DNA from: Sphaerisporangium fuscum
Lineage (GTDB): Bacteria > Actinomycetota > Actinomycetes > Streptosporangiales > Streptosporangiaceae
DNA: 64,000 nt
Reading direction: 5' to 3'
Assembly: GCF_018531465.1 (NCBI RefSeq)
Contig: NZ_JAHDTF010000032.1
Coordinates: forward strand, 1-64,000
Of the stretch, positions 1 through 64,000 are shown piece by piece. The notes under the pieces were generated by a model. That model worked only from the letters and a program-made list of their open reading frames with translations. It made no database searches and was not told where the DNA came from. Position 1 is the first letter of the stretch; each line of letters begins with the position of its first letter. The position numbers were made by a program, and so were the translations under genes.

Positions 1-38
1 CAGCGTTCGTCCTGAGCCAGGATCAAACTCTCCAAACA
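1..38 (-). rRNA. 16S ribosomal RNA, 5' end only
   Basis: The reverse complement of the first bases reads AGAGTTTGATCCTGGCTCAG, the universal 16S 5' segment (bacterial primer 27F site), followed by GACGAACGCTG. By comparison with E. coli numbering, where that segment starts at base 8, the mature 5' end falls near position 38. Only about 38 bases are present; the gene continues beyond the left edge, transcribed leftwards. Confidence 0.95.
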
Positions 39-147
39 ATGTCTGAAGAAAATCCCGACAGACACCACACACCGTGGTGCCAATCAAAGGAACCATCCCC
101 ACACCCCACAGGGCGTGGAAGACGGAGATAATGCATATTCATGCACT

Positions 148-179
148 GGCTTTTAACACACTGTTGAGTTCTCAAGAAA
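148..179 (-). promoter_or_regulatory. rRNA leader antitermination/processing element
   Basis: On the minus strand the stretch contains TTTCTTGAGAACTCAACAGT followed by GTGTTAAAAGCC. This closely resembles the conserved leader segment found upstream of 16S genes in actinomycetes (TTGAGAACTCAACAG-type), thought to take part in antitermination and RNase III processing of the precursor. It lies about 110 bases upstream of the mature 16S end. Sequence match is direct; function is known from the family. Confidence 0.6.
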
Positions 180-252
180 CGGACGCGTACACCATCACCC
201 AGACCAGCAGGCCCAAGCTCCGGGGCTTCCATCTCGTTCGCTTATGTCCTCT

Positions 253-282
253 ACTTTAGCGGATCCGCTTGACCGGGAGCAA
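253..282 (-). promoter_or_regulatory. rrn promoter, proximal
   Basis: On the minus strand TTGCTC is followed after 18 bases by TAAAGT, a good sigma-70/HrdB-type pair. It lies about 215 bases upstream of the 16S 5' end and reads into it. Inferred from hexamers and position only. Confidence 0.5.
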
Positions 283-364
283 ATCGCGCCGTTACCGGCA
301 CTTGACTTCCAGCCACCCGAACCCACTAGCATTCGGACCGCCCCGTCTCCAGGGCAACCCCGCT

Positions 365-393
365 AACTTACCTCATGTCAGCGGCCGAGTCAA
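365..393 (-). promoter_or_regulatory. rrn promoter, distal
   Basis: On the minus strand TTGACT is followed after exactly 17 bases by TAAGTT, close to the housekeeping consensus. Together with the pair at 253-282 it gives tandem promoters for the rRNA operon, the usual arrangement for actinobacterial rrn operons. Inferred from hexamers and position. Confidence 0.55.
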
Positions 394-635
394 CACTCAA
401 CGCGGCAACCCTCAAGAGAGCACGTTTTCAGGGGTACAGAGAGGTTAGCACCTCCCGGGAACCGGTTGATCCCCGGAGCCTTCGCTCGGATCGAGCGAGG
501 CGCGGTGTCCGCCCTGCGAGACAGAACTCTAGCATCGACGGCGCAGTGGCATGACCAACTTGGCGTAGCAACTGGTTATTCCCGCGCCATGGAACCTCAA
601 ACCTTCGGCGGCGCGGAAGCGGTGCCGAAGGGCGA

Positions 636-665
636 GAGCCCGCGACCAGGTACGGTCGCGGGCTC
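636..665 (-). terminator. terminator after valS
   Basis: A perfect 12-base inverted repeat (GAGCCCGCGACC / GGTCGCGGGCTC) with a 6-base loop lies 16 bases beyond the valS stop. It has no clear U-tract, as is common for actinobacterial terminators, and separates valS from the rRNA promoters. Confidence 0.7.
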
Positions 666-680
666 GCCTTCCTCGGTCCC

Positions 681-3272
681 TCAGCTCGCCGGCAGGGCCG
701 CGAGCTGCGCCTCCAGGCGTGCGATGTCGGCATCGGCCTGGGCCGCCCGTGCCCGGACCTTCACCACGACGTCCTCGGGGGCCTTCGACATGAACTGCTG
801 GTTCGCCAGCTTGGCCTCGGCCTGGGCCGCCTCCTTGCGCGCGGCGGCGAGATCCTTCTCCATGCGCCTGCGCTCCGCGGCGACGTCGATGGCCCCCGCA
901 GTGTCGATCTCGACGACGGACGAGCCCACGGCGAGCCTGGCGGTGGCGGAGAAGGACTCTGCGGGCTCGTCGAGCCGCAGCAGAGCCCGGATCGCCGTCT
1001 CGTGAGCCGCCATGGAGGCCCCGTCGAGCGTGAGCCTGGCAGCGACCCGCTGGCCGGGCTTCAGCCCCTGGTCGGAGCGGAAACGGCGCACCTCGGTGAT
1101 GAGGTGTTGCAAGGCGAGGATCTCCTCCTCGGCCGCCCGGTCGACGTACTCCCCCACGGCGGACGGCCAGGCCGCCACCGTGATCGACGGACCTCCCGTG
1201 AGCGCCCGCCAGAGCTCTTCGGTCACGAACGGCACCAGCGGGTGCAGCAGCCGCAACAGGGCCTCAAGGACGTGCCCGAGCACGAGTCGGGTGCGCTCGG
1301 CCGCCTCACCGCCCGAGGCGATCTGGATCTTGGCCAGCTCGACGTACCAGTCGCAGACCTCGTCCCAGGCGAAGTGGTAGAGCTGATCGGAGATCTTGGC
1401 GAACTCGAAGTCGTCGTAGGCGTCGTCGACCGCCGCCAGGACCTCCTGCAACCGGCTCAGGATCCACCGGTCGGCGACCGAGAGCTCGCTCGGCGCCGGC
1501 AGCGGCGCCGAGACGTTGGCGCCGTTCATGAGCGCGAACCTGGTGGCGTTCCAGATCTTGTTGCAGAAGTTGCGCGAGCCGGCCGCCCAGTCTTCACTGA
1601 TCGCCACGTCGGAACCCGGGCTGGCGCCGCGCAGCAGGGTGAAGCGCGTGGCGTCCGCGCCGTACCGGGAGATCCAGTCGAGCGGGTCGACGACGTTGCC
1701 GAACGACTTCGACATCTTCTTGCCGTACTGGTCCCGAACCATGCCGTGCAGGGCCACCGTCTGGAACGGCGGGGTGCCGTCCATGGCGTACAACCCGAAC
1801 ATCATCATGCGGGCGACCCAGAAGAACAGGATGTCGTAGCCCGTGACCAGGACCGTCGTCGGGTAGAAGCGCTCCAGCTCCGGCGTGCGCTCGGGCCAGC
1901 CGAGGGTGGAGAAGGGCCAGAGGCCTGAGGAGAACCAGGTGTCGAGGACGTCGGAGTCCTGGACGTAGCCGGCGGGCGGCTCCTCGTCGGGTCCGACGCA
2001 CACCACCTCGCCGTCCGGCCCGTACCAGACGGGGATGCGGTGGCCCCACCACAGCTGGCGCGAGATGCACCAGTCGTGCATGTCGTCGACCCAGTCGAAG
2101 TAGCGCTTGGCGAGCTCAGGCGGGTGGATCCGGGTGCGGCCGTCGCGCACGGCGTCGCCGGCGGCCTTGGCCAGCGGCTGGACGTTGACGAACCACTGCA
2201 GGGACAGCCGTGGCTCGACGACGGTCTTGCAGCGCGAGCAGTGGCCGACGGCGTGGACGTACGGGCGCTTCTCGGTGACGATGCGTCCCTCGGCGCGCAA
2301 CGCCGCGACCACGGCGGGCCTGGCCTCGAAGCGGTCGAGCCCCTGGAAGGGGCCGTGGGCGGTGATGACGCCGCGCTCGTCCATGATCGACAGGGACGGC
2401 AGCCCGTGGCGCCGGCCGATCTCGAAGTCGTTGGGGTCGTGCGCCGGGGTGACCTTGACCGCTCCGGTGCCGAACGCCGGGTCGACGTGCTCGTCGGCCA
2501 CGATCGGGATCATCCGCCCGGTGAGCGGCACCTCCACCGACGTGCCGACCAGGTGCGCGTAGCGCTCGTCGGCGGGGTGCACGGCAACCGCCGTGTCGCC
2601 CAGCATGGTCTCGGCCCGGGTCGTGGCGACCACGATGGACGCCTCGCCCTCGCCGTAGCGGATCGAGACGAGCTCGCCCTCGTCGTCGGAGTGGTCGACC
2701 TCGATGTCGGAGAGCGCCGTGAGGCATCGGGGGCACCAGTTGATGATGCGCTCGGCGCGGTAGATCAGGCCGTCGTCGAAGAGCCGCTTGAAGATCGTCT
2801 GGACGGCGCGGGACAGGCCCTCGTCCATGGTGAACCGCTCACGGGACCAGTCGACGCCGTCACCCAGCTTGGCCATCTGGCCGAGGATGCGGCCACCGGA
2901 CTCTTCCTTCCACTGCCAGACCCGCTGGACGAACGCCTCCCGGCCGAGGTCGTGGCGGGAGAGGCCCTCCTTGGCGAGCTCCCGCTCGACGACGTTCTGG
3001 GTGGCGATGCCGGCGTGGTCCATGCCGGGGAGCCACAGTGTCTCCAGGCCGCGCATGCGGGCCCGGCGGGTCAGGGCGTCCTGGATGGAGTGGTCGAGGG
3101 CGTGGCCGATGTGGAGCACCCCTGTGACGTTGGGCGGGGGCAGCACGATGCTGTACGGCTCTCGCTGGCTGCCTACGTCAGCCGTGAAGTAGCCCTCCGC
3201 CACCCAGCGCTGATAGCTCTGGGGCTCGACGTCGGCGGGTGCGTACTGGGTTGGCAGCTCAGGCGTTGTCAC
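681..3272 (-). CDS. valS: valyl-tRNA synthetase
   Basis: Cytosolic class I synthetase that charges tRNA-Val. Visible motifs are the HIGH signature in [13 protein letters not shown] (residues 54-57) and [10 protein letters not shown] (KMSKS at 519-523), an editing domain between them, the anticodon-binding part, and a C-terminal coiled-coil arm typical of ValRS. Length about 863 residues is normal. The start is uncertain: GTG at 3299, 3278 and 3272 are all in frame. I chose 3272 because TACAAT, a near-perfect -10 element, ends 8 bases upstream, suggesting a leaderless message, and because CTA CAA TTG before it is unlike the codon use of this genome; no good -35 is visible. It lies downstream of the clp genes on the same strand but a hairpin at 3429 separates it from clpX. 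Confidence 0.97.
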
Positions 3273-3428
3273 AGTCACCAATTGTAGGGACGCCGCCACC
3301 TTGCCCGCGTCCTAACGAGGTCCCGGGCGTAACCGAAATACGACTATCTATCACCGAAAAACACCATTCGGCATGACTATAAGTGCGACCTCGCTACAAA
3401 TAGTGACCGAACCGGACCCGTAAAACAG

Positions 3429-3459
3429 CGTACGAGCGGCCGGTTCGGCCGCTCGTACG
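3429..3459 (-). terminator. terminator after clpX
   Basis: A 14-base perfect inverted repeat (CGTACGAGCGGCCG / CGGCCGCTCGTACG) with a 3-base loop sits 20 bases beyond the clpX stop. No U-tract is evident. It probably ends the clpX transcript before valS. Confidence 0.7.
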
Positions 3460-3479
3460 TGGGTCGGGACGCCGCCGGG

Positions 3480-4763
3480 TCAGGCGGACTTCTCCCTGGG
3501 GGTCCGCTGCTGCTTGACACCGAGCTGGTCGCGCGGCACCAGGGTCGGGTTGACGTGCTCGAGCACGGACTCCCTGGTGATGACGACACGCGCGACATCC
3601 TGGCGGGAGGGCACTTCGTACATCACCGAGAGGAGGACCTCCTCCATGATGGCGCGCAGGCCGCGGGCGCCGGTGCCGCGGAGGATGGCCTGGTCGGCGA
3701 TCGCCTCGAGGGCGTCGTCGGTGAACTCGAGCTCGACGTTGTCGAGCTCGAACAGCCGGCGGTACTGCTTGACCAGGGCGTTCCTCGGCTCGGTGAGGAT
3801 CTGGATCAGCGCCTCGCGGTCGAGGTTGTGCACGCTCGTGATGACCGGGAGACGGCCGACGAACTCGGGGATCATGCCGAACTTCAGGAGGTCCTCGGGC
3901 ATGACGTCGCCGAAGATGTCGGAGGCGTCGATGTCGTCCTTGGAGTGGATGATCGCGTTGAAGCCGATGCCCTTCTTGCCGACCCGGGACTCGATGATCT
4001 TCTCGAGCCCGGCGAAGGCCCCACCGCAGATGAACAGCACGTTGGTGGTGTCGATCTGGATGAACTCCTGGTGGGGGTGCTTACGCCCGCCCTGCGGGGG
4101 GACGGAGGCGGTGGTGCCCTCCAGGATCTTCAGCAGTGCCTGCTGAACGCCCTCGCCCGAGACGTCGCGGGTGATCGAGGGATTCTCGCTCTTGCGGGCT
4201 ATCTTGTCGACCTCGTCGATGTAGATGATGCCCGTCTCGGCCTTCTTGACGTCGTAGTCGGCGGCCTGGATCAGCTTCAGCAGGATGTTCTCGACGTCCT
4301 CGCCGACGTAACCGGCCTCGGTGAGCGCCGTGGCGTCCGCGATGGCGAACGGCACGTTGAGCATCTTCGCGAGAGTCTGCGCGAGCAGGGTCTTGCCCGA
4401 ACCCGTCGGGCCTAGCAGAAGAATGTTCGACTTCGCCAGCTCCAGACCGTCGTCCCGGCCGCGTTCGCCGGACTGCACCCGCTTGTAGTGGTTGTACACC
4501 GCTACCGAGAGGGCTTTCTTCGCCTTGTCCTGGCCGATGACGTAGGCGTCCAGGAACTCGTAGATCTCTCTCGGCTTGGGGAGACTGTCCCACTTGAGCT
4601 CGGAGGACTCGGAGAGCTCCTCCTCGATGATCTCGTTGCAGAGATCGATGCACTCATCGCAGATGTAGACGCCTGGTCCGGCGATGAGCTTCTTGACTTG
4701 CTTCTGGCTCTTCCCGCAGAACGAGCACTTCAGCAGGTCTCCGCCGTCGCCGATGCGTGCCAC
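3480..4763 (-). CDS. clpX: ATP-dependent Clp protease ATP-binding subunit ClpX
   Basis: AAA+ unfoldase that recognises substrates (including SsrA-tagged proteins) and feeds them to the ClpP1P2 chamber in the cytosol. The N-terminal zinc domain has paired cysteines at about residues 13/16 and 35/38; Walker A GPTGSGKT is at 118-125 and Walker [11 protein letters not shown] near 180-189. The start is GTG at 4763: it gives the usual [18 protein letters not shown] opening and has AAAGGAG 9 bases upstream; the frame stays open further upstream but that part does not look like ClpX. 427 residues is the normal family length. It follows clpP1-clpP2 but a strong hairpin at 4895-4933 lies between, so clpX probably has its own promoter in 4764-4894. 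Confidence 0.97.
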
Positions 4764-4894
4764 CCCAGATACTCCTTTGCGTGGGACCGCCTGCTCCGCG
4801 ATCCGAATCTTGCGGACTCGGTCCGAAAAGTCATCCCGCTCAGGTTTCGACGTTACCGTCTTCTGGGCCCTCAGTGCGCCCCCTAGCGGTGAGT

Positions 4895-4933
4895 CGCACC
4901 GGAACGTGCCCAATTGGGCACCGTTCCGGTGCG
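4895..4933 (-). terminator. terminator between clpP2 and clpX
   Basis: Nested inverted repeats: a 12-base outer stem (CGCACCGGAACG / CGTTCCGGTGCG) enclosing the palindrome TGCCCAATTGGGCA. It begins 10 bases beyond the clpP2 stop. This is one of the strongest hairpins in the window and probably ends or attenuates the clpP1P2 transcript. Confidence 0.7.
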
Positions 4934-4943
4934 ATCCGCGTCC

Positions 4944-5588
4944 TCAGGAAGCAACCGCTTGAGCGCGCTTCTTCCGTGAGGGGATGATGTCGTCGATCAG
5001 GCCGTACGCCTTGGCCTCGTCGGCGTTGAGGATCTTGTCGCGCTCGATGTCGCGACGGACCTCTTCCTGCGACTTGCCGGAGTGCTTGGCGACGATCTCC
5101 TCCAGCAGCGAACGCATGCGCAGGATCTCGCGGGCCTGGATCTCGATGTCGCTACCCTGGCCACCGCCCTCGGTGGACGGCTGGTGGATCAGGACCCGGG
5201 CGTTCGGCAGCGCGAAGCGCTTGCCCGGAGTGCCGCCGGCCAGCAGCACGGCCGCCGCGGAGGCGGCCTGGCCGAGGCAGACGGTCTGGATCTCCGGACG
5301 GACGAACTGCATCGTGTCGTAGATCGCCGTCATCGCGGTGAACGACCCGCCGGGCGAGTTGATGTAGATGCTGATGTCGCGGTCGGGGTCGAGAGACTCG
5401 AGCGTCAGCAGCTGCGCCATCACGTCGTTGGCCGACGCGTCGTCGATCTGCACTCCGAGGAAGATGATGCGGTCCTCGAAGAGCTTGTTGTACGGATTCA
5501 TCTCCTTCACGCCGTACGTGGTGCGTTCGACGAAAGAAGGGATGATGTAACGGCCGTTGATGTCTCCCGGCCGGATCAGGTCACTCAC
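4944..5588 (-). CDS. clpP2: ATP-dependent Clp protease proteolytic subunit ClpP2
   Basis: Serine peptidase subunit that, with ClpP1, forms the two-ring tetradecameric chamber used by ClpX and ClpC. The triad is visible: Ser110 in GQAASAAAV, His135 in LIHQPS and Asp180 in RRDIERDK. 214 residues is usual, with a short N-terminal propeptide likely. It starts 11 bases after the clpP1 stop, so the two are co-transcribed, as in other actinobacteria. The assignment to ClpP2 rather than ClpP1 rests on gene order and on the GQAASAAAV nucleophile context. Confidence 0.96.
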
Positions 5589-5599
5589 GGATTACCCCT

Positions 5600-6244
5600 T
5601 CAGGAGACGGCGCCCTCGGAGGGCACCTGCCGCGCACTGCGCACGACGTGGTCGATGAAGCCGTAGTCCAGGGCCTCCTCGGCAGTGAACCAGCGGTCCC
5701 GGTCGGAGTCCTTCTCGATCTGGTCGAGCGGCTGGCCGGTGTGGTAGGCGATGCGCTCGGCCAAGGTCTTCTTGACGTAGAGCATCTGCTCGGCCTGGAT
5801 CGCGATGTCCGCGGCGGTACCGCCGATGCCGCCGGAGGGCTGGTGCATCATGATGCGGGCGTGCGGCAGTGCGTAACGCTTGCCCGGCGCGCCGGCGCAC
5901 AGCAGGAACTGCCCCATCGAGGCGGCGAGGCCCATGGCCACCGTGCAGACGTTGTTCGGCACGTACTCCATCATGTCGTAAATGGCCATGCCAGCCGTTA
6001 CCGAACCGCCAGGAGAGTTGATGTAAAGCCAGATGTCGCGCTCGCCATCGTCGGCGGCGAGGAGCAGCAGCTCAGCGCAGATCCGGTTGGCGACCTCGTC
6101 GTCCACCTGGCTGCCGAGCACCACGATGCGCTCACGCAGCAGACGGTTGTATAGCTGGTCCTCAAGCCGGAACGAGCCGTTCTCACGGCCACGCGACTCC
6201 GGCCCGAAGCTGGTGGGCTGGTAAGAGGTCGGCGGGCTGGTCAC
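5600..6244 (-). CDS. clpP1: ATP-dependent Clp protease proteolytic subunit ClpP1
   Basis: First gene of the clpP1-clpP2 pair; partner subunit of the heteromeric protease. The catalytic residues are Ser109 in GLAASMGQ, His134 in MMHQPSGG and Asp178 in EKDSDRDR, with the INSPGGS strand before them. The frame stays open to 6544, but I chose GTG at 6244: GGAAGG precedes it and the product (MTSPPTSYQPTSFG..., 214 residues) has normal ClpP length. The 115 bases upstream must hold the promoter; a sequence at 6332-6349 partly resembles a ClgR operator but one half is out of register. Confidence 0.96.
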   Translation of the reverse strand: MTSPPTSYQPTSFGPESRGRENGSFRLEDQLYNRLLRERIVVLGSQVDDEVANRICAELLLLAADDGERDIWLYINSPGGSVTAGMAIYDMMEYVPNNVCTVAMGLAASMGQFLLCAGAPGKRYALPHARIMMHQPSGGIGGTAADIAIQAEQMLYVKKTLAERIAYHTGQPLDQIEKDSDRDRWFTAEEALDYGFIDHVVRSARQVPSEGAVS

Positions 6245-6359
6245 AGCGTCACCTTCCGATGCTCGTAATCGATGGGCTTTGATTGTGACCTTAACGCGCG
6301 GCACAGACCGGTCATGCCCGGTCTTCGTGCTGTTCGCTGACGGCGCAGGTGTGCCGGGG

Positions 6360-7925
6360 TCAGTTGGCCCCCGAGGCACGCCCGCGCGCCTCCAGGTCGA
6401 GTTCGTGGATGAGGCGGCGCTGCGTGGCGGCGCTGATCTTGCCTTTTGAGTAAAGCTCGTCCAACTTCTCACGCTGGGCGCGGGCGAGCTGCTTGCGCAG
6501 CCACCGGGTGTCGGACTCGCGAGGTGCCTCGTCCCCGTTGTCATCCAGTATGGCGCGTACTCGGTCCAGCCGTAGCTGGAGCAGTTGCCGGAACACGTCC
6601 GCGGTGTGCTCGTCGACCTGTTCGTCGGAGTCGAGCCGGTCGAGCCGTGCGAGGGCCGCCTCCATGGTCGCCTGCCTGGCCTTGGCCTCCTCGACGACCG
6701 ACTTTCTCGACTCGCCGAAGCCGATACGGCGCAGCAGCGGAGCCAGGGTGGTGGCCTGCCCGATGAGAGTGACGAGGACCACCACCGCGGCGAGGAAGAT
6801 CAGCAGCGGCCGGTGCGGCACGGACAGGGGGATCGACAGGGCCACCGCGAGGGTGATCGCGCCCCGCATTCCCGCCCATCCCATCACGAGCCGGCCCGGC
6901 CTCCCCACGCGGTTGAACGACAGGTGCCGGCCCGGCAGCAACTTGGCCAGCGGGAACACCGCCATCGTCCACACCAGGCGCAGCAGGATGACGACGGCGA
7001 CCACGATCACCGCCGTCCCGGCGAGGGTGGCGGGCGAGTAGTCCGCCACGCCGGCGATCACCTGGCGGATCTCGAGGCCCAGCAGGACGAAAAGGCTGGA
7101 CTCCAGCAGGAAGACCAGAACCTCCCAGAACGCGTTGCCGGTGAGCCGCGAGGCCGGCTGGAGCAGGCCGTGGGCGCGTACGCCGAGGTAGAAGCCGGCG
7201 GTGATGGTGGCGAGCACTCCGGAGAAGCCGAAATGCTCTGCCGGGAGATACGCGACGAACGGCGTGATCAGCGACACCACGATCTGGGAGCCGCTGTCGG
7301 TGATCCGGACGCGCACCCGCGCCACGACCCACCCGAGGGCGAGGCCGTACAGCACGCCGCCCGCCACCACTCGTAGCAGCAGCAACACGCCGTCGGCCGC
7401 CGTGACCGGGTGGTCGAACGCGGTCAGGGCCAAGCCGAACAGGGTGAGCGCCACCGCGTCGTTGACCAGGCTCTCGCCCTCGAGGATCGTCACCAGACGG
7501 CGTGGAGTGCCCAGACGCTGCATGATGGAGGTCGCGGCGACCGGGTCCGTCGGAGCCACGGCCGCGCCCAGCGCGAGCGCCACCGCCCAGCCGACCTGCG
7601 GTACGACCAGGTGGACCGCGACCATCACGGCCAGGGCGGTCACGCAGGTGAGGCCGAACGCCATGACCGAGATCGGGACGGCGTCCTCCTTGGTCTCCCG
7701 CGGCGCCGTCAGGAAGGCGGCGTAGTACACCAGCACCGGCAGATAGAGGTTGAGAACCGCCTCCGGCGCCACCACGACCTTCGAGAAGCCCGGCAGCAGG
7801 CTGACGGCGACGCCGAGGAGCACGAGGAGGATCGCCTGCGGGACGCCGGACCGCCGCGCGACGATCCGGCCGACCAGCATGGTGACGGCGATGACCACGC
7901 CGACAATGAGGTAATCCTCGATCAC
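6360..7925 (-). CDS. CPA1-family Na+/H+ antiporter
   Basis: Integral membrane cation/proton antiporter for pH and sodium homeostasis. About twelve hydrophobic segments are seen between residues 2 and 400, with GAAVAPTDPVAATS (the ion-binding acidic region of CPA1 antiporters) and GWAGMRGAITLAVALS in a later helix, then a hydrophilic cytoplasmic tail of about 110 residues rich in Arg, Glu and Leu (probable coiled coil). GTG at 7925 was chosen because GGGGGG lies 5 bases upstream and the first helix follows at once (MIEDYLIVGVV); GTG at 7931 is possible. Unusually it sits between tig and clpP1, which are near neighbours in most actinobacteria. Exact substrate is not decidable from sequence. Confidence 0.9.
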   Translation of the reverse strand: MIEDYLIVGVVIAVTMLVGRIVARRSGVPQAILLVLLGVAVSLLPGFSKVVVAPEAVLNLYLPVLVYYAAFLTAPRETKEDAVPISVMAFGLTCVTALAVMVAVHLVVPQVGWAVALALGAAVAPTDPVAATSIMQRLGTPRRLVTILEGESLVNDAVALTLFGLALTAFDHPVTAADGVLLLLRVVAGGVLYGLALGWVVARVRVRITDSGSQIVVSLITPFVAYLPAEHFGFSGVLATITAGFYLGVRAHGLLQPASRLTGNAFWEVLVFLLESSLFVLLGLEIRQVIAGVADYSPATLAGTAVIVVAVVILLRLVWTMAVFPLAKLLPGRHLSFNRVGRPGRLVMGWAGMRGAITLAVALSIPLSVPHRPLLIFLAAVVVLVTLIGQATTLAPLLRRIGFGESRKSVVEEAKARQATMEAALARLDRLDSDEQVDEHTADVFRQLLQLRLDRVRAILDDNGDEAPRESDTRWLRKQLARAQREKLDELYSKGKISAATQRRLIHELDLEARGRASGAN

Positions 7926-8067
7926 CGGCACCCCCCGTTTCGCCTGGCTTACAGTCGAGAGTTGCCCGGGACGCGCTAACAATCACCCCAATTTTCGTTA
8001 ACGTGCCTGCACGTACAGATTCACGGGCAAACGCACCCGTCGTCCCCGTCGTCACGTCTCCCCAACG

Positions 8068-8108
8068 GACGATGCCCCCGCCGCGGCAAGCGCGACGGGG
8101 GCATCGTC
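8068..8108 (-). terminator. terminator after tig
   Basis: A perfect 13-base inverted repeat (GACGATGCCCCCG / CGGGGGCATCGTC) with a 15-base loop, 34 bases beyond the tig stop. It separates tig from the antiporter gene. Confidence 0.7.
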
Positions 8109-8142
8109 AACGTCTCTCGGCGCCGCGGCGGCGGCGCGAGGA

Positions 8143-9534
8143 TCACTCGGCGGACGCGGCGGCGGCCTCGTCGTCGGCGCCAGGAGCGCCCTCGGCGCCC
8201 TCCTGGCCCTCGTTCAGCTCGGCGTAGATCGCCTTGAGGTCGACCTCGTTGCCGGCCTCGTCGACCACCTTGACGGCGTCGCCGATGACGGTCTTGGCCT
8301 TGTCGCGGACGATCTCGACCATGGCCAGCGTCAGCTGGTCGTTGTCGGCGAGGTGCTGCGCGAGGGTGTTCGGGGCGACACCGAGCTGCATGGCGCGGCG
8401 GACCACGAAGTTCGTGAGCTCCTGCTCGCTGACGCCGAGCTCCTCACGCTTGACGATCTTGTCGAGCAGGAAGCCGGTCTTGATCGCCTTGCGGGCGTTC
8501 TCCTCGAACTCGGCGAAACGCTCTTCCTCGGTGGTCTGGTAGAGACGGAAGAACGCCTCGCGGCTCAGGCCGCTCTCGGCGACCTGGTGCTCGAGGTTGT
8601 GCTTGCGGGCGTCGAGCTCGGCCTTCAGCGCGCTCTCGGGCAGCGGGATGTCGATCTGGTCGAGGAGGGCGTTGAGGGCCGCCTCGCGGGCCTGCACGAC
8701 CTGGTCGACGAGCTTGTTGCGGTGAGCCTGCTCGCGGATGCTCTGGCGAAGCTCCTCGAGCGTGTCGAACTCGCTGGCGAGGCCCGCGAACTCGTCGTCG
8801 AGCTCGGGGAGGACCTTCTCCTTGACGCTCTTGACCTTGATGGTGACGTCGGCCTCCTCGCCGGCGTTCTCACCGCCGACCAGGGTCGTGCTGAAGGTCT
8901 TCTCGTCGCCCGCGGCCATGCCGACCAGGGCGTCGTCGAGGCCCTGCAGGACCGAGCCGGCGCCCACCTCGTAGGAGACGTCGGAGGCCTGCTGCTCCTC
9001 GATGTTCTTGCCGTCGATGGTGGCGGCGAGGTCCATCACGACGAAGTCGCCGTTGCCGGCGGGACGCTCGACACCCGTCAGGGTGGCGAAACGCTGGCGC
9101 AGCGCGTCGATCTGGGTGTCGATGTCCTCGTCGGAGACCTCGGCCGAGGGGACGGTGACCTCGAGGCCCTCGTAGTCGGGAATGTCGAACGCCGGGCGGA
9201 CGTCCACCTCCGCGGTGAACTCCACCTCCTTGCCATCGTCGATCTTGGTGACCTCGATCTCCGGCTGGCTCACCGGGAAGACGTCGCTCTCGTCGACGGC
9301 CTGGCCGTACAGCTTGGGCAGCGCGTCGTTGAGGGTCTCCTCGAGGACCACCGCGCGGCCGAAGCGCTGCTCGATGATGCGGGCGGGAACCTTGCCGGGA
9401 CGGAACCCGGGGACGCGCACCTGCTGCGCGACCTTCTTGTACGCCGCCTGCATGCTCGTCTCGAGCTCCTCGAACGGCACCTCGACGGTGAGCTTGACCC
9501 GGGTCGGGCTGAGCTCCTCGACAGCGGTCTTCAC
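8143..9534 (-). CDS. tig: trigger factor, ribosome-associated chaperone
   Basis: Ribosome-bound peptidyl-prolyl isomerase that receives nascent chains. The N-terminal ribosome-binding domain carries the signature VPGFRPGKVP (about residues 42-51); the FKBP-like isomerase domain follows at roughly 150-240, then the long helical C-terminal chaperone arms. The end is a low-complexity acidic Ala/Glu/Asp tail, common in actinobacterial trigger factors. ATG at 9534 follows AAGGAGAC on the minus strand. 463 residues is normal. Its position upstream of the clp genes is the conserved actinobacterial order. Confidence 0.97.
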   Translation of the reverse strand: MKTAVEELSPTRVKLTVEVPFEELETSMQAAYKKVAQQVRVPGFRPGKVPARIIEQRFGRAVVLEETLNDALPKLYGQAVDESDVFPVSQPEIEVTKIDDGKEVEFTAEVDVRPAFDIPDYEGLEVTVPSAEVSDEDIDTQIDALRQRFATLTGVERPAGNGDFVVMDLAATIDGKNIEEQQASDVSYEVGAGSVLQGLDDALVGMAAGDEKTFSTTLVGGENAGEEADVTIKVKSVKEKVLPELDDEFAGLASEFDTLEELRQSIREQAHRNKLVDQVVQAREAALNALLDQIDIPLPESALKAELDARKHNLEHQVAESGLSREAFFRLYQTTEEERFAEFEENARKAIKTGFLLDKIVKREELGVSEQELTNFVVRRAMQLGVAPNTLAQHLADNDQLTLAMVEIVRDKAKTVIGDAVKVVDEAGNEVDLKAIYAELNEGQEGAEGAPGADDEAAAASAE

Positions 9535-9744
9535 GGGGTGGTCTCCTTGATCAAGCTACTGGTGATCGCGGGCGCGTCATGCCGTACGGCTACCGCGACA
9601 TGCTCGCGCGCCGCGCCCACATGGGCGGCTCAGGTGCACGGGCCGAGTGGCACAATCTATCTTGGGCGTGCTCAACTGTGGCGGGTGTCCAGCGCCGCAT
9701 GCCAGTCTAGGGCAGGCGGGCACCTTCGGCGTCATCGACAGGCG

Positions 9745-10614
9745 TCAGAATCTCTCCGCGATGATCTTTTGCAGCAGGTCGACGGTCGCCTCAGGGGTGG
9801 TGCTCACGGCGCACAGCCGCTCCATCACCTCGCTGTAACGGTCCACTTCTTCGCGTTTGTCCAGGTAGAGAGCACTGGCCAGTTGCTCGACGTATACCAC
9901 GTCCGGGAGCTCGCTGTCGTTGAAGCGGAGGATGCTGAACGCCCCGCCCTCCGCGCTGTGCCCACCGAAACTGAACGGCATGATCTGAATCGTGATGTTG
10001 GGCCGGCGCATCAGTTCGAGCAGATGCTCCAGCTGGCCGCGCATCACCTCGGCACCGCCGATGGGACGCCGGAGCGCGGCCTCGTCGATCACCGCCCAGA
10101 AGATCGGCCCGTCGTCGCCGTCGAGCACTCGCTGGCGCTCCATGCGCAGGTCGACGCGGCGCGAGATCTCGGCCGCGCCGATGCCGGCCGCGCCCGCGGT
10201 GATCACCGCGCGGGCGTACTCCTTGGTCTGCAGCAGGCCGGGGATGAACTGGACCTCGTAGGTGCGGATGCGCGAGGCGGCCTCTTCGAGGCCGACGTAG
10301 GCCTGGAACCAGGAGGGCAGCAGGTCGTTGAACCGGTGCCACCAGCCGGGCTCGTTGGCCTTCTCGAGAAGGTTCATCACCGAGGCGCGCGCCTCGACGT
10401 CGGAGACGCCGTACAGGCCGAGCAGGTCTTCGACGTCGCGCTCCTTGAAGCCGACCCGCCCGAGCTCCATCCTGCTGATCTTGGATTCGGAGCCGCGGAT
10501 GTGCTGACCGGCCTCTTCTCGCGAAATGCCCTTCTGCTCGCGCAGGCGGCGCAATTGCGACCCCAGGAGGATGCGGAGGGCCGTCGGACCGGATCCATGC
10601 TGGAACGGAGTCAT
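9745..10614 (-). CDS. XRE-family regulator with DUF5753-type C-terminal domain
   Basis: DNA-binding regulator of the type abundant in morphologically complex actinobacteria. An N-terminal helix-turn-helix (residues about 16-70, LREQKGISREEAGQHIRG) is followed by an effector region beginning near WWHRFNDLLPSWFQAYVGLE and running through YEVQFIPGLLQTKEYARAV, hallmarks of DUF5753. ATG at 10614 has an excellent AAGGAGGG 5 bases upstream, so the longer open frame to 10701 is rejected. It is divergent from the RsbW-like ATPase gene at 10880, the usual pairing in these whiJ/abaA-like systems, but the small DUF397 gene that often joins them is absent. TGCAC repeats in the shared intergenic region may be its operator. 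Confidence 0.92.
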   Translation of the reverse strand: MTPFQHGSGPTALRILLGSQLRRLREQKGISREEAGQHIRGSESKISRMELGRVGFKERDVEDLLGLYGVSDVEARASVMNLLEKANEPGWWHRFNDLLPSWFQAYVGLEEAASRIRTYEVQFIPGLLQTKEYARAVITAGAAGIGAAEISRRVDLRMERQRVLDGDDGPIFWAVIDEAALRRPIGGAEVMRGQLEHLLELMRRPNITIQIMPFSFGGHSAEGGAFSILRFNDSELPDVVYVEQLASALYLDKREEVDRYSEVMERLCAVSTTPEATVDLLQKIIAERF

Positions 10615-10749
10615 TCGCCCTCCTTCTCTACTCGGGCCAGCCAACACAGTGTCACCACTTCCGGCCCTCGTGACAAGGGTTGAACCGCGCGTCCCTTTCA
10701 CGGATCGCCGCCGGGTGACTCACCCGGCGTATGCAGAACAGCGCGTGCG

Positions 10750-10842
10750 CCTGCACGAAGCACTTGCACGTGCATTTGGGTCTTGCACGGAACCGGGATA
10801 CGTCCCATGATGGCCTAGTGCATATTGGGTTAAACGTGCACT
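10750..10842. promoter_or_regulatory. cluster of TGCAC inverted and direct repeats, putative operator
   Basis: The shared upstream region of the XRE gene and the divergent ATPase gene holds five or more TGCA-type half sites: TGCACG at 10750, the palindrome TGCACGTGCA at 10763-10772, TTGCACGG near 10781, and an inverted pair AGTGCA (10817-10822) / TGCACT (10837-10842). Such clustering suggests binding by the neighbouring regulator; this is inference. Confidence 0.4.
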
Positions 10843-10879
10843 AACTCGCCAAACAGACGATTGGCTGCGGAGACCGACA

Positions 10880-11389
10880 ATGACAGCGGGAGGAATCAGC
10901 AGGATGCTGGAGCCCGTATCCGCGGCCCACCGCCTCCAAGCGCCCCGTGAGATGGGATTCCAGCGCCTGTTGCGCGAGACCGGCCGCAGGGACGCCACCA
11001 CCTGCCCGCTGCGCCCCCAGGCCGATTCGGTGAAAAGGGCCCGTGACGTCACCCGTTCCACACTGAGGGAATGGGGCCTGGCCGAACTCGGCGACGACGC
11101 CGCGCTGGTGGTCTCGGAGCTGGTCACCAACGCCGTGCGCTACACGAGGTACTCCGCGCGGCGCTTCGACGACCACCCCATCACCCTGATGCTCCTCCGC
11201 CTTGCGCCACATGTGCTGCTGGCGGTCTCGGACCCCAGCGACGAAGCGCCCACGCCGAAGGAACCGGACTTCATTTCCGAACACGGGCGCGGCCTGTACA
11301 TCGTGGAGACCTACAGCGAGCGCTGGGGCTGGGACGCGCTGGAGGAGGGCGGCAAAGCCGTCTGGGCGTTGTTCGCGACCGGCCGCTGA
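10880..11389 (+). CDS. ATP-binding anti-sigma-factor-like protein (RsbW/SpoIIAB type)
   Basis: Small GHKL ATPase of the HATPase_c_2 group, 169 residues. The N-box ALVVSELVTNAVRYT (about residues 75-89) and the lid/G2 element HGRGLYIVE are clear; the G1 segment is the modified SDPSDEAP. Proteins of this kind act as serine kinases or sequestering anti-sigma factors. ATG at 10880 has GGAG 8 bases upstream; a second ATG at 10904 preceded by GGGAGG is also possible. It is divergent from the XRE/DUF5753 gene, a pairing typical of actinobacterial developmental regulators. Its target is unknown and no sigma factor or antagonist is adjacent. Confidence 0.85.
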   Translation: MTAGGISRMLEPVSAAHRLQAPREMGFQRLLRETGRRDATTCPLRPQADSVKRARDVTRSTLREWGLAELGDDAALVVSELVTNAVRYTRYSARRFDDHPITLMLLRLAPHVLLAVSDPSDEAPTPKEPDFISEHGRGLYIVETYSERWGWDALEEGGKAVWALFATGR

Positions 11390-11482
11390 GCCGTTTTCCC
11401 GCAGAACACCGGCTGTCGCACCCTCAGAACAAAGACGCAGGCCCGCCTCCGCTTCCCTATGCACGGAGCCGGACCGTCACTG

Positions 11483-11556
11483 TCGGGGTGACCGGATTTG
11501 AACCGATGATCTCCTGCACCCAAAGCAGGCGCGCTACCAAGCTGCGCTACACCCCG
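11483..11556 (-). tRNA. tRNA-Pro (anticodon UGG)
   Basis: A 74-base cloverleaf on the minus strand: acceptor CGGGGTG / CACCCCG, anticodon arm CCTGC-TTTGGGT-GCAGG with anticodon TGG, and T arm ATCGG-TTCAAAT-CCGGT. The discriminator is A and CCA is not encoded. Confidence 0.97.
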
Positions 11557-11647
11557 GAACATCAGGGTCGCTCACGCACTCGGAATCTCCGGTACGCTTA
11601 CGTCCTGACGACCGGAAGAAGTCTAGACCAGACTGCGACCGGCTCGC

Positions 11648-11718
11648 GCGGACGTAGCTCAATGGTAGAGCCCCAGTCTTCCAAACTGGCTACGCGGGTT
11701 CGATTCCCGTCGTCCGCT
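11648..11718 (+). tRNA. tRNA-Gly (anticodon UCC)
   Basis: A 71-base cloverleaf: acceptor GCGGACG / CGTCCGC, D arm GCTC-AATGGTA-GAGC, anticodon arm CCAGT-CTTCCAA-ACTGG (anticodon TCC), T arm CGGG-TTCGATT-CCCG, discriminator T. CCA is not encoded. Confidence 0.97.
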
Positions 11719-11724
11719 CTCATG

Positions 11725-11767
11725 ACTAAGGCCCAGGTCAGGGAGATCTCCCGGCCCGGGCCTTAGT
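11725..11767. terminator. bidirectional terminator after tRNA-Gly
   Basis: The perfect 10-base inverted repeat ACTAAGGCCC / GGGCCTTAGT flanks a loop that itself contains GGGAGATCTCCC. It starts 7 bases after tRNA-Gly and ends about 70 bases from the stop of the oppositely oriented lectin gene, so it may serve both. Confidence 0.75.
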
Positions 11768-11839
11768 TGTTCCGGCCTGCTTCGAGTCCCGGGAACGAAT
11801 TCGCCCGCCCGTTCGCGGAGGTGCCGGTGGGAACGGAGA

Positions 11840-12373
11840 TCAGGACAGGGTGTCCTTGATCACGATCTGGCCGTCTTCGATCACGAACTTCTGGTTGGTG
11901 TTGTTGAAGTCGCACTGCCACAGGTACACCTGGGTGCCGTTGCCGCGGCCGTTGGTGACGTCCAGGCACAGGCGGGTGCCTGAGTTGAGGGTGGACTTCA
12001 GGATGATCAGGCCTCGCTGGACGACCCAGAGCTGGTTGGCGTTACCCACGCACTGCCACTGGTAGACCCGGGTGCCGTTGGTGCGGCCGTTGGAGGAGTC
12101 GAGACACATCACCTGGCTCTTGCCGATGGTGTCCTGCACCTTGATGAGGCCGTCCTCGATGACGAACTTCTGGTTGGTGTTGTTGCCGTCGCACTGCCAC
12201 TGGTAGATCAGGGTGCCGTTGCCACGGTTGCTGCTGACGTCCACGCACAGCGGGGCCCCGACCAGGGCGGTGCCGCCGGGAGGCTCGTGGGTTGAGGCGA
12301 CCGCAGGCAGCGGGGTGACCGCGCCCATGGCGGCGGAGATAACGGCGGCGGTCAGCAGACGGCGAGCAAGCAT
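11840..12373 (-). CDS. secreted single-domain ricin-type beta-trefoil lectin
   Basis: Probable exported carbohydrate-binding protein of 177 residues. A Sec signal peptide is visible at residues 1-26 (Arg-Arg, a hydrophobic core, then AVAST). The rest is one ricin B-type trefoil made of three repeats, each with a CLD/CVD element followed by a QxW-like IYQWQC, VYQWQC or VYLWQC. There is no catalytic domain, unlike most actinobacterial proteins that carry this fold as an appendage to a glycosidase or protease. ATG at 12373 has GGGAGG 5 bases upstream. Ligand unknown; it stands alone between a tRNA pair and gdhA. Confidence 0.88.
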   Translation of the reverse strand: MLARRLLTAAVISAAMGAVTPLPAVASTHEPPGGTALVGAPLCVDVSSNRGNGTLIYQWQCDGNNTNQKFVIEDGLIKVQDTIGKSQVMCLDSSNGRTNGTRVYQWQCVGNANQLWVVQRGLIILKSTLNSGTRLCLDVTNGRGNGTQVYLWQCDFNNTNQKFVIEDGQIVIKDTLS

Positions 12374-12499
12374 GGTTGCCTCCCAGAAGAGTTGATCAAG
12401 ACGGAAGCACCATGTCATACACACAGTCATTGATCAATTACTCTGCGCACGCGACTTCGTGCGCCGTCAGACGTACCGGACCGGGCGGCCGATCCACGT

Positions 12500-12539
12500 C
12501 GAAGGCCAGGTCATCCCCGCGCGGAATGCCTGGCCTTCG
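12500..12539. terminator. terminator downstream of gdhA
   Basis: The 11-base inverted repeat CGAAGGCCAGG / CCTGGCCTTCG with an 18-base loop lies 11 bases beyond the gdhA stop. It isolates gdhA from the lectin gene further along the same strand. Confidence 0.7.
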
Positions 12540-12550
12540 TGTGCCGGGGG

Positions 12551-13909
<1,359 letters not shown>

Positions 13910-14039
13910 TTATGTCGGATTCATCCATATTTCACTGCAGGTCGAGGCCGTCGTGAAGAACGATCTCAGAGGGCGGGACCGCGGCCGGTGATCTCGGCCG
14001 AGCCCGTGTGGCGTCCTACGTCGTGGGCAGACAACAGCC

Positions 14040-15395
14040 ATGGCCGCGCAAGCTGAGGAATTCGATGTCGTCGTGGTGGGTCTCGGGCCCGGCGGTGAGG
14101 AGGTCGCCGGGCGGCTGGCGGAGGCCGGCATGGCCGTCGCCGGCGTGGAGGCCAACCTCGTGGGCGGGGAGTGCCCCTACTGGGGCTGCATCCCGTCGAA
14201 GATGATGGTCCGGGCCGCCGAGCTGCTGGCGGAGGGCCGCCGCGTGCCGGGGATGGCCGGGGAATCGACCGTGGTCGCCGACTGGTCCCCCGTGGCCGGG
14301 CGCATCCGCGAGGAGGCGACCGACCACTGGAACGACAAGGTCGCCGCCGACAGGTTCACCGGCAAGGGCGGCACGCTCGTCCGCGGGCGCGGGAAGATCA
14401 CCGGGCCCGGCGAGGTCACGGTCGACGGCAAGCGCGTGCTGCGGGCCCGGCGCGGCATCGTCATCGCCACGGGAACACGCCCCGCCGTACCGCCCGTCCC
14501 CGGACTCGCCGGCACGCCGTACTGGACCAACCACGAGGCGATCGAGGCCGAGCACGTGCCCGAGTCGCTGATCGTGCTCGGTGGCGGCGCGATCGGCGTC
14601 GAACTCGCCCAGGCGTTCGCCCGTTTCGGCGCGAAGGTCACCGTACTGGAGGCCGCGGACCGGCTGGTCCCCCAGGAGGAGCCGGAGGCCGGCGAGCTGC
14701 TGGCGAAGGTCTTCGCCGAGGAGGGCATCACCGTCCGCACGGGTGCCGAGGTGACGCGGGTCGACCACCACGGGGCCGCGTTCACCGTGATGACCGAGGA
14801 CGGCAGCCACCGGGGCGAGAGGCTCCTGGTCGCCACCGGGCGTCGCGTCGACCTCGCGGCCCTCGGGGTGGCGGCGGTGGGCCTGGACGAGACGGCACGC
14901 GCGATCACCACCGACGAGCGCATGCGCGCGGCCGACGGCCTGTGGGCGGTGGGCGACGTCACCGGCAAGGGCCTTTTCACCCACATGGCGATGTACCAGG
15001 CCAGGATCGCGCTCGCCGACATCCTCGGTGAGGCGGCGCCTCCGGCCGAGTACCACGCGGTTCCGCGGGTGACCTTCACCGACCCCGAGATCGGGGCCGT
15101 GGGGATGACCGAACGGCAGGCCCGTGACAAGGGGCGTGCGGTGCGCACGGCGACGACGTCGATCTCGGCCTCGTCGCGCGGCTGGATCCACAGGGCCCAG
15201 GGCTTCGTCAAACTGGTCGCCGACGAGCGGGTGCTCCTCGGCGCCACCTGCGCGGGTCCGTACGGCGGCGAGGTGCTCGGCCTGCTCAGCCTGGCCGTGC
15301 ACGCCAAGGTGCCCCTCGAGCGGCTCACCTCGATGATCTACGCGTTCCCGACGTTCCACCGGGCGATCGAGGACACGCTGGCCGAACTGCGCTGA
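14040..15395 (+). CDS. FAD-dependent pyridine nucleotide-disulfide oxidoreductase
   Basis: Flavoprotein of the lipoamide dehydrogenase/mercuric reductase family, 451 residues. It has the FAD-binding VVVGLGPGGEEVAG (residues 10-23), a redox-active pair Cys45/Cys50 in GGECPYWGCIPSK, the NAD(P)-binding VLGGGAIGVELA and the C-terminal dimer domain with FPTFHRAIED supplying the catalytic His-Glu. CPYWGC replaces the CLNVGC of true lipoamide dehydrogenases, and no dehydrogenase E1/E2 genes are adjacent, so I do not call it Lpd; the exact substrate is unknown. ATG at 14040 directly opens the FAD fold; the upstream start choice is supported by that rather than by a strong ribosome binding site. Confidence 0.9.
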   Translation: MAAQAEEFDVVVVGLGPGGEEVAGRLAEAGMAVAGVEANLVGGECPYWGCIPSKMMVRAAELLAEGRRVPGMAGESTVVADWSPVAGRIREEATDHWNDKVAADRFTGKGGTLVRGRGKITGPGEVTVDGKRVLRARRGIVIATGTRPAVPPVPGLAGTPYWTNHEAIEAEHVPESLIVLGGGAIGVELAQAFARFGAKVTVLEAADRLVPQEEPEAGELLAKVFAEEGITVRTGAEVTRVDHHGAAFTVMTEDGSHRGERLLVATGRRVDLAALGVAAVGLDETARAITTDERMRAADGLWAVGDVTGKGLFTHMAMYQARIALADILGEAAPPAEYHAVPRVTFTDPEIGAVGMTERQARDKGRAVRTATTSISASSRGWIHRAQGFVKLVADERVLLGATCAGPYGGEVLGLLSLAVHAKVPLERLTSMIYAFPTFHRAIEDTLAELR

Positions 15396-15473
15396 CCCCT
15401 CGCGCCCCCCTCACCTCCTGACGAGACCTGCCCGGCGAGTTACCGTCAGGGCGACGACACGGGGAGGGGCGCG

Positions 15474-16043
15474 ATGACGATGGACATCAGGAACGCCTAC
15501 CGGCGATCGCTCGGCCACTTCGGCGTGCACGTGCACAAGGTGCGAGGCGGCCAGTGGACCCTGCCGACGCCGTGCGCCGACTGGGACGTCCACACCCTGG
15601 TCAACCACCTGGTCGGCGAGAGCCTGCTGCTGCCCGAGCTGCTGGCGGGCAGGACGGTCGCCGAGGTCGGCGACGCCTTCGAGGGCGACCTGCTGGGCGA
15701 GGACCCCGTGAAGGCGTTCGACGTGGCCTCGGCGGCGGCCGCACGGGCCGTGGAGCCGGACGACGTGCTCACGCGAACCGTCCGTCTCTCGTTCGGGGAT
15801 GTGCCGGCCGAGGAGTACATCAGCGAGCTCTTCGTCGACACGCTCATCCACACCTGGGACCTGGCCACCGCGATCGGGGGCGACGACCGGCTCGATCCGG
15901 AGCTGGTGGAGGTGTGCGCCGAGTTGTTCGCCGAAGCCGAGGAGGGCTACCGGCAGACGGGGGTCATTGGGGAGCGCCCGCCGCTGCCGGAGGACGCCGA
16001 CGCGCAGACGCGGCTGCTCGCCGCCTGGGGGCGCGACGCCTGA
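15474..16043 (+). CDS. TIGR03086/maleylpyruvate isomerase-like DinB-fold protein
   Basis: A 189-residue protein of the mycothiol-associated, metal-binding DinB-like superfamily. Typical features are TPCADWDVHTLVNHLVGE (residues about 32-49, first metal-binding His), DTLIHTWDLATAIG (second His) and a C-terminal all-helical tail. Members often act in mycothiol-dependent reactions or are of unknown function; the precise reaction is not decidable here. ATG at 15474 is preceded by GGGGAGGGGCGCG. It follows the flavoprotein gene by 78 bases on the same strand and may be co-transcribed. Confidence 0.85.
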   Translation: MTMDIRNAYRRSLGHFGVHVHKVRGGQWTLPTPCADWDVHTLVNHLVGESLLLPELLAGRTVAEVGDAFEGDLLGEDPVKAFDVASAAAARAVEPDDVLTRTVRLSFGDVPAEEYISELFVDTLIHTWDLATAIGGDDRLDPELVEVCAELFAEAEEGYRQTGVIGERPPLPEDADAQTRLLAAWGRDA

Positions 16044-16054
16044 CGCCCCCCGGC

Positions 16055-16132
16055 TCAGCGGGAGGTCGGCCGCTTGCCGTGGTTGGCCTTCTTCTTCTTG
16101 CGGGCCCGGCTCTTGCGCGCGCGTCTGGCCAT
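16055..16132 (-). CDS. 50S ribosomal protein bL37 (25-residue micro-protein)
   Basis: A 25-codon gene starting ATG at 16132 with GGGAAGGA 7 bases upstream. The product begins MARRARKSRARKKKK, continues ANHGKRP and ends TSR. The very basic N-terminus and the ANHGKRP block match bL37, the small actinobacterial large-subunit protein first seen in mycobacterial ribosome structures. It is convergent with the TIGR03086-type gene, with 11 bases between stops. It is below the size cut-off of most gene finders and could easily be missed. Identification is by recall of the family sequence, not a search. Confidence 0.88.
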   Translation of the reverse strand: MARRARKSRARKKKKANHGKRPTSR

Positions 16133-16318
16133 CTCGTCGTCCTTCCCTCGCGGCTCGTGCACCCACACTCCCTCGCCTGCGGGGGCGGTACAAGGCCCAA
16201 AGCTCAAAGCGGGGGGCAAGAGATCACTCGCCTGTGAGCAGGAAAATCACCATGTTCAAACACGCAGAGTGGCCAGAGAATGTGGTAATTTGATGAAATC
16301 TGGTGAAGAGGAGAGGCA

Positions 16319-17115
16319 ATGCTGGCGCAGCAACGGCAGCAGGCGATTCTCGAGCGCGTCCGCAGGGACGGCGCCGCACGGGTCTCCGACCTCGTGCGCG
16401 AGCTCGGGGTCTCTGATATGACGATACGTCGCGACCTGGAGGTCCTGGCCGAACGCGGGCTGATCGAGAAGGTACACGGCGGCGCCACCGCGACCGGCCC
16501 CGGATCCACCGAGGAGCCCGGCTTCGCCGCCAAGTCGGTGCGCCAGCAGCCCGAGAAGGAAGCCATCGCGCGCCACGCCGCGTCCCTGGTCCATCCCGGG
16601 ACGGCCGTGGCGCTGTCGGCCGGCACCACCACCTGGACCCTCGCCCACCACCTTCTCGACATTCCCGGACTCACGGTCATCACCAACTCCCTGCCGGTGG
16701 CCGACGTCTTCCACCGGGCCGGCCGCGGCGACCAGACCGTGGTCCTCACCGGAGGGGTACGCACCCCCTCGGACGCGCTGGTCGGGCCCGTCGCGGTCGC
16801 GGCCATCCGCGAACTGAACGTCGACACCCTCATGCTGGGCGTGCACGGCATGAACGCCAGGGCCGGGTTCACCACCCCCAACCTGCTGGAGGCGGAGACC
16901 AACCGCCAGATGGTCGCGGCGGCGCAGCAACTCGTGGTCATCGCCGACCACACCAAGTGGGGCACCGTGGGCATCAGCACGATCGCGAAACTGGAGGAGG
17001 CCCACGTGGTCATCAGCGATGTCGGACTCCCGGAGGAGGCGCGCTCGATCCTGTCCGAACGGACCGGCGCGCTCGTCCTCGCCGACCCGGCCGAGCCGGC
17101 ACAGGCGGCGGGCCA

Positions 17116-17119
<4 letters not shown>
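16319..17119 (+). CDS. DeoR-family transcriptional repressor
   Basis: Sugar-phosphate-responsive repressor, 266 residues. The N-terminal winged helix contains RVSDLVRELGVSDMTIRRDLEVL (split here only by description, residues about 22-44) and the C-terminal sensor domain has the phosphosugar-isomerase-like fold (ALSAGTTTWTLA, NSLPVADVF, GVHGMNARAGFTTPN). ATG at 16319 follows GAAGAGGAGAGGCA. It overlaps galT in a GTGA junction, so it very probably controls galactose metabolism; effector identity is inference. Confidence 0.92.
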
Positions 17120-18195
<1,076 letters not shown>

Positions 18196-18259
18196 TCAAT
18201 CTGCGCGCAAAGTCGCGACAAACCGGTCTTTACTACTACCATCCATCGTCATCGGCCGT

Positions 18260-18394
18260 AACGGCCGTCCGCCTAATCCCAGGTGCCCCGCCTGGGAGCC
18301 GGGGACCCAATGGTTCCTCTGGGGTGAATCCGCGCCCACGTGCGTGGTAGGGCGCCTCCGGCCCGAACCCGTCAGCTAACCCGGTCGGCAGATG
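18260..18394 (+). promoter_or_regulatory. ydaO-type c-di-AMP riboswitch
   Basis: The transcript leader contains the hallmark blocks of ydaO riboswitches in order: AGCCGGGGACCC, TCTGGGGTGAATCC, GGTAGGGCGCCTCC, and the strongly conserved GCCCGAACCCGTCAGCTAAC followed by CCGGTCGGCA. In actinobacteria this class precedes genes for cell-wall hydrolases and resuscitation factors, and binding of c-di-AMP turns expression down. The next gene is a secreted peptidase-like protein, which fits. Boundaries are approximate. Confidence 0.88.
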
Positions 18395-18408
18395 GAGAGG
18401 AGAGGGCT

Positions 18409-19377
18409 CTGCCCCCGACTTCGGGTCGTCATGCCTTCGTGACCGCAAGTGTTCTGACCGTGGCCGGGCTCCTGTTCGGCCAGGCGACGGCGGCGGACGC
18501 CGCGCCCAAACCCAGCGAGAAGCAGCTCAAAGCCCAGTTGACCTCGCTCAACAAGCAGGTCGACAAACTCATCACCGAGTACAACGCCAAGCGCGTGGCG
18601 GTCGCCAAGGCCAGGACCGCCGAGAAGGCCGCCCGCGGGCGCCTCACGACCGCGGACGCGGACCTGAAGCTCTCACAGAGCCAGGTGGGCGACATCGCCC
18701 AGCTGAGCTACCAGGCGGGCGGCCTCGGCGTCATGGGGCAGCTCATGGCCCCCGGCTACGGCGGCGCGGCCATGCTCCAGCAGTTGCAGGCCGAGCAGAC
18801 CGCGAAGATCGCCCGGTACGCGCAGGCGCGCGACGCCCTGAAGAAGGCGGCCGACGACGCGGGCAGGCTCACCGACCAGCTCCGCCGGGACGTCGTCGAG
18901 GTGACCGGCCGGCGCAGGGACGCCGAGAAGCTGATCGGGCAGATCAAGGACAAGCTGGACCAGCTCGTGCCCACCGCGCCGGGCAAGCTGGCGAACGGCT
19001 CGTGGGCTCCCGAGCTGCCGGCCGGGGCCGACAACATCACCCCGCGGATGCGGCTGATGCGCGCCGAGGTGAAGCAGCACTTCCCGCTGCGCTTCCCCGT
19101 CGGCTGCTACCGCCCGGAGAACAGCGGCGAGCATCCCCTCGGCCGCGCCTGCGACTTCATGCTCAGCTCGGGGGGCTCGATGCCCTCGGCCGGGCAGGTG
19201 GCGCTCGGCGAACAGCTCGCCGCCTGGGCGATCAAGAACGGCCGCAAGCTGGGCGTGAAGTACGTGATCTACCGGCAGCGGATCTACAACCTGGGCTTCC
19301 CCGGCTGGCGCGGCATGGAGGACCGGGGCGGCATCACGGCCAACCACTTCGACCACGTGCACATCTCGATGTACTGA
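18409..19377 (+). CDS. secreted coiled-coil protein with M15-like/ARB_07466-type C-terminal domain
   Basis: Exported protein of about 323 residues. A signal peptide (hydrophobic VTASVLTVAGLLFG, then ATAADA) is followed by a long Lys/Ala/Glu coiled coil (about residues 25-190) and a C-terminal domain with EHPLGRACDF and HFDHVHIS, whose His/Asp and HxH pattern recalls zinc D-Ala-D-Ala peptidases of the M15 type. It is probably a cell-wall-associated hydrolase or activator. The start is unusual: CTG at 18409 lies 6 bases after AGGAG and gives a sound signal peptide; GTG at 18439 would leave the n-region without charge, and GTG at 18340 lies inside the riboswitch. Regulation by c-di-AMP is expected. 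Confidence 0.8.
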   Translation: MPPTSGRHAFVTASVLTVAGLLFGQATAADAAPKPSEKQLKAQLTSLNKQVDKLITEYNAKRVAVAKARTAEKAARGRLTTADADLKLSQSQVGDIAQLSYQAGGLGVMGQLMAPGYGGAAMLQQLQAEQTAKIARYAQARDALKKAADDAGRLTDQLRRDVVEVTGRRRDAEKLIGQIKDKLDQLVPTAPGKLANGSWAPELPAGADNITPRMRLMRAEVKQHFPLRFPVGCYRPENSGEHPLGRACDFMLSSGGSMPSAGQVALGEQLAAWAIKNGRKLGVKYVIYRQRIYNLGFPGWRGMEDRGGITANHFDHVHISMY

Positions 19378-19509
19378 CCTGGCTCCGCGCCGGGCTCCAC
19401 CGTCCGCCTGAGCTCCTGGACGGCCTCTGCCGGCACCTCGCTGACACGCCGTCCGTTCTCGTGCGCCGTCACCCTTGTCGCCTTCGCGGAAGCCCCCCGG
19501 CCCCGGGGG

Positions 19510-20817
19510 TCAGCCCGACAGGCGGATGGGGTTCACGATGTCGGCGTAGATCAGCAGGCTGCTCATCACCAGGAGCACCACCGCCATCGCGTACGTCAGC
19601 GGGAGCGCCTTGGCGATGTCGACGTGGCCGGGCATCGGCCGGCGCCGCACCCGGGCGTACCCGCGCTTGAGGCCCTCCCAGAGCGCGCCCGCGATCTGTC
19701 CGCCGTCGAGGGGCAGCAGCGGGATGAGGTTGAACAGGCCGATCGCGAGGTTGACGCCCGCGAGCAACTGGATCAGCCCGGCCACCTTGGTGGCCATCGG
19801 GGCCGAGGACGCGGCGATCTCGCCGCCGATGCGGCCCGCGCCGACGACGCTGATGGGACTGTTCAGGTCGCGTTCCTTGCCGCCGAAGGCGGCCTGCCAG
19901 ACCCCCACCAGCTTTTGGGGGAATCTCGCGATCGCCGCGGCGCTGCGCTGGGTGACGTCCCACATCACGCCCGCGACGTAGCCGGGCCCCTGTCGCTCGA
20001 GCACCATGACCGGGCTCACACCGAGGAAGCCGACCCCCTTGTCGATCTTGGTGGGGTCGTCGAGGGACTGACGGTCCTGGGCGATGAGGTTGGCGTTCAG
20101 CGTCATGGGCCGGCCGTCGCGCTCGATGCCGATGGTGACCGGGCCGGCGCCGTGGGAGCGGATGTACCGGGTGGCGTCCTCCCAGGAGCCCACCGGCCTG
20201 CCGTCGAAGGAGACGATCTTGTCCTTCGCCTGGAAGCCGGCCGTGGCCGCGGGGGTGAGCGGGTGCTTGGCGTCGCACTGCTGCCCCTTGGCCTGCTCGG
20301 CGACCGTCACCACGCACTTGGAGACCGACGCGACGACCGGCTTGGCGACCTCGACGCCGAAGCCCATCAGCACCACGGCGAACAGCAGGAAGGCCAGCAC
20401 GAAGTTCATCGCGGGGCCGCCGACGAAGATGATCACCCGTTGCCACCAGGGCTTGCGGTACAGGACGCGGTCCTCGTCGCCGGGCCGGACCTCCTCCAGG
20501 GAGGCCTGCCTGGCGCTCTCGATGAGCCCCTGCCACGGCCCGGTGGACATGGTGCGCAGCCGGTTGGGGGCGTCGCCGGACCTGGGCGGCAGCGGGCCGA
20601 TCATGCGGATGTAACCGCCGAGCGGGATCCACTTCACGCCGTACTCGGTCTCACCCCGGCGACGCGACCACAACGTGGGGCCGAAGCCCACCATGTACTG
20701 CGTGACCTTGACACCGAAGAGCTTGGCGGGCACCAGGTGGCCGAGCTCGTGCAGGCCGATGGAGATCATCATTCCGAGGAAGAAGATGAGAAACCCGGCC
20801 ACGACGAGCCAGCTCAT
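19510..20817 (-). CDS. RseP/Rip1-like M50 site-2 intramembrane metalloprotease
   Basis: Zinc protease that cleaves transmembrane anti-sigma factors or lipoprotein remnants within the membrane. The first helix carries ISIGLHELGHLV (HExxH), a PDZ domain covers the middle (about residues 190-280) and the last helices contain NLIPLLPLDGG with the third zinc ligand. 435 residues fits the family. ATG at 20817 with GGGGG 9 bases upstream was chosen over upstream in-frame codons because the first membrane segment follows directly. dxr and ispG, its common neighbours, are absent here. Confidence 0.93.
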   Translation of the reverse strand: MSWLVVAGFLIFFLGMMISIGLHELGHLVPAKLFGVKVTQYMVGFGPTLWSRRRGETEYGVKWIPLGGYIRMIGPLPPRSGDAPNRLRTMSTGPWQGLIESARQASLEEVRPGDEDRVLYRKPWWQRVIIFVGGPAMNFVLAFLLFAVVLMGFGVEVAKPVVASVSKCVVTVAEQAKGQQCDAKHPLTPAATAGFQAKDKIVSFDGRPVGSWEDATRYIRSHGAGPVTIGIERDGRPMTLNANLIAQDRQSLDDPTKIDKGVGFLGVSPVMVLERQGPGYVAGVMWDVTQRSAAAIARFPQKLVGVWQAAFGGKERDLNSPISVVGAGRIGGEIAASSAPMATKVAGLIQLLAGVNLAIGLFNLIPLLPLDGGQIAGALWEGLKRGYARVRRRPMPGHVDIAKALPLTYAMAVVLLVMSSLLIYADIVNPIRLSG

Positions 20818-21065
20818 ATGTGCTACCCCCACCTGCGGAGAAGAGGACGGGCGTTTACATTGCCCCCTCCGAGCGTAACCGAACCTGGCGAGGACTCCGG
20901 CCGTGTCGCCGAATCGGCCGGCAACGACCAACCTACGACTTCACTTGCGCGTCATGGATCTAATCGGGAAACTGCATTGACGGTTAGCAATCATGCAGAC
21001 ACCGTGGGATATGAGCGGGCAATGCGCCATTTGCCCGAGCTGTTACAAGGTCATAAGGGAGCACC

Positions 21066-21671
21066 TTGATACGCATCCTGGTCGCCGAGCATCTCCCGCT
21101 GGTACGCAGAGGCCTTGTGGCATCGCTGAACGCCGAGAAGGATCTCATGGTGGTCGCCGACGTCGCCTCGGGCGAGTACATCGTGCCGGCGACCCTGGAG
21201 CTCGAGCCGGATGTGGCCGTGGTCGACGTCGACCTGCCCGACGTCGACGGCCTCACCGCCGCCGCGCGCCTGCACGAGAAGGCTCCCCGATGCAGGGTGC
21301 TGCTGCTGTCGGCCCAGCCGAACCCCGGCCAGCTCAGGAGGGCCTTCGCCGCCCACGCCCTCGGGTTCCTCAGCATCGACGTGGCGCCCGAGCACGTCGC
21401 CGACGGCATCCGCCGGGTCGCCGCCGGCCGCAAGGCCGTCGACTCCGACCTGGCCATCGCGGCGCTGACCTCGGCGGACAACCCGCTCACGCCTCGCGAG
21501 ATCGACGTGCTGCGCGTCGCCGCGCAGGGGGCGGGCTCCAAGGAGATCGCCGCGAAGTTATACCTGTCCGTCGGAACGGTCCGAAACCACCTGTCGCGCA
21601 TCATCTACAAGACCGGCGCGCGCAACCGGCTGGAGGCGGTGCGCATCGCCGTGGAGGCGGGCTGGCTGTGA
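21066..21671 (+). CDS. orphan LuxR/NarL-type response regulator with degenerate receiver
   Basis: 201 residues: receiver domain (1-115) and a LuxR helix-turn-helix (LTPREIDVLRVAAQG ... SVGTVRNHLSRI, about 138-190). It resembles the DesR-like group. The phospho-acceptor Asp is present in VVDVDLPDVDG, but the usual acidic pair reads AEH (second acid lost) and the conserved Lys of GFLLKD is Ile (GFLSID), so phosphorylation signalling is doubtful. TTG at 21066 with AAGGGAG 5 bases upstream is the start. A TTA leucine codon at 21558-21560, within the DNA-binding domain, would make translation depend on the bldA-type tRNA. No histidine kinase is adjacent. Confidence 0.88.
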   Translation: MIRILVAEHLPLVRRGLVASLNAEKDLMVVADVASGEYIVPATLELEPDVAVVDVDLPDVDGLTAAARLHEKAPRCRVLLLSAQPNPGQLRRAFAAHALGFLSIDVAPEHVADGIRRVAAGRKAVDSDLAIAALTSADNPLTPREIDVLRVAAQGAGSKEIAAKLYLSVGTVRNHLSRIIYKTGARNRLEAVRIAVEAGWL

Positions 21672-21680
21672 GCGGGCCGG

Positions 21681-22799
21681 TCAGGGACGCCAGATGAGGA
21701 TCAGCGCGCAGTCGTCGTTGTGGCCGGCGGACATGGAGTTGACCAGTGGCCTGGCTCCGGTGAGGAAGCCCGTCGGCACCAGCCGCTCCGCCTCCCCGAG
21801 GAGCCGGTCGAGGCCGGAGTCGATGTCGCGGCCCGGCTGCTCGATGAGCCCGTCGGTGTAGAGCATCAGGGCGTCGCCCTTGCGGAGGACGCCGCTGTCG
21901 GGCTCGCAGTGCAGGTCGGGGACGACGCCCAGCACGACGCCCTTGGCGGCCGACACCTGCCAGGTGCCCGTGCCCGCGTCGAACTTCACCACCGGAGGGT
22001 GCCCGGCCGAGGTGATCTCGTAGGCCCCGGTGGACAGGTCGAGCCGCAGGTGGACGGCCGTGACGAACCCCTCCCCCTCGGGCTGCCGGTGGAGGTAGGC
22101 GTTGCAGGCGGGCAGGAAGGACTCCACGGACCCGAGCAGGCCGCCGAAGGTGCCCGACAGCATCAGCGCGCGGGTGCCGGCGTCGACCCCCTTGCCGGAC
22201 ACGTCGACCAGCGCGACCTCGAGGATGTCGTCGCGGCGGATCGAGACGAGGAAGTCGCCGCCGAACGACGAGCCGCCCGCCTGCTTGAGCACGACCTTGG
22301 AGCCCCACTCCTTGGCCGGCAGGGGCGGCAGCTCGCCCTGGCGCTTGAGGCGGTCGCGGAGCTCCAGGAGCATGGCGTCGCCGCGCAGGCCCTGGACGCC
22401 GAGCTTGCCGCGGGTGCGCGCCATCAGGAACGCGAGCACCGTGGTGAAGCCGATGGTCACCAGCAGGCCGGGCCCGACCGAGCGCACGCCGAGGACGACC
22501 GCGATGTACAGCAGGGCCGCCGCGACCGCGCCGACCAGGACCGCCAGGCTGCGCATGCGCAGCTGGAGCCCTCCGACCAGGGTGACCAGGATGAACAGGC
22601 TCGGCGAGAACCAGTCGGTGGAGACCCTGGCGGCGAGGCCGCCGAGCAGCAGGGTGAGGACGCTCAGGGTGATCAGAAGGTTCCGGTCGCGCGCCAAGGG
22701 GCCCCTGCGCAGGAATCGCACGATCGGCACCAGGAAGGGGATGCGCACCAGGATCGCGCGGAGCCGCGGGGGGATCAGCGGCGCCGGACGGGAACTCAT
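21681..22799 (-). CDS. membrane-anchored SpoIIE-type PP2C serine phosphatase
   Basis: 372 residues: four or so membrane segments in the first 130 residues, a short linker, then a PP2C/SpoIIE domain with GGDFLVSIR, ALVDVSGKGVDAG, TSAGHPPVV, LYTDGLIEQPGRD and the C-terminal GHNDDCALILI. The metal-binding aspartates are all present, so it should be active. Such phosphatases dephosphorylate anti-anti-sigma factors. ATG at 22799. It is convergent with the degenerate response regulator (9 bases between stops), and a RsbW-like ATPase lies 10 kb away; a link is speculative. Confidence 0.92.
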   Translation of the reverse strand: MSSRPAPLIPPRLRAILVRIPFLVPIVRFLRRGPLARDRNLLITLSVLTLLLGGLAARVSTDWFSPSLFILVTLVGGLQLRMRSLAVLVGAVAAALLYIAVVLGVRSVGPGLLVTIGFTTVLAFLMARTRGKLGVQGLRGDAMLLELRDRLKRQGELPPLPAKEWGSKVVLKQAGGSSFGGDFLVSIRRDDILEVALVDVSGKGVDAGTRALMLSGTFGGLLGSVESFLPACNAYLHRQPEGEGFVTAVHLRLDLSTGAYEITSAGHPPVVKFDAGTGTWQVSAAKGVVLGVVPDLHCEPDSGVLRKGDALMLYTDGLIEQPGRDIDSGLDRLLGEAERLVPTGFLTGARPLVNSMSAGHNDDCALILIWRP

Positions 22800-22919
22800 G
22801 ATGGACCTGACTCTATCTGCCCATCTGCACTTTAGGCAGCCGACTTGACCAACACCTTGATCATTAAACGGGGGATATTAGGTGGCCGATCCGGTTTGCC
22901 CGGTCCTAGCGTTAATCGA

Positions 22920-24173
22920 ATGAACGACGAACCAAGCTTGCGGCTGAACACGGTCATCCGGCCCATAAAGGAGTCGGAGTGGCCCGAGCGGATCGAGATG
23001 CACGAGGAGGCCTTCGCCCAGGACCTCCGGCCGTCACAGGTCGCCAGGTACACGGCGCTGACCGAGTTCGACCGCACCCTCGGCGCCTTCGACGGTGACC
23101 GGCTGGTGGGCGTCACGCAGGGGCTGAGCTTCACGATGACGGTCCCGGGCGGGCCGCGGCCCGTCTGCGGCGTGACGGGGGTCGGCGTGCTCCCCTCTCA
23201 CCGGCGCCGGGGCATCCTGTCCTCTCTGATGCGCCGCCAGCTGGCCGACCTCCACGAGAGCGGCGAGGCGGTGGCCGCGCTGTACGCCTCCGAGGGCGCC
23301 ATCTACGGCCGCTTCGGCTACGGCAGGGCCGTCGACAACTTCTTCTTCCGTATCCCGAAGCGCGGGGCGCGTCTGGCCCCCCACGCGCCGTCCGACCCCT
23401 CGCTCCGGCTGCGCGTGACCAGGCCGGCGGCGGCGCGGGCCGACCTCGAGAAGGTCTTCGACGCGGTGCTGCCGACCCGGCCCGGCCTGTACGCCCGCGG
23501 CCCGGAGATCTGGGCCGGGGTGCTGGCCGACGAGGAGGACGGGCGGAGCGGTGCCACCTCGCTGCGCTGCGTGGTGGCGGAGGACGACGCGGGCCCGCGC
23601 GGGTACGCCCTCTTCCGCCTCAGGCCCGGCTTCACCGACCATGACCTGCCCGACGGCGAGGTACGGCTGATCGACCTGTTCGGCCTGGACCCGGCGGCGT
23701 ACGCCCTGCTGTGGCGGCACCTGCTCGAGCGTGACCTGTGCTCGCTGGTGTTCGCCGGCAACCGCCCGGTCGACGACCCGATCATGCACCTGCTCGCCGA
23801 GCCGCGGCTGCTCAACGCGGGCTGGCTCGACGAGATGTGGGTGCGGGTGGTCGACGTGGAGCGGGCGCTGCCCGAACGGGCGTACTCCGCCCCGGTGGAC
23901 GTCGTGATCGAGGTCGAGGACGACGTGTGCCCGTGGAACGCCGGACGCTGGCGGCTGTCGGCGGACGCCGAGGGCGCGACCTGCGTGCGCACGGACGCCC
24001 CCGCCGACCTGGCGCTCCCGGTCAGCGTGCTCGGCGCGGCCTACCTCGGCGGACGGCCGCTCGGAAGCTATGTGTCGGCGGGTGTCGTCCGCGAGACGCG
24101 GCCCGGCGCGGTGCGCGCGCTCTCGGCCGCCATGTCCTGGGAGACCACGCCCTGGGGTGGACTGGTCTTCTGA
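22920..24173 (+). CDS. Eis-like GNAT N-acetyltransferase
   Basis: 417-residue three-domain acetyltransferase of the Eis type: an N-terminal GNAT fold with the acetyl-CoA loop VGVLPSHRRRGILSSLM, a second GNAT-like region and a C-terminal SCP2-like domain ending in ETTPWGGLVF. Eis proteins acetylate multiple amines, including aminoglycosides and peptides; the natural substrate is unknown. ATG at 22920 lacks a ribosome binding site but TAGCGT lies 7 bases upstream, suggesting a leaderless message; the longer frame from 22845 is rejected. Isolated gene, divergent from the phosphatase. Confidence 0.9.
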   Translation: MNDEPSLRLNTVIRPIKESEWPERIEMHEEAFAQDLRPSQVARYTALTEFDRTLGAFDGDRLVGVTQGLSFTMTVPGGPRPVCGVTGVGVLPSHRRRGILSSLMRRQLADLHESGEAVAALYASEGAIYGRFGYGRAVDNFFFRIPKRGARLAPHAPSDPSLRLRVTRPAAARADLEKVFDAVLPTRPGLYARGPEIWAGVLADEEDGRSGATSLRCVVAEDDAGPRGYALFRLRPGFTDHDLPDGEVRLIDLFGLDPAAYALLWRHLLERDLCSLVFAGNRPVDDPIMHLLAEPRLLNAGWLDEMWVRVVDVERALPERAYSAPVDVVIEVEDDVCPWNAGRWRLSADAEGATCVRTDAPADLALPVSVLGAAYLGGRPLGSYVSAGVVRETRPGAVRALSAAMSWETTPWGGLVF

Positions 24174-24203
24174 CGGAGGCCGCCCGGAGCCTAGGATCTG
24201 GGC

Positions 24204-24410
24204 ATGGCCCTGCAGAGCTTGCAGATCACTGCGATCACGGCGATGCGGGCGCGGGACGTCTCGCGCCCGACCGCCGAACACCAGGAGGCGGCCGACCGCC
24301 GGCCCCTGCGCGACGAGGCCGCCCGTAAGGCGGAGCCGCCGCGCAGGGCCGAGCCCGCGCGTAAGGCGGAACCCCGGCGCAAGGCCGAGCCCCGGCGCCG
24401 TAAGAGCTAG
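24204..24410 (+). CDS. small basic protein with RKAEP repeats, function unknown
   Basis: 68-residue frame whose C-terminal half consists of a five-residue repeat (RKAEP/RRAEP, about five copies) ending in RRRKS. There is no ribosome binding site, but TAGGAT ends 6 bases before the ATG with TTCTGA 18 bases further up, consistent with a leaderless promoter. The tail would bind nucleic acid or another acidic surface. I recognise no family. It lies just downstream of the Eis-like gene and convergent with rpiB (7 bases between stops). Real but uncertain. Confidence 0.5.
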   Translation: MALQSLQITAITAMRARDVSRPTAEHQEAADRRPLRDEAARKAEPPRRAEPARKAEPRRKAEPRRRKS

Positions 24411-24417
24411 CCCGCCC

Positions 24418-24885
24418 CTACGGCAGGGGCGGGATCTCGCCGGTGGTCTCGTAGGCGGTGAGCTGGGAGATGCGCCGGGCGTGCCGCTCCTCGGCGGAGA
24501 ACTCGGTGCCGAGGAAGACCTCGACGAAGCGCGTGGCCTCCTCGACCGGGTGCATGCGCGCGCCGATGCTGATGACGTTGGCGTCGTTGTGCAGGCGGGC
24601 GAGCGAGGCGGTCTGCTCGCTCCAGGCCAGGGCGGCGCGGACGCCGCGCACCTTGTTGGCCGCGATCTGCTCGCCGTTGCCCGAGCCGCCGATGACCACT
24701 CCGAAGCTCCCGGGGTCCTGGGCGACGGCCTCGGCGGCCCGCAGCACGAAGGCCGGGTAGTCGTCCTCGGCGTCGTAGACGAAGGGACCGTGGTCGACCG
24801 CCTCGTGGCCGTGGTCTTTCAGCCAGGAGACGAGGTGGTTCTTCAGTTCGTAGCCCGCGTGGTCGGCGGCGATGTAGACGCGCAC
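24418..24885 (-). CDS. rpiB: ribose-5-phosphate isomerase B
   Basis: Pentose phosphate pathway isomerase of ribose-5- and ribulose-5-phosphate, 155 residues. Characteristic are AADHAGYELK near the start, GGSGNGEQIAANKVRGVRAA (residues about 69-88) and NDANVISIGAR. The Glu in GNGEQ replaces the catalytic Cys of the E. coli enzyme, as in the mycobacterial form. It is divergent from def, with 165 bases between. Confidence 0.95.
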   Translation of the reverse strand: MRVYIAADHAGYELKNHLVSWLKDHGHEAVDHGPFVYDAEDDYPAFVLRAAEAVAQDPGSFGVVIGGSGNGEQIAANKVRGVRAALAWSEQTASLARLHNDANVISIGARMHPVEEATRFVEVFLGTEFSAEERHARRISQLTAYETTGEIPPLP

Positions 24886-25050
24886 CGGGCCATTCTCGCA
24901 GCCTCCCGCACCGAGGGTCCATTCGGGCGCGCCACGCGGGCCGTGGGGCGGAGGGAAGCGCGCCGACGCCGGTGGTGAAGGGTCACGAGTGGGGCGCGTT
25001 CCGTTACAGTAATAGGCGCATCGGCACCTGACCCCTTACTGGAGAGCTCC

Positions 25051-25539
25051 ATGCGTGAGATCCGCGTGATCGGTGACCCCGTCCTGCGCACCCCCACCGA
25101 GCCGATCAGCGAGTTCGACAGGGATCTTCGGCGGCTCATCGACGAGATGATGGAGTCGATGTACGCCGCCGACGGCGTCGGCCTCGCCGCGCCCCAGATC
25201 GGCGTGTCCAAGAAGCTGTTCGTGTACGACGTCAACGGGCGCAAGGGGCACGTCGTCAACCCCGAGCTCACGATCGACGACCCCGAGGAGGTCCTCGACG
25301 AGGAGGGGTGCCTGTCGGTGCCGGGCCGCGACACCGGCAAGCCGCTGTACGCCCCGACACCGCGCGCGGCGGGGGTGAGCGTGCGGGGGTTCGACCGGCT
25401 CGGCCGTCCCGTGCGGCTGAAGGCCCGTGGCCTGCTCGCCCGCTGCTTCCAGCATGAGTACGACCACCTGGAAGGCACGCTCTACATCGACCGCCTGTCC
25501 AAGGAGGCCGCCCGCAAGATCCTCCTGCAGGCGCCCTGA
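25051..25539 (+). CDS. def: peptide deformylase
   Basis: Metalloenzyme that removes the formyl group from nascent proteins, 162 residues. All three motifs are present: GVGLAAPQIG (about residues 46-55), EEGCLSVPG (zinc Cys) and QHEYDHLEG (HExxH). ATG at 25051 follows GGAGAGCTCC. The upstream region holds TACAGT as a possible -10. A short hydrophobic gene lies convergent, 7 bases after the stop. No methionyl-tRNA formyltransferase gene is next to it. Confidence 0.96.
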   Translation: MREIRVIGDPVLRTPTEPISEFDRDLRRLIDEMMESMYAADGVGLAAPQIGVSKKLFVYDVNGRKGHVVNPELTIDDPEEVLDEEGCLSVPGRDTGKPLYAPTPRAAGVSVRGFDRLGRPVRLKARGLLARCFQHEYDHLEGTLYIDRLSKEAARKILLQAP

Positions 25540-25546
25540 GCCCTCG

Positions 25547-25987
25547 TCAGGCCACCCGGCGCGCCCTAGGCAGCAGGTGGCGGGCCTTGACCAGAGGCCG
25601 GACGGCCAGGGCGAGGCCCACCAGCAGCATCAGCGCCACGAACACCCACTCGTTGGAGCCGCCCGGGCCGTACACATGGCCCCGGCGGCCGGTGTCGAAC
25701 GCCGGGGAGGTGGCGCCGGCCGTGAACGTGTCGCGCTCGCTGCCGTAGAAGGCGATGCCGCGGCGTACGAGCCTGGAGTCACCCGACCGGAAGGTGCCGA
25801 GCCAGGAGCACTGCTCGTGGCCGGGGTGCTGCACGCACTCCAGCCGCTCGGCCGTGAAGGTGCCCTGGACGCCGTCGCCGCGCAGGGCGGCCAGCGCGGG
25901 CCCGGTGTTCGGCGCGGCCAGCAGGATCAGGAGCAGCCCACCGACGGCCAGGGCGATGTCGAACATCCCGACCCGGCGGACCCGCAC
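25547..25987 (-). CDS. membrane protein with two transmembrane segments, unknown function
   Basis: 146 residues with an N-terminal membrane helix (MFDIALAVGGLLLILLAAP), an extracytoplasmic middle of about 75 residues containing two cysteines (CVQHPGHEQC) that could form a disulfide, and a C-terminal helix (WVFVALMLLVGLALAV) followed by a basic tail. GTG at 25987 with GGAAGAGG upstream is chosen; the frame is open further. I recognise no named family. It is just downstream of the aldehyde dehydrogenase on the minus strand (28 bases) and may be co-transcribed. Confidence 0.7.
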   Translation of the reverse strand: MRVRRVGMFDIALAVGGLLLILLAAPNTGPALAALRGDGVQGTFTAERLECVQHPGHEQCSWLGTFRSGDSRLVRRGIAFYGSERDTFTAGATSPAFDTGRRGHVYGPGGSNEWVFVALMLLVGLALAVRPLVKARHLLPRARRVA

Positions 25988-26015
25988 GCCTGCCTCTTCC
26001 AACGACGTCTCCCGG

Positions 26016-27422
26016 CTAGAACTGCAGCGACTTGATCTCCAGGTATTCGTCGAGCCCGAACTCTCCGAGTTCACGGCCGATCCCCGACTGCTTGTACCCC
26101 CCGAAGGGCGCCGAGGGGTTGAACCGGCCGCCGTTGATCGTCACCTGTCCGGTGCGCAGCCTGCGCGCCACCGTCACGGCCTCCTCCTCGGTGGCGGCCC
26201 ACACCGCGCCCGCCAGGCCGTACGGCGTGCCGTTGGCGATGTCGACGGCCTCGTCGGCCGAGGTGTAGGGCACGATCGACAGCACGGGGCCGAAAATCTC
26301 CTCCTGCTCGATGGCCATACCCGGCGCCACGCCGGCGAAGACGGTGGGCTCGACGTAGAAGCCGCGCTCCAACGGACGGTCGCCGCCGCCCGCGACCAGC
26401 CGCGCGCCCTCCTCCTGCCCGCGGTTGATGTAACGGACGACGCGGTCGCGCTGGAGGGCCGACACCAGCGGGCCCAGGCGCGTGGCCGGGTCAAAGGGGT
26501 CGCCGATGGTGTAGGTGGAGGCGGCCTCGACCGACAGCTTGACCGCCTCGTCGTACTGGTCGCGGTGGACGAGCATGCGGGTCCAGGCGGAGCAGGTCTG
26601 GCCGGAGTTGAGGAACGCGTTGGCCACGCCGGCCTTCACGGCGGCCCGGAGGTCGGCGCTGGGGAGGATGACGTTCGCGGACTTGCCGCCGAGCTCCAGG
26701 GCGACGCGTTTGACGGTCTCGGCGGCGAGGGCGGCGACCCGCCTGCCGGCGCGGGTGGAACCGGTGAAGGAGACCATGTCGACGTCGGGGTGACCGGCGA
26801 TGGCCTCGCCGACGACGGGGCCGTGCCCGCTCACCATGTTGAAGACCCCCGGGGGCAGGCCCACCTCGTGGAAGATCTCCGCCAGCGCGTAGGCCGCGAG
26901 CGGGGCGACCTCACTCGGCTTGAGCACGACGGTGCACCCCGCGGCGAGCGCCGGCCCCACCTTGCACAGGACCTGGTGGAGGGGATAGTTCCACGGCGTG
27001 ATGGCCCCGACGACGCCGGCGGGCTCGCGCAGTATGAGGGAGTTGCCGAGGCGGTGCCCGGCCTCGGCCCGCTCCTCGGCGAGCCGGGCGTACTCCGCCA
27101 GCACTCCGGCGGGCATCAGGGTCTGCACCTTCAGCGCCACGGAGTACGGCGCGCCCATGTCGACGGCGATGGTGCGGGCCACGTCCTCGGCACGGGACTC
27201 GAGCAGCTCGGCCGCGGCGGCGAGGAACCTGCCGCGCTCGGCCGGGGCCGTGGCCGACCAGGCCGGGAAGGCCGCGCGTGCCGCGGAGACGGCCCGGTCG
27301 ACGTCCCCGGCCGAACCGGCGGGCACGCGGTCGACGACCTCCTCGGTCGCGGGGTTGACGACGTCGACGCCGTCACCGGAGGAGGACGGGACCCAGGCTC
27401 CATGCACGTAGAGCTGTCGCAT
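26016..27422 (-). CDS. aldehyde dehydrogenase family protein
   Basis: NAD(P)-dependent oxidation of an aldehyde to its acid; 468 residues. Visible are [20 protein letters not shown] (cofactor-binding), the general base Glu in ALELGGKSA, and the nucleophile Cys in [12 protein letters not shown] (about residues 283-284). Substrate cannot be told. ATG at 27422 was preferred to the upstream in-frame TTG because GAGGA stands 9 bases before it. A TetR-type operator in the promoter suggests repression by an unlinked regulator. Confidence 0.93.
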
Positions 27423-27558
27423 GACCTTCAATCCTCGGGGCGCGGCTCGGGGGGCGGCGAGGATCGCGGGCCCCGGGCGGCGGTGTCCGCCGCCCGGGGG
27501 TCGCGGGTCCGATGGATGTGGTGCCGCGCGGTCGCCGGCATCCTGTCGCCTTATCGAC

Positions 27559-27572
27559 TGACAGTACGGTCA
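27559..27572 (-). promoter_or_regulatory. TetR-type operator upstream of the aldehyde dehydrogenase gene
   Basis: TGACAGTACGGTCA is an inverted repeat of the form TGAC-N-GTAC-N-GTCA, the shape of many actinobacterial TetR operators. It overlaps TTGACC, a probable -35, about 135 bases upstream of the aldehyde dehydrogenase start. No TetR gene is in the neighbourhood. Confidence 0.5.
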
Positions 27573-27629
27573 AATGAGCGGTACGGCTTGAGTTGACCAT
27601 GGTGACCGGGTGTGCCGCAACCTTCGCCG

Positions 27630-28277
27630 TTAGTCGAAGATCGGTTCGCGGGTGCGGGAGCGCTTCAGTTCGAAGAAACCGTCGGTTCCGGCCACCAGCA
27701 GGACGCCGTCCCACAGCTTCCCGGCGTCCTCGCCCTTGGGGGCGGGCGAGATGACCGGGCCGAAGAAGGCCACGCCGCCGACCGAGATCACCGGCGTGCC
27801 GACCTCCTGGCCGACCAGGTCGATCCCGTTGCTGTGCGAGGCCCGGATGGCGGCGTCGTACTCGGTGGACTCGGTGGCGGCCACCAGGGCGGGGTCGAGC
27901 CCGGCGGCCTCCAGGGCCTCGGAGAGCACTTCGCGGATGGCCGCGACCCCGTCGAACTCCTGCTCGGAGCCCGTGGGCTTCAGCCGCCTCTGGTTGTGGA
28001 TGCGGAGGCCGACGTGGGTGTAGAGGTCGCCGAGGACGTCCTCGCCGTACTTTTCGGCGGCCGCCTGCAGCACGCGGACCGGCAGCATGGCGTTCTTGAG
28101 GCCCTCGCGGTATTCCGCGGGGATGTCCTTGTCCTCGTTGAGGACGAAGAGGCTCATGATGTGCCAGCGCGGCTCGATGGGCCGTACGGCCCGCACCTCC
28201 AGGAGCCATCGGGACGTCATCCAGGCCCAGGGGCAGAGGGGGTCGAACCAGAAGTCCACCGGGGTTCGTTCAGTCAT
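27630..28277 (-). CDS. DsbA-fold mycothiol-dependent nitroreductase homologue (Rv2466c-like)
   Basis: Thioredoxin-fold oxidoreductase of 215 residues. It matches mycobacterial Rv2466c through VDFWFDPLCPW, LRIHNQ, GTPVISVGGVAFFGPV and the C-terminal FFELKRSRTREP. In Rv2466c the active site is CPWC; here it reads CPWA, so only the nucleophilic cysteine remains, implying a monothiol mechanism with mycothiol. ATG at 28277 with GAGGAAG upstream is preferred over the longer frame. Assignment is from family recall. Confidence 0.88.
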   Translation of the reverse strand: MTERTPVDFWFDPLCPWAWMTSRWLLEVRAVRPIEPRWHIMSLFVLNEDKDIPAEYREGLKNAMLPVRVLQAAAEKYGEDVLGDLYTHVGLRIHNQRRLKPTGSEQEFDGVAAIREVLSEALEAAGLDPALVAATESTEYDAAIRASHSNGIDLVGQEVGTPVISVGGVAFFGPVISPAPKGEDAGKLWDGVLLVAGTDGFFELKRSRTREPIFD

Positions 28278-28625
28278 GGCCAGCTTCCTCTTCGTGCTTG
28301 TGGTGGTACGCAGCCACAACCTGCCCGGCGGCGGGTTCTATTCCCCGGTCGACCGGTAGGAATTACCGCGGTCGTTCTCAGCCCGGGACGGCGCCGGCAA
28401 CCCGGAGCGGAACCGATATACGAACTTTTTGCTCTATATATGGCCGTTTTACCGACCTAACCGCTTTGCCGCGCTCAGCGAGCCGATCGGGGCCCCAACA
28501 GCGGGACAACTCCTTCCCGGCCGGGGATACCGCGCTTCCGGTGCGGCATTACGGCGCCCGACGTGGCAGGATTCATGCATCCCTCTCGCGATGGGGCGGG
28601 GGAGAGTTCGTGATGAGGAGCGGAT
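28278..28625. other. divergent intergenic region, nitroreductase homologue / pepN
   Basis: About 350 bases without a credible gene. A notably AT-rich patch (28415-28460, including CTATATATGG) stands out in this GC-rich genome and is a likely promoter zone; the pepN ribosome binding site GAGGAG ends just before 28626. I see no terminator or known RNA. Confidence 0.4.
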
Positions 28626-31193
28626 GTGGCAGGCAACCTGACCCGTGACGAAGCCCGGGAGCGGGCGCGACTGCTGAAGGTCGAGTCCTACTCGGTCGAA
28701 CTCGACCTCACCGAGGGTGAGGAGCGGTTCGAGAGCATCACCACGGTCCGCTTCTCCTGCACCGACCCCGGCGCCACCACCTTCATCGACCTGGCCGAGG
28801 CCAAGGTCCGCAAGGCCGTCCTCAACGGCGAGCAGATCGACGTCACCGCCTACGACCTCGAGAAGGGCCGCCTGCCCCTCCCCGCGCTCGCGGCGAGCAA
28901 CCAGCTGCAGATCGACGCCGACTGCACCTACATGCGCAGCGGCGAGGGCCTGCACCGCTTCGTCGACCCGGTCGACCAGAAGGTCTACCTGCACTCGCAG
29001 TTCGAGACGGCCGACGCGCACCGCATGTACGCCTGCTTCGACCAGCCCGACCTCAAGGCCTCCTTCGAGCTCAGCGTGCTGGCGCCTGCCGACTGGCAGG
29101 TCGTCTCCAACGCCGCCCCCGACACCGTCGAGGATCTCGACGCGCACGAGGGCCGCCACGGCACCCTCCAGCAGGCCAAGCGCTGGCACTTCCCGCCCAC
29201 GCCGGTCATGTCGACCTACATCACCGCCCTGGTCGCCGGGCCGTACTCCGTGGTGCGCGACGAGCACGACGGCATCCCGCTCGGTGTCTACTGCCGGGCC
29301 TCCCTCGCCGAGCACCTCGACGCCGGCAACATCTTCGAGGTCACCAAGCAGGGCTTCGACTTCTTCCACCGCGTCTTCGGCCTGCGCTACCCCTTCGGCA
29401 AGTACGACCAGCTCTTCGTCCCGGAGTTCAACGCGGGCGCGATGGAGAACGCCGGCGCGGTCACCTTCCTCGAGGACTACGTCTTCCGCTCGCGGGTCAC
29501 CGACGCGGTGGTGGAGCGCCGCGCCGAGACGATCCTGCACGAGATGGCCCACATGTGGTTCGGTGACCTGGTCACCATGCGCTGGTGGGACGACCTGTGG
29601 CTGAACGAGTCGTTCGCCACCTACATGTCGATCCTCTGCCAGGCCGAGGCCACCCGCTGGGGCCAGGGCGCCTGGACCACCTTCGCCAACGTCGAGAAGG
29701 CCTGGGCCTACCGCCAGGACCAGCTGCCCTCCACCCACCCGATCGCGGCCGACATCCCCGACATGCAGGCCGTCGAGGTCAACTTCGACGGCATCACCTA
29801 CGCCAAGGGCGCCTCGGTGCTCAAGCAGCTGGTGGCCTACGTCGGGCTCGACAACTTCCTGGCCGGCGTCCGCGACTACTTCGGCGAGCACGCCTGGGGC
29901 AACACCGAGCTGAAGGACCTGCTGACGGCGCTCGAGCGCACCTCCGGCCGCGACCTGTCGTCCTGGTCGAAGGAGTGGCTGGAGACCTCCTGGGTCAACA
30001 CCCTGCGCCCGTCCTTCACCGTCGACCCGGAGGGGCGCTTCCTCTCCTTCGACGTGCTGCAGGAGGCCCCCGCCGACTACCCGACCCTGCGCTCCCACCG
30101 CGTCGCCATCGGCCTGTACTCCCGCTCGGGCGAGGAGCTCGTGCGGGTCAAGCGCGTCGAGCTCGACGTCGTGGGCACCCGCACGCCCGTCCAGGAGCTG
30201 ATCGGCGAGCAGCAGCCCGACCTGGTGCTGATCAACGACGACGACCTCACCTACGCCAAGATCCGCCTCGACGAGCGGTCGCTGCGCACCCTGGTCGACG
30301 GCGGCATCGTCCGCTTCAGCGAGTCGCTGCCGCGCGCCCTGTGCTGGTCGGCCGCCTGGGACATGACCCGCGACGCCGAGATGGCCACCCGCGACTACGT
30401 CAGGCTCGTCACCTCCGGCGTCCACTCCATCGGCGACATCACCGTCGTGCAGACCGTGCTCCGCCAGGCCCGCCAGGCCGTCCAGCAGTACGCCGACCCG
30501 GCTTGGCGCGAGACCGGTTTCGCCGAGCTGTCGGCCGCGCTGCGCCGGCTGATCGACTCCGCCGAGCCGGGCTCCGACCACCAGCTGGCCTACGTCAACG
30601 CCTTCACCGCCGGCGCCACCTCCGCCGACGACCTCGCGTTCGTCAAGGCCATCCTCGACGGCACCTCCGTCCCCGAGGGCCTCACCGTCGACGCCGACCT
30701 GCGCTGGACTCTCACCCACGCGCTGGTCTCGGGCGGCATCCTGACCGCCGAGGACATCGCGGCCGAGCTCCGGCGCGACCCGACGGCCACCGGCGAGCGG
30801 TCGGCGGCCATGTGCACCGCGGCGATCCCGACGGCCGAGAGCAAGGCCGAGGCGTGGGAGGCGATCCTCGGCGGCTCGCTCAGCGGCGCCGTGATGCGCT
30901 CCACGATCACGGGATTCATGGACCCCCACCACGTCGAGCTGCTCGAGCCGTACGGCGAGCGGTTCTTCGAGGAGGTGGGCCGCGTCTGGAAGACCTGGTC
31001 GTCCGACAGCGCGCAGCGCTTCGCGATCGGGTGCTACCCCGCTCTGCCGATCGACGCGACCACGGTGGCCCGCACGCAGGACTACATCTCCGCCAACGAG
31101 CCGCCGCACGCCCTGCGCCGTCTGCTGCTGGAGGGCGCCGACGGCATCAGCCGCGCCCTGCGGGCCCGAGCCAAGGACGCCTCGGCCGCCTGA
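28626..31193 (+). CDS. pepN: aminopeptidase N (M1 family)
   Basis: Cytosolic zinc aminopeptidase, 855 residues. The substrate-anchoring GAMENAG and the zinc site HEMAH (residues 305-309, with third ligand Glu328 in LNESF) are intact; the remainder is the helical ERAP-like C-terminal domain. GTG at 28626 with GATGAGGAGCG upstream is the start. Monocistronic, followed by a strong terminator. Confidence 0.97.
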   Translation: MAGNLTRDEARERARLLKVESYSVELDLTEGEERFESITTVRFSCTDPGATTFIDLAEAKVRKAVLNGEQIDVTAYDLEKGRLPLPALAASNQLQIDADCTYMRSGEGLHRFVDPVDQKVYLHSQFETADAHRMYACFDQPDLKASFELSVLAPADWQVVSNAAPDTVEDLDAHEGRHGTLQQAKRWHFPPTPVMSTYITALVAGPYSVVRDEHDGIPLGVYCRASLAEHLDAGNIFEVTKQGFDFFHRVFGLRYPFGKYDQLFVPEFNAGAMENAGAVTFLEDYVFRSRVTDAVVERRAETILHEMAHMWFGDLVTMRWWDDLWLNESFATYMSILCQAEATRWGQGAWTTFANVEKAWAYRQDQLPSTHPIAADIPDMQAVEVNFDGITYAKGASVLKQLVAYVGLDNFLAGVRDYFGEHAWGNTELKDLLTALERTSGRDLSSWSKEWLETSWVNTLRPSFTVDPEGRFLSFDVLQEAPADYPTLRSHRVAIGLYSRSGEELVRVKRVELDVVGTRTPVQELIGEQQPDLVLINDDDLTYAKIRLDERSLRTLVDGGIVRFSESLPRALCWSAAWDMTRDAEMATRDYVRLVTSGVHSIGDITVVQTVLRQARQAVQQYADPAWRETGFAELSAALRRLIDSAEPGSDHQLAYVNAFTAGATSADDLAFVKAILDGTSVPEGLTVDADLRWTLTHALVSGGILTAEDIAAELRRDPTATGERSAAMCTAAIPTAESKAEAWEAILGGSLSGAVMRSTITGFMDPHHVELLEPYGERFFEEVGRVWKTWSSDSAQRFAIGCYPALPIDATTVARTQDYISANEPPHALRRLLLEGADGISRALRARAKDASAA

Positions 31194-31272
31194 TCCTCAG
31201 CCCCGCCACCCCGGCCCGCGGCCCTATCGAGGGGCCGGGCCGTCCTGCCCCGAGGTCACCCTCCTTGAGGCC

Positions 31273-31316
31273 CGGCCCGTCCGATGTCCAAGTCCGGTTG
31301 GACATCGGGCGGGCCG
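31273..31316 (+). terminator. terminator after pepN
   Basis: A 19-base stem with one mismatch (CGGCCCGTCCGATGTCCAA / TTGGACATCGGGCGGGCCG) and a 6-base loop, 80 bases beyond the pepN stop. One of the longest hairpins in the window. Confidence 0.8.
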
Positions 31317-31366
31317 GTCGGCTTCCGGAGCACGGGCCGGTCCCACGGACGTGAGAGGGTGTCGGA

Positions 31367-32359
31367 GTGCACTCGCCCCTCGAACTCCTGACCGAACTCG
31401 CGCGGCGGCACGCCTTCGGCGACCTCGGAGCCCTGGCCCCCATGGTCATCCCCGATGCGATGCCGATCCCGGCGCTGTGCGAGTTCGGCGAACGCCTGCT
31501 CACCCTCGACGCCGAGGACTTCGCCACCGAGGTCGACGCCAAAACCGTGCCGGCCGACCTCAGACGCCGGGCGCGCGAGTGCCACATGCCCCAGACGCCG
31601 CGGGAGCAGCCACGGGGCGCGCTCGCCTCGCTCCGCCCCGCCTACGGCCTGCTCCTGGAGGTCATCCGGGTGCGCTGGGAGCGGCGCGAGCTCAGTTCGG
31701 TCATGTCGGCCGTGCACATCGCCGGCGAGTACCTTCCGCTGCTGGCGTTCGAGCCCGTGCTCGGGCACTCGGGCGACCCGGCACGCTGGCCGGAGGGGTT
31801 GCGCGCCGAGGGCAGCCGCTTCGGGGCCATCGGCGACCGTGAGTGCGATCACACCAAGTCCGAGAAGTCCGCCGCCGAGCGCACGCTCCGGGTGGCGCAG
31901 GAGCCGCCGGAGGGCTGGCGGGCGTACTTCGACCGCCAGCACAGCCAGCTCGCCGGGGCCTTGGCGACCTGCGTCGCCAAGTGCCGCAACCCCTGCACGG
32001 CGATGGAGTGGGTGGCCGCCGAGGAGCGCGAGCGCCTGGCCCTGCGGTGCAGGACCGCGCTCGCGTTCGCCGACACCCCGCTGGTGCGGCTGCGCCACGC
32101 CGCGCCCGTCGGCCACGGCTTCGGCGTCCCCTCGCCGGAGGAGGTGCTCGACGCCTGGGCGCGCAGCCGGTCGTACCTCGACAAGAACGACGTCGGCCAC
32201 CAGGCGACCCTCGACGACGGCTTCCCGCTGCCGGGTCTGCCGAGCCTGTTCACGGCGATCGCCGGCACGCCGATCAGTCCCGCGACGCTCCTCGCCGACG
32301 TGGCCGCCCATCTGGTCTCGCTGATCGGCGCGCGGGAGATGCGCGGCGCGGGCGTCTGA
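31367..32359 (+). CDS. conserved-looking protein of unknown function
   Basis: 330 residues, soluble, with strong codon bias of a real gene. GTG at 31367 has GAGAGGG 7 bases upstream. The sequence is mixed alpha-helical with a Cys-rich patch CVAKCRNPC near residue 208 and several Arg/Glu-rich helices (RVRWERRELSS). I see no signal peptide, membrane segment or nucleotide-binding loop, and I do not recognise a family. It stands alone after the pepN terminator and is convergent with the amidase gene (15 bases between stops). Confidence 0.75.
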   Translation: MHSPLELLTELARRHAFGDLGALAPMVIPDAMPIPALCEFGERLLTLDAEDFATEVDAKTVPADLRRRARECHMPQTPREQPRGALASLRPAYGLLLEVIRVRWERRELSSVMSAVHIAGEYLPLLAFEPVLGHSGDPARWPEGLRAEGSRFGAIGDRECDHTKSEKSAAERTLRVAQEPPEGWRAYFDRQHSQLAGALATCVAKCRNPCTAMEWVAAEERERLALRCRTALAFADTPLVRLRHAAPVGHGFGVPSPEEVLDAWARSRSYLDKNDVGHQATLDDGFPLPGLPSLFTAIAGTPISPATLLADVAAHLVSLIGAREMRGAGV

Positions 32360-32374
32360 ACCTCTCCCGCGGCC

Positions 32375-33793
32375 CTACCAGACCGAGGGGCGGCGGTCGC
32401 CCCAGAAGCCGCCGACCGCAGCCTCCACCTGGGCGGACAGCGAGATGAGCGTCGCCTCGTCGCCGAACCGCCCGGCCAGCATGACGCCCACCGGCAGGCC
32501 CGCGTCGGTCCAGTGCAGGGGGAGGTTGACGGCGGGCTGGCCGCTGACGTTGTAGGTGGCGGCGAACGGCGCGAACCGCTCCATACGGTGGAAGGTCTCC
32601 TCGGGGTCCTCGACGTCCTCGAACCAGCCGACGGGCACGGGCGGCCGGGTGACGGTAGGGGAGAGGACGGCGTCGTACTCGTTCATGACGAGGAACCCGA
32701 AGCGCGTCGCCGTCTGGAGCGCGGCCTGGGCCTGGAGGAACACCGGGGCGGGCGTGGCGAAGCCGCGCTCGCGGAGCCACCTGGTCAGCGGGCGGAGCTT
32801 GGGCTCCATGGACGGGTCGACGGGGTGCATGCACGCGAAGCAGAACCACAGCTTCTCGAACTCCGCCACGATCGAGGAGTCGAACGGCGCGGGCATGTCG
32901 ACGACCTCGTGACCGAGCGAGGCCAGCAGCTCGGAGGCCTTTTCGTAGGCGGCCAGAACGTCCGGGTGCACCTCGGCGCCGGGCACGACCGGCGTCGCGT
33001 TCCTGCCGATGCGCAGGCGGCCCGGCTCGCGGGTGGCGGCCTCGGTGAAGCCGACGGGGGACGGCGGGGCGACGTACAGGTCACCCGGCTGGTTGTGCGC
33101 CATCACCTCGAGCAGGGCGGCGGCGTCGGCGACCGTGCGGGCGATCGGGCCGTTGGTCGACAGGCCGGCCAGGTCGGGGACGATCGGCGCGAAGGAGATG
33201 CGCCCCCGGGTGGGCTTGATGCCGTAGAGCCCGCAGACGGAGGCGGGGATGCGGATGGAACCCGCCCCGTCGCTGCCGTGCGCGGCCGGGGCGAGCCCCG
33301 CCGCGACGGCCGCCGCCGCTCCCCCGCTCGAACCGCCCGCCGAACGGGTGAGGTCCCACGGGGTGCGCGTGGGGGGCGACACGTAGGTCTCGGTGTAGCA
33401 GGGCAGGCCGAACTCGGGCGTGGCGGTCTTGCCCAGCATGATCGTGCCGGCCTCGCGCAGCCGCTCCACCACGCTGTCGTCCACGGGCGCCACGAAACCC
33501 TCGTAGGTGGAGGAGCCGAACTGGATCGGGACGTCCTTGACGAGGTTGAGGTCCTTGATCGGGATGGGCACACCGGCCAGTGGGGGAAGTTCCGCGCCCC
33601 GCGTGACCAGCGCTTCCACGGCCCGCGCCTCTTCCAGGGCGCGTTCGGGGGTCACCGTTACGAAGGCTCCGACCTCGGGGTCGAGCCGCTGGATCCGTTC
33701 GAGGTAGTGCTCGGTTATCTCCACCGGGGACAGCTCTCGGTTACGGACCGCCGCGGCCTGCTCCAGAGCTGTAAGATCGTGTATGTGCGCCAC
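32375..33793 (-). CDS. amidase signature family hydrolase
   Basis: 472-residue Ser-cisSer-Lys hydrolase. The catalytic lysine lies in [10 protein letters not shown] and the serines in [20 protein letters not shown], followed by [13 protein letters not shown]. Related enzymes hydrolyse small amides or act as aryl-acylamidases; no gatB/gatC genes are near, so it is not taken as GatA. GTG at 33793 lacks a ribosome binding site, but TACTGT is 8 bases upstream, suggesting a leaderless transcript; the longer open frame is rejected because the extra residues are not amidase-like. Confidence 0.92.
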
Positions 33794-33938
33794 GCTTTCG
33801 CACAGTAGGGCCTGCGAGCACGAGTTATCTAGAGAGAAAAGTGTTTGATACCCGGCTTTTCGCCCTGCAATGCGAGAACACATGGCCACAAAAATGTGAA
33901 CTAGCCAACACTAGGCACGCCCTTGGGCGTCAACTACC

Positions 33939-34766
33939 GTGAGTTACGTGGATTCCGGTCTAGAACCAGACGACGGTCACAATACGTCACCCATTTGGGT
34001 GAGTGATCGCCCTTCGGAGCCGAAATCTCGGCCCTCAGCTCCTGAGGCGACTTATGCGCCTGTCGAGCGCGCCTCACTGCTCGGCATGCTCCAGCAGCCC
34101 AAATACCGGCATCTGCGGCTGCGCGCGCTGATCGCCGTCGGTGCGGGTCTCATCGTGGGCATCCCGATGTGGAGCTGGCGGCTCGGCCTGGTCGCGGCGA
34201 TCATCGCCGCCATCGCCGACACGGTGTACCGCGCGCGCACCGCCTCCTCGGTCGCACCCTGGCGCCGTGTCTCGGCGGCCGAGCGGCACACCGAGGCCCA
34301 GTTGAAGAAGCTGGAGCGCAGCGGCTACCGCACTCTTCACGCGCGGGCCATCCCCGACAGCGAGGCGCAGATCGACCACCTCGTCGTCGGCCCGACGGGT
34401 GTCTACGCCGTCGACTCGGAGAAATGGGACAAACGACTGCCCGTGCGCGTCCAGTCCCACCGAAAGCTGTTCCACGGGCCGTTCAACCAGAAGCCGCGCC
34501 TCGACGAGGCGCGCTGGGAGGCCTCCCGTGCGAGCGAGTTGATCACGGAGGCCCTCGGGCGCGAGATCACCGTCGTGCCGTCCCTGGCGATCTACGGCCC
34601 GGCCATCCCGTGGAAGATCCTCAACATCCGCGAGGTCGACGTCTTCGACGGGAGCCGCGTGCGCAGGTGGATCACCAACCGCGAGCGCTCCCTGACGAAC
34701 GAGGAGATCGAGGAGATCTACGTCGCGGCGGAGGCCGTCCTGCCGCCCCGCTATCCCGAGAGCTGA
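33939..34766 (+). CDS. NERD-domain membrane protein
   Basis: 275 residues. After a polar N-terminal 55 residues come two adjacent membrane helices (LRALIAVGAGLIVGIPMW and LVAAIIAAIADTV), then a NERD domain with the typical EAQIDHLVVGPTGVYAVDSEKW and downstream basic patch. NERD proteins are predicted nuclease-related proteins, often linked to nucleic acid processing; the role is unknown. GTG at 33939 (or 33948) is used; no ribosome binding site is clear. Divergent from the amidase. Confidence 0.85.
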   Translation: MSYVDSGLEPDDGHNTSPIWVSDRPSEPKSRPSAPEATYAPVERASLLGMLQQPKYRHLRLRALIAVGAGLIVGIPMWSWRLGLVAAIIAAIADTVYRARTASSVAPWRRVSAAERHTEAQLKKLERSGYRTLHARAIPDSEAQIDHLVVGPTGVYAVDSEKWDKRLPVRVQSHRKLFHGPFNQKPRLDEARWEASRASELITEALGREITVVPSLAIYGPAIPWKILNIREVDVFDGSRVRRWITNRERSLTNEEIEEIYVAAEAVLPPRYPES

Positions 34767-34778
34767 CCGTCCAAGAGG

Positions 34779-34831
34779 TCCTTCGGGGTTCCCGTCATCG
34801 TTCCACCACTGCCCCCGGGAATCCCGAAGGA
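34779..34831 (+). terminator. terminator after the NERD gene
   Basis: Stem TCCTTCGGGGTTCCC / GGGAATCCCGAAGGA (15 bases, one wobble) with a 23-base loop, 12 bases beyond the NERD stop. It isolates ilvD transcription. Confidence 0.75.
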
Positions 34832-34970
34832 TCTTCGCCTGCTCGCCTCGCCCGGCGCGCGAGGGGGCGCGGCGCCCCTCACGGGTCCAATCTCTGGACC
34901 GCTGGTCTCGACAGGTGGTCGATGGTCGTACCATTTGAGGATTCAGCAGTCCTCGGATGGGAGAACGGTC

Positions 34971-36809
34971 ATGCCGGCCCTCAGGTCTCGTACGGTCACT
35001 CATGGCAGGAACATGGTCGGGGCCCGCGCCCTCCTCCGCGCCACGGGCGTAGCCGGCGGCGACTTCGGCAAGCCGATCATCGCGATTGCCAACAGCTTCA
35101 CCCAGTTCGTCCCCGGCCACGTCCACCTGCGCGAGGTTGCCGAGGTGGTCGCGGGCGCCGTCCGCGAGGCGGGGGCGATCCCCCGCGAGTTCAACACGAT
35201 CGCGGTGGACGACGGCATCGCCATGGGTCACGGCGGCATGCTCTACTCCCTGCCCTCGCGGGAGCTGATCGCCGACGCGGTCGAGTACATGGTGAACGCC
35301 CACTGCGCCGACGCCCTGGTCTGCGTCTCCAACTGCGACAAGATCACCCCGGGCATGCTGCTGGCCGCGTTCCGGCTGAACATCCCGGTGGTCTTCGTCT
35401 CCGGCGGCCCGATGGAGGCCGGGAAGACCCCCGGCCGCAAGCTCGACCTGATCGACCCGATGGTCGCCGCGGCCGACGAGAGCGTCTCGGACGCCGAGCT
35501 GCTCGAGATGGAGGAGAACGCCTGCCCGACCTGCGGCTCCTGCAGCGGCATGTTCACCGCCAACTCCATGAACTGCCTGGCCGAGGCCATCGGTCTCGCG
35601 CTGCCGGGCAACGGCACCACGCTCGCCACCCACAAGGCCCGCAAGGCGCTGTTCGAGCAGGCCGGCCGCCAGGTCGTCGAGCTCACCAAGCGCTACTACG
35701 ACCAGGACGACGAGTCGGTTCTGCCGCGCAACATCGCCACCCGCGACGCCTTCGAGAACGCCATGGCGCTCGACGTCGCCATGGGCGGCTCGACGAACAC
35801 GATCCTCCACCTGCTCGCCGCGGCGCGCGAGGCGGGCGTCGACTTCGGCCTGAAGGAGATCAACGAGCTCTCCCTGCGCGTGCCGTGCCTGTGCAAGGTC
35901 GCGCCCGCCACCTCCAAGTACCACGTCGAGGACGTCCACCGGGCGGGCGGCATCCCGGCGATCCTCGGCGAGCTCGACCGCGCGGGGCTGCTCAACCGCG
36001 AAACCCACAGCATCCACGCGGCCTCCCTCACCGAGTACATCAACACCTGGGACCCCAAGTCTCCGCAGGTGAGCGAGGAGGCCCTGGAGCTCTGGCACGC
36101 CGCGCCCGGCAACGCCCGCACGATCAAGCCCTACTCTCAGGAAGCCCGGTGGGAGTCCCTCGACCTCGACCGCGCCGAGGGCTGCATCCGCGACCTGGAG
36201 CACGCCTACACCCGCGACGGCGGTCTCGCCGTGCTGTACGGCAATCTCGCGCCGGAGGGCTGCATCGTCAAGACCGCCGGCGTCGACGAGTCGATCTGGA
36301 AGTTCAGCGGCCCGGCCGTGGTGTTCGAGTCGCAGGAGGACGCCGTCGACGGCATCCTCGGCGGCAAGGTCACCGAGGGCGACGTCGTGGTGATCCGCTA
36401 CGAAGGGCCCAAGGGCGGCCCGGGGATGCAGGAGATGCTCTACCCGACGAGCTTCCTGAAGGGCAAGGGCCTCGGCAAGGCGTGCGCGCTGGTCACCGAT
36501 GGCCGCTTCTCCGGGGGCACGTCCGGTCTGTCCATCGGCCACGCCTCCCCGGAGGCGGCCGAGGGCGGCATCATCGCCCTGGTCGAGGACGGCGACCTCA
36601 TCGAGATCGACATCCCGGGCCGGAGCATCGAGCTGAAGGTCTCCGAGGCCGATCTCGCCGCGCGCCGCGAGCGGCTGCTGGCCGACCTCGGCCGCTACCG
36701 CCCGCGCGACCGCAACCGGCCGGTGAGCGCCGCCCTGCAGGCCTACGCCGCGCTCACCACCTCGGCCTCCACCGGCGCCTCGCGCGACCTGTCCCAGCTC
36801 TCCCACTGA
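34971..36809 (+). CDS. ilvD: dihydroxy-acid dehydratase
   Basis: Fe-S dehydratase of the isoleucine/valine pathway, 612 residues. Cluster-binding cysteines are in [10 protein letters not shown] and [22 protein letters not shown] at 34971 with GGGAG 8 bases upstream gives [15 protein letters not shown], the family start; an in-frame upstream extension to 34935 is rejected. ilvB/N/C are not adjacent. No T-box or peptide leader is evident in the 140 bases upstream. Confidence 0.97.
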
Positions 36810-36817
36810 CGGTCCCG

Positions 36818-36854
36818 CCGGGTGGTACGGCTCCCCGCGAGCCGTGCCACCCGG
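36818..36854 (+). terminator. terminator after ilvD
   Basis: Stem CCGGGTGGTACGGCTC / GAGCCGTGCCACCCGG (16 bases with one wobble) and a 5-base loop, 8 bases after the ilvD stop. Confidence 0.8.
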
Positions 36855-36964
36855 CCGGGAGGACACGCCCGCCTTACCTCAGGGTCGGGAAGAGTCACCC
36901 TCCGGCAGGGCCTTCCCAGACCTGGTGTTCGAAAAATGTCGGTGGCGAACAGTACTGTGGATGT

Positions 36965-37441
36965 ATGGCCAACGTCACCACGCCGCTCCTGACGACCGCC
37001 GAAATCGCAGCTCTCGCCCTGTCTCTCGCCCATCTCGGAGACGGCCCCCAGGCGATCACCGCGCGCCGGGGCCTGCGCCACGTGTTCGAAAACCTCGACC
37101 TCGACGACGACGTCGTGGCCTCCACCCTCGACACCCTGACCAGACCGCTTCCCCCCGAGGTCGCCCGGCGAGCCCGCACGATCGCCGGCGCGGTCACCGG
37201 CCGCCAGGTGGTGCGCCTGCACTACCGCGACGCCGGAGGCCACGTCAGCTCGCGCGACGTCGAGCCGGTCACCTGCCTGGTCCACCGCGATCACTGGTAT
37301 CTCGTCGGCTGGTGCCGCACCAAGGTCGGCATCAGGGCGTTCCGGTTCGACCGCATCGTCGCCGTCGAGCCGACCCTGGCCGCCGCCCACCCCCACCGTC
37401 CAGAGCGCTACCTGCCCTTCCAGCGGAGGAAGGCCGCCTGA
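36965..37441 (+). CDS. WYL-domain protein without a DNA-binding domain
   Basis: 158 residues. The C-terminal half is a WYL domain (VTGRQVVRLHYRDAGG ... HRDHWYLVGWC, with the motif region WYLVGWCRTKVGIRAFRFDRI). WYL domains sense nucleotides or nucleic acid and usually sit behind a winged helix, which is missing; the N-terminal 60 residues are helical and unassigned. ATG at 36965 has TACTGT 6 bases upstream and no ribosome binding site, suggesting a leaderless message. Alone between ilvD and a hairpin. Confidence 0.82.
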   Translation: MANVTTPLLTTAEIAALALSLAHLGDGPQAITARRGLRHVFENLDLDDDVVASTLDTLTRPLPPEVARRARTIAGAVTGRQVVRLHYRDAGGHVSSRDVEPVTCLVHRDHWYLVGWCRTKVGIRAFRFDRIVAVEPTLAAAHPHRPERYLPFQRRKAA

Positions 37442-37448
37442 CACCTCA

Positions 37449-37480
37449 GTGCCCGCCGGCCCGGCCGGGCCGGCGGGCAC
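37449..37480. terminator. bidirectional terminator, WYL gene / FmdB gene
   Basis: Perfect 14-base stem GTGCCCGCCGGCCC / GGGCCGGCGGGCAC with a 4-base loop between two convergent stops (7 bases from one and 19 from the other). Confidence 0.85.
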
Positions 37481-37499
37481 GAGCGTGTGTTCGGGCCGG

Positions 37500-37709
37500 T
37501 CAGCCGCAGCAGCCGCCTCCGCAGCAGCCCCCGCCACCGCCGCTCGGGCGGGGCGCGGAGGCGCCGCCGGTGACGGCGACGGTGGACAGCAGCTTCACCG
37601 TGTCGTCGTGGCCCTCCGGGCAGACGGCGGCGTCGCTCGCGGCCGACATGGGCCGGGAGATCTCGAAGGTCGATCCGCAGGCGCGGCAGCGATAGTCGTA
37701 GCGAGGCAT
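37500..37709 (-). CDS. FmdB-family zinc ribbon protein
   Basis: 69 residues beginning MPRYDYRCRACG, the FmdB/CxxC zinc ribbon, with the second pair in VCPEGH. The C-terminal end is Gly-rich with two CC pairs (GGGGGCCGGGCCG), usual for the family and possibly metal-binding. Function is unknown; members often accompany MscL or 5-formyltetrahydrofolate cyclo-ligase genes, not seen here. ATG at 37709. Confidence 0.88.
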   Translation of the reverse strand: MPRYDYRCRACGSTFEISRPMSAASDAAVCPEGHDDTVKLLSTVAVTGGASAPRPSGGGGGCCGGGCCG

Positions 37710-37771
37710 GCCATCAGGGTACGGCCTGCGGCGCCGGCGATCAGCGCCCAAGCCGCCCCTGCCTTGCGACC

Positions 37772-38281
37772 TCAGGCCGCCGTCTCCGTGAGGTAGGGCG
37801 CCCACTGGGGGTCGCCGTCGAACTGGGCGCCGATGAGGCGCCAGTGGGCTCCTCGCGGCACGACCGGCGCGACGCGCAGCGACCAGCCGAGCTCCTCCAG
37901 CAGGCGATCGGCCTTGCGGTGATTGCACTGCATGCAGGAGGCGACGCAGTTCTCCCAGGTGTGCAGCCCGCCGCGTGAGCGGGGCTGCACGTGGTCGATG
38001 GTCTCCGCCCGCTGCCCGCAGTAGGCGCAGCGATAGTCGTCCCTGCGCATCAGCGCGGCCCGCGTCAACGGGATGCGCGAACGGTAGGGGATACGGACGT
38101 ACCGCCGGAGCCGGATGACCGACGGTACGTCGACGGTGCGTGAGGCCGAGCGCAGCACGGCGCCCCGGCCGTCACGATGAACGACATCCGCCTTCTCCCT
38201 GATCACGAGCACCACGGCCCGATGCAGGTTGAGGGTGGTGAGTGGCTCGAATGTGGCGTTCAGCAGCAGGACCTGGCGCAT
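37772..38281 (-). CDS. HNH endonuclease
   Basis: 169 residues with the His-Asn-His core CAYCGQRAETIDHVQPRSRG and NCVASCMQCNHRKADR, including the two CxxC zinc pairs. The N-terminus MRQVLLLNATFEPLTTLNLHRAV is the conserved opening of a widespread free-standing actinobacterial/cyanobacterial HNH family of unknown role. ATG at 38281 with GGAGAGG upstream is preferred to the longer frame. Located downstream of a stable palindrome in its leader. Confidence 0.9.
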   Translation of the reverse strand: MRQVLLLNATFEPLTTLNLHRAVVLVIREKADVVHRDGRGAVLRSASRTVDVPSVIRLRRYVRIPYRSRIPLTRAALMRRDDYRCAYCGQRAETIDHVQPRSRGGLHTWENCVASCMQCNHRKADRLLEELGWSLRVAPVVPRGAHWRLIGAQFDGDPQWAPYLTETAA

Positions 38282-38649
38282 CAGCGGCCCTCTCCCGCCG
38301 TGCACGTCACCTCAGGGGATGCGCCGCGGCGCATCCCGGCTTGCGGCCCGTCGTCTTGGGCCCCGGATGCTTCCGTCACGTGGACCTCCGCCGGGCGGCC
38401 CAGCGGATGGGTTCCACGGCACCGCCCTTCAGCAAGTGTGGCCTTTCGGTCGACTCTCCCGCCACCCCAATTAACGGTCGTGTCTCCCAGACCCCGCCTC
38501 CCGGTTTATGTCCGGTTCACCCCGTTAAGCAAACCTGTTGGGCAAAGATCGGTTCTCGTCCGAGAAGATCCACCTGTTCCGTCACCGTCCCGGGGATTGC
38601 CGAAACCGCGCCTCACGAGCGGTAAGAGAGGTGCCATAAGCTCGGCTAC
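38282..38649. other. divergent intergenic region, HNH nuclease / oligopeptidase
   Basis: About 370 bases without a credible gene. A near-perfect palindrome GGGATGCGCC-GC-GGCGCATCCC at 38316-38337 would lie in the leader of the HNH gene. At the other end TAAGCT lies 7 bases before the oligopeptidase ATG. Nothing else recognised. Confidence 0.4.
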
Positions 38650-40716
38650 ATGACGCGAGTGCCGTACCCGAACGCCCACCGGGACGACGTGGTCGACGAC
38701 TACCACGGAACGCCGGTACCCGACCCGTACCGCTGGCTCGAAGACGCCGACCACCCCTCCACCAAGGAGTGGCTCGAGGCGCAGAGTGAGCTGTTCACCA
38801 AGGCCATGGCCGCGTCACCGAGGCGGGAGAGCTTCCGCGACCGCATCGCCGAGCTGGTGAAGGCCGGTACGGTCGGCGCCCCGGCCTGGCGCGGGGACCG
38901 GCGCTTCTTCATGCGCCGCACGCCCGACCAGGAGCACGCCGTCCTGTACACCGTCGGTCCCGACGGGGCCGAGCAGGTCCTGCTCGACCCCATGGCGATC
39001 GACTCCTCGGGCCTGACCACGGTCGACTCCTGGCAGCCCGACAAGGAAGGCCGGCTGCTGGCCTACCAGATCTCCGTGGGCGGCGACGAGGAGTCCCAGC
39101 TCCACGTGATCGACGTCGTCACCGGCGAGCGGCTCGACGGGCCGATCGACCGCTGCCGCTACTCCCCCATCGCCTGGCTCCCGGGCGGCGAGGCGTTCTA
39201 CTACGTCCGCAGGCTCGCTCCCGGCGAGGTGCCCGAGGGCGAGGAGCAGTACCACCGCCGGGTCTACCTGCACCGGGTCGGCACGCCGGCCGAGCAGGAC
39301 GTGATGATCTTCGGCGAAGGGCTGGAGAAGACCAACTACTACGGCGTCTCGGTCTCCCGGGACGGCCGGTGGCTGTCGATCTCCGCCTCCCGCGGCACCG
39401 CCCCGCGCAACGAGCTGTGGATGGCCGACCTGTCGGCCTCCCCCGCGGAGGCCCCGGCGCTGCTTAACGTGCAGGAGGGCGTCGACGCGCAGACGGCCCT
39501 GCTGTTCGGCCGTGACGGCCGCCTGTACGTCTTCACCGACCGCGACGCCCCGCGCGCCCGCATCTGTGTGACCTCGCCCGACAGGCCCGGTCACGACGAC
39601 TGGCGCGACCTGATCCCCGAGGACCCCGAGGCGGTGCTGTCCGACTTCGCGATCCTCGACGACCTCGAGCGCCCGGTGATGCTCGTCGCCTGGACGCGCC
39701 ACGCCATCAGCGAGATCACCGTGCACGACCTCGTGACGGGCGAGAAGATCGGCGAGGTGCCCACCCCCGGGCTGGGCACGATCGGCGGCATCACCGAGCG
39801 GCCCGAGGGCGGCCACGAGGCCTGGTTCGGCTACACCGACCACACCACCCCGACCAGCGTCCTGCGCTACGACGCCCGCACGGGCGAGACCAGCCTGTGG
39901 GCGGCCTCGCCGGGCGCGGTCGAGGTCCCCGAGGTGCGCACCGAGCAGGTGGTCTACCGCTCCAAGGACGGCACCGACGTCCACATGATCGTGATCTCCC
40001 GGCCCGGCGAGGGGCCCCGGCCGACCATCCTGTACGGCTACGGCGGCTTCGGGGTGTCGCTGACGCCCGGATTCTCCGGCGCGATCCTGTCGTGGGTGGA
40101 GGCGGGCGGTGTGTACGCCGTCGCCCAGCTGCGCGGCGGCGGCGAGCAGGGCGAGGAGTGGCACCGCGCGGGCATGCTCGGTAACAAGCAGAACGTCTTC
40201 GACGACCTGCACGCCGCCGCCGAGCACCTGATCGCCACGGGCGTCACCACGCCCGAGCGGCTCGCGATCTCCGGAGGGTCGAACGGCGGCCTGCTGGTCG
40301 GCGCCGCGCTGACCCAGCGGCCCGATCTGTACGCGGCGGTCGCCTGCTCGGCCCCGCTGCTCGACATGGTGCGCTACGAGCAGTTCGGCCTGGGCGCCAC
40401 CTGGAACGTCGAGTACGGCTCGGCGGCCGTCCCCGAGGAGTTCGCCTGGCTGTGGGGTTACTCTCCTTACCACCACGTGCGTGAGGGGGTCCGCTACCCG
40501 GCCACGCTGTTCATGGTGTTCGGCTCCGACACCCGGGTGCACCCGCTGCACGCCTGGAAGATGTGCGCGGCGCTCCAGCGGGCCCAGACGGCCGACGACA
40601 GGCCCATCCTGCTGCGCAACGAGAGCGAGGTGGGCCACGGGGCGCGCGCGGTGAGCAGATCGGTCGAGCTGATGGCCGACCAGATGGCGTTCCTGGCCCA
40701 GCACACCGGCCTGTGA
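38650..40716 (+). CDS. prolyl oligopeptidase family serine peptidase (S9A)
   Basis: 688-residue cytosolic peptidase with an N-terminal beta-propeller and C-terminal alpha/beta hydrolase. The triad is Ser544 (GGSNGG), Asp627 (GSDTRVHP) and His663 (GHGARA). The N-terminal HGTPVPDPYRWLED is typical for prolyl oligopeptidases. ATG at 38650 has no ribosome binding site but TAAGCT 7 bases upstream, suggesting a leaderless message. It converges on purU with 13 bases between stops. Confidence 0.95.
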   Translation: MTRVPYPNAHRDDVVDDYHGTPVPDPYRWLEDADHPSTKEWLEAQSELFTKAMAASPRRESFRDRIAELVKAGTVGAPAWRGDRRFFMRRTPDQEHAVLYTVGPDGAEQVLLDPMAIDSSGLTTVDSWQPDKEGRLLAYQISVGGDEESQLHVIDVVTGERLDGPIDRCRYSPIAWLPGGEAFYYVRRLAPGEVPEGEEQYHRRVYLHRVGTPAEQDVMIFGEGLEKTNYYGVSVSRDGRWLSISASRGTAPRNELWMADLSASPAEAPALLNVQEGVDAQTALLFGRDGRLYVFTDRDAPRARICVTSPDRPGHDDWRDLIPEDPEAVLSDFAILDDLERPVMLVAWTRHAISEITVHDLVTGEKIGEVPTPGLGTIGGITERPEGGHEAWFGYTDHTTPTSVLRYDARTGETSLWAASPGAVEVPEVRTEQVVYRSKDGTDVHMIVISRPGEGPRPTILYGYGGFGVSLTPGFSGAILSWVEAGGVYAVAQLRGGGEQGEEWHRAGMLGNKQNVFDDLHAAAEHLIATGVTTPERLAISGGSNGGLLVGAALTQRPDLYAAVACSAPLLDMVRYEQFGLGATWNVEYGSAAVPEEFAWLWGYSPYHHVREGVRYPATLFMVFGSDTRVHPLHAWKMCAALQRAQTADDRPILLRNESEVGHGARAVSRSVELMADQMAFLAQHTGL

Positions 40717-40729
40717 GGCCGCGGGTCTC

Positions 40730-41578
40730 CTAGCGGGGAAAGACGATCGTCTTGTGGCCGTCGAGCAGCACCCGCTGCTCGGCGTGCCACCGGACGGCCC
40801 GCGCCAGCGCCAGGCACTCGACGTCGCGGCCCATCGCGGCCAGGTCGTCGGGCGAGTGGGTGTGGTTCACCCGGACGACCTCCTGCTCGATGATCGGCCC
40901 TTCGTCGAGGTCGGGCGTGACGTAGTGGGCGGTCGCGCCGATCAGCTTCACGCCCCGGGAGTACGCCTGGTGGTACGGCTTGGCGCCCTTGAACGACGGC
41001 AGGAACGAGTGGTGGATGTTGATCACCTTGCCGGCGAGCTTGCCGCACAGATCCTCCGAGAGCACCTGCATGTAGCGCGCGAGCACCACCAGATCGGCGC
41101 GGTAGTGCTCCACGAGCGTGAGGATCTCGGTCTCCTGACGCGGCTTGGACTCCGGCGTCACCGGCAGGTGGTGGTAGTCGATGCCGTACGACTGGGTGAG
41201 GGGCCGCAGGTCGGGATGGTTGGACACCACGGCGACGATCTCGATGTCGAGCAGCCCGGAGCGCACGCGGTACAGCAGGTCGTTCAGGCAGTGACCGAGC
41301 TTGCTGACCATGACCAGCACCCGGGGCCGGACGGCGAGGTCGCGCAGCCGGAACTCCATCGACAGCTCGGGGGCGAGGGCGGTGAACGCCTGGCGCAGCT
41401 CGTCCTCGGGCAGTGACGAGGTGAACTGGACGCGCAGGAAGAACCGCTTGGCCACCCGGTCGCCGAACTGCTGGCTCTCGGTGATGTCGCATCCCCGGGC
41501 GGCGAGCATGCCGGAGACGGCCGCCACCACGCCCGGCCTGTTCGGACAGGACAGGGTCACCACGTATTCGGAGCTCAC
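40730..41578 (-). CDS. purU: formyltetrahydrofolate deformylase
   Basis: Hydrolyses 10-formyl-tetrahydrofolate to formate and tetrahydrofolate, 282 residues. An N-terminal ACT domain (VTLSCPNRPGVVAAVSGMLA) precedes the formyltransferase domain with SNHPDLRPL, INIHHSFLPSFKGAKPYHQA and ATAHYVTPDLDEGPIIEQ. GTG at 41578 follows GAGGTGAG. Single gene. Confidence 0.95.
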   Translation of the reverse strand: MSSEYVVTLSCPNRPGVVAAVSGMLAARGCDITESQQFGDRVAKRFFLRVQFTSSLPEDELRQAFTALAPELSMEFRLRDLAVRPRVLVMVSKLGHCLNDLLYRVRSGLLDIEIVAVVSNHPDLRPLTQSYGIDYHHLPVTPESKPRQETEILTLVEHYRADLVVLARYMQVLSEDLCGKLAGKVINIHHSFLPSFKGAKPYHQAYSRGVKLIGATAHYVTPDLDEGPIIEQEVVRVNHTHSPDDLAAMGRDVECLALARAVRWHAEQRVLLDGHKTIVFPR

Positions 41579-41811
41579 CGGCCACTCACCTCTTCGCTCG
41601 GCGCCTGTGGCAGATTACCGCCCCCGGCGGGCACGCCGGGCCGTACTTCCGCGGGCCGAGACGGATGATCTCGGCCTGGTGGGCCGTGGAGAGGGCGATG
41701 CCCGCGCGGGTGACGGTGAGCAGGTTCGTTACGGTCGCCCGACGGTACCGAGGCGTAATCCGACATCCGGTGTTGCCTCTGGTTGACCTGGTGATTCGTA
41801 GCCTCTATCAC

Positions 41812-41973
41812 GTGAAATGGGTCGACAGCAGGGGATATGTGGTCGAGGCGCTCGTCATCGGCAACCAGCCTTGGCTGCGGGTGCACAGGGGCCATGAGTA
41901 CGTGGCGTACTACGCCGACGTCACCGAGATGTCCGAATACGTGGACCTGGCCGATCTGATGGTGGCGGACTGA
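41812..41973 (+). CDS. small conserved-type actinobacterial protein, function unknown
   Basis: 53 residues, beginning VKWVDSRGYVVEALVIG and ending EYVDLADLMVAD. The pattern of alternating hydrophobic residues suggests a small beta-sheet protein. The frame is open upstream, but GTG at 41812 has TAGCCT 7 bases before it, consistent with a leaderless start; alternatively TTGACC (41783) with 17-base spacing to TATCAC is the promoter. GTG at 41791 is another possible start. I recall similar short actinobacterial proteins but no function. Confidence 0.55.
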   Translation: MKWVDSRGYVVEALVIGNQPWLRVHRGHEYVAYYADVTEMSEYVDLADLMVAD

Positions 41974-42048
41974 GACCGCGCACCTGCCGGGGAGGTTCTG
42001 GGGGCAAGAACTACAGTGGCACCCGGTGAATGGGGAAAGGAGCTGCGG

Positions 42049-42492
42049 GTGCTGAAGTGGGACACGCTGTCGCCGGGAGAGAAGCGGGCCGCCGTCGCGC
42101 TGGCCGCGATGCTCCCGGGCTACATCAACGCGGTCTTCGTGGCCGAGCACCTGGCGGAGGCCATCGCCTGGCAGCGCGGCCAGATCGGCGACGAGGAGCT
42201 TCTCGAGCGCACCGGCTGGACGTTCAACGCCGGCCCGGAGCAGTACGCCGACATGGCGATGCGGTCGGCCAGGGCGGCGGGGGTCGACCCGGTGGAGTGG
42301 CTGGACGCGATGAAGGGCGCCTACGAGGAGCAGCGGGCCATCGCCGCCGAGCTCGAGGAACAGAGCAGGCAGCACGCGGCCGGCCACCCCGACGAGTTCT
42401 GGGAGATCATCAACGCCAACACCTGGTCCTCGGAGGAGTCGCCGGGGGACTCCCCGGAGCCACCCCCGGGAGCCGCGGAGCGGCCCGAGTGA
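42049..42492 (+). CDS. hypothetical helical protein coupled to a NUDIX hydrolase
   Basis: 147 residues, helical, with an acidic and Pro/Ser-rich C-terminal tail (ESPGDSPEPPPG). GTG at 42049 has AAAGGAG 6 bases upstream and is preferred to GTG at 42016. The stop overlaps the start of the next gene (TGATG), so the two are translated together. I recognise no family; helices contain the segments LPGYINAVFVAEHLAEAIAW and AAGVDPVEWLDAMKGAYEE. Confidence 0.75.
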   Translation: MLKWDTLSPGEKRAAVALAAMLPGYINAVFVAEHLAEAIAWQRGQIGDEELLERTGWTFNAGPEQYADMAMRSARAAGVDPVEWLDAMKGAYEEQRAIAAELEEQSRQHAAGHPDEFWEIINANTWSSEESPGDSPEPPPGAAERPE

Positions 42493-42938
42493 TGATCAGC
42501 GATCGGCCTGCCGCCCGGGTGGTCTGTGTGGACGGCGAGGGCCGCGTCCTGCTCATGCGCTGGCACGACCCCGTGAGCGGCAGGGTCTTCTGGGAGCCCC
42601 CGGGCGGTGGCATGGACCCCGGCGAGACCCCGCTCGCGGCCGCGCGGCGGGAGCTGTTCGAGGAGACCGGTCTGCCCGGCGACGCGGTGGCCGACATCTG
42701 GGTGCCGGTGGAGCGCGACTACCACTGGCTGGGCGTCCACTACGTCAAGGTGGAGCCGTTCTACCTCGCCCGCTTCACCGGCACCCCGGACGTACGCCCG
42801 TCGACGCTCACCGCCGAGGAGCTCGACACCTACCTCGGCCACGGCTGGTTCACCCCGGCCGAGCTGGGAGGCCTGCCCGACCCGGTCGAGCCTCCCGCCA
42901 TGGCCGAGGTGATCGCCCTGCTCTTCGACGCTCCCTGA
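42492..42938 (+). CDS. NUDIX hydrolase
   Basis: 148-residue pyrophosphohydrolase. The NUDIX box runs from GGGMDPGETP through AARRELFEETGLPG with the Glu pair of REL-EE intact. Substrate (nucleotide diphosphate derivative) unknown. ATG at 42492 overlaps the previous stop by one base; GTG at 42489 is equally possible. It converges on the TPR gene with 3 bases between stops. Confidence 0.92.
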   Translation: MISDRPAARVVCVDGEGRVLLMRWHDPVSGRVFWEPPGGGMDPGETPLAAARRELFEETGLPGDAVADIWVPVERDYHWLGVHYVKVEPFYLARFTGTPDVRPSTLTAEELDTYLGHGWFTPAELGGLPDPVEPPAMAEVIALLFDAP

Positions 42939-42941
42939 CGC

Positions 42942-44963
42942 TCACCCGGCCTCGTGGCGGGCCTTGACGATGTCGGGGTCCTCCGGGTCGAGGGCGTAGG
43001 CGCGGTCGAGGTCGTCCATGGCCTCCGCCGGCCTTCCGAGGGACTTCAGGGCGAGCGCCCGGTTGAAGTACAGCGCCGCGTCCTCCCCCAGTTCGATGGC
43101 ACGGGTCAGGTCGGCCACCGCGCCCTCGAGGTCGCCCGCCTCGTACCGCAGGCTCGCCCGGCTGGCCCAGGCGGAGACGAGACCCGGCGCCCCGGCGATC
43201 GCGACGTCGAAGGCCGCCGCGGCCTCCACGAGCCGTCCCGCCGTCATCTCCAGCTGCCCGAGCACGCACGACAGGTGCGGATTGCCGGGCGCCAGGGCCA
43301 GCCCCGCCTCTACGTCGGCGCGTGCGTGCTCGTCGAGGCCGAACTGCACCAGCAGCCCGGCCCGGTTGATGTAGGCGTCGAGGTAGCCGGGGTCGAGCTC
43401 CAGCACATGGTCGAGGTCGGCCTTGGCCCCTTCGAGATCGCCGGTGGAAAGCAGAAGCTGCGCCCGGTTGTAGTACCCCTCCGGGAGGGGCGGGCTCAGC
43501 CGGATGGCGGTCTCGTAGTCGGCCAGCGCCGCCTCCGTCCGTCCCATCTGGTAGAGCAGGTTGCCGCGGTCGAGGTAGTAGTCGGAGTAGAGCGGGTCCA
43601 TGGCGATGGCCGCGTCGAACTCGGCGAGCGCGTCCCCGGGGGACCCGAGCATCCCGAGAAGCTGGGCACGGTTGGCGCGCAGGATCATCCGGTGCACCAG
43701 GTGCCGTCCCGGCGGGAGGTCGGCCTCCGCCAGCGCGATCGCCGAGTCGACGAGCGCGAGCGCCCGGTCGATGTGGCCGCCGCGCATCTCGATCAGGGCT
43801 TTGCCGTTGAGGTCGAAGCCCAGCTTGAACGCCCGGACGGCGCGGTCGGGCAGCAGTTCGCTGATGGCGATGGCCTCGTTGATCCATCCCTGGGCCCGGC
43901 CGAGGTCGCGGCGGGCGGGGTCGGGATGCCGCGCGTCGAGCATCGCCCTGCCGTACGCCGAGGCCGAGTGCACCTCGGCGTCGGTGCTGGTGCGGCGGGC
44001 GCGCTCGTACAGCTCCCGGGCCTCGTCCCTGCGCCCGGCCCCGGCGAGGGCCGTCGCGGTGCCCTGGATGAAGTTCCACCAGCGCCCGGAACCGGGTTCG
44101 GCCAGTTTCAGGCCCCGCAGGCCGAGATCGGCCGCCGCCTCCAGGAATCCCTCCCCCATGCAGTGGTCGAGCGCGCTCCACAGCGCCTCGACCCCCGCAC
44201 CGGTGGGGTCGCTACCGCGCTCCCGGTGGAAGGGGATGGCCCCGAGCGCCCAGGAGGGCTCTCCCGTCGCGGCCAGCTCGTCGGCCCGCTGGTCGTGCAG
44301 GCGGGCGCGCTCGGCCGGGGGCAGCGCCTGATAGGCGCGTATCGTCTCGGGATCGTCGGCGATGCCATCGGAGGCGACATAACGGGCCGGAGAAATCGAC
44401 TGTTCCTCCATGGCCGATAATTCGGCCTTTATGATTCGTCCCCCGAATGAATCAGGTGGCGCTTTACTGGAACAGGCGACAATTGTCAAACTCGCGGGGT
44501 CGAATCGACGGAGGAGGGTGAGCAGAAGTTCACGATCCGTCTCGTCCGCCTCGTCCGCGTTGTCCACGACGATGACCCTGGGCGCGACGCCGCAGTCCCG
44601 GACGAATTCGGTGATTCCATTGGCGAGCCGCAGCGTGCGCCGAGGGGCGGGCACGAGGATGCGCTCCTCCTCCGACAGGCGCGTGTAGAGCGGCTCGCGC
44701 CGGGCGGGCACCCGATCACGAAGATCGGGTGCCGCTGCTCGGATCTCGACGTCGTGTCGTTCGACGACCGCAGCGGAGCGCTCCAAAGCGGCCGGAACCA
44801 GGGCACGCAGGAGCGATCCGCCGAAGGTGTACGGCCCCCGGAGACGACGGTGGGCGTCGTGGACGGGGGCCGGCCACACGGACGGACCGAGCCCCGCCAG
44901 CACGTCAAGGCGGTCCCTCGACCGCCCTCCATGGACCCAGAGGTGGGCAGGGAGGGTGGTCAC
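42942..44963 (-). CDS. TPR-repeat protein with NTPase-like N-terminal domain lacking a P-loop
   Basis: 673 residues. The first 200 resemble the front of STAND/AAA16-type ATPases: RLRGPYTFGGSLLRALVP and a Walker B-like VIVVDNADEADETD near residue 135, yet no GxxxxGK[ST] is present. Residues about 255-670 are tetratricopeptide repeats (repeated A-x-x-DY/E-x-AI-x-L-x-P, YYNRAQLLL, AYINRAGLL, YFNRALALKSLG). GTG at 44963 overlaps the TGA of a 24-codon peptide gene (GTGA), so both are translationally coupled. Probably a binding scaffold; partner may be the peptide. I do not recognise a characterised homologue. Confidence 0.85.
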   Translation of the reverse strand: MTTLPAHLWVHGGRSRDRLDVLAGLGPSVWPAPVHDAHRRLRGPYTFGGSLLRALVPAALERSAAVVERHDVEIRAAAPDLRDRVPARREPLYTRLSEEERILVPAPRRTLRLANGITEFVRDCGVAPRVIVVDNADEADETDRELLLTLLRRFDPASLTIVACSSKAPPDSFGGRIIKAELSAMEEQSISPARYVASDGIADDPETIRAYQALPPAERARLHDQRADELAATGEPSWALGAIPFHRERGSDPTGAGVEALWSALDHCMGEGFLEAAADLGLRGLKLAEPGSGRWWNFIQGTATALAGAGRRDEARELYERARRTSTDAEVHSASAYGRAMLDARHPDPARRDLGRAQGWINEAIAISELLPDRAVRAFKLGFDLNGKALIEMRGGHIDRALALVDSAIALAEADLPPGRHLVHRMILRANRAQLLGMLGSPGDALAEFDAAIAMDPLYSDYYLDRGNLLYQMGRTEAALADYETAIRLSPPLPEGYYNRAQLLLSTGDLEGAKADLDHVLELDPGYLDAYINRAGLLVQFGLDEHARADVEAGLALAPGNPHLSCVLGQLEMTAGRLVEAAAAFDVAIAGAPGLVSAWASRASLRYEAGDLEGAVADLTRAIELGEDAALYFNRALALKSLGRPAEAMDDLDRAYALDPEDPDIVKARHEAG

Positions 44964-45034
44964 CCCTTGTGGATCGCACTGGCCGTGCCGGTGAGGTGCA
45001 CCATGCCAGGCTTGCGGACAACGATCTTCTTCAT
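44960..45034 (-). CDS. 24-residue basic micro-peptide coupled to the TPR protein
   Basis: ATG at 45034 with GAGGAGG 9 bases upstream opens a 24-codon frame whose product begins MKKIVVRKPG and ends in ASAIHKG. It is basic (four Lys, one Arg, two His), Thr/Ser-containing and has no Cys. Its TGA overlaps the GTG start of the TPR gene, which argues that it is translated. It could be a signalling peptide, a RiPP precursor, a toxin, or merely a leader cistron that sets translation of the TPR protein. I do not recognise its family. Confidence 0.65.
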   Translation of the reverse strand: MKKIVVRKPGMVHLTGTASAIHKG

Positions 45035-45120
45035 CGGGTGTGCCCTCCTCAGGTCTTCGAGCTACAAAGACCCTATTATTCGGACAAATCCCTAATCCGC
45101 AAGCATTGAAGTTAGGACTT

Positions 45121-45639
45121 TCATGTTATAGGCGAATTACTTCTAACGATGAGTTGGGGTGACGACTCGGGCACCAAGGGCTTCTCACCGTAAACCACGA
45201 CAAGACCGCCCCTGTCCTCACGGCGGAGTTCTCGCCAGCCGAACTTGCGGTAGAGCTCCAGCGCGGCGCCCTGCCGCAGCGTCGTGTCGCCGCGAAGCGC
45301 GCGGTAGCCGAGCTTCCTCGCCGATTCCTCCAGGGCCACGAGGACCTGGGCGCCGAAGCCGCGCCGCTGGAAGTCCGGGTGGACCCGCAGCCGGCACACC
45401 TCCGCCGTCTCCTCGTCGAGACGCCGCAGGCCTCCCATGGCGACGATGCCCGCCCCCTCCACCTCACCGACGAGGAAGTCGCCCCTGTCGGCCAGGTAGA
45501 CCTGGTTGATGCGCGGCATGTCGTCGTCGTAGTAGACGCCGTCCCCTTCGAAGATGCCGACCTGCGCGAGACATGTGCGGTGGAGCTCCCAGACGGCTTC
45601 CCGATCCGACCAGCGATACCGCCTGAGCACAAGCGTCAT
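45121..45639 (-). CDS. GNAT-family N-acetyltransferase
   Basis: 172 residues. Acetyl-CoA-binding motif A is CRLRVHPDFQRRGFGAQVL (R-x-x-G-x-G/A), with motif B near ALELYRKFGWRE. Substrate unknown. ATG at 45639 overlaps the stop of the XRE/TPR regulator gene (ATGA), so it is translationally coupled to it. The last codons (AGA AGT AAT ... ATA ACA) are AT-rich and unlike the rest, as though the gene's end runs into the promoter of the following micro-peptide. Confidence 0.9.
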   Translation of the reverse strand: MTLVLRRYRWSDREAVWELHRTCLAQVGIFEGDGVYYDDDMPRINQVYLADRGDFLVGEVEGAGIVAMGGLRRLDEETAEVCRLRVHPDFQRRGFGAQVLVALEESARKLGYRALRGDTTLRQGAALELYRKFGWRELRREDRGGLVVVYGEKPLVPESSPQLIVRSNSPIT

Positions 45640-47216
45640 GCACTGGCCTCCGGCCCCGGAGCGGCGGAGGGGGCCGGCGAGGCGAGGCGCGCCTCGAACT
45701 CCCGCAGCCCGGGGATGTCGCCGCACTTCAGGCGGATCGCCCCGACGAGCTCGTTGGCGCGGCGCAAGATGATGTCGGTGCGGAAGCCTTCGCCGACCCG
45801 CGTCACCGCCTCTGCGCCCATCCGCAACGCCTCGTCGCCGTCGCCTTCGAGCAGTCTGCAGTGGGCCTGGTCGAACCTGATCAGCGTCTGGTCGAGCAGG
45901 TCTCCCTCGTACTTCTCCAGGGCCTGCTCGAGGATGAGGTCGGCCTCGATGGTCTGGCCGAGGCGGGCCAGCGCGTCGCCCTGGTGGAAGTAGAGCTGGC
46001 GTTCGGTGTAGCCGAAGACCGTGTCCTCCTGCTGGGAGGGGGTCATCTGGGCGAAGGCCGCCCGAGCGCGGGCCAGCGCCCGCTTGGCCTGGTCGACGAC
46101 GTCCTTCTTGCCGGCCGAGTTGGCGAGCATCGAAAGGGCCCGGGCCTCCACGACCGGTGCCATGGCCTTGGCCGCGCATGGTGTCTGCCCCGCGAGGTCG
46201 CGGCTCTTCTTGGCGAGGTTGAGGGCCTCCCGCGGATCGCCGAGGAACAGGGGCACCAGCGCCTCACGGGCCGTGACCCAGGCCCGCAGCGCGCGGTCGC
46301 CGGTCTCGTCGGCGGCGGCACGGGAGGTGCGGAAGAACGACCGGGCGAGCCGCTGGTCGCCGAGGTCGATCATGATGATGCCGGCCAGGCCGGAGAGCCG
46401 GGCGGCCAGGCCGCACAGCCGTTCCTGCAGGTCCATGGGCTGGTGACGCTCCATCGCCTGGCGGACCGTGCTGAACTCCAACAGCACGTCGCACAGCTGC
46501 CGCAGCGGCGGAGTGTTCATGTACTGCCGTCCGAAGGAGGCGGCGGCCTCCTCCCAGTGGTCCAGCATGGCCGGCGAAACGGTGCTCGACACGAGGGTCT
46601 CGTCCATACGCCGGCGGATGTTCTCGGCGGCCCCGAGCACCGACTCGTTGAGCAGCTCGCTCGTCGGCGCCGCGGCAGCGGTGCCCGCGATGAGCCCAAG
46701 CAGCGTCCTACGTAACACGTTCTCGTCCTCCTCACCCCCGACCGCGGAGAGGTCGCCGAGCGGTTTCTTCCACGTCTCGCGCGACTCGGGGGAATCTTCG
46801 GGTGTGACCTCCTGGAGGCCGCCGCGTACGACACCCGGCATGCGATGGCCGTGACCACAGATGCACGGGCCGTCGTATCCGAGGGCGGCCGGCTCTACCC
46901 GGTAGACGCTGCACAGGTAATGGAGATACTCGGGACCGGGTCGCTTCAGCCCGCTCTCGTAAGCGCTCAGGAGCGTTTCCCCGATGCCGGGCACGGCCTT
47001 GCCGTCGCGATCGAACAAGGCGCGCACCTGTTCGATTACGTCGGCGAGGGCGATACCGTGGGCGAGACGGTGAGATTTGATTCGAGTTGTCCCGAATTGC
47101 GGACCACACTCTTCGTAAATCTCTTCGGCGATGCGTGCGGCACTCTGCCCGACCGCCAGTCCGCGCGCCCGGGTTCGCCGCGCTAACTCCGTTTCCTTGT
47201 GCTGTCTGCCGGACAT
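45636..47216 (-). CDS. XRE-type regulator with TPR-like sensor domain
   Basis: 526 residues. An N-terminal helix-turn-helix-like region (about 20-105, RIKSHRLAHGIALADVIEQ ... GETLLSAYESGLKRPGPEYL) is followed by an odd CICGHGH cluster that could bind metal, then about 330 residues of helical TPR-like repeats. The arrangement recalls actinobacterial developmental regulators such as NsdA, in which the helical part senses peptides or proteins. ATG at 47216 follows AAGGGAGGGG. Its stop overlaps the GNAT start (ATGA). It heads the minus-strand set GNAT, micro-peptide, TPR protein. Confidence 0.85.
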   Translation of the reverse strand: MSGRQHKETELARRTRARGLAVGQSAARIAEEIYEECGPQFGTTRIKSHRLAHGIALADVIEQVRALFDRDGKAVPGIGETLLSAYESGLKRPGPEYLHYLCSVYRVEPAALGYDGPCICGHGHRMPGVVRGGLQEVTPEDSPESRETWKKPLGDLSAVGGEEDENVLRRTLLGLIAGTAAAAPTSELLNESVLGAAENIRRRMDETLVSSTVSPAMLDHWEEAAASFGRQYMNTPPLRQLCDVLLEFSTVRQAMERHQPMDLQERLCGLAARLSGLAGIIMIDLGDQRLARSFFRTSRAAADETGDRALRAWVTAREALVPLFLGDPREALNLAKKSRDLAGQTPCAAKAMAPVVEARALSMLANSAGKKDVVDQAKRALARARAAFAQMTPSQQEDTVFGYTERQLYFHQGDALARLGQTIEADLILEQALEKYEGDLLDQTLIRFDQAHCRLLEGDGDEALRMGAEAVTRVGEGFRTDIILRRANELVGAIRLKCGDIPGLREFEARLASPAPSAAPGPEASA

Positions 47217-47542
47217 ACCGGCCCCTCCCTTGTGTCCAGCCGCTCTTCCTGGCCACATATCCCGACCGGTTCCACCTGCGCTGACGCAGCATCACTCCCG
47301 GGTTACGCTGCGTCTGCTGAGAATGATGGCCCAGATATGACCAGCCTTGTAAGGACGAATCAAGCCGCTGGCATAGGATCGTCCTCCGCCGGGGACGTTC
47401 TTTCAACCCACTTGAAATATCCCCTCACCCAAGCGGCCCCAAGCCTTCGTTGACCACATCGGCCATGGTGAGTCAGATTTGGCCAACCAGCCCCGATTCA
47501 CTCGGCGAGAGCCGCCCGAATCGGATTCAAGGAGGGCTCGAA
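47217..47542. other. divergent intergenic region, XRE/TPR regulator / small gene
   Basis: About 325 bases without a credible gene, relatively AT-rich (47320-47430). A possible plus-strand promoter is TTGACC (47450) with 17-base spacing to TCAGAT (47473). AAGGAGG ends 7 bases before the next start. Confidence 0.4.
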
Positions 47543-47812
47543 GTGGACGACGGCTTCCAACATCTGGAACGACTGGCCGACGAGCTTGACGCCCGGGGCC
47601 TGCTCGCCCGGGTGGTGCACACACAGTCAGGACGGGCGTTCGTACGTGTGATCAACCCGAACGCCACCAGCCTCGCCGAGAACGTCACCTGCCGGCCGCA
47701 GGCGACCCCCGCCTACTACTGGTGGTCGTGGGGAGAGCGCATGCACGAGGTGGACGATCCGGCTGGGGCGGCGACCAAGGTCGCCCGCGTGCTGGCCGCG
47801 GTGAGCGAGTAA
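47543..47812 (+). CDS. small conserved-type protein, function unknown
   Basis: 89 residues starting at GTG 47543 with AAGGAGG 7 bases upstream. The core reads RVVHTQSGRAFVRVINPNA and ATPAYYWWSWGERMHEVDD, ending in a helix KVARVLAAVSE. Such short proteins with a WSWG element occur beside XRE regulators in actinobacteria, but I know no function. It is divergent from the XRE/TPR regulator, which may control it. Confidence 0.75.
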   Translation: MDDGFQHLERLADELDARGLLARVVHTQSGRAFVRVINPNATSLAENVTCRPQATPAYYWWSWGERMHEVDDPAGAATKVARVLAAVSE

Positions 47813-48311
47813 CACGCGAGCCGGACGCGGTGCAGCGCAGTCACCGCGTCCGCCGTGTCACCGCGGCTCTCCGGAGCCGGCGGGGTGCCCGGTGCGGAGC
47901 GCTCGGGCCTCGTGCACACGAGGCGCGGGCGCTGGGCGTCCCGCCGGTTCCGCATCCTTGACGAACGGCCCGCGGGCCGTTCCCGGGCGCGCCGGCCCTA
48001 CGCGCGGCGCGCACTCACACAGGCAGCCACCGGCCAGGACCCCTCCCGGCCCGGTGGTGATCGGGGAACTCCCCGATCGGAAACGGAGTGGGACACGCTT
48101 CCGGGTGTGTGTCCCACCCGGGCCGCCCGTCACCGGGGTGCCCGGGTCCGCCCTCCGCGGCCCCGGATCCGGGCACTCCCGTCTTCCCCGGCGTCACGTG
48201 ACGGCGGCCGGGCCGGTCGGCGGACTCGATTCGGTGAAGTACCGTCTCGTCTAGGTCAAGCACCGATAATTGTCTCCGCCGACCGACCCGCTCCGAAGGA
48301 GATCAACCCGC
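47813..48311. other. palindrome-rich intergenic region before mscS
   Basis: About 500 bases without a credible gene. Three stable hairpins are visible: CCTCGTG / CACGAGG at 47908-47923, the 20-base perfect palindrome GAACGGCCCGCGGGCCGTTC at 47963-47982 (probable terminator of the preceding gene) and GTGGGACAC / GTGTCCCAC near 48089-48118. The mscS promoter must lie in the last 100 bases, which include GTCTAGGTCAAG; I cannot place it confidently. Confidence 0.45.
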
Positions 48312-49316
48312 GTGTTCCTGCCGGCCCTCGATCCCTCGCCCACGCCCACTCCGGAGCCCAGCATCCTTGACCTCACGAAGGCCACGGATACGCTTCTGGG
48401 CATGTGCGGCGGGGGTGGTGGAAAAGACGATGTGGTCTGTACCACGCTGTTGAACGTGCTTCCCGCCAGCTGGGCCTCGCCTCTCGCATGGCTGATCAGC
48501 CTGGTCCTCATCGTGGCGATCGCGCTCGTCGTACGGGCGGTCCTGCACCGGGTGATCGACCGTGTCATCCGGCGCGCCGCCGAGGGCGTGATGCCCGAGC
48601 GGCTCCGCATGAAGATGGCCACGCCGATGGACGGCACGGCGGCCGTCCTCTCCGAGCGGCGGCGCCAGCGCGCCGAGACCCTCGGCTCGGTGCTCAGCAG
48701 CCTCGTGTCGGTGATCGTGTTCGGCACCGCTGCGCTGATGATCCTCGGCCGCTTCGGCATGGACCTCGCCCCCGTCCTCACCAGCGTCGGCATCCTCGGC
48801 GTCGCCGTCGGTTTCGGCGCGCAGGAGCTGGTCAAGGACTTCATCGCCGGCATGTTCATGCTGCTGGAAGACCAGTACGGCGTGGGCGACGTGATCGACA
48901 CCGGTGCCGCGACCGGCACCGTGGAGGCGGTCACCCTGCGCATCACCCGGCTGCGCGACGTCGACGGCCGCGTCTGGTACGTCCGCAACGGCACGATCAA
49001 CCGCGTCGGGAACGAGTCGCAGGGCTGGTCACGCGCCCTGGTCGACATCCCTGTGGCCTACGACGCCGACATCGCCGGCATCCGCGACCTGCTGCAGAAG
49101 GTCGCCGAGGACCTCTGGGACGACTCCGGGTACCGCGACGTGGCCATCGTCGAGGAGCCCCAGGTGTACGGGCTGGAGCAGATCTCCGACAAGGCGATGA
49201 TCTTCAGGATCACCGTCAAGACGGTGCCCGCCCACCAGGCCGAGATCGCCCGGGAACTCCGCATGCGGGTCAAGTCGGCGCTCGACCGCGAGGGCATTCC
49301 CCTCGCCGGGGTCTGA
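48312..49316 (+). CDS. MscS-family small-conductance mechanosensitive channel
   Basis: 334-residue membrane channel opened by turgor. Three membrane helices cover about residues 55-180, the pore helix being [22 protein letters not shown], followed by the cytoplasmic beta domain ([21 protein letters not shown]) and an alpha/beta C-terminal part. GTG at 48312 with AAGGAG 10 bases upstream is used. It is 14 bases ahead of the haemoglobin gene on the same strand. Confidence 0.93.
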
Positions 49317-49330
49317 GTAGGCTGGAGACC

Positions 49331-49720
49331 GTGTCCGCTACTCCTTCGGAATCCCAATCGTTCTACGACGCCGTGGGCGGCACGGAGGCGTTCCAGCGCC
49401 TCGTGCACCGGTTCTACCAAGGCGTCGCCGAAGACCCCCTGCTGCGCCCGCTCTACCCCGAGGAAGACTTCACAGGCGCCGAGGAGCGGCTGCGCATGTT
49501 CCTCGTGCAGTACTGGGGCGGCCCCAACACCTACAGCCAGCAGCGCGGGCATCCCCGGCTGCGGATGCGGCACGTCCCGTTCGTGATCGGCGAGGCCGAG
49601 CGTGACGCCTGGCTCAAGCACATGCGTGACGCGGTCGACTCGCTGGAACTCCCCGAGGAGCTTGACACCAAGCTCTGGAACTACCTCGTCTACGCCGCGC
49701 ACAGCCTCGTGAACGCATAA
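49331..49720 (+). CDS. glbO: group II truncated haemoglobin
   Basis: 129-residue haem protein of the TrHbO type. Typical are [20 protein letters not shown], the acidic [24 protein letters not shown] (in parts) and the proximal His in LRMRHVPF. These globins bind O2 and may serve in redox or NO chemistry at membranes. GTG at 49331 has TAGGCT 7 bases upstream and no strong ribosome binding site, so it may have its own leaderless promoter within the mscS end; read-through from mscS is equally possible. Confidence 0.95.
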
Positions 49721-49750
49721 CTCCCCGCATCGGGGGGCAGCCAAGGAAGC

Positions 49751-51292
49751 GTGAACACTTCCCCTTGGTGGCGTGACGCCGTCGTTTACGAGATCTACGT
49801 TCGAAGCTTCGCCGACGCGTCCGGGGACGGCGTCGGCGACCTCCAAGGGATCCGTTCGCGCCTGCCCTACCTCGCGGAGCTCGGCGTGGACGCGATCTGG
49901 CTGACCCCGTTCCAGCCCTCGCCGATGGCCGACGGCGGGTACGACGTGGCCGACTACCGCGGCGTCGACCCGCTGTTCGGCACGCTGGCCGACTTCGACG
50001 CCCTGGTGTCGGACGCCCACGCGCACGGCTTGCGGATCATGGTCGACATCGTGCCGAACCACAGCTCCTCGGCTCATCCCTGGTTCCGGGCCGCCCTCGC
50101 CTCCCCACCCGGCAGCCCCGAACGCGACCGCTACATCTTCAGGGACGGCGACGCGCCCCCCAACAACTGGACGTCGGTGTTCAGCGGGCCGGCGTGGACG
50201 CGGCTGCCGGACGGCCAGTGGTATCTGCACCTCTTCGCGCCCGAGCAGCCCGACTTCAACTGGCGCAACCCGGCGGTCCACGAGGAGTTCCTCGACATCC
50301 TGCGGTTCTGGCTCGACCGGGGCGTGGACGGCTTCCGCATCGACGTGGCCATGGGCCTCTACAAGGACGCGGACCTGACCGACGTCCCTCCCGCCGGTGA
50401 AGGATTCCAGTCCCGCTCCCCCATCTGGAGCCAGCCCGAGGTGCACGAGGTGTACCGCGAATGGCGCAAGGTGCTCGACTCCTACCCGGGCGAGCGCGCC
50501 GCCGTGGGCGAGGTGTGGACCGACACCGCCGAGGACCTCGCCCTGTACGTCCGGCCCGACGAACTGCACCAGAGCTTCAACTTCGCCTGGCTGGAGGCCC
50601 CCTGGTCGGCCACCGCCTTCCGCAAGGTCATCGACGACACCCTCTCCGCGGTCACCGCGCCCACCTGGGTGCTCTCCAACCACGACGTGGTGCGCCACGT
50701 CACCCGCTACGGCGAGGGCTCGCTGAACCCGCACGCCGGGCTCGCGCGCGGCTGCGCCGCGTTCCTGACCATGCTCGCCCTGCCCGGGTCCGCTTATCTC
50801 TACCAAGGGGAGGAACTGGGCCTATCGGAGGTGAAGGACCTTCCACCCGAGGCACGCCAGGATCCGATCTTCGCGCGGTCGAAGGGCGAACTTCTCGGAA
50901 GGGACGGCTGCCGGGTGCCGCTCCCCTGGTCGGGCGACGTGCAGCCGTACGGGTTCGCCCCGGAGGGCACGCGGCCGTGGCTGCCCCAGCCGGCCGAATG
51001 GGCGGCGATCACGGCTGAACGCCAGGCGGGCGATCCCGCCTCCACGCTGTCGTTCTACCGGCGGGCGCTGGCGCTTCGCCGGTCGCTGCGGGACTCTTTG
51101 CCGGGGTCGATCAGCTGGCTGAAGGCTCCCGGCGACGCCCTCGCCTTCTCGCGGGGCGACCTCATCTGTGTCGTCAACTGCGGAGAGCAGCCCGTGCCGC
51201 TGCCTCCGCACGGCGGAGTCCTCATCTCCAGCGGCCACGTGGACGAGGCCTCGCTGGCCCCTGACACGGCCGTGTGGCTGCGGGCGAGGTGA
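49751..51292 (+). CDS. GH13 alpha-glucosidase (oligo-1,6-glucosidase-like)
   Basis: 513-residue cytosolic glycoside hydrolase. The four GH13 regions are seen: VDIVPNHSS, DGFRIDVAMG (nucleophile Asp), VGEVWTD (acid/base Glu) and LSNHDVVRH (third Asp), plus QPDFNW. It acts on short alpha-glucans or sucrose-like sugars; exact specificity unknown. GTG at 49751 with AAGGAAG upstream, 30 bases after the globin gene. No sugar transporter adjacent. Confidence 0.94.
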   Translation: MNTSPWWRDAVVYEIYVRSFADASGDGVGDLQGIRSRLPYLAELGVDAIWLTPFQPSPMADGGYDVADYRGVDPLFGTLADFDALVSDAHAHGLRIMVDIVPNHSSSAHPWFRAALASPPGSPERDRYIFRDGDAPPNNWTSVFSGPAWTRLPDGQWYLHLFAPEQPDFNWRNPAVHEEFLDILRFWLDRGVDGFRIDVAMGLYKDADLTDVPPAGEGFQSRSPIWSQPEVHEVYREWRKVLDSYPGERAAVGEVWTDTAEDLALYVRPDELHQSFNFAWLEAPWSATAFRKVIDDTLSAVTAPTWVLSNHDVVRHVTRYGEGSLNPHAGLARGCAAFLTMLALPGSAYLYQGEELGLSEVKDLPPEARQDPIFARSKGELLGRDGCRVPLPWSGDVQPYGFAPEGTRPWLPQPAEWAAITAERQAGDPASTLSFYRRALALRRSLRDSLPGSISWLKAPGDALAFSRGDLICVVNCGEQPVPLPPHGGVLISSGHVDEASLAPDTAVWLRAR

Positions 51293-51310
51293 CCGGTACC
51301 TCATACGGCG

Positions 51311-51352
51311 AGAGCCGGCGTACGGGCCGTGAGGCGCTCGTACGCCGGCTCT
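51311..51352. terminator. bidirectional terminator, glucosidase / ettA
   Basis: Perfect 14-base stem AGAGCCGGCGTACG / CGTACGCCGGCTCT with a 14-base loop between the convergent stops. Confidence 0.8.
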
Positions 51353-51383
51353 GCCGACAGCGTCGGGGAACCCGTCCCCTCGC

Positions 51384-53048
<1,665 letters not shown>

Positions 53049-53058
53049 GCTCCTAAGA

Positions 53059-54363
53059 CTAGGGGATCCCACCCTCGGAGTTGTCCGCCTGAGCGGGAGG
53101 AGAGGGCGCCGGAGCGACCGGCAGGCAGATGCGGTCGCGGCCGAGCTCCTTCGCGCGGTAGAGAGCCAGGTCGGCGGCGGCGAGCAACTCGATCAGATCG
53201 TCGCCGTGGATGCTCATGATGGCCACCCCGGCGGAGATCGTCACGCTGATCATCGCGTCGTCGACGGGGATGGCCATCCTGCCCACCCGGGACCGCAGCC
53301 GCTCGGCGACCCGGCGGGCCTCGGTGACGTCGGCCCGCGGCAGGAGCACCACGAACTCCTCACCCCCGAAGCGGCCCACGACGTCGTAGTCGCGCAACTG
53401 GCTGCGGAGCGCGGTCGCGACGCCGGCGAGGACCTGGTCGCCGACGAGGTGGCCGTAGGTGTCGTTGACCCGTTTGAAATGGTCGATGTCGACGATCAGC
53501 AGCGCCAGGGTCTCACCCGTGCGGCGCGCCCTGACGATCTCGGTGTCGGCCTCGCGCTGCCATGCGGACGCGTTGAGCAGGCCGGTCTTGGCGTCGGTGC
53601 GGGCCGCGGCCTTGAGCTGGGCGTGGAGCAGGCTGCGTTGCAGGAGCACCACCGGAGGGAGCGTGAGCAGCAGGAGCGCGGGGCTCAGGCCGCAGGCGAT
53701 GGCCACGAGCACCCCGAGGCACAGCTCCACGACGTCGAGCAGGGCGCGCTCGCGGTCCCACAGGACGTCGCGCCACCGGGTGTCGCGGTCGGCGACGTGC
53801 AGCGCGACCGCGATCAAGGCGGTGTTGATGACCGTGAACAGGGCGGCGCAGCCCACCGCCAGCGCCATCGGGCCACTCGACCCGAGCGAGGACGCCGCCG
53901 GGTCGGGCACGAAGGCATGGAAGATCAACGACGCCACCCCGGCGGCCAGCCCGATCGCCGCCGCGCTGAAGACCCGGCGGTAGAGCACTGTGGGCCTCAC
54001 CCTGATCTGCAGCAGGAACTGCAGGGGCAACGGCGCCAGCAGGGCGTACACCGGCGGGAGGAGCAGCGCGACCGGGAGCCACCAGGCGGACAACAGGTCA
54101 CGCGAGACACCCGCCGGCATGCCGAGACGACGGGTGGCCTCGATGCAGACCGCGCCACAGGCCATGAGGGCCAGGAACGTCAGCAACTCCGGCCAGAGGA
54201 ACCGGGTGGACGCCCCCAGGTAGACGACGGCGCTGAGGGCCAGCCCGACGGTGCCGCAAAGGTAGACGACCAAGGCGGTGGGCTGTGCCAGCAGCGGCCA
54301 TCGGTCGGCCAGCGCCGGCATGCCGCCACGTGCTTCGACCGAGATCTGACCGGGTGTCGTCAT
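53059..54363 (-). CDS. membrane-bound GGDEF diguanylate cyclase
   Basis: 434 residues. About six or seven hydrophobic helices (residues 25-240) form a MASE-like sensor, followed by a GGDEF domain with GRFGGEEF and the inhibitory I-site RDYD exactly five residues before it, DIDHFKRVNDTYGH and LYRAKELGRD. All catalytic features are intact, so it should make c-di-GMP and be product-inhibited. ATG at 54363 with GGGGGATGTC before it. It ends 10 bases upstream of ettA; co-transcription is likely. Confidence 0.93.
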   Translation of the reverse strand: MTTPGQISVEARGGMPALADRWPLLAQPTALVVYLCGTVGLALSAVVYLGASTRFLWPELLTFLALMACGAVCIEATRRLGMPAGVSRDLLSAWWLPVALLLPPVYALLAPLPLQFLLQIRVRPTVLYRRVFSAAAIGLAAGVASLIFHAFVPDPAASSLGSSGPMALAVGCAALFTVINTALIAVALHVADRDTRWRDVLWDRERALLDVVELCLGVLVAIACGLSPALLLLTLPPVVLLQRSLLHAQLKAAARTDAKTGLLNASAWQREADTEIVRARRTGETLALLIVDIDHFKRVNDTYGHLVGDQVLAGVATALRSQLRDYDVVGRFGGEEFVVLLPRADVTEARRVAERLRSRVGRMAIPVDDAMISVTISAGVAIMSIHGDDLIELLAAADLALYRAKELGRDRICLPVAPAPSPPAQADNSEGGIP

Positions 54364-54686
54364 GACATCCCCCAAAGCTCACGTCCATCCGGACCCGGGT
54401 CGGCACCTGAATCCAAGACTCACGATGTGTAACACAATAGTCGCAGAGTGTGCGTCGCGCGATGGGAACCGCTACGTTGAGCACTCCGGCCATCTCGGTA
54501 CGTCCGCCGGCCGTAACAAACCCGACAAGTCCGCTCACCTCCGAGCGGCCCCTCTGGGAAAGGAGCAGCCATGAGGCGAGGCATCATCTGGACCTGATTC
54601 TGAAGTCTCCTGGATCCGGTCCAGAGCATCACGTCCCACCGCGACTCGATCCCGAGCAGCAGTGCCCCCCTCATGACACCCCCTCG

Positions 54687-54792
54687 AATCCGGAGGGCCA
54701 CGCCCCAGCCCGAATCCGGAGGACCTCGCCTCACCCCCAATCCGGAGGACCTCGCCTCACCCCCGAATCCGGAGAGCCCCGCCTCACCCCCG
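54687..54792. repeat. tandem repeat, 4 x 26-27 bases
   Basis: Four head-to-tail units each beginning AATCCGGAG and ending CCTCACCCCC or a close variant, at offsets 54687, 54713, 54739 and 54766. Copies two and three are nearly identical; one and four have diverged. Confidence 0.8.
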
Positions 54793-55095
54793 CCACACCT
54801 CCCACCCCGGCTACCCCCACTCGACCAGATCCGCCTCGACCGACTACCCCGACCCGGACCAGACCCACTGGGGCCAGATCCACCTCGACCGACTCCCGCT
54901 CCCCTGAACCGCGGCGCCTAAGAGCCCTCACAAGGCGGCAGAGCCGGACCCCACCCCTCTCAAGATCCCTGAACCCCACAGGCCTCAACCGCGCGCCTGG
55001 ACGTCGAGATCCGTGAGCCCACGCCCGACAGAGCACCACCCGACCGGCCGTGAAGACCTCTGCCCCGGCAGCCCCACCCAGACCTGACGCAAGAC

Positions 55096-55183
55096 CCTGC
55101 ACCTCGCGGACCGGCGCCGGGACCGAGATCGACGATGTGGTCGACGATCGCGATCGTCTCCGGCTTGTGCTCCACGACCAGCC
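55096..55183 (-). pseudogene. remnant of a UvrA-like excinuclease ATPase gene
   Basis: One minus-strand frame reads LVVEHKPETIAIVDH followed by IVDLGPGAG. This is the C-terminal D-loop/H-loop region of UvrA-type ABC ATPases (VVEHKP...IADHVVDLGPGAG). Nothing UvrA-like remains on either side and the flanks are degenerate repeats, so it appears to be a fragment of a decayed gene of roughly 30 codons. Family recognition is from memory of UvrA and DrrC-type sequences. Confidence 0.5.
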
Positions 55184-55277
55184 CAGAGCCAAGGCAAGAC
55201 CCTGCATCCTGCGGGCCTGCAACCAAGACCCCATGCAGATCACGGCACCTCACGGCCTATGTACCAAGACCCCATGC

Positions 55278-55337
55278 AAATGCCGGGACCTCACGAGCCC
55301 ATGAACGCAAATGCCGGGACCTCACGAGCCCATGAAC
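55278..55337. repeat. 29-base direct repeat, two exact copies
   Basis: The sequence starting AAATGCCGGGACCTCACGAG occurs at 55278-55306 and again at 55309-55337, separated by two bases. A more diverged copy precedes at about 55236. Exact identity implies recent duplication. Confidence 0.85.
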
Positions 55338-55547
55338 CAAGACTCGATGCAGAGCAGCGCCCGGTTGGCTGTGAAGACTCCTGCACCTCACCGATTCAGC
55401 CCGGACCCGGCGAAGACTCCCCGATCGACTCTGAAGAGCGTGGACCTCACCGGTTCACCGCCAGGTCCCGACGAAGGAACCCCCACGGCCGGCTTTGAAG
55501 ACTCCTCACCATGCCCGGGGTGGAGGCCCGGCGAGATGGTGGAGGCG

Positions 55548-56993
55548 TCAGGCGGCGAGTTGTTCGCGGATATCGGCGGTCACGTCCTCCTCCGCGCCGG
55601 TCGAACCTCTCAGCGAACCGGTCAGATCCTCTGCCGAGCCGACAGGGATTCCCGACAAACCGGCGCGATTCTCCACCGCGCCCACCGAATCCCCCGGCGT
55701 ACCGGCGACGTTCTCCACCGCACCCATCGAATCCCCCGGCGTACCGGCGGAATCGTCCACCGCGTCCATCGAATCTCCTGTCGAACCGGTGCGGGACTCC
55801 GCCGCGGCCACGTGATCTGCCGGCCTACCGGCGTGGGACTCCGCCGTGTCTACCGGATCTCCTGGCGTACGGGCGTGGGTCTCCGGCGAGGCGGCCGAGC
55901 GCTTCAGGGAAGCGGCACGGTGTTGCGCCGGTCGAGCCGTGCCTTCTTTGGGATGGGCCGGGTGCCCTACGTCGGCCGGGTCCGTAGTGGGGTTGGTCGG
56001 GTGCTCCGCTGGGGTGGCCGTACCCGATCGGCGGGGAGCGGCAGGACGTTTGCTCGCCGAGCGCGGGTGATCTCTCTTCTCGCTCGCCGGAAGGGGAACA
56101 GGGGCGGAGCCCGGCCGCGTCGCAGGGGGCGCGGCGATCGTCAGCGGTCTCGCTTGTCGGATCTCGGACTCGCTGCCGCCGGGCGCCGTGGCGGCGACTG
56201 GAACGCTGGCGGCAGACATCGTGGCGGCGGCTGGAACGCCCTCGCTGCCCACAGGCGTCACGGCAGGGGCTGAAACGCCCTCGGTGGCGGCAGACATCGC
56301 GGCGGGGGCTGGAACGCCCTCGCTGGCGGCAGACATCGTGACGGGGGCTGGAACGCCCTTGCTGCCCACAGACGTCACGGCAGGGGCTGAAACGCCCTCG
56401 CTGGCGGCAGACATCGCGGCGGGGGCTGGAACGCCCTCGCTGGCGGCAGACGTCGTGGCGGCGGCTGGGGCGCCGACGCCGCCGGCGTACGCGGGGGAAA
56501 CGGGTCGTGAGGGCTCGCCGGGCGAGGTGCCGGAGGAGTGGTCGCGCTGCCGGACCGGGCCGCCGAGCTCCCAGTCGCGTGTGCTGGAGGCGAGTTGATC
56601 CCGGGCGCGGTCGTCGAAGGCGGGCGCGGAGGGCCCCCGTTGCGTCTGGAAGCTGCTGACGCCGCGCCGGAGGTCGTGGCCGACGGATACGGCCTCGACC
56701 TCGGCGATGAAGCGCCGCTCGCCCTCGCGCTCGTAGGAGCGGATGCGCAGCTTGCCGTGGACGACCACCGGTTGACCGATCTTGACCGACTGGGCGACGT
56801 TGTCGGCGAGGGCGCGGTGGCACCGGACGGCGTAGTAGCTGGTCTCGCCGTCGTGCCAGGACTGGGACGACCTGTCGAAAAGGCGAGGGGTCGCGGCGAG
56901 GCGAAGTGAGGTCACACGCGTGCCGTCGTCGAAGTGGAACTGCCGAGGGTCGGCGACAACGTTGCCGGTCAACGTGATGTAAATGTCGTTCAT
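55548..56993 (-). CDS. ssb: single-stranded DNA-binding protein with long repeat tail
   Basis: 481 residues. Residues 1-112 form an SSB OB-fold (MNDIYITLTGNVVADPRQFHF ... VVVHGKLRIRSYEREG, in parts). The rest is a low-complexity, disordered tail: six to seven 13-residue repeats of the EGVPAPAAMSAAS type (about 175-260), a basic Pro/Arg/Lys stretch, and five to six 14-residue repeats of the AGTPGDSMGAVEN type near the end. The usual SSB tip (acidic, ending DIPF) is missing; it ends ADIREQLAA. ATG at 56993 with GGGAGG 5 bases upstream. Probably an accessory SSB; the housekeeping ssb (with rpsF/rpsR) must be elsewhere. Confidence 0.85.
   Translation of the reverse strand: MNDIYITLTGNVVADPRQFHFDDGTRVTSLRLAATPRLFDRSSQSWHDGETSYYAVRCHRALADNVAQSVKIGQPVVVHGKLRIRSYEREGERRFIAEVEAVSVGHDLRRGVSSFQTQRGPSAPAFDDRARDQLASSTRDWELGGPVRQRDHSSGTSPGEPSRPVSPAYAGGVGAPAAATTSAASEGVPAPAAMSAASEGVSAPAVTSVGSKGVPAPVTMSAASEGVPAPAAMSAATEGVSAPAVTPVGSEGVPAAATMSAASVPVAATAPGGSESEIRQARPLTIAAPPATRPGSAPVPLPASEKRDHPRSASKRPAAPRRSGTATPAEHPTNPTTDPADVGHPAHPKEGTARPAQHRAASLKRSAASPETHARTPGDPVDTAESHAGRPADHVAAAESRTGSTGDSMDAVDDSAGTPGDSMGAVENVAGTPGDSVGAVENRAGLSGIPVGSAEDLTGSLRGSTGAEEDVTADIREQLAA
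55590..55870. repeat. 42-base tandem repeats in the ssb 3' part
   Basis: About five to six head-to-tail units containing GAATCCCCCGGCGTACCGGC (plus-strand view), each coding for 14 residues. Two central copies are nearly identical; outer ones have diverged. The period is a multiple of three so copy number can change without a frameshift. Confidence 0.75.
56200..56480. repeat. 39-base tandem repeats in the ssb coding region
   Basis: Six to seven units of 39 bases (plus-strand view GCTGGAACGCCCTCGCTGGC and variants) coding for 13-residue repeats. They group into a higher-order 117-base unit of three, present twice. Frame-preserving period. Confidence 0.8.
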
Positions 56994-57000
56994 CGTGGCC

Positions 57001-57040
57001 TCCCATGACGGGCCGGCGGATGCTCCCCGCCGGCATGGGA
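57001..57040 (-). promoter_or_regulatory. hairpin covering part of the ssb ribosome binding site
   Basis: On the minus-strand transcript TCCCATGCCGGCGG pairs with CCGCCGGC and, after a bulge, CATGGGA. The last arm includes the first bases of the GGGAGG ribosome binding site of ssb. It could act as a terminator for the GTPase genes or as a translational switch; both are inference. Confidence 0.5.
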
Positions 57041-57146
57041 GCAGCTTGGCCGGTCCCGTCCCGCCCGACGGCCGCCGAACACGATTCTGTGGATGACCTG
57101 CGGCATCATCCCGGAAGGCTGTGGAAAAGCGGGCGTCGGAAGGAGG

Positions 57147-58796
57147 TCAGCGGCGGGCCGTGTCGAGGGCGGCGTGGAAATCGTTGTAGCGCTGAAGTTC
57201 CCGCTCGACCGGATCGATGACCATTTCCTTGGACAAGACTCCGACCTTGCGCCGCATCTCGCGTTCGAGCTGTTCGCGCTCGGTGCCGGCGCCGAGCACC
57301 ACGAAGTTGCGGCTGGCGATGGCCGACAGCAGGCCCAGACCAAGGACGCTGGCCATCATCAACCCCAGCCACGGCAGCACGGACACGTCGCCCAGCATGT
57401 GGAGGGGGGCCTGGCCGATCTTGGCGACTCCGTACAGCAGGATCGCGGCCGCCCAGCCGAGCCCCGCGACGAACAGCACCACCAGGAGGTACTGCCAGAT
57501 CTTGAGCGCCCACCACCACCGCGGGACGCGATCGAGACGCGGCGCGCTTTCGCCGAGCTCGTCCGACAGCACCTGCGGCAGCCTGCCGAGCTGCGACCGC
57601 GCGGCGTCCCGGACTCCGTTGCGCCATGCCTCCGGCATGCCGGTGCTGAGACTGTCGGCCAGCGCCTGCACGGCGGTCTCGACCTCGGCGGGCTGAGCGC
57701 TCACCGAGGCCGCCGTAACCGCCTTGATCTCGTCACGGAGGTTGCCCAGGCGCAGACTGTTCAACGGGTCGGGGCGCAGGCGGGCGGCCCAGCGCGCGTA
57801 CGGCCAGCCCACCCAGTCGATGGAACGGACACCGTAGATGTTCTCCATCGCCTCGCCGACGGCGCTGACCCCCACCGCGTCGCAGAGCGCGTCGGTCAGC
57901 CCTTCCTGCCTGGCGAGGTCGACGGTGGGCTGCACGGTCATCGCGTCGGACGCCGGCATGACCTTGGTCAGCCGGGTCATGATGCGGTCGAGGTCGGCCT
58001 CGAGGCGCTGGACGGCCGCGCGCCGGCCTGCCACGGACTCCGCGAGCACGCTCTTGAGGCTGTTGACCCCCCTGCCCGTGGTGGCGGAGGTCGGGACGAT
58101 GCGGGGGTGCTGCACGCCTTCACGCTTGAGCAGGTCGGACAGGTCGACGACGCACTCGGCGAGCTCCTCCGGGGCCAGCTTGTCGGCCTGGTTGAGCGCG
58201 AAGACGGTGACGGCCTCGTGTCCGGCGAGCTCGCTGACGTAGGTGCGGTGGGTGGCCGCGTCGGCGTACTTCTGAGGGTCGAGCACCCACACGATCAGGT
58301 CGGCCACCTGGATCAGGCGGTCGGCCTCGTGGTCGGTGATCGCGCGAATCGAGTCGTGGTCGGGCAGGTCGAGCAGGATGAGGCCGTGGAGCTGGCTCTC
58401 GCCCTTGTCGAGGGCGCTGGCGCGGGCGAAACGGTGCCGCCACTGGATCTGCAGCCAGTCGAGGAGAGGCCCGGCCCCGTCGAGCCCCCAGACGCACGCG
58501 TGCGTACGGGCCGTGGTGGGCCGGCGTACGCCGGTCGGGGACAGTTCGAGGCCCGAGATGCGGTTGAACAGCGACGATTTGCCGCTGCCGGTGCCACCGG
58601 CGAGAGCGACCACGGTGTGCTCGCCGGACAGCTTCAGGCGGTCGCCGGCACGCAGGAGCAGCTGCCCCGCATCGGTGATCAAGGCGGGATCGACCCGTCC
58701 GGGGCCGAGCTCCACGACCTTCGCCAGGGCCGTGAGTCTGGTGCCCAGGTCGTTGCGCGTCTCAAGCGTCCCGGGACGCGCGCCAGTGACTGTCAT
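57147..58796 (-). CDS. YfjP-like membrane-associated GTPase
   Basis: 549 residues. The G domain has the P-loop GGTGSGKSSLFN (about residues 67-78), G3 DLPDHDS and G4 NQAD, with switch-region TTARTHACVWG. The C-terminal third carries two to three membrane helices (YLLVVLFVAGLGWAAAILLYG; LPWLGLMMASVLGLGLL) and a cytoplasmic helical tail. ATG at 58796 overlaps the stop of the upstream GTPase (ATGA); the long frame beyond it is rejected. Function unknown; the pairing with a dynamin-like GTPase suggests a two-part membrane-remodelling or scaffold role. Confidence 0.88.
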   Translation of the reverse strand: MTVTGARPGTLETRNDLGTRLTALAKVVELGPGRVDPALITDAGQLLLRAGDRLKLSGEHTVVALAGGTGSGKSSLFNRISGLELSPTGVRRPTTARTHACVWGLDGAGPLLDWLQIQWRHRFARASALDKGESQLHGLILLDLPDHDSIRAITDHEADRLIQVADLIVWVLDPQKYADAATHRTYVSELAGHEAVTVFALNQADKLAPEELAECVVDLSDLLKREGVQHPRIVPTSATTGRGVNSLKSVLAESVAGRRAAVQRLEADLDRIMTRLTKVMPASDAMTVQPTVDLARQEGLTDALCDAVGVSAVGEAMENIYGVRSIDWVGWPYARWAARLRPDPLNSLRLGNLRDEIKAVTAASVSAQPAEVETAVQALADSLSTGMPEAWRNGVRDAARSQLGRLPQVLSDELGESAPRLDRVPRWWWALKIWQYLLVVLFVAGLGWAAAILLYGVAKIGQAPLHMLGDVSVLPWLGLMMASVLGLGLLSAIASRNFVVLGAGTEREQLEREMRRKVGVLSKEMVIDPVERELQRYNDFHAALDTARR

Positions 58797-61021
58797 CGGG
58801 CGACCTCGAGGTTGTACGTTGCCTGGTAGAGCCGCTTGGCGGCGGTCTCGTCGGGGATCCCGGCCTCGTCCAGAAGCCGGACGTATCTGAAGGTCTCCTC
58901 GTCGAACAGCACGCTGACACGGGCGCGCAGGTCGCTGCGGGCCTTGGTGCCGATGATGCGCAACGGCTCGGCGCCGAGCACGCCGCGCAGCAGGCGCTCG
59001 GGCAGGGTGCCGGTGCCGGAGGCCGCCGCGACGTCGGAGCTCCCGTAACCGAGCAGGCCGATCATGAAGATCAGCGAGAGCGCCTCCTCGTCGAAGGAGA
59101 CCAGCTTGGCCACCGATCGCTTGGCGACGCCGCCGGAGCGGATCAGCGCGACCAGATGCTCCTGCCAGGCGGCGACCATGCGGGCGACCTGAGGGGCGAA
59201 GTCGCCGGACGGGCTTCCGAGATCGGCCCCGGCGAGGGTGTCGCCGCCCTCGCGCTGCCGCCATCTCGCGACCACCTCTTCGGCCGCCCGCTGCCCGGCC
59301 GAAATGATCACGGATTCGAGCGCGGCCCGCAGGGCCGTCTTGAAGGCGTGCAGCCGGGCGGGGGTCTGCTGGCCCGCCTTCGACGCCAGGCGGCCCGGAC
59401 GGCGCAGGTGCAAGGTCTTCACCAGCTCGCCGGAACCGGCGAACTCCTGCCAGCGGGCCAGGACCTCACCGCGCAGGAGCGAACCGTCGCCGGTCGCCTG
59501 GTCGATCGTCGAGGCGGCGCGCATGTAGGCGGCGTCCACGTCGGACCGCAGCTCCGTGCGCAGGGCGACCTGGGCCTCCAGGTGGCGCGCGAGGGCGGGG
59601 ATCCGGTTGCGGAAGCTGTTCAGCACGCCCTGGAGGGTGGCCTCGACGGCCTGGTCGCGCCGCTGGTCGTCCACCGAAAGCTCGGTGAGCCACATGCGCA
59701 GCTCCGCGACCTCCTCGTCGGGGAGGCGTCCGCCGGTGACCTTCGCCTCGTTGATGACGAAACGGTCGACGTCACCGAGGCCGTACTCCTTCAGCATCCG
59801 CGAGAAGTGCTTGTCGATCACCTCACGGGACCGGAGCGGCACGCGCGAGAGCACGATGGCCAGGCGGGCGCCCCGCTCCTTGGCTCGGCGCAGGAGATTC
59901 CACGCGGGGGCGTCGGCGTAGCGGGTCGCCGTGGTGACGAAGACCCACAGGTCGGCGGCGTCGAGCATGCGGTGGGCGACGTCGTGGTGGGGCTCGATCA
60001 CCGAGTCGATGTCGGGGGTGTCGAGCAGGGCGACCCCTTGGGGCAGCCGCTCGCTGGAGGCGAGGACGAGGTTCTCCAGAGAGCCCTCGGGCCCCGGCCG
60101 CTCGACGCGCGTCATACCGGCGAGAACGTCGCCCTTGGCGAACCACTCCAGGTCGTCGGGGTGGCAGGCCAGCACGGGGGTGCCGGTGGTCGGACGGCGC
60201 ACGCCGGTGACGCTGACCTTCGCGGCGGCGAGGGTGTTCACCAGGGTCGACTTGCCGGCTCCCGTGGACCCGGCGACGACGATCAGCGCGGGCGCGGTGC
60301 TCATGTGCACGCGCGGGATCACGTAGTTCTCGATCTGGGCGAGCAGCTCGGCCTGGGCCTTGCGCGCCTCCTCGGCGCCGGGCACGTCGAGGCCGAACGT
60401 GAGCCCGGTGACGCTGTCCTTCAGACCCGCCAGCGCCGCGGTCAGGGCACGCGAGACGGGCTTGGGGAGCGGCACCTCGCGCACCCGCTCGAACGGCGGG
60501 AGGTCCCCCTCGCCACCTTCGAGGGAGGACGGCGACAAGCCCTCGTCGGACGAGCCGCTCTCCTCGGCGTCGGCGTCATCGTGCCCGTCGGCCCGCGGCT
60601 CGGATCCGCCGTCGAAAAGCGTGGCGGCCCCCTGCTCGGACCCACCCTCGAAGAACGTGGCGGCCCGCTGCTCGGATCCGTCGTCGGAGGACGTGGTGGT
60701 GGCGCCGCCTCCGGCCACGAGGACGTCGGCGACGCCGGTCTCGCGGCCTAGGTGCTCGTCGCTCTCGCCCCCGGCGGTGCCGGGCGCGCGGCTCTCGCCG
60801 GACGTGCCGCTCGCGGCCTCCGGCATGCCCGGGTCGTCGCGGTCGGCTTCGCCTGCTCGGCCGCCGGTGGAACGCGGATCGTCGTCACCGGCCGGGATCG
60901 CCTGGAACGCTAAGGTCTGCTCCCCCGGCTTCTCGGGGTTGTCGTCCTCCTCGATCACCGGCTCGCCCGACTGCTCGGCGCGCTCATCGGCGCTCTCCGT
61001 CTTGTTCGCAGCCGACTTCAC
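58793..61021 (-). CDS. dynamin-like GTPase with acidic repeat-bearing N-terminus
   Basis: 742 residues. The first 180 are acidic and disordered, containing three copies of a GSEQxAATxFDG-type repeat (about 115-150). The G domain follows: P-loop GSTGAGKSTLVN near residue 255, G3 DTPDIDS, but the G4 position reads LSRVPL instead of NKxD, so nucleotide specificity may be relaxed. The C-terminal 350 residues are helical with one hydrophobic segment (ALSLIFMIGLLGYG). GTG at 61021 overlaps the cysG stop (GTGA) and its own stop overlaps the next GTPase (ATGA). Confidence 0.87.
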   Translation of the reverse strand: MKSAANKTESADERAEQSGEPVIEEDDNPEKPGEQTLAFQAIPAGDDDPRSTGGRAGEADRDDPGMPEAASGTSGESRAPGTAGGESDEHLGRETGVADVLVAGGGATTTSSDDGSEQRAATFFEGGSEQGAATLFDGGSEPRADGHDDADAEESGSSDEGLSPSSLEGGEGDLPPFERVREVPLPKPVSRALTAALAGLKDSVTGLTFGLDVPGAEEARKAQAELLAQIENYVIPRVHMSTAPALIVVAGSTGAGKSTLVNTLAAAKVSVTGVRRPTTGTPVLACHPDDLEWFAKGDVLAGMTRVERPGPEGSLENLVLASSERLPQGVALLDTPDIDSVIEPHHDVAHRMLDAADLWVFVTTATRYADAPAWNLLRRAKERGARLAIVLSRVPLRSREVIDKHFSRMLKEYGLGDVDRFVINEAKVTGGRLPDEEVAELRMWLTELSVDDQRRDQAVEATLQGVLNSFRNRIPALARHLEAQVALRTELRSDVDAAYMRAASTIDQATGDGSLLRGEVLARWQEFAGSGELVKTLHLRRPGRLASKAGQQTPARLHAFKTALRAALESVIISAGQRAAEEVVARWRQREGGDTLAGADLGSPSGDFAPQVARMVAAWQEHLVALIRSGGVAKRSVAKLVSFDEEALSLIFMIGLLGYGSSDVAAASGTGTLPERLLRGVLGAEPLRIIGTKARSDLRARVSVLFDEETFRYVRLLDEAGIPDETAAKRLYQATYNLEVAR

Positions 61022-62253
61022 GGAACCCGCTCCGCTCGCACCATATCGATCTCCTGGCCGACCCTGACGACGTCACCGACGACCACGATCGCCGGGGGCC
61101 GCGTCCCAGCGGCGATCACGCGCTCCGCCACCGTGGAGAGGGTGGCATGAAGAGCTCGCTGGGTCGGAAGAGTACCGTCCTGTACCACCATTACGGGGGT
61201 TTCCGGCGAACGTCCGTCTCGTATGAGTCTGTCGGCGATCGTGGCTATTCGTTCAACAGCCATCAGAAGTACCAGGGTTCCCTGTGATCTCGCCAGTCCC
61301 GCCCAGTCAACAGTTGATTTCGGATCATCGGGCGTGACGTGAACGGAAATGACATGGAACTCCTGGCTGACCCCCCGATGGGTGACCGGGACGCCGGCGG
61401 TGGCGGGAACGGCCACCGCGCTGGTCACTCCGGGGACCACGAGGACGGGGATGCCGGCCCGCGCGCAGGCGAGCATCTCTTCCCCGCCCCGGCCGAAGAC
61501 GAAGGGGTCGCCGCCCTTGAGCCGGACGACGAACTTGCCCTGCCTGGCATGCTCGATCAACGCCTCGTTGATCTTCTCCTGGGCCAGGTAGCGGCCGTAC
61601 GGGATCTTGGCGGCGTCGATCAGCTCGACATCGGGCGCCAGCTCGTCGAGCAGGGCGCGGGGGGCGAGGCGGTCGGCGACGACCACGTCGGCCTGCGCCA
61701 GGAGCTGACGGCCGCGCACGGTGATCAGGCCGGGGTCGCCGGGGCCGCCACCCACCAGGGCGACGCCGACGGGCTTGGTGCGGTTGCGCCGGGCCTCGAC
61801 CGTGCCGTCGCGCAGGGCGCCGACAACGGCGTCCCGGATTCCGGCGGCGCGGCGGGGGTCGCCTCCGGCCGTCACGGCCACGCTGATCTCGTCGACGCGC
61901 CCGCTGGCCGGCGTCCACGCCGCCGAGGCGTCGCGGTCGTCGGCGCGCACGCACCAGACGCGCTTGGCCTCCGCCTCGGCGGCCACGGCGGCGTTCACCG
62001 TACGGTCGTCGGTGCAGGCCTGGACGAGCCACGCGCCGTCGCAGTCGCCGACCTGGTAGCGGCGGCGCTCCCAGGTGATCAGACCGTCGGCGATCAGGTC
62101 GTCGAGCGCCGGCGTGACGCTGGGGGACACGAGGGTGACCGAGGCACCCGCTTCGAGCAGGGTGGGCACCCTGCGCTGGGCCACGCGCCCGCCTCCGACG
62201 ACGAGCACGCGCCTGCCGTTGAGACGCAGACCGAGCAGGTAGGGCGACGACAT
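61018..62253 (-). CDS. cysG: siroheme synthase (precorrin-2 dehydrogenase + uroporphyrinogen-III methyltransferase)
   Basis: 411 residues. N-terminal Met8/CysG-N domain with the Rossmann loop [14 protein letters not shown] (residues about 15-28); C-terminal SUMT domain with [29 protein letters not shown] and [20 protein letters not shown]. It makes precorrin-2 and oxidises it toward sirohydrochlorin for siroheme (sulfite/nitrite reductases) and can supply cobalamin synthesis. ATG at 62253. Its stop overlaps the GTPase start, an arrangement discussed in the findings. cobT lies upstream on the same strand. Confidence 0.94.
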
Positions 62254-62411
62254 GGGGCGGTGTTCCCTTTCCCGGGAAGAGGCGAAACCGGTTGTCCGTG
62301 GAGTAAACCTACAGGCCCCCGGTGGCCGGAGGCACAGCCTGCCTGCCCTCGAGAAACGGCGAAAGCCCCACCGTCGGCCGGCAGTGGATCACACGAGCGT
62401 GAGGTGACGGA

Positions 62412-63641
62412 TCAGAGGGGATGGTCCGCGGCGGCGTGGGCGTCCTTGTCGGTGACGCCGGCGGAGTCGAAGGTGGCCACCTCGTGCATGACGCGGACGG
62501 CGGCGCTCACCAGGGGGTAGGCCAGCAGGGCGCCGGTGCCCTCGCCGAGCCGCAGTTCGAGATCGACCAGGGCGCGGAGGCCGAGGTGGTCGAGCGCGAT
62601 CGCGTGCCCGGGCTCGGCCGAGCGGTGCCCGGCCACACAGTGGTCGACGGCATCGGGCGCCAGCGCGGCCGCCACCAGCGCGGCGGACCCGGCGATGACG
62701 CCGTCCAGGATGACGGGGACGCGAGCCGCGGCGGCGCCGAGGACGAACCCCGCGATGGCGGCGTGCTCCAGCCCCCCGACCGCCGCGAGCCTGCGCAGCA
62801 CTTCGTGGAAGTCTTCACGTCCGTCCAGGACGGCGCGCCGCGGAACACCATCCGCGTCCGGCACGGCTCCGGACGCCCCTCCGGGCCGCACCCCATCGCC
62901 GGGCACGCCTCCGGAGGACGCCCCGGTCGCGGCGGGGTTCGTGACGGTGGCCGGGAGGAGGCCGTTGGTCTCGAGGGCTCGGTGGACCATGGAGATCTTG
63001 TGGTGCAGGGTCTCGGCGTCGACGCCGGTCCCCCTGCCGGTGGCGGCGGCGGGGTCGCTGCCGGTGAAGGCGCAGATCAGGGCGGCGGAGGCGGTGGTGT
63101 TCGCGATGCCCATGTCGCCGGTGACCAGGCAGGCCGCGCCGCCCTCGACCAGCTCGCGGGCGACCGAGATGCCGGCTTCGAGGGCCGCCACCGCCTGGGG
63201 GACGCTCATGGCGGGCCCGAGCGTCATGTCGGCGGTGCCGTAGGCGACCTTGCGCGCGACCAGCCCGGACGCGGGAGGAAGATCGGAGGCGACACCGACG
63301 TCGACCACGGTCACCGTCGTGCCGGCCTGTGCCGCGAAGGCGTTGGCGACGGCTCCGCCCCCGAGGAAGTTCGCCACCATCTGGGTGGTGACCTCCTGCG
63401 GCCACGGCGTGACGCCCTGGGCGTGGACGCCGTGGTCGGCGGCGAAGATGGCGAGGGCCGCCGGGACGGGGAGCGGCGGCGGGCAGGCTCCCGCGACTCC
63501 GGCGAGCCGCACCGCGACGTCCTCCAGCACGCCGAGCGAGCCGCGCGGCTTGGTCAGGCGGTCCTGGTGGGCCCGGGCCTCGGCCATGGCCTCCTGGTCG
63601 GCGGGCCGGATCGCCGCCAGGGTCTGGGTGAGGAGTTCCAT
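62412..63641 (-). CDS. cobT: nicotinate-nucleotide--dimethylbenzimidazole phosphoribosyltransferase
   Basis: 409 residues; transfers ribose phosphate to dimethylbenzimidazole for the lower ligand of cobalamin. Seen are SLGVLEDVAVRLAG, FAADHGVHAQGVT, TGDMGIANTTASAAL, GAAAARVPVILDGVIAG and the catalytic Glu in LRLGEGTGALLAYP. Between about residues 236 and 275 is a Gly/Ala/Pro-rich insertion (TNPAATGASSGGVPGDGV...) longer than in most CobT. ATG at 63641 lies 3 bases after the upstream stop, so it is probably co-translated. Confidence 0.94.
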   Translation of the reverse strand: MELLTQTLAAIRPADQEAMAEARAHQDRLTKPRGSLGVLEDVAVRLAGVAGACPPPLPVPAALAIFAADHGVHAQGVTPWPQEVTTQMVANFLGGGAVANAFAAQAGTTVTVVDVGVASDLPPASGLVARKVAYGTADMTLGPAMSVPQAVAALEAGISVARELVEGGAACLVTGDMGIANTTASAALICAFTGSDPAAATGRGTGVDAETLHHKISMVHRALETNGLLPATVTNPAATGASSGGVPGDGVRPGGASGAVPDADGVPRRAVLDGREDFHEVLRRLAAVGGLEHAAIAGFVLGAAAARVPVILDGVIAGSAALVAAALAPDAVDHCVAGHRSAEPGHAIALDHLGLRALVDLELRLGEGTGALLAYPLVSAAVRVMHEVATFDSAGVTDKDAHAAADHPL

Positions 63642-63644
63642 GCG

Positions 63645-64000
63645 TCAGACGAGCCCGTCGGCCATGGCGGCCTCGTCGCCGGACAGCTTGCGCACGCGCG
63701 GCGCCCCGGCGCGTACGTCCTGCTCGGCATCGTCCACGAGCTCAGCCTCCTCCAGTGACCCGAATCCGCGCAGGGACAGCCGTTCGCCCTGCACTTCGAG
63801 AAGCTCTTCATCAGATTCGTCCGGAACAAGCGGCTTCGCAAGGTTCCGGAGGCGATCGTCTTCCACCGGCCACGGCTCGACCGCCGCGAGGATCTCCTCT
63901 TCGGCCTCCAGCAGGAGGTCGCCGCCCTCCGGGAACCGGTCGGGCGCAGGCTCGGCGGCGGACGGCTCGGCGGTCGCCAGCGCCTGCTCGTACCGCGCGA
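63645..64000 (-). CDS. acidic protein, C-terminal part only (runs off the window)
   Basis: The minus-strand frame is open from the right edge to the TGA at 63645, giving at least 118 residues. The visible part is rich in Glu, Asp, Ala and Pro (EGGDLLLEAEEEILAAV; PDESDEELLEV) and ends RKLSGDEAAMADGLV. It ends 3 bases before cobT and so probably belongs to the same cobalamin-linked operon. I do not recognise it; it may be a disordered tail of a larger enzyme. GTG at 63866 is an in-frame alternative start but the open frame continues. Confidence 0.65.
   Translation of the reverse strand, partial: ARYEQALATAEPSAAEPAPDRFPEGGDLLLEAEEEILAAVEPWPVEDDRLRNLAKPLVPDESDEELLEVQGERLSLRGFGSLEEAELVDDAEQDVRAGAPRVRKLSGDEAAMADGLV

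What the first reader, a model, noticed from the sequence alone, without database searches (positions are those of the whole stretch)
42942..45034. 24-residue micro-peptide translationally coupled to a P-loop-less TPR protein
A 24-codon frame with a strong ribosome binding site (GAGGAGG) ends in TGA that overlaps the GTG start of a 673-residue TPR protein. The product is basic (MKKIVVRKPG at the front, IHKG at the end). The TPR protein has an NTPase-like front with Walker B but no Walker A. TPR domains commonly bind short peptides, so peptide and scaffold may form a receptor-ligand, precursor-binding or toxin-holding pair. I know no named system of this form. The alternative, that the peptide is only a leader cistron, must be kept.
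Basis: partly seen in the sequence, partly recalled or inferred. Interest (0 to 1): 0.78.

Follow-up and report, generated by a model that had tools for sequence, protein, structure and literature searches.

The report
Tiny peptide paired with TPR protein
A 24-residue peptide gene sits head-to-tail with a large repeat protein gene in soil actinomycetes; both are conserved together across many species, and the peptide looks like the shortened relative of precursors used to make modified peptides, so this is probably an unnamed peptide-and-partner system.

Summary
The 24-codon gene (44960-45034, minus strand) is real. The 30 best TPR loci, the window included, all carry it directly upstream. Its codons are under purifying selection (pN/pS 0.27; other frames 1.4-1.5). 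In 341 family genomes, peptide and TPR gene occur together in 158, one without the other in 3.

In Streptomyces, Kitasatospora, Nocardia and Frankiaceae relatives that leader precedes a variable Cys/Tyr core, and a gene for an RRE-like domain fused to an HExxH membrane protein stands between peptide and TPR gene. These look like RiPP-type loci. The window genome gave no match to that protein. Its form has only peptide plus TPR, with a fixed, Cys-free tail (IHKG).

The TPR protein's front is a pseudo-STAND domain: invariant RGPY at the Walker A place, Walker B acid not conserved. Best reading: a RiPP-precursor-derived peptide, made in step with its acidic TPR partner and bound by it in the cell. 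Binding and output are inferred. A leader cistron alone is disfavoured.

The parts
44960..45034 (-). Micropeptide gene, 24 codons plus TGA: MKKIVVRKPGMVHLTGTASAIHKG
45043..45050 (-). Ribosome-binding site GAGGAGGG of the micropeptide
   Evidence: 60 of 60 distinct IHKG contexts carry a GAGG/GGAGG/GGAG/GGGG site
45075..45102 (-). AT-rich promoter-like stretch TTGCGG-16 nt-AATAAT (tentative)
   Evidence: Read by eye; a pattern made from these sequences fits 27 of 59 distinct type-A upstreams against 0.3% of shuffles (post hoc); the sigma-70 scan finds nothing
42942..44963 (-). TPR protein, 673 aa, GTG start overlapping the micropeptide stop
44364..44942 (-). Pseudo-STAND/AAA front domain (about aa 8-200); invariant RGPY at aa 42-45 where a P-loop would be
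   Evidence: AAA_16 partial match E=2e-5, profile positions 39-166 of 167, below Pfam's curated cut-off; alignments
42945..44153 (-). TPR superhelix (about aa 271-673), net charge -21
   Evidence: mean pLDDT 93; best PDB match: OGT, E 4.5e-12

Best explanation
The 24-codon frame is a genuine micropeptide gene and forms a two-gene unit with the TPR gene (shown by comparison). It is a reduced form of a three-gene actinobacterial system: leader peptide with Cys/Tyr core, then an RRE-like domain fused to an HExxH membrane protein (probably an RRE-site-2-protease type), then a pseudo-STAND TPR protein (shown by homology; the direction, reduction rather than gain, is inferred). Leader and TPR protein are the two elements common to all forms, so the TPR protein most probably recognises the leader (inferred). 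In the window's form peptide and TPR protein are translated in step through the GTGA overlap (inferred from the overlap). The basic peptide is then held by the acidic TPR superhelix inside the cell, as a bound ligand or small subunit that sets the state of the pseudo-STAND domain (inferred). Its fixed Cys-free tail IHKG argues against a diversified secreted product.
For: 30 of 30 best TPR loci carry the 24-mer; 18 of 20 more distant loci carry a family peptide, directly upstream in 12 and ahead of the RRE/HExxH gene in 6. Purifying selection: pN/pS 0.271 for codons 2-12 and 0.269 for 13-24; in 24 non-overlapping pairs 60 of 170 changes are non-synonymous where a fraction of 0.754 is expected, p=3.5e-28. 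Co-occurrence 158 both, 2 TPR only, 1 peptide only, 180 neither of 341. In the class sample 30 of 32 TPR genes have a leader peptide upstream on the same strand. Peptide class labels the TPR tree almost cleanly: 4 changes, least possible 3, shuffled mean 18.1. RRE fold of the partner: the six best PDB matches are lasso-peptide RRE-leader complexes. HExxH plus a distal Asp invariant in 10 of 10 rows. Of 19 TPR-and-peptide genomes in the class sample 12 lack a close RRE/HExxH protein (6 have only distant relatives of it, 6 no match), so the leader is probably kept for something else. TPR proteins carry net charge -12 to -43 in 24 of 24 aligned; the window peptide +5.
Against: No physical binding was tested; no complex could be modelled. 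Negative charge is common in TPR proteins. Seven peptides stand without a TPR or RRE gene downstream on their strand (in L076 a TPR gene lies about 3.1 kb away on the other strand), so the peptide may act in trans or be a relic. The root of the TPR tree is unknown, so 'reduced' could be 'ancestral'. Foldseek gives no match at E<=0.001 for the RRE/HExxH model (mean pLDDT 63): the RRE matches have E 0.024-0.084 although probability is 1.00, and the membrane part matches SpoIVFB only at E=2.1.
Confidence: 0.55

Rival explanations
1. The peptide is still a RiPP-type precursor that is modified and cleaved in trans by enzymes elsewhere in the genome; the TPR protein is a carrier, maturation or self-protection factor.
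For: Same leader as Cys/Tyr-core precursors next to an RRE/HExxH protein; tandem precursor copies in L111, L158, L075 and L051. In frame clustering of 11 larger three-gene loci a regulator (BTAD/NB-ARC by Pfam in the one tested, L271) is in 6 and an FMN oxidoreductase (Pfam in the two tested) in 5.
Against: The window genome gives no match to the RRE/HExxH protein at E<=1e-3. The tail of type A is fixed (IHKG) and Cys-free, more conserved than the leader. In that clustering no enzyme other than the RRE/HExxH protein is in more than 5 of the 11 loci.
Confidence: 0.25
2. RRNPP-like communication: the peptide is exported, matured, re-imported and read by the TPR receptor.
For: Adjacent small peptide and TPR protein, two of the signature features listed for RRNPP systems (passages of PMC10075063); an HExxH membrane protein in the three-gene relatives.
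Against: The receptor is 673 aa, outside the 250-500 aa of that signature, with no DNA-binding domain among the Pfam matches shown (best 25 of 27). The peptide shows no hydrophobic signal stretch by eye (no signal-peptide program was available). The tail is identical across many species, unlike strain-specific signals (the last point recalled).
Confidence: 0.1
3. The 24 codons are only a leader cistron that couples translation of the TPR gene.
For: GTGA overlap in 58 of 60 distinct contexts; AAGGGG directly before the GTG.
Against: Amino acids conserved over the whole frame with free third positions. In H7 peptides the TPR match begins 22-260 nt after the stop (22 rows) and 0 of 8 readable contexts has an overlapping start. 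7 of 85 family peptides have no TPR or RRE gene downstream on their strand. The leader is shared with relatives where another gene follows.
Confidence: 0.04
4. Toxin (peptide) and holder (TPR) pair.
For: Short basic peptide made just before and in step with a larger binding-type protein.
Against: The type-A tail does not diversify; some peptides stand without a TPR gene downstream; PADLOC gives only one hit for the window TPR protein, in its TPR stretch at E=8e-4.
Confidence: 0.05

Closest known systems
RRE-dependent RiPP precursor loci, in particular daptides (Nat Commun 2023, PMC10036551; passages seen)
   Same: Short precursors with a conserved N-terminal motif; in the three-gene relatives an RRE-like domain N-terminally fused to an HExxH membrane protein, like the RRE-intramembrane site-2 protease fusion described there.
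   Different: Leader MKKIxVRKPG instead of ELExMEAP; no invariant C-terminal Thr; the daptide modification genes were not found conserved beside these loci; a pseudo-STAND TPR protein accompanies the peptide; the window genome gave no match to the RRE protein.
RRNPP peptide/TPR receptor systems (Mol Biol Evol 2023, PMC10075063; passages seen)
   Same: Adjacent genes for a tiny peptide and a TPR protein.
   Different: Actinomycete; 673-aa protein with a pseudo-NTPase front and no DNA-binding domain found; no evident secretion signal by eye; tail not diversified.
FxSxx-COOH peptide-processing systems and iSTAND ternary systems (eLife 2020, PMC7159879; sections 20 and 24 read)
   Same: Actinobacterial small protein plus metallopeptidase plus STAND/TPR partner; inactive STAND domains as a theme.
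   Different: There the C-terminal peptide is the conserved part and the precursor varies, with vWA/MoxR partners and, in the FxSxx type, a radical SAM enzyme. None was found in the 8 window proteins given to Pfam; in the 11 larger three-gene loci only one (L275) shows an AAA/ChlI-like and a vWA gene nearby on the other strand (only this locus was tested for them). Here the N-terminal leader is the shared part.

Membership tests
RRE-dependent RiPP precursor | Conserved leader and variable core | tested here: not met
   Type A (window): entropy leader 0.74, tail 0.41, so the tail is fixed. Met in three-gene relatives: 0.60 against 2.09 (part of that set was found through the leader, which favours a conserved leader).
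RRE-dependent RiPP precursor | RRE-bearing protein at the locus or in the genome | tested here: not met
   No match to the RRE/HExxH protein of the relatives in the window genome; the same class search found 18 of 394. RRE proteins of other kinds were not sought. Met in three-gene relatives.
RRE-dependent RiPP precursor | Modified product | not testable with these tools
   No chemistry available.
Daptide | ELExMEAP leader, C-terminal Thr | tested here: not met
   Peptide alignments; the motif is quoted from PMC10036551.
Daptide | RRE fused to intramembrane site-2 protease | tested here: inconclusive
   No match in the window genome; in relatives RRE fold and HExxH are present, but the site-2 protease fold match is weak.
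RRNPP | Peptide gene adjacent to a TPR receptor gene | tested here: met
RRNPP | Receptor of 250-500 aa | tested here: not met
   673 aa; limits from PMC10075063
RRNPP | Propeptide exported by Sec or PptAB | not testable with these tools
   No signal-peptide predictor; no hydrophobic stretch by eye.
Leader cistron only | No amino-acid selection on the frame | tested here: not met
   pN/pS 0.27 over both halves
FxSxx-COOH peptide-processing | Conserved C-terminal motif with zincin-type peptidase and vWA/MoxR partners nearby | tested here: not met
   Not among the 8 window proteins given to Pfam; AAA/ChlI-like and vWA genes seen near one relative locus (L275) and not among the frame families shared by 3 or more of the 11 larger loci; other window frames were not scanned.

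The most novel reading that the evidence does not exclude
A RiPP precursor family has been turned into a fixed intracellular ligand: the recognition leader was kept, the modifiable core and the RRE protease were dropped, and the peptide now serves as the dedicated, co-translated partner of a pseudo-STAND TPR protein. As far as my searches reach, that would be a peptide-receptor architecture not described in actinomycetes.
Probability: 0.35. Interest if true: 0.82.

Novelty: new variant of a known kind. Interest (0 to 1): 0.7.

Why it matters
No Pfam or NCBIfam model matched the peptide (relatives), no model named the pairing, and strings of its leader were not found in the held PMC library. 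It is a compact two-gene case where a RiPP-type leader is conserved without the RRE protein of its relatives, so it makes one question directly testable: can a TPR protein be the leader receptor, and can a biosynthetic precursor become a regulatory micropeptide? The three-gene relatives, with Cys/Tyr cores, are also a defined target for natural-product discovery.

Tried and rejected
The search for related loci with the TPR front found nothing (105 pattern stretches, none confirmed). GNAT neighbour as part of the system: rejected. It matches in 66 of 130 family genomes, including peptide-negative ones such as G013, G017, G018, G021, G022, G024 (53-59% identity there, 59-80% in most peptide-bearing ones, so some may be paralogues), and in G002, G003 and G004 it lies on another contig than the peptide. 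The TPR-type protein upstream and NUDIX downstream: kept as neighbours only. Phage carriage: 0 exact matches in viral contigs for one leader pattern. Defence system: no convincing PADLOC match. Sigma-70 promoter: scan negative; the promoter-like stretch is by eye plus a post hoc pattern that misses 32 of 59 upstreams. PDB relatives of the pseudo-STAND front by sequence: none credible (two arginine deiminase matches at E about 0.5). Literature: listings showed no description of this pairing, but searches list only the top 20, 10, 10 and 12 of 9,750, 52, 28 and 270 papers. Looked into: PMC12710340 (section 6 and passages), PMC7470986, PMC10075063, PMC10036551 (passages), PMC7159879 (sections 20 and 24, and passages). 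Dropped before counts: L134 (false pattern hit) of 86 rows; L162 (tile ends 44 nt after the peptide) counted as undecided. The H7 set is 17 24-mers; longer or odd ones were left out, among them L131, which ends in Cys. Three TPR rows of the tree (L240, L241, L253) had no peptide by my script's pattern; one search finds one upstream of each.

Full report
1. Observation. A degenerate pattern for the peptide occurs once in the window and in none of 100 shuffles. The searches found one copy of the peptide and one of the TPR gene in it.

2. Conservation. The TPR front (aa 1-301) was sought in 341 family genomes: 160 with a match at E<=1e-3. The 30 best loci, one of them the window, all have a 24-residue peptide directly upstream, beginning MK[KR]I and ending IHKG. 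Of 20 more distant loci 12 have a family peptide directly upstream. In 6 more the peptide lies ahead of an extra gene; none was found for L049 and L045. A profile of the peptide (24 rows) matched 159 of 341 genomes at E<=0.01. Comparing the two tables by hand: 158 both, G028 and G265 TPR only, G275 peptide only, 180 neither. In a class sample of 394 genomes the TPR front profile matched 19 (E<=1e-10). The leader profile matched the same 19 at E<=1.7e-7, plus four weak partial hits. 30 of 32 TPR genes there have the leader upstream on the same strand, at 18-155 nt, or at 1333-1635 nt with the extra gene between (distances between matches); the exceptions are G163:C79 and the weak match G309:C2. 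The other way round, 4 of 34 listed peptides have no listed TPR gene downstream: G163:C69 (near a contig end), G195:C42 (partial match), and G201:C4 and G309:C32, which are orphans of the kind in paragraph 4.

3. Selection. 49 distinct IHKG-type coding sequences gave 1176 pairs: pN/pS 0.270 in frame, 1.395 and 1.473 in the other frames. Both halves behave alike, 0.271 and 0.269. 24 non-overlapping nearest pairs have 60 non-synonymous and 110 synonymous changes, where 75.4% non-synonymous is expected (p=3.5e-28). Pairs in the pooled figure are not independent; the 24 pairs are nearer to it. The last codon (GGG) is partly constrained by the GTG overlap.

4. Three forms. 85 family peptides remained after dropping one false hit: 77 have a TPR gene or the extra gene downstream on the same strand (in 5 of these only the extra gene is seen because the tile ends), 1 is cut off, and 7 have neither (L063, L076, L113, L124, L131, L159, L168; L076 has a TPR gene about 3.1 kb away on the other strand). 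Form A (window): peptide ...IHKG overlapping the TPR gene. Form B: H at position 7, tails such as ATPKHAA or ASAKHLP; the TPR match begins 22-260 nt after the stop (22 rows), and no overlapping start was found in the 8 contexts that could be read back. Form P: peptide(s), then a protein of about 430 aa, then TPR, in this order in all 7 named loci where all three fit the tile. In form P the leader MKKIxVRK[PA]GxVRLT precedes a core that has Cys and Tyr in 18 of 18 examples; of 50 form-A and form-B 24-mers 1 has Cys in the tail (the 26-residue L131 peptide, not in that set, ends in Cys). Part of the P peptides were found through the leader, so leader conservation in that set is favoured by the search; the cores were not used to find them. 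Peptide form is a clean label on the TPR tree of 61 rows: A 42 rows one split (93/87), P 10 rows one split (100/97), B beside A except L032, which falls with P.

5. The extra protein. Pfam gives only a sub-threshold PqqD hit (E=0.044). The model (mean pLDDT 63) has a three-strand, three-helix front. No PDB match reaches E 0.001; the six best are lasso-peptide RRE proteins bound to leaders (E 0.024-0.084, probability 1.00), followed by ThcOx, McbB and, lower, PqqD. HExxH and a distal Asp are invariant in 10 of 10 aligned rows. The membrane part resembles SpoIVFB only weakly (rank 20, E=2.1). An RRE fused to a site-2 protease is described in daptide loci (PMC10036551, passages). Close copies (E<1e-90) are in 7 of 394 class genomes, including all three TPR-positive genomes outside the family; of the other 12 TPR-positive genomes 6 have only distant relatives and 6 no match. 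The window genome has no match. In 11 larger P loci, clustering of frames filtered by third-position GC puts the RRE protein in 9 and the TPR protein in 6, a regulator in 6 (Pfam: BTAD and NB-ARC in the one tested) and an FMN oxidoreductase in 5 (Pfam in the two tested). One of the 11, L275, also has an AAA/ChlI-like gene and a vWA gene on the other strand.

6. The TPR protein. The model is confident (mean pLDDT 93) and its best PDB matches are the OGT TPR superhelix. The front looks STAND-derived (AAA_16 from profile position 39, E=2e-5, below the curated cut-off). R42, G43, P44, Y45 and A139, D140, D143, E145 are invariant in 24 of 24 aligned, while the Walker B acid varies. It is best called a pseudo-STAND domain. 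All 24 aligned TPR proteins are acidic (-12 to -43); the window peptide is +5.

7. Mechanism. Shown by comparison: a real, selected peptide; genetic pairing; stop-start overlap in form A; relation to RRE-type loci. Inferred: the TPR protein binds the leader, because leader and TPR protein are what all forms share and the leader persists in genomes without a close RRE protein; in form A the peptide is a fixed intracellular ligand or subunit. In the four form-A loci that lack a TPR gene (L063, L113, L124, L168) residue 7 is H, as in form B, instead of R, which would fit recognition by a form-B TPR protein in trans; L066 shows the same change with a form-A TPR gene present, L124 and L168 are near-copies, and such loci may simply be decaying, so this is only a hint.

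8. Standing. The pair is not filed as a RiPP: variable core and RRE protein were tested and not met in the window form. It works like, and probably descends from, an RRE-type precursor locus. It is not filed as RRNPP (receptor size not met). Searches for leader strings and for the combination of parts in the held PMC library showed no description (several list only their top rows); most subscription papers are not in that library.

Noticed in passing
L063:4202, L113:1809, L124 and L168 (peptide strands as); also G201:C4 and G309:C32: Form-A loci where no TPR gene was found but the peptide remains; residue 7 is H instead of R, and the tail drifts (IHEG, IHTG) in three of the four named ones.
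   Followed up: partly
L219 and L215: Other microprecursors (MKKLVVRKLEPIKTSANADCVPAAA; MKKLIVRRLESVKTSAATSCSVVVA) just upstream of distant relatives of the RRE/HExxH protein, with no TPR gene seen in the short loci: possibly a sister family.
   Followed up: no
L222, L223: Distant RRE/HExxH relatives stand downstream of a frame with a ThiF/E1-like motif (read by eye) and beside small related frames in two genomes of the Microbispora genus group (g30).
   Followed up: no
L158 (three copies), L111, L075, L051 (two copies each): Tandem copies of the leader peptide ahead of the RRE/HExxH gene, as is usual for RiPP precursors.
   Followed up: partly
window 45121-47258, minus strand: The upstream GNAT acetyltransferase (45121-45639) overlaps by 4 nt a 540-aa protein with weak TPR matches and a front that looks like a helix-turn-helix by eye; the GNAT neighbour is kept beside most form-A loci but also occurs in genomes without the peptide.
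   Followed up: partly
L064 and L097 (Nocardia): Frames for a histidine kinase and a LuxR-type response regulator lie beside the three-gene form (Pfam-tested in L064; judged by similar frames in L097).
   Followed up: no
L275:3303-6681: Beside one three-gene locus, on the other strand, lie an AAA/ChlI-like gene and a vWA-domain gene, a couple reminiscent of the MoxR-vWA systems of PMC7159879.
   Followed up: partly
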